Shown piece by piece: positions 1 through 21,284 of a stretch of 21,284 nucleotides of DNA. The DNA comes from Thermoplasmata archaeon (GTDB lineage: Archaea > Thermoplasmatota > Thermoplasmata > Thermoplasmatales > Thermoplasmataceae). Position 1 is the stretch's first letter, and each line of letters starts with the position of its first letter. The notes below the pieces were generated by a model. The model was not told the origin of the DNA. It saw only the letters and a list, made by a program, of their open reading frames with translations, and did not search any database. Location: the NCBI GenBank assembly GCA_021797525.1, contig JAJZZQ010000025.1, positions 1 through 21,284 on the forward strand. Reading direction: 5' to 3'. The translations under genes were made by a program, and so were the position numbers.

Positions 1-1708
1 CAGGTTCTTTCCAGCTTCCGAAAACCTTTCTTCCGACATTTGAGATTTCTTCGAGCGTGGCATAATTCTCAACTGCTTTGAGTATGTAAGGCATAGTATT
101 TAGCTTCTCGTTCCTCATAGCCTCTTCCAGTTCATTCAGTGATTTAATAACAGCTTTCTCGTCTCTCTCAGACTTCACTTTTGAATTTCTCAGAACCTGC
201 CGTTCCTGAGCCTTCTGGCTTATTCTGAGGATATCAATGGGTGCATCCTCCTTCTCCTGGTATCTGTTAACTCCAACCATTACCTCTTCTCCGCTCTCCA
301 GGCGCATCTGACGCCTGTATGAGGTGGAGGCTATTTCCTTCTGTATATAGCCTTTCTTTACTGCTTCCAGAATTCCACCCATCCTCTCTATCTGATCGAA
401 ATATCTATAGGCTTCTTCCTCCAGCTTTGTTGTAAGCCATTCCACGTAATATGAACCGCCGAGCGGATCTGCTGTGTCAGGTATACCTGTTTCCTCTGCG
501 ATTATCTGCTGGGTTCTCAGTGCTATCTTAACTGCCTGTTCAGATGGCAGCGCCCATGCTTCGTCATAAGAATTTGTGTGAAGGCTCTGTGTTCCCCCAA
601 GCACTGCAGCCATGGCTTCTATTGTTGTCCTGATAATATTATTAAGTGGCTGCTGCCAGGTCAATGTGTATCCTGAGGTCTGTGTGTGAAACCTAAGCAG
701 CATGGTTCTAGGCTTCCTGGCCCCATATTTTTCCTTGAGGACTGTTGCCCATATTCTTCTGGCTGCCCTCATCTTGGCGATCTCTTCGAAGAAATTTATT
801 GAGGAATTGAAAAAGAAGGAAAGCCTGGGGGCAAAATCGTCAACATTGAGGCCTGCTTTTATGCCCAAGTCTATGTAATAGAAGCCATCCGCAAGTGTGA
901 AAGCAAGTTCCTGGGCGGCACTTGAGCCCGCTTCCCTTATGTGATAACCAGATATACTGATATAGTTCCATTTAGGAATATTTTCAGTACAGTATACCAT
1001 CATGTCCCGGATAAGTCTAAGATGCGCCTCCGGCGGATATATCCACTCTTTCTGGGCAATATACTCCTTGAGAATATCTGCCTGTACAGTGCCCGAAAGT
1101 TTAGACATTGGCACTCCCTGCTTCTTTGCAACAGCAATATACATTGCAGTAAGAACTGCTGCAGGGGCATTAATTGTCATAGAGGTGCTGACGCTCCCAA
1201 GATCTATACCCCTGAAAATAACTTCCATGTCCTTCAGCGATGTAACATTGACTCCGCATTTCCCTACCTCACCCTCGGCTCTCTGGCTGTCACAATCATA
1301 TCCGTATAAAGTGGGCATATCAAAGGCAATACTCAGCCCGGATTCCCCATGCTTAATGAGATACTTTAGGCGTTTATTCGTATCTTCAGGGGTTCCAAAA
1401 CCAGAGAACATTCTCATAGTCCACTTTTTTCCCCTGTACATATCTGGGTAAACTCCACGGGTGAATGGATATTCTCCAGGCATCCCCAGATATTTTTTCT
1501 CGTAATCTTCTGGTAAATCAGATCCGTTATAAACCTCCTTGATTGAAATCCCTGAGGAATTTTGGAAATTACCGGAATCAGTCTTATTCTTTTGCCATTG
1601 TGAAAGGGTTCCGGACCGCCACTCACCATATTCCGGGTTTTCTCTTTCAAGCAAATTTTCGTATTCCTTCAGCTTTTCCTCCCAGAAGCTATGAGATTTA
1701 CCTGACAT
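1..1708 (-). CDS. B12-dependent acyl-CoA mutase (methylmalonyl-/isobutyryl-CoA mutase family), large subunit, 3' end cut by window
   Basis: An open frame runs from ATG at 1708 off the left edge (569 codons visible). It matches the catalytic TIM-barrel subunit of the methylmalonyl-CoA mutase family: RGVYPDMYRG near 85-95, GLSIAFDMPT near 121, SISGYHIREAG with the conserved His256, APRLSFFF, RFHTQTSG and GGTQSLHTNS. These enzymes rearrange the acyl-CoA carbon skeleton using adenosylcobalamin. No B12-binding domain follows, so this is the split archaeal form, whose small subunit is a separate gene outside the window. The last visible residues (EISNVGRKVFGSWKEP) are the usual C-terminal end, so the stop should lie only a few codons away. 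The pocket residues that separate methylmalonyl-CoA mutase (Tyr, Arg) from isobutyryl-CoA mutase (Phe, Gln) are here Phe101 (RMFSG) and Gln219 (YIAQKEW), which is the isobutyryl pattern. The family call is secure; the substrate is inferred. Confidence 0.93.
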   Translation of the reverse strand, partial: MSGKSHSFWEEKLKEYENLLERENPEYGEWRSGTLSQWQKNKTDSGNFQNSSGISIKEVYNGSDLPEDYEKKYLGMPGEYPFTRGVYPDMYRGKKWTMRMFSGFGTPEDTNKRLKYLIKHGESGLSIAFDMPTLYGYDCDSQRAEGEVGKCGVNVTSLKDMEVIFRGIDLGSVSTSMTINAPAAVLTAMYIAVAKKQGVPMSKLSGTVQADILKEYIAQKEWIYPPEAHLRLIRDMMVYCTENIPKWNYISISGYHIREAGSSAAQELAFTLADGFYYIDLGIKAGLNVDDFAPRLSFFFNSSINFFEEIAKMRAARRIWATVLKEKYGARKPRTMLLRFHTQTSGYTLTWQQPLNNIIRTTIEAMAAVLGGTQSLHTNSYDEAWALPSEQAVKIALRTQQIIAEETGIPDTADPLGGSYYVEWLTTKLEEEAYRYFDQIERMGGILEAVKKGYIQKEIASTSYRRQMRLESGEEVMVGVNRYQEKEDAPIDILRISQKAQERQVLRNSKVKSERDEKAVIKSLNELEEAMRNEKLNTMPYILKAVENYATLEEISNVGRKVFGSWKEP

Positions 1709-2045
1709 GATTATACATTAGGCAACACTGAAATTAATATTTTGCACAGCACTATTAATAATTAAAGGAAATGGCACTTTTTGAATTGCAGATATAGCAT
1801 AGGCGATCAAACTGACTCTCATCCTTCAAGCAAAATCAGTACTGTTCCTTTAAAAGAGCAAACCAATATGAGATGTGTTCTTAGTACAGCGCCATATTAT
1901 GTATTATAGGGGCAACAGTGTCATCTCAAGGTTACCAGAAAATTTCCAACTTGGTTCAAAATTAAATTATGTCTTAGTGACCAGTACTAATGAGAGGATC
2001 GGACAATCGATCTATTTCATCAATTTTTATTTTGAATTTAGATAT
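1709..2045. other. 337-base AT-rich intergenic stretch
   Basis: The left end holds the mutase promoter. In the rest I see no convincing gene. A 70-codon plus-strand frame (1875-2087) has no recognisable domain and runs antisense into the 3' end of the ferritin-like gene. No tRNA or strong hairpin was found. Confidence 0.5.
1733..1742 (-). promoter_or_regulatory. box A (TATA-like) of the acyl-CoA mutase gene
   Basis: Read on the minus strand, an AATATTAAT-type element is centred about 29-30 bases before the ATG at 1708, and no Shine-Dalgarno lies between them. This is the spacing of an archaeal promoter with a leaderless or very short-leader mRNA. Assigned by eye. Confidence 0.45.
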
Positions 2046-2573
2046 TCACCAGTAATCCTTGTTGACCAGATCGTCATAAAGTTCTGAAAGTCTTTCCTTC
2101 TTTAACTTTTCATGATCGGCCAGGTTTCTCAGAAGCGAATCCAGAGAGGTTCCGCTATATTCTGTAGACATAAGCTCGAAAAGATTATGAACATCATCGG
2201 TTGTCTTTATAGCTGCAAGGAGGACACTTTTCATATCATTGGGATTAGTTTCAGGCAGGGTTTTCCTTATTAGATGATCCAGCATCTGGAAATTTGCAGC
2301 TTCCTCAGCGTCCGTGTTATCATCCTCTATTTCCCCAGTCTCAAGAGCTCTTTTTATCAGAAGTGTGTCCTGGTCCTCTTCTTTCTTCAAGCCCTCCAGC
2401 ATAAATCTAACATGGTCCATAGATGATCGGGTATAAAGATCATCATATTTCTGCCCTATCCTTGTCTTAAGTGTAAGTGCTCTACGGAGCAGGTCCCTTC
2501 TAACCTCCTCAAAGGATTTTCCTGAAATGGTTGGCGTGGTTTTGGTGTCTCTCTTACCCATAAACCATACCAT
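2046..2573 (-). CDS. ferritin-like (rubrerythrin-related) helical protein, metal ligands largely absent
   Basis: A 175-residue, charged, almost all-helical protein with no membrane segment. The helix pattern resembles a four-helix ferritin/rubrerythrin fold: helix A near 25-50 (QKYDDLYTRS), helix B near 52-78 (FMLEGLKKEEDQD), helix C near 113-140, and helix D near 146-170, ending LADHEKLKKERLSELYDDL like the last helix of rubrerythrins. Family members carry E..ExxH ligand pairs. Here the positions equivalent to the histidines appear to be Asp (EEDQD) and Lys (HEKLK), so a working di-iron site is doubtful. Fold and role are tentative. The first ATG is at 2573. The second (2561, MGKRDTK) has an AT-rich CTTATTA element about 27 bases upstream and may be the true leaderless start. 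The gene stands alone, 109 bases downstream of the Lrp gene on the same strand. Confidence 0.6.
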   Translation of the reverse strand: MVWFMGKRDTKTTPTISGKSFEEVRRDLLRRALTLKTRIGQKYDDLYTRSSMDHVRFMLEGLKKEEDQDTLLIKRALETGEIEDDNTDAEEAANFQMLDHLIRKTLPETNPNDMKSVLLAAIKTTDDVHNLFELMSTEYSGTSLDSLLRNLADHEKLKKERLSELYDDLVNKDYW

Positions 2574-2682
2574 GATATAACTTGGTAATAAGTTTTACTG
2601 AATCATAGATGAACGATCTGTTCACTATTATTTTATTATCTCTGCGTGTATTATTTTTGAATTAATCAGCGAGGATCAGACT

Positions 2683-3183
2683 TTATGAAAACCTGTTCTT
2701 CACATTGAATTCTTCTGAGTCCCATTCTTCAAATGATTTTCCTCCGAGTGACTTAATTACCATTATTGTGAAGAGATGTTCCACATGCGGAATAGACTGG
2801 GCTTTGCTCAGTATCTCAAAAAGGTGGTCTTGGTCTGCGGCAAATGCCCTGAATATAAGATCATAATCGCCGGTGATCAGATCCACAAGAAATATCTCTT
2901 TTATATCTCTGAGTTTTTCCGCCACCTCCACCGAGTGATTTGCATCCGAAACCCTAACCATGCTATAGAAAATCAGATTATAACCGAACTTTTTAATGTT
3001 GAGCCTTGTTGTGAATCCCTCAATAATTCCGTCCTCAATAAGATTGTCTATTCTTTTCTTTACTGCTGGTTTGCTGATCCCTGTTATATCCGAAAGATAC
3101 TTTATAGAATACCTTCCATTCTTTGACAGTGACGACAGAATAGTGACATCGATTTCATCCAGGCCATTGCTTCGATCCGACAT
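2683..3183 (-). CDS. Lrp/AsnC-family transcriptional regulator
   Basis: 166 residues with the standard Lrp plan. The N-terminal winged helix-turn-helix spans about 8-58 (DEIDVTILSSLSKNGRYS, recognition helix SKPAVKKRIDNL, wing EDGIIEGFT). A C-terminal RAM ligand-binding and oligomerisation domain spans about 65-150, with the typical GDYDLIFRAF strand and an IKSLGGKSF end. Archaeal Lrp proteins repress or activate amino-acid and central-metabolism genes, often including their own. This gene is divergent from the PLP enzyme at 3580, which makes that gene and itself the first targets to test. AGGT (plus-strand complement at 3190-3193) just before the ATG acts as ribosome-binding site. Upstream, 3217-3228 is a possible box A, giving a short leader. 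Confidence 0.92.
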   Translation of the reverse strand: MSDRSNGLDEIDVTILSSLSKNGRYSIKYLSDITGISKPAVKKRIDNLIEDGIIEGFTTRLNIKKFGYNLIFYSMVRVSDANHSVEVAEKLRDIKEIFLVDLITGDYDLIFRAFAADQDHLFEILSKAQSIPHVEHLFTIMVIKSLGGKSFEEWDSEEFNVKNRFS

Positions 3184-3216
3184 ATCTTTACCTAGCTTCT
3201 ATAGAATATTGTAGGA

Positions 3217-3228
3217 TTTAATTTTTAT
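3217..3228 (-). promoter_or_regulatory. possible box A of the Lrp gene
   Basis: On the minus strand this reads ATAAAAATTAAA, 34-45 bases before the Lrp ATG. It would place transcription start upstream of the AGGT ribosome-binding site. Weak, because the whole spacer is AT-rich. Confidence 0.35.
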
Positions 3229-3412
3229 GCTCAGGTTAATTTAAAAAATAATGAGATTGGATTTTTCCTATCTGTGTGAATTATAGGTTAGATATCTTAT
3301 TAAATTATCATTAATGTTAATCCAACTGCAGAAATATATCACATATCATAATTGTTTCTTTGAACTAAGATTCCCCTATAAGTTAAATTCAAAACCTGAA
3401 AGTTAAAAATAA

Positions 3413-3427
3413 GTGACAATGGTTCAC
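3413..3427. promoter_or_regulatory. 15-bp dyad GTGA-N7-TCAC, possible Lrp operator
   Basis: Arms GTGA and TCAC are separated by 7 bases. The site lies 25 bases upstream of the plus-strand box A, that is about -66 to -52 from the predicted transcription start. Activating Lrp-type proteins can bind at such upstream sites. Its right half (ATGGTTCAC) resembles that of the second dyad at 3503-3517. Only four base pairs per arm, so chance is possible. Confidence 0.3.
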
Positions 3428-3451
3428 ACTATAGTCTGTCTGGGTTAAAAT

Positions 3452-3459
3452 ATTATATA
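3452..3459 (+). promoter_or_regulatory. box A upstream of the PLP-enzyme gene
   Basis: ATTATATA follows a purine/AT-rich stretch (GGTTAAAAT). It predicts transcription start at about 3479-3483, exactly where an ATG occurs (3479) and about 100 bases before the PLP-enzyme ATG. It is the best TATA-like element in the spacer. Confidence 0.5.
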
Positions 3460-3478
3460 TGTTAAGTGATTCATCTCA

Positions 3479-3619
3479 ATGAAATATCGACACCTGAAAA
3501 GGTTGAAATGGTTTCAAATAATATGGCAAACTTCTAAAAATATAGCTTATTCTAAGACTAAAATACGAGGTGAGATAAAATGCAGAGTACAGTACCAGCT
3601 TATAGGGATCTGTTTCTAA
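3479..3619 (+). CDS. candidate leaderless upstream ORF (46 codons) overlapping the PLP-enzyme start
   Basis: An ATG at 3479 sits about 24 bases after the centre of box A 3452-3459, the leaderless spacing used by other genes here. The frame reads 46 codons (start MKYRHLKRLKWFQ, end LIGICF) and stops at 3619, 37 bases past the ATG of the PLP enzyme in another frame. The product would be a short basic peptide with two Trp and no recognisable domain. Ribosomes translating it would cross the downstream Shine-Dalgarno and start codon, so it could act as a regulatory leader. It may equally be a chance frame in an untranslated leader; no homology is known to me. Confidence 0.28.
   Translation: MKYRHLKRLKWFQIIWQTSKNIAYSKTKIRGEIKCRVQYQLIGICF
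3503..3517. promoter_or_regulatory. 15-bp inverted repeat TTGAAA-TGG-TTTCAA
   Basis: Perfect six-base arms around a 3-base centre, in the predicted leader between transcription start and the PLP-enzyme ATG. 15-bp dyads are typical of Lrp-family sites. It is centred 90 bases from the similar dyad at 3413-3427. It could bind the divergent Lrp protein (repression by roadblock) or, less likely, form a small RNA hairpin. Confidence 0.4.
3569..3574 (+). promoter_or_regulatory. Shine-Dalgarno GGTGAG of the PLP-enzyme gene
   Basis: GGTGAG sits five bases before the ATG at 3580. It fixes the start and shows that the mRNA has a leader, consistent with the upstream box A. The same sequence and spacing occur before the pelota start. 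Confidence 0.75.
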
Positions 3620-4719
3620 ACCTTGATAATGTAACTCACCTAGCAGCCTGTTCCCAGTCACCACTTAGTTATGCAGTTGAATCAGAAATAGATAGGATGA
3701 AAAGTGATCTACTTGAGTTTGGAAATCCCTGGGATATCTGGGTAAGAAAAGTACAGGAATCCAGAGAGCTGTTTGCTAAAATCATTCATGCTGAACCGGA
3801 TGAAATTGCTATTTCAAGCTCAGTTTCATCTGCCTTTTCAACAATAATGAGCGCATTGAAATTTAACGACAGAAATGGCGTTGTCGTTTCCAGCCTTGAT
3901 TATCCTACTACCAACTACATTGCGCTAGCGAACAGGAAGAATGGGGCAAGAGTATTCACTGTATATGATAGGGGCGGGAAGATAGAGCCTGAATACTATG
4001 ATGATTTTATAAATGACAGGACAAGACTTGTGAGTGCCATTCATGTATCTTCTCTGAACGGTTTTAAAATGGATGTTGAGAGCATAATCGAAAAGACACA
4101 TGAATGTGGAGGATTGGCGTATGTGGACGCATATCAGTCCGTTGGATCAGTTAATGTTGATGCCAATAAGATGAAGGCAGATTTTCTTGTATCCGGAAAC
4201 CTTAAGTGGCTTCTGGGATGGTCCGGTATTTCACATCTGTTTATCAGACGGGATATTATACAGGAAAACGAACCTTCCTTAACGGGCTGGTTTGCCCAGA
4301 AAAATCCATTTTTGTTCGCACCCCAGGATACTGATTTCTCAAATACTGCCACAAGATTTGAGTCAGGAACCTGGTCGATACCAAGTGTATATGCATCTGT
4401 TGCAGGAATGAAGACTGTCCTTCGGGTTGGGCTTCCACATATTTTCGAAAGGGTTAGAGAGCTTACAAATTATGCATATGAGTGTGGAATTGAACACGGA
4501 CTGGAACCGCTTACCATTTCCGATCCAGACAGAAGAGGAGGAATTGTTTCCTTCAGGTGCAGAGATGCAAGCGATATTGAGCACAGGCTCAAACGAGAAA
4601 AAATAATAACGGCGGCAAGGGGAGACGGATTAAGGATTGCTCCACACTTCTATAACACTGAAGATGAAGTGGAAAAGGCTGTTTCGAGAATCGCATTCCA
4701 CATTAGGAACCGAAAATGA
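3580..4719 (+). CDS. class V aminotransferase-fold PLP enzyme (SufS/CsdA-like superfamily, no catalytic Cys)
   Basis: 379 residues, normal for fold-type I class V PLP enzymes. Cofactor signatures are visible: SSSVSSAFS near 79-87 for phosphate binding, Asp183 in YVDAYQSVG for the pyridine nitrogen, and Lys209 in SGNLKWLLG as the Schiff-base lysine. The C-terminal domain ends GLRIAPHFYNTEDEVEKAV, typical of the SufS/CsdA/kynureninase-like group. Where CsdA has its catalytic Cys (CRASLAMYNT) this protein has Leu in GLRIAPHFYNT, so it is unlikely to be a cysteine desulfurase. An amino-acid aminotransferase, lyase or epimerase is more likely; I cannot name the substrate. It has its own promoter and Shine-Dalgarno, lies divergent from an Lrp gene and ends 11 bases from the convergent GNAT gene. 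Confidence 0.88.
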   Translation: MQSTVPAYRDLFLNLDNVTHLAACSQSPLSYAVESEIDRMKSDLLEFGNPWDIWVRKVQESRELFAKIIHAEPDEIAISSSVSSAFSTIMSALKFNDRNGVVVSSLDYPTTNYIALANRKNGARVFTVYDRGGKIEPEYYDDFINDRTRLVSAIHVSSLNGFKMDVESIIEKTHECGGLAYVDAYQSVGSVNVDANKMKADFLVSGNLKWLLGWSGISHLFIRRDIIQENEPSLTGWFAQKNPFLFAPQDTDFSNTATRFESGTWSIPSVYASVAGMKTVLRVGLPHIFERVRELTNYAYECGIEHGLEPLTISDPDRRGGIVSFRCRDASDIEHRLKREKIITAARGDGLRIAPHFYNTEDEVEKAVSRIAFHIRNRK

Positions 4720-4730
4720 ACCATTTCCTT

Positions 4731-5231
4731 CTATTTATTCCCTGATGTTTCCGTGTCGTTTACAGTTGATATTTCCTTCCTCAATTTTATTTCTGAAATT
4801 GAATAACCCGCCTTCCTGAACAGATTGAATGAAGTCTCATTCTGTCCGGGTATTTTCAGGGAAATGTTGGCCACTCCCTTTTTCATGAGTAATTCTTCCA
4901 GCTTGAGAATAGCGTTCAACCCCTTTCCTTTTTTTCTCTTTGTCTCATCTACACTAAGATATCTGATCTCTGCCTCTGGCAGGTCCCTGTTAATAGTAAG
5001 TCTGAACCACAGAAATCCAACTTTTTCACCATCCTCATTGATGGTGTAAAAGTAATTCAATGGGGTGTCGAAACCATCTGGCAGCAGTGAAGATATCATC
5101 TTTCTTGAATACTCATAAGATTCATTTTCCTTGGATTCACCTGATTGAAACGCCCATTGAGCAAACTGTGCTTTGACTGCCTGAAACTGATTCTCGAATT
5201 CTTCCCTCTCCATGGGAATCAGTTCTATCAT
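4731..5231 (-). CDS. GNAT-family N-acetyltransferase
   Basis: 166 residues with the GNAT plan. Strands beta2-beta4 run through about 56-95 (GFLWFRLTI, AEIRYLSVD). The acetyl-CoA pyrophosphate loop is R-K-K-G-K-G at 99-104, followed by helix LNAILKLEELLMKKG. Then come the beta5 strand ISLKI and N131 with FNLFRKAGY, the usual end of the fold. It would transfer an acetyl group to a small-molecule or protein amine; the substrate cannot be read from sequence. Start: ATG at 5231 with a GAGGTAA element about 10 bases upstream. Convergent with the PLP enzyme and divergent from the gene at 5389, so probably a single-gene transcript. Confidence 0.88.
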   Translation of the reverse strand: MIELIPMEREEFENQFQAVKAQFAQWAFQSGESKENESYEYSRKMISSLLPDGFDTPLNYFYTINEDGEKVGFLWFRLTINRDLPEAEIRYLSVDETKRKKGKGLNAILKLEELLMKKGVANISLKIPGQNETSFNLFRKAGYSISEIKLRKEISTVNDTETSGNK

Positions 5232-5360
5232 ATTTTCATATTACCTCAATATACATAAGTATCACGAATATTTGTGCGTCAAAAATAAAAATATTATTCG
5301 GATTTCTGATCAACCTTCAACAGGCTCTTTTTAAAAGAAATTCAAATTAAAAAGCAAAGA

Positions 5361-5367
5361 TATTAAT
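5361..5367 (+). promoter_or_regulatory. box A of the 5389 gene
   Basis: TATTAAT is centred 25 bases before the ATG at 5389 (28 before the next ATG at 5392), with no clear Shine-Dalgarno, suggesting a leaderless mRNA. Confidence 0.45.
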
Positions 5368-5388
5368 TCAACCCAAGTTCTTCAGGGA

Positions 5389-6336
5389 ATGATGATAATT
5401 TCCGAAATTGAAAAGATACTTAGCAGGCAATGTATTTTTTCCTTCACGACCCAGTCTAAAGTCGCCGAATTTCTTACAGAACATGGGGTAACTGCTGTTG
5501 TAAGGGTCAGGCCAAATGCGTCCGGTGGATTCGCTGTTTTTAACTTTGAAACATCTTCAGTGGATCCTCAGGTTCTGCAGGATTGGGATGAGAGGGATGG
5601 TGAAATAGACTATGACGAGGAATCTGTTTCAATTAAGATGGATCTTTCCGGCACCCAGTTCATATCAACTTTCAAGGCACTGAATGAAGTACCTTCAGTT
5701 ATTATTGATTGCATCATCTTCAATGGCGGATCTTTCTATCTATATTTGAGATTCCACAGCAACGACGAGGTAATGCTTGGAAAAGTAGTGAGAGGACAAC
5801 TTGCAAAATATTCAAGATTTGCTATAAGGTATCTTGGCCCCAATGTTGGCCTTATAAATACTTTTAGAGACGTTTCCGATGCAGTCCAGCTCAGATACAT
5901 AGAAATGAGAAGTGAAATTCCCCCTAATTACATGGATATAGTTCACGATCCCGTTATTTCATCACTTGGGATTTCCTGGACTAGAGAAATGAAATATCTG
6001 TCTGAGGGCGAATTCAGAGCTGTCTTCTATGATAAGGAATCCATAATGCAGAAAAATGGAAATTACATCAATGAGATATCCGAAAAGCAGAATATTTATG
6101 AGACAAGCTTTACGAATCCCCTTCTTGAAGCAATTATTACCGAGACCTCTCAGAAATCCGTTGTTACACTGGGGATGATTCAGAAATTGCAGGGAAGAGA
6201 ATTCACATTTGCCACAGTTGTTCCCGATATAGTACTTTCAAGGTTTTTTTCCATAGCAATGGATGTATGCCTTAAATTGCCGGAATGGAATGTGACGATA
6301 CAGTCTGTAGACGTTTTTGACGGAATGCAGGAGTGA
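5389..6336 (+). CDS. hypothetical protein, 315 aa, not recognised
   Basis: I do not recognise a family. It is soluble and mixed alpha/beta, with no signal peptide, membrane segment or Cys cluster. Residues 1-110 look like a short N-terminal helix followed by a strand-rich segment (TAVVRVRP, GGFAVFNF) with an acidic stretch (DERDGEIDYDEE). 110-170 is hydrophobic and strand-rich (SVIIDCIIF, GSFYLYLRF). 225-255 is charged and helical. No helix-turn-helix is evident at the C terminus, which argues against a bacterio-opsin-activator type regulator. Two ATG codons in a row (5389, 5392) share the upstream box A and either may be used. The gene is monocistronic: divergent from the GNAT gene and convergent with pelota, with a 3-base gap at its 3' end. 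Confidence 0.7.
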   Translation: MMIISEIEKILSRQCIFSFTTQSKVAEFLTEHGVTAVVRVRPNASGGFAVFNFETSSVDPQVLQDWDERDGEIDYDEESVSIKMDLSGTQFISTFKALNEVPSVIIDCIIFNGGSFYLYLRFHSNDEVMLGKVVRGQLAKYSRFAIRYLGPNVGLINTFRDVSDAVQLRYIEMRSEIPPNYMDIVHDPVISSLGISWTREMKYLSEGEFRAVFYDKESIMQKNGNYINEISEKQNIYETSFTNPLLEAIITETSQKSVVTLGMIQKLQGREFTFATVVPDIVLSRFFSIAMDVCLKLPEWNVTIQSVDVFDGMQE

Positions 6337-6339
6337 GAT

Positions 6340-7377
6340 TTATTCCTGCACCCTGTATCTGAGAATTGCACATATCCCACCAAAGGATTTAACTGTCTTG
6401 CCAGGCTCAGCCGAAGTGCTTATAATATGAACGCCGGAATGGAAGTTTCTGGCCATATTTATGAGTGATTTGATCTCGTTTTTCCTGAATTCCTCCTCAG
6501 TCACTATTAAAAGATCCACAGCTCCAAGTTCTAAAGCGGTTTTAACCTGGCTAAATCCATAAGTGGCCAGATTGTCCTTCCTGAGATGTGAAAGGAAATT
6601 CTCGACTATTCTGGAATCCTTGGAAAGCCTCAACTCATTCAATGCCTGTGATGCATCGCCTCCAGAGAGTAGTTCATAGATGGAGGCCTCATCACTTCTG
6701 GTCGTTGAATAGGTTTCAATTCTGGTGAAACCTGATATATTTTCTTGGAGGTACTTCTCCAGCTTTGCGGGTGTAAAACCTTCGCCCAGAATGATAAGTC
6801 CGTATCGCCTGTTTGAATATGTAGATAGCACATCGGCTATTTTTTTAAAATAGGAATTTTCCGAGTAGTTGGATTCGTACATCTTTCCTGACTTCTCGGA
6901 TTCAATGCTTGCCAGTTTCTGATTTCCATAGCTTCTTGAAAGAAATATTCCTGCACTTTCATCGTCCAGTGTTATGAATATAAGTTTGCCCCTTATTCCA
7001 CTATTTCCAGCTTCGTTCAGCAATTTCCGTTCTTCATCAGTCCATTGCTTTGATATCAAATCAAAACTGTCACCTATTGTCAGGGAGATTGATTGGTGAT
7101 CTCCCACATCATCCTCGGGGCCGTTCACTATTGTACCTAGAACTCTGAGGTTCCGCGAGAAATCCTGGAAACTTATGCTTTCACATCTTATTGTTACCGA
7201 AACAGGTTTTCGTTCTGTTTCCTTGGACCTGTTCATGTCCTGTTTACGCTCAACTCTCCTCATGACAGTGGTTCTGAGCATATCACCCGCAGAAAGCAGG
7301 TTACTCAGGTACCAGAGATCATCCTCCTCCTCGATTATAACTGTAGTTGAATTGTCCTGATTTTCCTTGATTATCAG
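6340..7377 (-). CDS. pelA: pelota (aPelota/Dom34), mRNA surveillance and ribosome-rescue factor; probable CTG start
   Basis: Pelota, with aEF1A/aABCE1 partners, rescues ribosomes stalled on defective mRNA. All three eRF1-like parts are visible: the Sm-like N-terminal domain (EEEDDLWYLSNLL, VMRRVERK), the central domain (YGLIILGEGFTPAKLEKYL, no GGQ, as expected) and the C-terminal domain (FSQVKTALELGAVDLLIVTEEE, HIISTSAEPGKTVKSFGGICAILRY). The first ATG in frame (7281) would remove the conserved IIKENQ...DDLWYLSN segment. No ATG, GTG or TTG exists between it and the in-frame stop at 7384-7386. CTG at 7377 lies five bases after a perfect GGTGAG and overlaps the stop of the upstream gene as CTGA. 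From it the protein is 345 residues, normal for archaeal pelota, and its N terminus aligns (M-IIKE). Second gene of a Mut7-C/pelota operon. Confidence 0.93.
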   Translation of the reverse strand: MIIKENQDNSTTVIIEEEDDLWYLSNLLSAGDMLRTTVMRRVERKQDMNRSKETERKPVSVTIRCESISFQDFSRNLRVLGTIVNGPEDDVGDHQSISLTIGDSFDLISKQWTDEERKLLNEAGNSGIRGKLIFITLDDESAGIFLSRSYGNQKLASIESEKSGKMYESNYSENSYFKKIADVLSTYSNRRYGLIILGEGFTPAKLEKYLQENISGFTRIETYSTTRSDEASIYELLSGGDASQALNELRLSKDSRIVENFLSHLRKDNLATYGFSQVKTALELGAVDLLIVTEEEFRKNEIKSLINMARNFHSGVHIISTSAEPGKTVKSFGGICAILRYRVQE

Positions 7378-7850
7378 GTCAGCTCACCTGTCAACTCTTT
7401 AAGGGTCTTCATGATGGATGATTGATGTGTACCATCCCAGTAAAACTTTCTGCATTTTTTGCATCGCCTTACAGGAATTTGTCTCTCATAAACCGAATCA
7501 GGTAAACTTTTCCGTGCTGCATGCAGATTAATCTGCTCAAGTTCGCCATTGCAGATTGAACATCTGCTGAGAAATGCCTCCGGATTTGGTGGGAATTCGG
7601 ATAATATCCGACTAATCTGCCCTTTAAAAGTCTTCTCTGATATAAGAATAGAATTCCTGACTCTTGAACTAAGTTCCCTATCTGACGTCACTATAATTCT
7701 GTTCTGTGAGTATGAAATGGAAATTACCTCGATGTCAGAAATCTGGCTACCGGCATATTCTGCGTCGAAGCCAAGAAATCGGAGCCATCTGCAGAGCCTG
7801 CCAAGCATTCCGTCAACCATGAATTTTGGGACTTCTTCAGGACTTTTCAC
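7374..7850 (-). CDS. Mut7-C domain RNase-like protein (PIN-like fold plus zinc ribbon)
   Basis: 158 residues of the Mut7-C (DUF82, COG1656) family, predicted to be a PIN-like ribonuclease. The N-terminal half has the family opening VDGMLGRLCRWLRFLGFDAEY with Asp13, and IIVTSDREL with Asp57. The C-terminal half is a zinc ribbon: Cys97/Cys100 (CSIC) and Cys130/Cys133 (CKKC), followed by KFYWDGTH. The start is GTG at 7850, preceded by a G-rich GGGGG element about five bases upstream. Its TGA overlaps the pelota CTG by two bases. Coupling of a likely RNase to the ribosome-rescue factor is suggestive, since no-go decay couples rescue to mRNA cleavage, but a functional link is inference. Confidence 0.9.
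   Translation of the reverse strand: MKSPEEVPKFMVDGMLGRLCRWLRFLGFDAEYAGSQISDIEVISISYSQNRIIVTSDRELSSRVRNSILISEKTFKGQISRILSEFPPNPEAFLSRCSICNGELEQINLHAARKSLPDSVYERQIPVRRCKKCRKFYWDGTHQSSIMKTLKELTGELT
7383..7388 (-). promoter_or_regulatory. Shine-Dalgarno GGTGAG that decides the pelota start
   Basis: On the minus strand, GGTGAG is followed by five bases and CTG (7377-7375), the same layout as GGTGAG and ATG at 3569-3582. It lies inside the last codons of the Mut7-C gene, so the two genes are translationally coupled. It supports initiation at CTG rather than at ATG 7281. Confidence 0.75.
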
Positions 7851-7919
7851 TGCAACCCCCTGATCATCTCAATATCTATGAGTTAACAGAAGCTTAAAAA
7901 ATTACATATTTAATAGGAT

Positions 7920-8504
7920 TTACTTTCTTCTGTTGAACACAAAGTATAGAACAACCATTGAGGCAACTATTGCAATTATAATAGCAGCATCCCTATAATC
8001 TACGCTAAGTGGGTTAACCCTTGGATGGCTCCATGTAAATCCAGGAAAAGCCCCAAGCTCCAGAGCCCTGAGATTCGTCAGGGTTACGCCGCCATATTTT
8101 ACCAGGGATTTGTCATTCTCTATCTTTTTAAAGGCTTTGGTAAAATTCTGCGCCGTGGGAGCTGCATTCATTTCCGAAAGGGCACTCACAAGCTGCAGAC
8201 CATAATAATTAAGCCCAGTGTATGAGGTGTCAAAGACTACCAAAGCCTCAGTTGAATTAGCACTCCAGTTATAGCCAGTAAATACAGAAGAGTTGCCAAG
8301 CACATCAGAGAAAAACAATGACCAGTCGCTGGATGTGATTGTGTAATTGGATGGTGTTCCCGTTACATAATAATTGAACGAGGGAAGAGAACTGGGAGGT
8401 GTCGGAAGTGGAGAAGGCGCAGAGGTTGCCGCAAGGCTAACTCCAGACGACATCACTATCAGGGAGAGAACAGCCATTGAAATCAGTATGTTGAGTTTCT
8501 TCAT
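7920..8504 (-). CDS. secreted, C-terminally membrane-anchored surface protein
   Basis: 194 residues, no recognised domain. A Sec signal peptide spans about 1-26 (MKKLNILIS then VLSLIVMSS, likely cut after SLAA). A Pro/Ser-rich stretch (PSPLPTPPSSLP) follows, then an extracellular region with several N-x-S/T sequons (NYT, NSS, NST, NFT) and many Tyr. It ends with a membrane helix near 172-191 and the positive tail FNRRK. This is a type I topology with the bulk outside, typical of S-layer-associated or binding proteins. It lies 57 bases downstream of the giant surface gene on the same strand but has its own box A, so it may be expressed alone or with it. The function is unknown. Confidence 0.82.
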   Translation of the reverse strand: MKKLNILISMAVLSLIVMSSGVSLAATSAPSPLPTPPSSLPSFNYYVTGTPSNYTITSSDWSLFFSDVLGNSSVFTGYNWSANSTEALVVFDTSYTGLNYYGLQLVSALSEMNAAPTAQNFTKAFKKIENDKSLVKYGGVTLTNLRALELGAFPGFTWSHPRVNPLSVDYRDAAIIIAIVASMVVLYFVFNRRK

Positions 8505-8539
8505 TCTTAACCGGTTTTTCGCATAATGAAAGATAACAA

Positions 8540-8547
8540 TATATAAC
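8540..8547 (-). promoter_or_regulatory. box A of the small surface-protein gene
   Basis: On the minus strand AAAGTTATATATTG is a clear TATA box. It predicts transcription start near 8514-8518, 10-14 bases before the ATG at 8504. It lies in the 57-base gap after the giant surface gene, allowing separate transcription. Confidence 0.55.
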
Positions 8548-8561
8548 TTTTGAATCCCATG

Positions 8562-11500
8562 CTATTTTTGCCTCACAATATTAGAATTATCTCCGGCTAC
8601 GGACTCCATCTCTATTTGAAATGAGACATAAGAATTGCCATCAGGGTCCGTTTGCCTGGTAAGGAGTTTCCCGGGATTGCGCTTTATCAGTTTCCGGACA
8701 GCGGTTCTGGAAACACCACTTTCAGTAGCGTTCCTTATCATTGTTCTGATGTCCGCATTTATGTTTTTTCTTATGTATTCCAGAACCTCTTTCTCTGTTT
8801 TGCTTCCTCGGTTATTTCTCCTCATAACAAAAAAGATGAGAAGTATTGGGCAAGCTATTTCAGGGATAGGCCCGGTTGAGAAAACATTCTTTGAATAGAC
8901 CTTATCACCTGCGTCCCCATTTACATGCACAGAAATTGTGCTGTATCCTGGTGTAAGAATGGCAAATACACTCTCATTGGAGCCAACCTTCCTGGAATTT
9001 AGAAATATTGAGTAACTGAAAGACCCTGTATCGTTCCCTTCAAGTATAGGGCTTATCTTTGCGAAGCCAAGTACCTGTGCTACATTTATAATAACATTGG
9101 TAATTACAGGAATGGAGGACACGTTGAAATATGCGGTTTTAGAACTGTTGCTGTTACCGCACAGATCAGTGTCTAAGGCGTAAACACGGTATCGCCCGTC
9201 CTTATTTATTGAGAGAATAACTGTGCCATTATCTTTGCCATATTCACCCTCTAGTCTGCTGTTTAGATAAATATATACGGTTGAGCTAACAGGATCAGAA
9301 ACAGAGTATTTGAATTGAATTTTTCCCTTTCCCACGCTGGATGGAACTGACAGGTTGATGTCTGGCTTTACCTTCGAATAAATAATCTCCAGTGAAGTTG
9401 TGTTGATACTTCCATATTTGTTTTCCTCATTTATGATGAACCATGATTTTGTGAAATCTCCAAAAAATTGGAAAGAACTTCCATTGAATGTTGAATTTTC
9501 AGAACCATTTAAATGAGAAACCGTGAAGGATTCACCTGATGAGGGAAACGGAATGGTAAAAATACTTGAGTTAGTATAATAAATCCTATTCAGCCAAGAA
9601 AAAGATGGAATGGAGTTGTTCACCCAGAAATTTACCTCTGAAGTGTTTGATAATCCCGATTGCCCTTTTGCCGAGATTACTGCTTTGTATTCTCCATTCT
9701 GTGAGAAAATATTTCTATAATTGCCAAGTGCAAAAACCACTTTTCCGATTTCTGACTCAGTGGAATTGATCAATCTTAATCCTCTAGGGTTGTATATCTG
9801 GATGTTAAGATCTGAAGTAGTGTTTGTGGTAACATTGATAAGCGGGTTTGCCCCTGTGCTGTCCTTAGAAAAAGATACATAATAACGGTTCATTGTGATA
9901 TGTACTGATGGCGCATAGGTAAGAATATTTATTACAGAATAGCCTATGAGAACTTCCTGACCTTGCGGGAATATACCAATAACAGTAATATTCCACTCAC
10001 CATTTCCAAGTTTAAGAACTGTGTTATTCACATCCGTTGACACATTTTCTCTTGATGAATTAGAAACAGCCTCCACCTTATATCTCGATACATTGCTGAG
10101 TGTTTCCCATCCAAAGCTAACAGAATCGCTGCTCAGATAGGAACCATTCCTTATCGTAAGTGTATCATTTTCCGTTAAGGGAATTATAAATATTTGCAAA
10201 GTAAGATTGTAAATTCTTCCGTATGTGTCAAAAAGAACCAAATGTAGAGAATAATTTCCTGTTAAATTTGCAGGCAGGTCTTCACTATAGTTCCTCCCCG
10301 TGAAATTTAACAGAAATCCCTCATTATAGAGGCCTTTAACCTTATCTTCCGGAATATTATTCAGCTCAAATTCAAGCCTGGAACCCTCCTTAATTGATGA
10401 TGAATTCTGGACAGTACCTAAATAAGGTTTAAAATCGTCCACCACAAACCCGGTGGTGATATTTACTCTGGAACCAATTTCATTCTCTACATCGAGCGAG
10501 ACATAGTTTGTGCCATTATTGAGCCTATCAGGGTATGCGACAACACTGCTGTTCATGATCCCGGCAGGTATACTGTTTATAAAGGCCTTAACCGTGTACT
10601 TGGAACTGGAGAATACGTTGAAGTTAAGATCTGCACTGCTTCCTGAATAATATTCCTTCAGGTTAAATTTTACTGATAAATTTGTGTCCGGGAGTGGATA
10701 GATGCCTCTGTAATACACATCTATCCTGCCTGCGTTGAACGAGAAAATTGATCCATTAGAGGAGCACAGCAACCTTGAACCCTGTGAAATAGGAAGCACA
10801 GTTATTCCAGACCCGTTAATGAGAAGATAAGAGGCTAAACTTTTTGCTAAAAGCCCTTCATCCATTGCCAGTTCGGGTAAAATGGAAAAATTTGAGTGCC
10901 AGAGTCCTGTGAAGCTGGAAGATACATAACTTCCTCCACTCCCGTTACCATTCCATATGCTATATGAAAGGCCTGATCCTTCAATGGTTCTCAGTAATGC
11001 AACAGAAGGAAATAGAGAGGCACCCATCTCTTGCAGCATTTGAAATGAGCTGTCAGAAATATTAGCCGCATATTGGTATTTTATGCCACTGGACTCATTG
11101 AAAACTGAAAAGTTGATAGTAGAACCTTTGAAACTTGCCCCAGTTATGTTGGAGCCGTTTACTGTGAAATTCAAAGCTTTCCCCGTTTTCAGGCTTAACA
11201 GAAACACTTTCCCTTCCCCTGAAAGAATTATATCTGAACTGTTTTTCACAAAAACTACAGAGGCTCTTGGCGTGTCGATTGTACCTCCCACATATTCCCT
11301 TGAGAAACTGTCTTCATTAATGGATATTAAACGAGTGCTGTTTTCCTCTGAAATCAGGCAATAATAGAAATCCCCTAATCCAAAGCTTTTCAATATGCTT
11401 TGAGAAATCTCTGGCTGGAAAATCTTCCATGAAGTCCTGTTCTGGAGGTTCAGTGCATATATGGAATCATTTGCGGAATTTTCATAGATGATTGAGTCTG

Positions 11501-12302
11501 TATGCGAATCATACCAGAATGCACTTTCTGAACTGTTGATTGAAAATGAACCGCCTATACTGGTTTCGTTCCATCCTTGACCTGAAACATTATTCAAGCT
11601 GGTTACAGATGACCTGTTTTCAAGGCTTATACTGAAGAGAGTGATATTGCAGAAAGGCCCTCCAATGAAAAAACTGCCATAATTAGAATCTGTTCCATTC
11701 TCAATGTTAATGGGGAACTCCACCGGAGTATAAGGGTTTGAACCGTTGCCAAATGAATAGAATAATGTTCTGAAGTTGTCCAGGGAGAGTTGTATAGTCA
11801 GATTTCTGTCCATTGAGGGATCTGCTCCAATTCTTGTAGTGTTACCTGAATCAAGATAATCATAACCTCCGTATCCGTAACCGAAGTATTGCCGCAAAAT
11901 TCTGCTTTTACCAAAATTGAGGATGATGTTAGACATTGTTTCATAATAATTACTGTTGGAATTCCAGTTGAAAGTCAATCTGATGCTCATGTTGCCACTG
12001 ATTGGGAATCTAATCTCAAAAGTAGTCCAGTTAACAACTCCATCCTGTGGTTTTGAAAATATGTTCAAGCCTTTCCCATATTCTAACGATTCAGTGGCGA
12101 TACGATAGTTGTTGCTTTTGTTCTTTACTAGAAACGAAAAGCCACTTCCATTTGATGGGAATGAACCAGATGGCTGCTTTGAAAAGTTATAGATCATAGG
12201 CTCCTGTTGAATATTGGTATGCACAGTTCCCATAGACACTCCTTGAAATGGTAGGGAAATACCCAGAAGAAGTATTAGTATAATATATACATGAATTTTC
12301 AT
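8562..12302 (-). CDS. giant surface glycoprotein-like membrane protein with cytoplasmic winged-helix-like tail
   Basis: 1246 residues from ATG 12302; a TTG nine codons upstream (12329) is an alternative. The ATG gives a compact signal peptide (MKIHVYIILILLLGISLPFQG). Residues about 25-230 look like a lectin/laminin-G-like beta sandwich (NLTIQLSLDNF, FFIGGPFCNITLFSISLE). About 240-540 resembles a beta-propeller (repeated short strand/turn units with YALNLQN and VFLLSLKTGKALNF). The remainder up to about 1140 resembles Ig/PKD-like modules. I count about 60 N-x-S/T sequons and only four or so extracellular Cys. A membrane helix follows near 1144-1159 (IPEIACPILLIFFVMRR), then an 87-residue basic cytoplasmic tail. 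The tail has the helix-helix-helix-wing pattern of a winged helix: EKEVLEYIRKN, IRTMIRNATESG, VSRTAVRKLIKRN, then wing LLTRQTDPDGNSYVSFQ. It suggests an outside sensor tied to a DNA-binding domain. Domain names are by eye. Confidence 0.85.
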   Translation of the reverse strand: MKIHVYIILILLLGISLPFQGVSMGTVHTNIQQEPMIYNFSKQPSGSFPSNGSGFSFLVKNKSNNYRIATESLEYGKGLNIFSKPQDGVVNWTTFEIRFPISGNMSIRLTFNWNSNSNYYETMSNIILNFGKSRILRQYFGYGYGGYDYLDSGNTTRIGADPSMDRNLTIQLSLDNFRTLFYSFGNGSNPYTPVEFPINIENGTDSNYGSFFIGGPFCNITLFSISLENRSSVTSLNNVSGQGWNETSIGGSFSINSSESAFWYDSHTDSIIYENSANDSIYALNLQNRTSWKIFQPEISQSILKSFGLGDFYYCLISEENSTRLISINEDSFSREYVGGTIDTPRASVVFVKNSSDIILSGEGKVFLLSLKTGKALNFTVNGSNITGASFKGSTINFSVFNESSGIKYQYAANISDSSFQMLQEMGASLFPSVALLRTIEGSGLSYSIWNGNGSGGSYVSSSFTGLWHSNFSILPELAMDEGLLAKSLASYLLINGSGITVLPISQGSRLLCSSNGSIFSFNAGRIDVYYRGIYPLPDTNLSVKFNLKEYYSGSSADLNFNVFSSSKYTVKAFINSIPAGIMNSSVVAYPDRLNNGTNYVSLDVENEIGSRVNITTGFVVDDFKPYLGTVQNSSSIKEGSRLEFELNNIPEDKVKGLYNEGFLLNFTGRNYSEDLPANLTGNYSLHLVLFDTYGRIYNLTLQIFIIPLTENDTLTIRNGSYLSSDSVSFGWETLSNVSRYKVEAVSNSSRENVSTDVNNTVLKLGNGEWNITVIGIFPQGQEVLIGYSVINILTYAPSVHITMNRYYVSFSKDSTGANPLINVTTNTTSDLNIQIYNPRGLRLINSTESEIGKVVFALGNYRNIFSQNGEYKAVISAKGQSGLSNTSEVNFWVNNSIPSFSWLNRIYYTNSSIFTIPFPSSGESFTVSHLNGSENSTFNGSSFQFFGDFTKSWFIINEENKYGSINTTSLEIIYSKVKPDINLSVPSSVGKGKIQFKYSVSDPVSSTVYIYLNSRLEGEYGKDNGTVILSINKDGRYRVYALDTDLCGNSNSSKTAYFNVSSIPVITNVIINVAQVLGFAKISPILEGNDTGSFSYSIFLNSRKVGSNESVFAILTPGYSTISVHVNGDAGDKVYSKNVFSTGPIPEIACPILLIFFVMRRNNRGSKTEKEVLEYIRKNINADIRTMIRNATESGVSRTAVRKLIKRNPGKLLTRQTDPDGNSYVSFQIEMESVAGDNSNIVRQK

Positions 12303-12410
12303 TATTTTATGAATCCCTAAATGGTTCAATTCTTAAGAAATCTTTTCTCCAATATTGCAAGACATAGAACCTGAACTTATTCAGCAAAGTGCAGATAAAA
12401 ATGACTCATT

Positions 12411-12420
12411 ACTTATATAT
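12411..12420 (+). promoter_or_regulatory. box A of the gap-radA-ACT operon
   Basis: ACTTATATAT is centred about 29 bases before the ATG at 12445, with no Shine-Dalgarno between. It identifies 12445 as the start of a leaderless mRNA and argues against the upstream in-frame TTG at 12355. Confidence 0.65.
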
Positions 12421-12444
12421 CTACCTGAGCAATTGTCTCTTGTC

Positions 12445-13461
12445 ATGATTAAAGTTGGAATAAACGGTTATGGTACTATTGGGAGAAGGGTTGCAGATGC
12501 CGTTTCCAGACAGAAAGATATGGAGGTCTCGGGAGTTATTAAGACAAAACCTGACTATGTGGCTATGACTGCTTCATCAAAATTCAAGCTCTTTGTACCC
12601 GAACGGGAGTCAATAAAAAAATTTCAGGAGAAATCCCTTGATGTTCAGGGGGACCTTGATGACCTGGTTTCGGCATCGGACATAATAATAGACTGTACGC
12701 CTGAGGGCCAGGGAGAAAAAAATATACAGATTTACAGAAAGCATAAAAAGAAAGCAGTTTTTCAAGGTGGAGAGTCATCTCACCTTGCTGATGTAAGCTT
12801 CAACGCCTATGCCAATTACAATTCCGCTTCTGGTAAAGAATACGTAAGAGTCGTATCATGCAATACAACAGGCCTGGCAAGAACTCTATCTACACTGCGG
12901 GATCACTTCGGAGTTACTGAGGCAAGTGCAACACTTATAAGGAGGGCAACAGACCCAAACGACAGCAAAAAGGGCCCCATAAATGCGCTTGAGCCAGATC
13001 TTCATTTTCCATCACATCATGGACCGGACGTAATGACAGTAATGGACGGTATTAACATTGAGACATCAGCAGTCAAAGCTCCAACAACTCTCATGCACCT
13101 TCATTCAGTCACTGTAAAGATTAAATCAGAAACTGATCTGGAGCATGTTCTGAAGGCATTTGAATCGAGAAGAAGACTGATGATTGTTTCCGGTAAAAAT
13201 GGGATAACATCAACTGCCCAGGTGATGGATCTTGCAAGGGAACTTGGCCGAGAGCGTTCCGACCTTTACGAAATTGCAATATGGAGAGAAAACGTAAATT
13301 TAAATGGCAGAAAGATCAATTACATGCAGGCAGTACATCAGGAAAGTGATGTAGTTCCGGAAAATGTAGATGCCGTTCGAGCAGTATTTGGGCTTCAGGA
13401 AAAGGAAAAGTCCATTGAACTCACAGACATGGCATTGGGAATAAAGGAAAAGGTGTATTAA
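12445..13461 (+). CDS. gap: glyceraldehyde-3-phosphate dehydrogenase, archaeal class II
   Basis: 338 residues, normal for the archaeal enzyme, which interconverts glyceraldehyde-3-phosphate and 1,3-bisphosphoglycerate with NAD(P). The Rossmann motif [12 protein letters not shown] begins at residue 5. Catalytic Cys139 lies in [11 protein letters not shown]. His residues of [12 protein letters not shown] and the C-terminal [14 protein letters not shown] are family landmarks. VIKTKPD near 31-37 ends the second cofactor strand, where archaeal enzymes accept NADP. Thermoplasmatales use a non-phosphorylating Entner-Doudoroff route downward, so this enzyme probably works mainly in gluconeogenesis (known for the group, inferred here). 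Start at ATG 12445, based on the box A and family length; the extra 30 residues from TTG 12355 do not fit. Stop and the next ATG overlap as TAATG. Confidence 0.96.
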
Positions 13462-14429
13462 TGGCAGAGGATAAGAAAGAAACTAAGAAAATAACCATAG
13501 AAGACCTTCCCGGAGTGGGAGAGGCAACAGCAGAGAAACTGAGAGAGAATGGCTTTGACGACATAATGACTTTGGCAGTGGCTTCACCCAAGGATCTGTC
13601 AGATCTCGCCGGTATTGCGGAGGGAAGCGCAATCAAGATTATAGCCTCCGCCAGGAAATTTGCGGATGTTGGAAACTTTGAAACCGGGGAGCAGATTCTT
13701 GAACGAAGAAAGGATGTTACAAAGCTATCCACTGGCTCAAAAAATCTTGACAACCTGCTGGGAGGCGGCCTTGAAACACAGTCAATCACGGAGTTCTTCG
13801 GAGAATTTGGATCAGGTAAGACTCAAATCATGCATCAGCTTGCAGTAAACTGTACCAGGGCCATAGAGGAGGGCGGCTTCAATTCGGATGTTCTTATTAT
13901 CGACACAGAAAACACTTTCAGACCTGAGAGAATAATTCAGATGTCAAAATTCAGAGGGGCGGATCCAGATGAGGTCCTCAAAAGGATCCATGTGGCAAGG
14001 GCCTATAATTCACACCATCAAATACTCCTTGCGGAGAGAGCTTCAGAGATGGCAAAGGAATTCCCGATCCGACTGCTTATAGTGGATTCACTGACATCCC
14101 ACTTCAGATCTGAATATATGGGCAGGGGTTCTCTTTCAGAGAGACAGCAGCTCCTGAACAGGCACATGCATGATCTGCTGAAATTTTCAACAATCAACAA
14201 CTCGGTAATTGCTGTAACCAACCAGGTTTCAGCCAGACCTGATGTTTTCTTTGGAGATCCCACTGCACCAATTGGTGGAAATATTGTGGGCCATACCGCC
14301 ACTTTCAGAGTTTATCTCAGGAAGAGCAAGGGTGGAAAGAGAATTGCGCGATTGATTGATTCCCCATACCTACCTGAGGGAGAGACAGTAGTTCAGATAT
14401 CAGAGGATGGAGTTACGGACGGAGTATAG
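13461..14429 (+). CDS. radA: RadA recombinase
   Basis: 322 residues. RadA is the archaeal RecA/Rad51 recombinase that forms filaments on single-stranded DNA and catalyses strand exchange. The helix-hairpin-helix N-terminal domain ([17 protein letters not shown], 16-32) is followed by the linker [12 protein letters not shown]. The FETG here occupies the place of the FxxA polymerisation motif, with Gly in place of Ala. The ATPase core has Walker A GEFGSGKT (114-121), Walker B RLLIVDS (204-210), and loop regions near [10 protein letters not shown] and [20 protein letters not shown]. The start ATG overlaps the gap stop by one base, with GGTG at 13452-13455 five bases upstream, so translation is coupled to gap. 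Second gene of the gap-radA-ACT operon. Confidence 0.98.
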
Positions 14430-14437
14430 GAATACAA

Positions 14438-14953
14438 ATGTGGCAGTATATCAACGAGAGCTTCAAAAAATACCCTTCACAGCAGAAAGTCCTGGTGAAA
14501 CTGATAAGTCTTGGGCTATCCGTGAGGAGAGATTTCGAAGGTGTCCCAAGGATATACTGCTCGGATGTTGAGGTCAAGGCTTCAGCCCTTGCATCTTCTC
14601 TAGACATAGACAGGAGAGCCGTACTTGATGCCCTGGACAAGATAGTCCAGGATGAGAAGATGGCAGTTTTTTTCGCTAACATAACGCCTGTTCCTGACTT
14701 CGGTAAAGTTAGCACACACCTTGGTATGGGTGTCATACAGATACTCCCGGAATCAGCCACAAAGCCTGGAATAATCGCAGGGGTGTCCAGGATATTCAGT
14801 GAAGAGGGAATAAGCATAAGGCAGGTTCTTGTAGATGATCCAGAACTATCCGAGAGCCCAAAGGCAACAATAGTGACAGACGGCCAGATACCATCCAGAC
14901 TCCTGTCTGAGATCCGTAAAATACCAGGTGTTCAGGCAGTACTCCTTCTCTGA
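14438..14953 (+). CDS. HTH plus ACT domain regulatory protein (COG2061-like)
   Basis: 171 residues. The N-terminal half (about 10-75) looks like a winged helix: KVLVKLISLGLSVRR, VKASALASSLDIDRRAVLDALDKIV, then a strand. The C-terminal half (about 95-171) is an ACT domain: GVIQILPES, then KPGIIAGVSRIFSEEGISIRQVLVDDP, the typical ACT beta-alpha-beta with Gly at the ligand turn, then KATIVTDGQIP and a final IRKIPGVQAVLLL. ACT domains bind amino acids, so this is probably an amino-acid-responsive regulator; archaeal COG2061 members have this architecture. It starts eight bases after radA with only a weak AGGA element, so it is likely the last gene of the gap-radA transcript. Its target is unknown. 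The stop codon lies in a 16-bp palindrome shared with purK. Confidence 0.82.
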   Translation: MWQYINESFKKYPSQQKVLVKLISLGLSVRRDFEGVPRIYCSDVEVKASALASSLDIDRRAVLDALDKIVQDEKMAVFFANITPVPDFGKVSTHLGMGVIQILPESATKPGIIAGVSRIFSEEGISIRQVLVDDPELSESPKATIVTDGQIPSRLLSEIRKIPGVQAVLLL

Positions 14954-14962
14954 TATCAGAGA
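14947..14962. other. 16-bp perfect palindrome spanning two convergent stop codons
   Basis: TCTCTGATATCAGAGA is its own reverse complement. It contains the TGA of the ACT gene (14951-14953) and the TGA of purK on the other strand (14958-14956), with two bases between the genes. It could mark the 3' ends of both transcripts or be a by-product of two similar gene ends (Leu codons plus TGA). Confidence 0.6.
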
Positions 14963-16035
14963 TATCTGTCGGGATCATCTCCGTAATAAGCTCTGATAAC
15001 ATTATCCATCCTTTTTTTCAGGTTCGCCTCATCAGCTGCGGCAATGTTCACGTGGCCAAGTTTTCTTCCTTTTCTTTCTGAATCTTTACAGTACCAGTAG
15101 ATCACGGTTCCAGGAATGGAAAGTATTTCTGATCTTGCTTTACTGTCAAGCTCTTTTCCTATGAGGTTAACAATTCCGCTTGGTGAGAGTAACTCCGGCT
15201 CAGTCAGAGGAAGGCCAGTTATCGCCCTCAGGTGTGCCTCAAACTGTGACATTGTGCTTCCCAGAAGTGTATGGTGGCCTGTGTTATGCACCCTTGGAGC
15301 TATCTCGTTTACCATAGGCTTTCCATTGACCACAAAAAATTCTATTCCCATTGCACCCACATATCTGAGGCCGCGTATAATCCGTTCCCCTATTTCCCTG
15401 AACCCTGGATCGTCTATTGGAGCCCTGTTGAGAAGAAGTATGCCCTTTCTGTTTAAGTTGTAGGATGGAGTGAACATCACCACTTTACCATTTTTATCTG
15501 AAACAAAAATTGCGGAAGCCTCATAATCAAAATCTATCTTCTGTTCAACAACATACTTCTGGTCCGGTATGCCACTGAGCTGGTCATTTGCGCTAACTCT
15601 GTACTGCCCCTTTCCATCGTAACCTCCAGAGGCACTTTTCAGAACCGAGTGATCGAATAACTTTACTGCCTCTGAAAGTTCCTTCCTGTTTTCAGCCACT
15701 ATATATTCTGCAGTAGGCACACCAATTCCTTTCAGGAAATTCTTCTCATCCGCACGATCTCTTTTGAGCATTATTGAATTTTTTCCAGGAAAAAGTTTGC
15801 CGGAAGATTCGGCTGCATCCAGAACCCTGCTGTCAATATGCTCAAACTCAAAAGTTATTACTTCACTTTGTTCTATGAAATCCCTGTACTGATCATAGGA
15901 AAAACTGGAGTCAGAAATTCTCCCGGCAGGTGAATTAGCAGTGCTGTCAATAACGCAGAAATTGAATCCAAGTTTCCTGCCCTCCATGACAAGCATCCTC
16001 CCAAGCTGTCCACCTCCTATGATCCCTATATTCAT
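14956..16035 (-). CDS. purK: N5-carboxyaminoimidazole ribonucleotide synthase (PurK)
   Basis: 359 residues. PurK carboxylates AIR with ATP and bicarbonate to N5-CAIR in purine synthesis. The N-terminal dinucleotide-like motif IGIIGGGQLGRML is followed by the ATP-grasp core: KSASGGYDGKGQYRV, YVVEQKIDFDYEASAIFV, VGAMGIEFFVVNGKPMVNEIAPRVHNTGHHT, with the metal-binding Glu and Asn in EIAPR. The small C-terminal domain runs through GTVIYWYCKDSERKGRKLGHVNI. The ATG at 16035 (MNIGIIGG) is chosen because GGTG at 16041-16044 lies five bases upstream; a GTG two codons earlier overlaps that site. Last gene of the sua5-purE-purK operon, 27 bases after purE, so carboxylation and mutase steps are made together. 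Confidence 0.96.
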   Translation of the reverse strand: MNIGIIGGGQLGRMLVMEGRKLGFNFCVIDSTANSPAGRISDSSFSYDQYRDFIEQSEVITFEFEHIDSRVLDAAESSGKLFPGKNSIMLKRDRADEKNFLKGIGVPTAEYIVAENRKELSEAVKLFDHSVLKSASGGYDGKGQYRVSANDQLSGIPDQKYVVEQKIDFDYEASAIFVSDKNGKVVMFTPSYNLNRKGILLLNRAPIDDPGFREIGERIIRGLRYVGAMGIEFFVVNGKPMVNEIAPRVHNTGHHTLLGSTMSQFEAHLRAITGLPLTEPELLSPSGIVNLIGKELDSKARSEILSIPGTVIYWYCKDSERKGRKLGHVNIAAADEANLKKRMDNVIRAYYGDDPDRYL

Positions 16036-16062
16036 TTTCACACCTGAGTCTGTTTAAAAGGA

Positions 16063-16536
16063 TTATTCTATTTTCTCCTTCAGAACCTTCTCTTCCTGGT
16101 TTTGCATCATAGCCTTGACTTTTTCGGCAATTTCTGGATGTTTTATTCCAAGAATCCTGGCCGCCAGAATTGCTGCATTTTTTGCGCCGTTTATTGCAAC
16201 TGTGGCCACAGGGATTCCTGATGGCATCTGTACAATAGATAGAAGTGAGTCAAGCCCGTTAAGACTTCTAGACTTTACCGGAACGCCAATAACAGGAAGG
16301 GATGTCAGGGATGCTGTCATTCCTGGAAGATGTGCAGCCCCACCGGCTCCAGCTATGATTACTTCGATTCCCCTCGATTCAGCTTCCTTTGCAAAATTAT
16401 ACATCAGGCCGGGAGTCCTGTGGGCAGAAACTATCTTTTTTTCATATTCAATCCCCATCTCGGAAAGAGTTGAAGCTGCTTCCCTCATGGTCTCCCAGTC
16501 CGAGCTTGAACCCATTATGACTGCTACTAGTGGCAT
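16063..16536 (-). CDS. purE: N5-carboxyaminoimidazole ribonucleotide mutase (PurE, class I)
   Basis: 157 residues. PurE moves the carboxyl group of N5-CAIR to give CAIR. Family motifs are clear: [14 protein letters not shown] at the N terminus (phosphate binding), SAHRTPGLM with the active-site His, [14 protein letters not shown], and [33 protein letters not shown]. The presence of purK next door fits the class I two-step route rather than direct carboxylation of AIR. The ATG at 16536 (MPLVAVIMG) is the family start. An upstream in-frame TTG at 16578 would add 14 unrelated residues overlapping the end of sua5. It begins 25 bases after the sua5 stop in the same operon. Confidence 0.97.
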
Positions 16537-16561
16537 CGTTGAAGAATTGTCTTTTACCTTA

Positions 16562-17620
16562 TTAAAGTGATTCAACAAATCTGTCGAAATCTGACTCTGT
16601 TCTAACCACCAGCATGGATGCTTTTCTTATGCGATTCATTATTGCCAGTCCCTCCTTCTCTTCAGGAAATGAATGTATCACTCCGGCAAGGCATTTTGAT
16701 CGATCTATTTCCCTGAATGAACTGAAGAGCTTTTTTGCCGCTTCTTTAAGATTATTTGAACTTCCAAGAGAAATTATGTTTTCTCCATTTCTTTCAATCA
16801 TCTGGTCCAGGCCGATGAATAGAAATCTTCTGTCCATGCTGTATTTTCTGAATAATCTCCTATATAGGGAATCATCCTGAATCATAACAAGAGGTTTCGT
16901 TGGGGAGTAATGTTTGTACTTCGTTCCTGGAGAGATAGGATTTTCTGAATATGCTATGCCTCTGGCAATGTCATCTATGACAACTTCTCCGAAAATTGAA
17001 GAAACATCTTCAGCATTCATAGCGCCTGCCCTCAGAACTACAGGCTTCTGTCTCCGGATGTCTATTACGGTTGATTCAAGCCCCAAAGAGCATGCTCCTG
17101 CATCATATATGAGATCCACCGAGCCACTGAATTCCTGAATAGCATACTCTGATGATGTGATACTCGGCCTTGTTGATATGTTAGCGCTTGGTGCTGCTAC
17201 AGGCAGCCCGCTTACCTCTATAATGGAACTGGCCAGTTTGTTAGAAGGCATTCGCACTGCAACAGTATCCAGCCCGCCTGTGACCTCTGCTGGAATAAGA
17301 GGAGAAGCATCAAAAATGATGGTCAGCGGGCCAGGCCAGAACTTCCTCCATCCCTCCTCCACCACTTTCGGCACAGCCCTTGTAATTTTATGAAGCATGT
17401 CCATATTGCTGATATGCACGATAAGAGGATTGTCAGCTGGTCTCTTTTTTACAGAGAAAATTCTGAGTGCGGATTCTGCTGAAAAGGCATTGCAGCCTAT
17501 ACCATATACGGTCTCAGTGGGGAAAACGACCAGTCCACCTTTTTTCAGGACAGATGAACCTTCCTGCACCGCTTCCGGAGATGGATTATCCTGATCCACC
17601 TTTATAATTCTCGTTATCAT
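16562..17620 (-). CDS. sua5: Sua5/YrdC/YwlC L-threonylcarbamoyladenylate synthase
   Basis: 352 residues from ATG 17620. The enzyme makes threonylcarbamoyl-AMP from threonine, bicarbonate and ATP, the first step of t6A modification of ANN-decoding tRNAs. The YrdC domain (about 1-200) shows [29 protein letters not shown] (58-70), [19 protein letters not shown] and APSANIST. The linker [13 protein letters not shown] and C-terminal Sua5 domain (about 235-345) make it the long Sua5 type rather than short TsaC. A TATATTT box 23-29 bases upstream of 17620 sets the leaderless start; an ATG 22 codons earlier (17686) would run through that promoter. First gene of the sua5-purE-purK operon, divergent from the factor F gene. 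Confidence 0.95.
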
Positions 17621-17642
17621 TTTCTGCGTATCCTTTTGTGGG

Positions 17643-17649
17643 AAATATA
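17643..17649 (-). promoter_or_regulatory. box A of the sua5-purE-purK operon
   Basis: On the minus strand TATATTT lies 23-29 bases before the ATG at 17620, with no Shine-Dalgarno. It supports a leaderless operon mRNA starting at that ATG. Confidence 0.65.
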
Positions 17650-17750
17650 CCTTGATCGATCCTGACCGGCTGGACGAATTTCCCATGGCGTTTCCAGCTC
17701 AATTTCGCTAAATAGTATGGAATCGGCCCTGTTTGCCGATTAATACAAAG

Positions 17751-17758
17751 TAATAATA
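17751..17758 (+). promoter_or_regulatory. box A of the first factor F gene
   Basis: TAATAATA lies 23-30 bases before the ATG at 17781, again without a Shine-Dalgarno, supporting a leaderless mRNA and this start over the upstream TTG at 17763. Confidence 0.5.
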
Positions 17759-17780
17759 GAACTTGCAATATCAAGACCCC

Positions 17781-20171
17781 ATGAAGATTGATGAGTACAT
17801 ACTTGATCTTGATGTGGACTTCAAGCAGCTTACTTTTAAGGGCAAAGAAACAATTAAATTCAAATCCGATAGAGAGGAACTAAGCCTTAATTCAGCAGAA
17901 CTTGAGATAGAATCCGTTCGTCATGGTAATGAGGAAATCAAGTTTTCAACTGATGAGAAGACTCAAACTCTTCATCTTCAGAAGGAGTTCTCTGGAGATT
18001 TGGATATACAGATCAGTTTTAGAGGGAGGGTCAGTGAGTCACTTCAGGGGCTTTATATTGCAAGATACTCCAAGGGTGAATACATGCTCAGCACTCAGTT
18101 TGAATCCACTGGTGCCAGATTTCTCTTCCCCTGTGTGGATCATCCTGCATACAAGGCAAAGTTTTCACTGAATCTTACCATTGACCATGGTCTGGATGCC
18201 ATTTCCAATATGCCACAGTCTTCGGTCACACAATTGGAGAATGGAAAAACACTTGTAAGGTTTCACCAGACCCCACCAATGTCCACCTACCTCATATACA
18301 TAGGGATAGGCCACCTTGAGGAAAGATCTATCAAGGCCAGTGGATATGAATGTATTCTTGCCGCCCCGAGGGGATTGCTTAATTCCAGTGATGTCCCAAT
18401 TAGAGAGGCAATTTCATTTATTGGAGAATATGAGAATTATTTTGGCGTTAAATATGTGCTGCCAAAGGTACATCTGATTGCAGTACCAGAATTTGCGGCT
18501 GGAGCTATGGAGAACTGGGGGGCCATTACATTCAGGGAAGTCCTTCTTATGTTGAATAAAGAGACAAGCACATCAGTCAAACAGACAGTATCTGAGGTGA
18601 TTGCCCACGAGCTTGCACACCAGTGGTTCGGAAACCTTGTTACCATGAAATGGTGGAATGATCTCTGGCTGAACGAGAGCTTTGCCACTTTTATGGCCTT
18701 CAAGATGGTGGACAGAACACATGGGGAGTGGGAGTTCATGAATAGGTTCATACAGTCAGAAACCGCCGGTGCTCTGAATGGGGATTCTCTTGTTAATACC
18801 CACCCCATTGATGCTGATGTGAGGAATCCTGATGAGGTTGCACAGATATTCGATGAGATATCCTATGGAAAGGGTGCCAGCATATTGAGAATGATTGAGA
18901 ATTATGTTGGTGAGGAGAAGTTCAGGGATGGCATAAGGATATACCTGAAGAAATACCAGTATGGGAATGCCATGGGATCTGATCTGTGGAACTGTATAGA
19001 GGAAGCTTCAGGAATGCCCATATCAAGAATAATGGAGGCATGGATAAAGAGGAAAGGGTACCCGCTCATTCTCGCGGAGTCCGTTAACGGAAAATTAAAA
19101 TTACGGCAGAAGAGGTTCATGTTGAATGGAGAGGACAGTGAATCTCTGTGGCCAGTTCCACTATTCGTAAAGAGAACCAAAGGCAACGAGCGCATTCTGT
19201 TTGAAACCATGGAGATTGAGATAGAGGACAATGGTGTCTTAAAGCTCAACGATAGCCAGATAGGTTTTTACAGAGTTATGTACTCAGATGAACTCTGGAA
19301 AAAAATTTCCTCGTCCTTCTCAATTTTAACGAGGCTTGATTTCAGAGAACTGCTAAGTGATCTTTTTGCCTTCCTGAAGTCCGGAAACCTTGTCCTTGAA
19401 GAATATATGAGAAGGCTGGAGCCATTCATGGATCTGGACGATTATGTTGTTGTGGAGGATCTAGCAGGGCAGCTTTTCACTCTGTCTTCAATACTTCCTG
19501 AGAATGAAAAACTAAACAGCATGGCTGTATCCTATTTCAGAAAGCATCTTGAATCTCTGGGTGAGAAGAGGGAAGGAGAAGCGGACTACATTTCTATTCT
19601 CAGAAGCAATCTTTCAGTCTATCTGGCATCTACCGACCTCGAATACGACAGAAGGATCGTTGCGGATTTCCCAAAACTGTTTGATATTGATCCCGATATA
19701 AGGGCAGCCGTTGCGATCTCAGAGGCCAAGACAAACAACAACTTTAACAGCCTTATTGACAAATATCGCCTTGCCGGTGGCGACGAGGACAGAATAAAAA
19801 TACTGAGTGGAATTGGATGGCTTTCTGGCGCTGAAAATAACCTCAAAACACTTCAGATGATAGATCAAAACACCATAAAGAAGCAGGACATCCTTAGGGT
19901 TTATACAAGTATGGCTGCAAATCCCGCCAACAGAGCAAAGGTCTTCGAAGAAATCCCAAAGGCTATGGATATCATGGAGAAGAACTTCAGGGGAACCGCA
20001 TATCCTGGCATGCTGGCTGAGATGATCATACCTGTGGTTGGTTTAGGCAGGGAAAATGATATGAAAAAATTGGCCGAAAGCATTAAGAAACCATCTAACC
20101 AGAACGGAGTAAACAAAGGTCTTGAAACTCTTGACATTTACAGTAGGCTTGTCAGGAACAGTAAACGTTAA
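17781..20171 (+). CDS. M1-family zinc aminopeptidase, tricorn-interacting factor F2/F3-like (first copy)
   Basis: 796 residues, close to factors F2 and F3 of Thermoplasma acidophilum, which trim the 2-4-residue peptides released by tricorn protease to free amino acids in the cytoplasm. The N-terminal beta domain includes STQFESTGARFLFPCVDHPAYK. The exopeptidase motif is GAMEN at 241-245. The zinc site is HELAH (His276, catalytic Glu277, His280) with Glu299 in LNESFATFM. The transition-state Tyr lies in DEISYGKGAS. An Ig-like domain (WPVPLFVKR) and a helical C-terminal domain follow (IGFYRVMYSD, DRIKILSGIGWLSG). There is no signal peptide. ATG 17781 is preferred to TTG 17763 because of the box A. 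A tandem paralog follows after 29 bases; two blocks of exact DNA identity are shared with it. Confidence 0.95.
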   Translation: MKIDEYILDLDVDFKQLTFKGKETIKFKSDREELSLNSAELEIESVRHGNEEIKFSTDEKTQTLHLQKEFSGDLDIQISFRGRVSESLQGLYIARYSKGEYMLSTQFESTGARFLFPCVDHPAYKAKFSLNLTIDHGLDAISNMPQSSVTQLENGKTLVRFHQTPPMSTYLIYIGIGHLEERSIKASGYECILAAPRGLLNSSDVPIREAISFIGEYENYFGVKYVLPKVHLIAVPEFAAGAMENWGAITFREVLLMLNKETSTSVKQTVSEVIAHELAHQWFGNLVTMKWWNDLWLNESFATFMAFKMVDRTHGEWEFMNRFIQSETAGALNGDSLVNTHPIDADVRNPDEVAQIFDEISYGKGASILRMIENYVGEEKFRDGIRIYLKKYQYGNAMGSDLWNCIEEASGMPISRIMEAWIKRKGYPLILAESVNGKLKLRQKRFMLNGEDSESLWPVPLFVKRTKGNERILFETMEIEIEDNGVLKLNDSQIGFYRVMYSDELWKKISSSFSILTRLDFRELLSDLFAFLKSGNLVLEEYMRRLEPFMDLDDYVVVEDLAGQLFTLSSILPENEKLNSMAVSYFRKHLESLGEKREGEADYISILRSNLSVYLASTDLEYDRRIVADFPKLFDIDPDIRAAVAISEAKTNNNFNSLIDKYRLAGGDEDRIKILSGIGWLSGAENNLKTLQMIDQNTIKKQDILRVYTSMAANPANRAKVFEEIPKAMDIMEKNFRGTAYPGMLAEMIIPVVGLGRENDMKKLAESIKKPSNQNGVNKGLETLDIYSRLVRNSKR
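18601..18695 (+). repeat. 95-bp block identical to 21021-21115 (first member)
   Basis: Every base of this stretch, including third codon positions, matches 21021-21115. It encodes the zinc-binding region from after the Ile of IAHELAH through SFATFM. The DNA just before (18541-18600) and after (18696-18794) is strongly diverged from the other copy. Confidence 0.95.
18795..18864 (+). repeat. 70-bp block identical to 21215-21284 (first member)
   Basis: Covers NTHPIDADVRNPDEVAQIFDEIS. It matches the last 70 bases of the window exactly. The true extent to the right is unknown because the second copy is cut by the edge. Confidence 0.95.
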
Positions 20172-20200
20172 AATTTTCATAATGAAACTCATACCCCTCA

Positions 20201-21284
20201 ATGGAAATTTCCGTTGACAGTTATGATTTGAGGCTGAGCATAGATTCCGGGAGACACTCTTACAGCGGTCTGGTATCAATTTCACTGAATACAGATGATG
20301 GAAACATAAAGCTTGATTCTGTTGAACTCTCAGTAAAGGAGATTAACATAGATGGCAGACAGACTAACTTTGAACTGGACGAGAGAAATCAACAGATTAG
20401 GATAAAGACAACACCTGGGAAGCATACCGCCTCCATTAAGTTCAATGGAAATATTCCAAGAATTCTGACAGGTTTATACACCGCCAGATATAATGGCGGT
20501 GAAATATTCACAACTCAGCTTGAGTCCACAGGGGCAAGAAGAGTTTTTCCCTGCATTGACAACCCTTCTGTTAAAGCCGTGTTCAATTTAGCGATTGAAA
20601 CATCATTAGACCTGGAGGCAATTTCTAACATGCCTGTGAAGCAGGTCCAGGAGATTGACTCCGGCAGGAAGCTGGTACTTTTTGAGCCTACCCCGAAGAT
20701 GTCCACTTATCTGCTTTACATAGGAGTGGGCAAATTTGATTCGTCGCATGAAAAGGCAGGAAATGTTGATGTTATCCTTACAGCCCCTAAGGGGACACTT
20801 ACGTCATCCAGATTTCCTCTGGATACAGCTGCACGTGTCATAGAATTTTTCCAGGATTATTTTGGAATTACTTACATCCTGCCCAAGGTACATCTAATCT
20901 CTGTGCCAGAATTTGCTGCAGGAGCCATGGAGAACTGGGGGGCCATCACATTCAGAGAGATTTATCTCAGCATAGATGAATCCACAAGTTCGGGGAATTA
21001 CAAGAGTATTGCTGAAGTAATTGCCCACGAGCTTGCACACCAGTGGTTCGGAAACCTTGTTACCATGAAATGGTGGAATGATCTCTGGCTGAACGAGAGC
21101 TTTGCCACTTTTATGTCATATAAAGTTGTAGGGAAAATCCATCATGACTGGGACCCAACCGGGGACCAGATACTACTCAGAACAGAGGGCGCTCTCCGTA
21201 GTGATTCCCTCACCAATACCCACCCCATTGATGCTGATGTGAGGAATCCTGATGAGGTTGCACAGATATTCGATGAGATATCCT
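20201..21284 (+). CDS. M1-family zinc aminopeptidase, tricorn-interacting factor F2/F3-like (second copy), 3' end cut by window
   Basis: 361 codons are visible from ATG 20201 and the frame is open to the right edge. It is a paralog of the preceding gene with the same residue numbering at the active site: GAMEN 241-245, HELAH 276-280, LNESFATFM. Outside the core the proteins differ clearly (for example SYKVVGKIHHDWD against AFKMVDRTHGEWE), so the two probably differ in residue preference, as F2 and F3 do in Thermoplasma. I cannot say which copy is F2. Start: an ATG at 20182 stops after 11 codons, so 20201 is used. AAAATTTT at 20171-20178 is about 27 bases upstream and could be a box A of its own; no Shine-Dalgarno is seen. 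Roughly the last 435 residues are missing. Confidence 0.93.
   Translation, partial: MEISVDSYDLRLSIDSGRHSYSGLVSISLNTDDGNIKLDSVELSVKEINIDGRQTNFELDERNQQIRIKTTPGKHTASIKFNGNIPRILTGLYTARYNGGEIFTTQLESTGARRVFPCIDNPSVKAVFNLAIETSLDLEAISNMPVKQVQEIDSGRKLVLFEPTPKMSTYLLYIGVGKFDSSHEKAGNVDVILTAPKGTLTSSRFPLDTAARVIEFFQDYFGITYILPKVHLISVPEFAAGAMENWGAITFREIYLSIDESTSSGNYKSIAEVIAHELAHQWFGNLVTMKWWNDLWLNESFATFMSYKVVGKIHHDWDPTGDQILLRTEGALRSDSLTNTHPIDADVRNPDEVAQIFDEIS
21021..21115 (+). repeat. 95-bp block identical to 18601-18695 (second member)
   Basis: Exact copy of 18601-18695 in the second aminopeptidase gene, at an offset of 2420 bases. The boundaries are sharp: the preceding base is A against A but the next codons differ (GCTGAAGTA against TCTGAGGTG), and the base after ATG is T against G. 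Confidence 0.95.
21215..21284 (+). repeat. 70-bp block identical to 18795-18864 (second member, reaches window edge)
   Basis: Same 2420-base offset as the 95-bp block, so the two genes align without gaps between the blocks. About 99 diverged bases separate the two identical blocks. The window ends inside this repeat. Confidence 0.95.

Follow-up and report, generated by a model that had tools for sequence, protein, structure and literature searches.

A family of giant surface proteins with a predicted winged-helix tail in the Thermoplasmatales: candidate transmembrane regulators

A giant, membrane-anchored, surface glycoprotein-like protein encoded in a contig of a Thermoplasmata archaeon (JAJZZQ010000025.1; "the window" is the whole stretch analysed, 21,284 nucleotides) belongs to an unnamed protein family, and its C-terminal tail is very likely a winged helix according to structure prediction. 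Many wall-less, acid-loving archaea have this giant, and their cell coat may signal directly to genes via the predicted tail. If the tail acts on DNA, the family would constitute a so far unrecognised group of membrane regulators in archaea, perhaps missed by current domain models, and such regulators would exist even in lineages as well known as Ferroplasma.

Gene and protein layout

The gene (P0001), recognised as an open reading frame with homologs, lies at 8562..12302 on the minus strand, with its ATG at 12302 and its stop at 8562, and encodes 1246 residues; the plus strand across this interval contains stops throughout. A previous interpretation made without database searches (the sequence-only reading) had given these coordinates correctly, leaving the strand unstated. 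It had also proposed the following layout, which holds. A signal peptide region, judged by eye (about residues 1-26; 12225..12302), precedes a sequon-rich ectodomain (about residues 27-1138; 8889..12224), a single membrane helix (about residues 1140-1160; 8823..8885) and a basic tail of about 87-88 residues with a net charge of +8, all on the minus strand. The tail comprises the predicted winged-helix domain (residues 1170-1230; 8613..8795, minus strand) and a poorly conserved C-terminal extension (residues 1231-1246; 8565..8612, minus strand) with low pLDDT and a dN/dS of 0.324 over 16 codons. The tail motifs quoted in that reading are present in the translation.

By a script count, the ectodomain (about 1110 residues) contains 61 N-x-S/T sequons, against 22.9 expected from its composition; the protein is presumably glycosylated. 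The membrane segment is a 19-residue window starting at residue 1140 (mean hydropathy 1.70), the most hydrophobic in the last 160 residues, and one other window above 1.6 occurs elsewhere in the protein. Within this segment, residues 1146-1158 are helical in the AlphaFold model of the ectodomain (1125-1137 in model numbering). The segment is weak by hydropathy in five of 48 family members. The topology would be outside-in, with the winged helix in the cytoplasm.

Family and distribution

Protein-database searches, each scoring about 7,990 candidates, returned at least seven relatives (P0002-P0008), of which three are 99, 78 and 57% identical to the giant and four about 24-25% identical. A further candidate, P0009 (2040 aa), aligned over 2% of the query and was rejected. 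The 78% identical copy lies beside the same GAPDH-like gene in the record of Thermoplasmatales archaeon UBA447, the closest named relative. This genome (G001), reached via the neighbouring GAPDH-like gene, is the centre of the sample of 117 genomes used here to represent the order. A contig scan with the giant itself as query found no relative, and tblastn against phages gave no match.

A profile built from 31 members matches 82 of the 117 order genomes; 71 are counted as family, and the other 11 (E 1e-16 or weaker) were set aside as weak. With a profile of the tail only, one strong match per genome (E 5e-8 or better) is obtained in 70 genomes, all within the 71. The sequence-only reading had named absence or non-conservation of the tail in orthologs as evidence against its proposal; neither was seen. 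The remaining copy (G280) consists of only the first 187 residues and stops at a contig end. The family is mostly single-copy per genome; a second, partial giant in one genome (G168) perhaps reflects a mixed assembly. Shorter forms also occur, with open frames of 766 residues in Ferroplasma acidarmanus and 718 in Acidiplasma aeolicum. Of 300 genomes sampled across the class, 87 match at 1e-5, many of them partially, over profile part 550-1150 and inside other large frames.

Weak tail matches in eight other genomes, and a second weak one in G346, were not counted as family; a weak match in G301 ends like what we take to be an MCM C-terminus. Judged by titles and abstract openings, the open-licence literature yielded no description of the family, and the available portions of PMC8345856, PMC5898192, PMC8416519 and PMC13286277 do not mention it.

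Ectodomain

The AlphaFold model of residues 22-1159 is an almost all-beta chain with a low mean pLDDT (57.8). The giant itself has no Pfam match above cut-off and no family at E 0.01, and neither it nor three relatives match any NCBIfam family. In a Pfam scan of 31 family members, Big_13 Ig-like domains were found in 13 (the window protein not among them), and PKD_4 in five; Y_Y_Y and a propeller model were each matched by a single member. At E <0.01, the family profile finds only one chain in the PDB, 2yn3 (E 6e-5), which is named a putative inner membrane protein and is presumably Ig-like. A beta-rich ectodomain, as claimed in the sequence-only reading, thus agrees with the prediction and with the Ig-like modules of relatives; for a lectin- or propeller-like N-terminal part, claimed in the same reading, the basis is a low-confidence model and scattered weak matches only. 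A fold search with the ectodomain model returned Ig/FN3 and other beta proteins at a TMq of about 0.1, which is too weak for naming the fold. The ectodomain is otherwise very divergent, yet two positions stand out: N285 is identical in 46 of the 48 members, G1119 in all of them.

Fold and conservation of the tail

The AlphaFold model of the tail (AF2, 8 sequences) has the element order H-H-H-E-E, with a mean pLDDT of 70.8 and core blocks at 71-85. The helices H1, H2 and H3 span residues 1170-1179, 1185-1195 and 1199-1208, respectively, and the wing consists of strand S2 (1214-1218), a D-P-D-G turn (1219-1222) and strand S3 (1224-1228). This order was modelled on the window tail and assigned to the other members by alignment. 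When the PDB is searched with the model, winged-helix proteins rank top, and the tail profile matches Lrp winged helices, with four control families scoring low. Taken together, the predicted fold and the fold matches, which are the checks that the sequence-only reading had suggested, and the Lrp profile match bear out the winged-helix tail. A predicted tail structure of another kind, which that reading had named as refuting its proposal, was not obtained.

Matches to curated domain models are weak. The window tail falls below the Pfam cut-offs for HTH models (15.6-15.8 against 28.3 bits for HTH_6), and in a Pfam scan of 35 of 48 tails each HTH model matched in one or two members, the best being HTH_24 (E 0.001). 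A viral library returned some HTH proteins (best E 0.085). The designed proteins 5byo, 4yxz and 8vl3, which rank first among the PDB matches to the tail profile, were set aside; for 5byo and 4yxz the hits are many tiny repeat matches. An ORF at 14438-14953 was also compared with the tail; it has an ACT domain, and no alignment to the tail was obtained for its N-terminal part.

An alignable tail stands in the same position in all 48 members that reach their C-terminus, and for this reason we do not regard it as a chance feature. This set leaves out P0002 (the 99% copy), two loci whose contigs end before the tail (L069 and L070) and the second fragment in L088. One tail alignment omits 13 of the 48 tails, mostly close relatives of retained rows. 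The spacing between membrane segment and tail is near-fixed in the 48 aligned members, and purifying selection is stronger on the tail than on the ectodomain.

Proposed mechanism and alternatives

We propose that the giant is a transmembrane one-component regulator with a surface-sensing ectodomain and a DNA-contacting winged helix. A single-copy, single-pass surface glycoprotein of this kind would sense the state of the cell surface, or a ligand there, through its large glycosylated ectodomain. The change would be relayed via the one membrane helix and the short linker of near-fixed length to the winged helix which, held at the inner face of the membrane, would then contact DNA. Both DNA binding and signalling are deduced here from the predicted architecture.

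The composition of the tail surface bears on this proposal in both directions. In H2, positions 1186, 1190, 1193 and 1194 are basic in 75-88% of weighted sequences, and in H3, the recognition helix, positions 1199, 1203, 1204 and 1207 are basic in 56-61%; judging from the alignment, this basic face favours nucleic acid binding. On the other hand, H3 varies among members, the wing turn is invariantly acidic, and two conserved basic residues have been lost in the clade of the window protein (which itself has T1193 and E1194), all of which would weigh against a conserved operator. Because the basic face is set against these features, we give regulation about an even chance of being correct, and regard each of the next two alternatives as unlikely.

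In the first, the winged helix binds DNA non-specifically and fastens the chromosome to the cell coat, so that the protein is a membrane-to-nucleoid tether and no regulator. The basic H2/H3 face combined with a variable recognition helix would suit such a role, as would the short, fixed linker and the single-copy occurrence throughout most of the order, which resembles a housekeeping component more than a niche sensor. Winged helices, however, are most often regulators, and the two basic residues missing from the window clade also speak against a tether.

The second alternative, to which we assign the same low weight, is that the tail serves as a docking module for another cytoplasmic protein, for instance one acting in transcription, division or secretion, without contacting DNA. 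Some winged helices serve protein contacts, and an invariant acidic turn together with an H2 that is better conserved than the poorly conserved H3 would be consistent with this use; the strongly basic H2/H3 face of most members argues against it. Release of the tail as a DNA-binding fragment by intramembrane cleavage is very improbable. Towards its outer end the membrane helix contains G1144 (78%), P1147 (73%) and small residues, a feature of rhomboid substrates, but the near-fixed linker spacing suggests a geometry used while attached.

Genomic neighbourhood

A gene for a small anchored surface protein (7920..8504, minus strand; 194 aa, ending FNRRK) starts 57 bases after the giant gene and encodes a C-terminal hydrophobic segment. 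Its position varies across the 70 genomes with a tail: in 43 it follows the giant on the same strand at a distance of at most 800 bases; it is a convergent neighbour in 4, lies within 10 kb in 5, is more than 10 kb away in 3 and on another contig in 13, and has no strong match in 2. The small protein has one match in each of 110 of the 117 order genomes, 42 of which are without a strong giant hit (in 37 of these 42, the small-protein matches are weaker). At 18 small-gene loci without a giant, no listed adjacent open frame has the giant's layout, as read from the printed ends without a profile. The linkage of the two genes is real, yet not exclusive.

Adjacent genes for a membrane regulator and a small membrane protein are known from ToxR-ToxS and TcpP-TcpH of Vibrio, which the giant locus resembles in this respect; the domain order of ToxR and TcpP is opposite to that of the giant. 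In contrast to those systems, the small neighbour here is not dedicated, and a ToxS-like partner role is unlikely because the small protein occurs without the giant and is sometimes unlinked. Its wide occurrence and its unlinked position in 16 of the 70 genomes likewise weigh against the suggestion in the sequence-only reading that the giant regulates this gene, which is not supported.

The same reading had suggested control of the giant's own gene. The region between the giant gene and the divergent GAPDH-like gene (12303..12444, no strand assigned), which lies upstream of the giant in the window, contains no inverted repeat above chance (p 1.00). Compared with 60 mononucleotide shuffles at each locus, inverted repeats in the upstream region of the giant gene reached p<=0.05 in 5 of 41 loci, where about 2 are expected. 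Autoregulation is not supported.

Forty-two loci were compared, some of which end before the neighbour positions. Downstream, an eRF1-domain (Pelota-like) gene and the small anchored gene occur in 31 loci each, a Mut7-C gene in 27 and a flavoprotein gene in 23; upstream lie genes that we take to be RadA (26) and GAPDH (24). The flavoprotein gene, of which one copy was scanned and matched PF02441, is absent from the window. The small protein is typically about 185 aa long, and in an alignment of 9 of 31 clustered small-protein loci all nine copies end FNR(R/K)K; copies from giant-less genomes end in variants. It has no convincing match in Pfam, NCBIfam or the PDB.

Comparison with known systems

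Transmembrane transcription regulators (TTRs) are widespread in archaea, according to the available text of the survey by Demey et al. 2023, in which genomes were mined for genes encoding both a DNA-binding domain and a transmembrane region and about 56% of the proteins were single-pass (PMC10269533). Like TTRs, the giant combines a membrane segment with a domain of a DNA-binding type in a single polypeptide. We consider its 1100-residue, sequon-rich ectodomain unusual. Since the window tail lies below the Pfam HTH cut-offs, a domain-model search like that of the survey would probably miss it. The role proposed for the giant resembles that of ArnR and ArnR1 of Sulfolobus acidocaldarius, which are membrane-bound one-component regulators of an archaeon and have a link to surface structures; ArnR, as described in the accessible part of PMC6396743, has an N-terminal HTH, a putative HAMP domain, a sensor domain and two C-terminal transmembrane segments, whereas the giant combines its very large ectodomain with one transmembrane segment and a predicted winged helix at the C-terminus.

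Members of the family are, in addition, candidate components of the cell coat. The Thermoplasmatales studied so far are S-layer-less; Cuniculiplasma and Oxyplasma have instead a dense, likely glycoprotein exterior protein layer (EPL) of about 20 nm, the proteins of which remain to be found, as far as the text available to us goes (PMC12448462). The giant family would suit this layer in being large, sequon-rich, anchored and frequent in the order (71 of 117 genomes), and offers a concrete outer-layer candidate. That the giant is both a building block of this layer and a gene regulator is, in our estimation, quite unlikely, somewhat more so than a tether or docking role. If it were true, each coat molecule would carry an inner DNA-binding domain, and the state of the coat would be read at the membrane without a kinase or second messenger.

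Other giant proteins were seen in the order. At L182:6946-10254 (+) and L183:4171-7470 (+), a different giant protein rich in sequons (about 1100 aa) is encoded divergently from the small gene, which is detached there. Too few residues follow its membrane segment to form a winged helix, and the winged-helix tail is thus not generic in such giants. A genome without the giant family, one of the eight with a weak tail match (G099, L159:4082-9166, minus strand), encodes a 1694-aa surface-type protein that ends in one transmembrane segment and a winged-helix-like tail with a D-E-N-G turn, and a partial relative of it occurs in one of the 116 other order genomes. Tailed giants may have arisen more than once.
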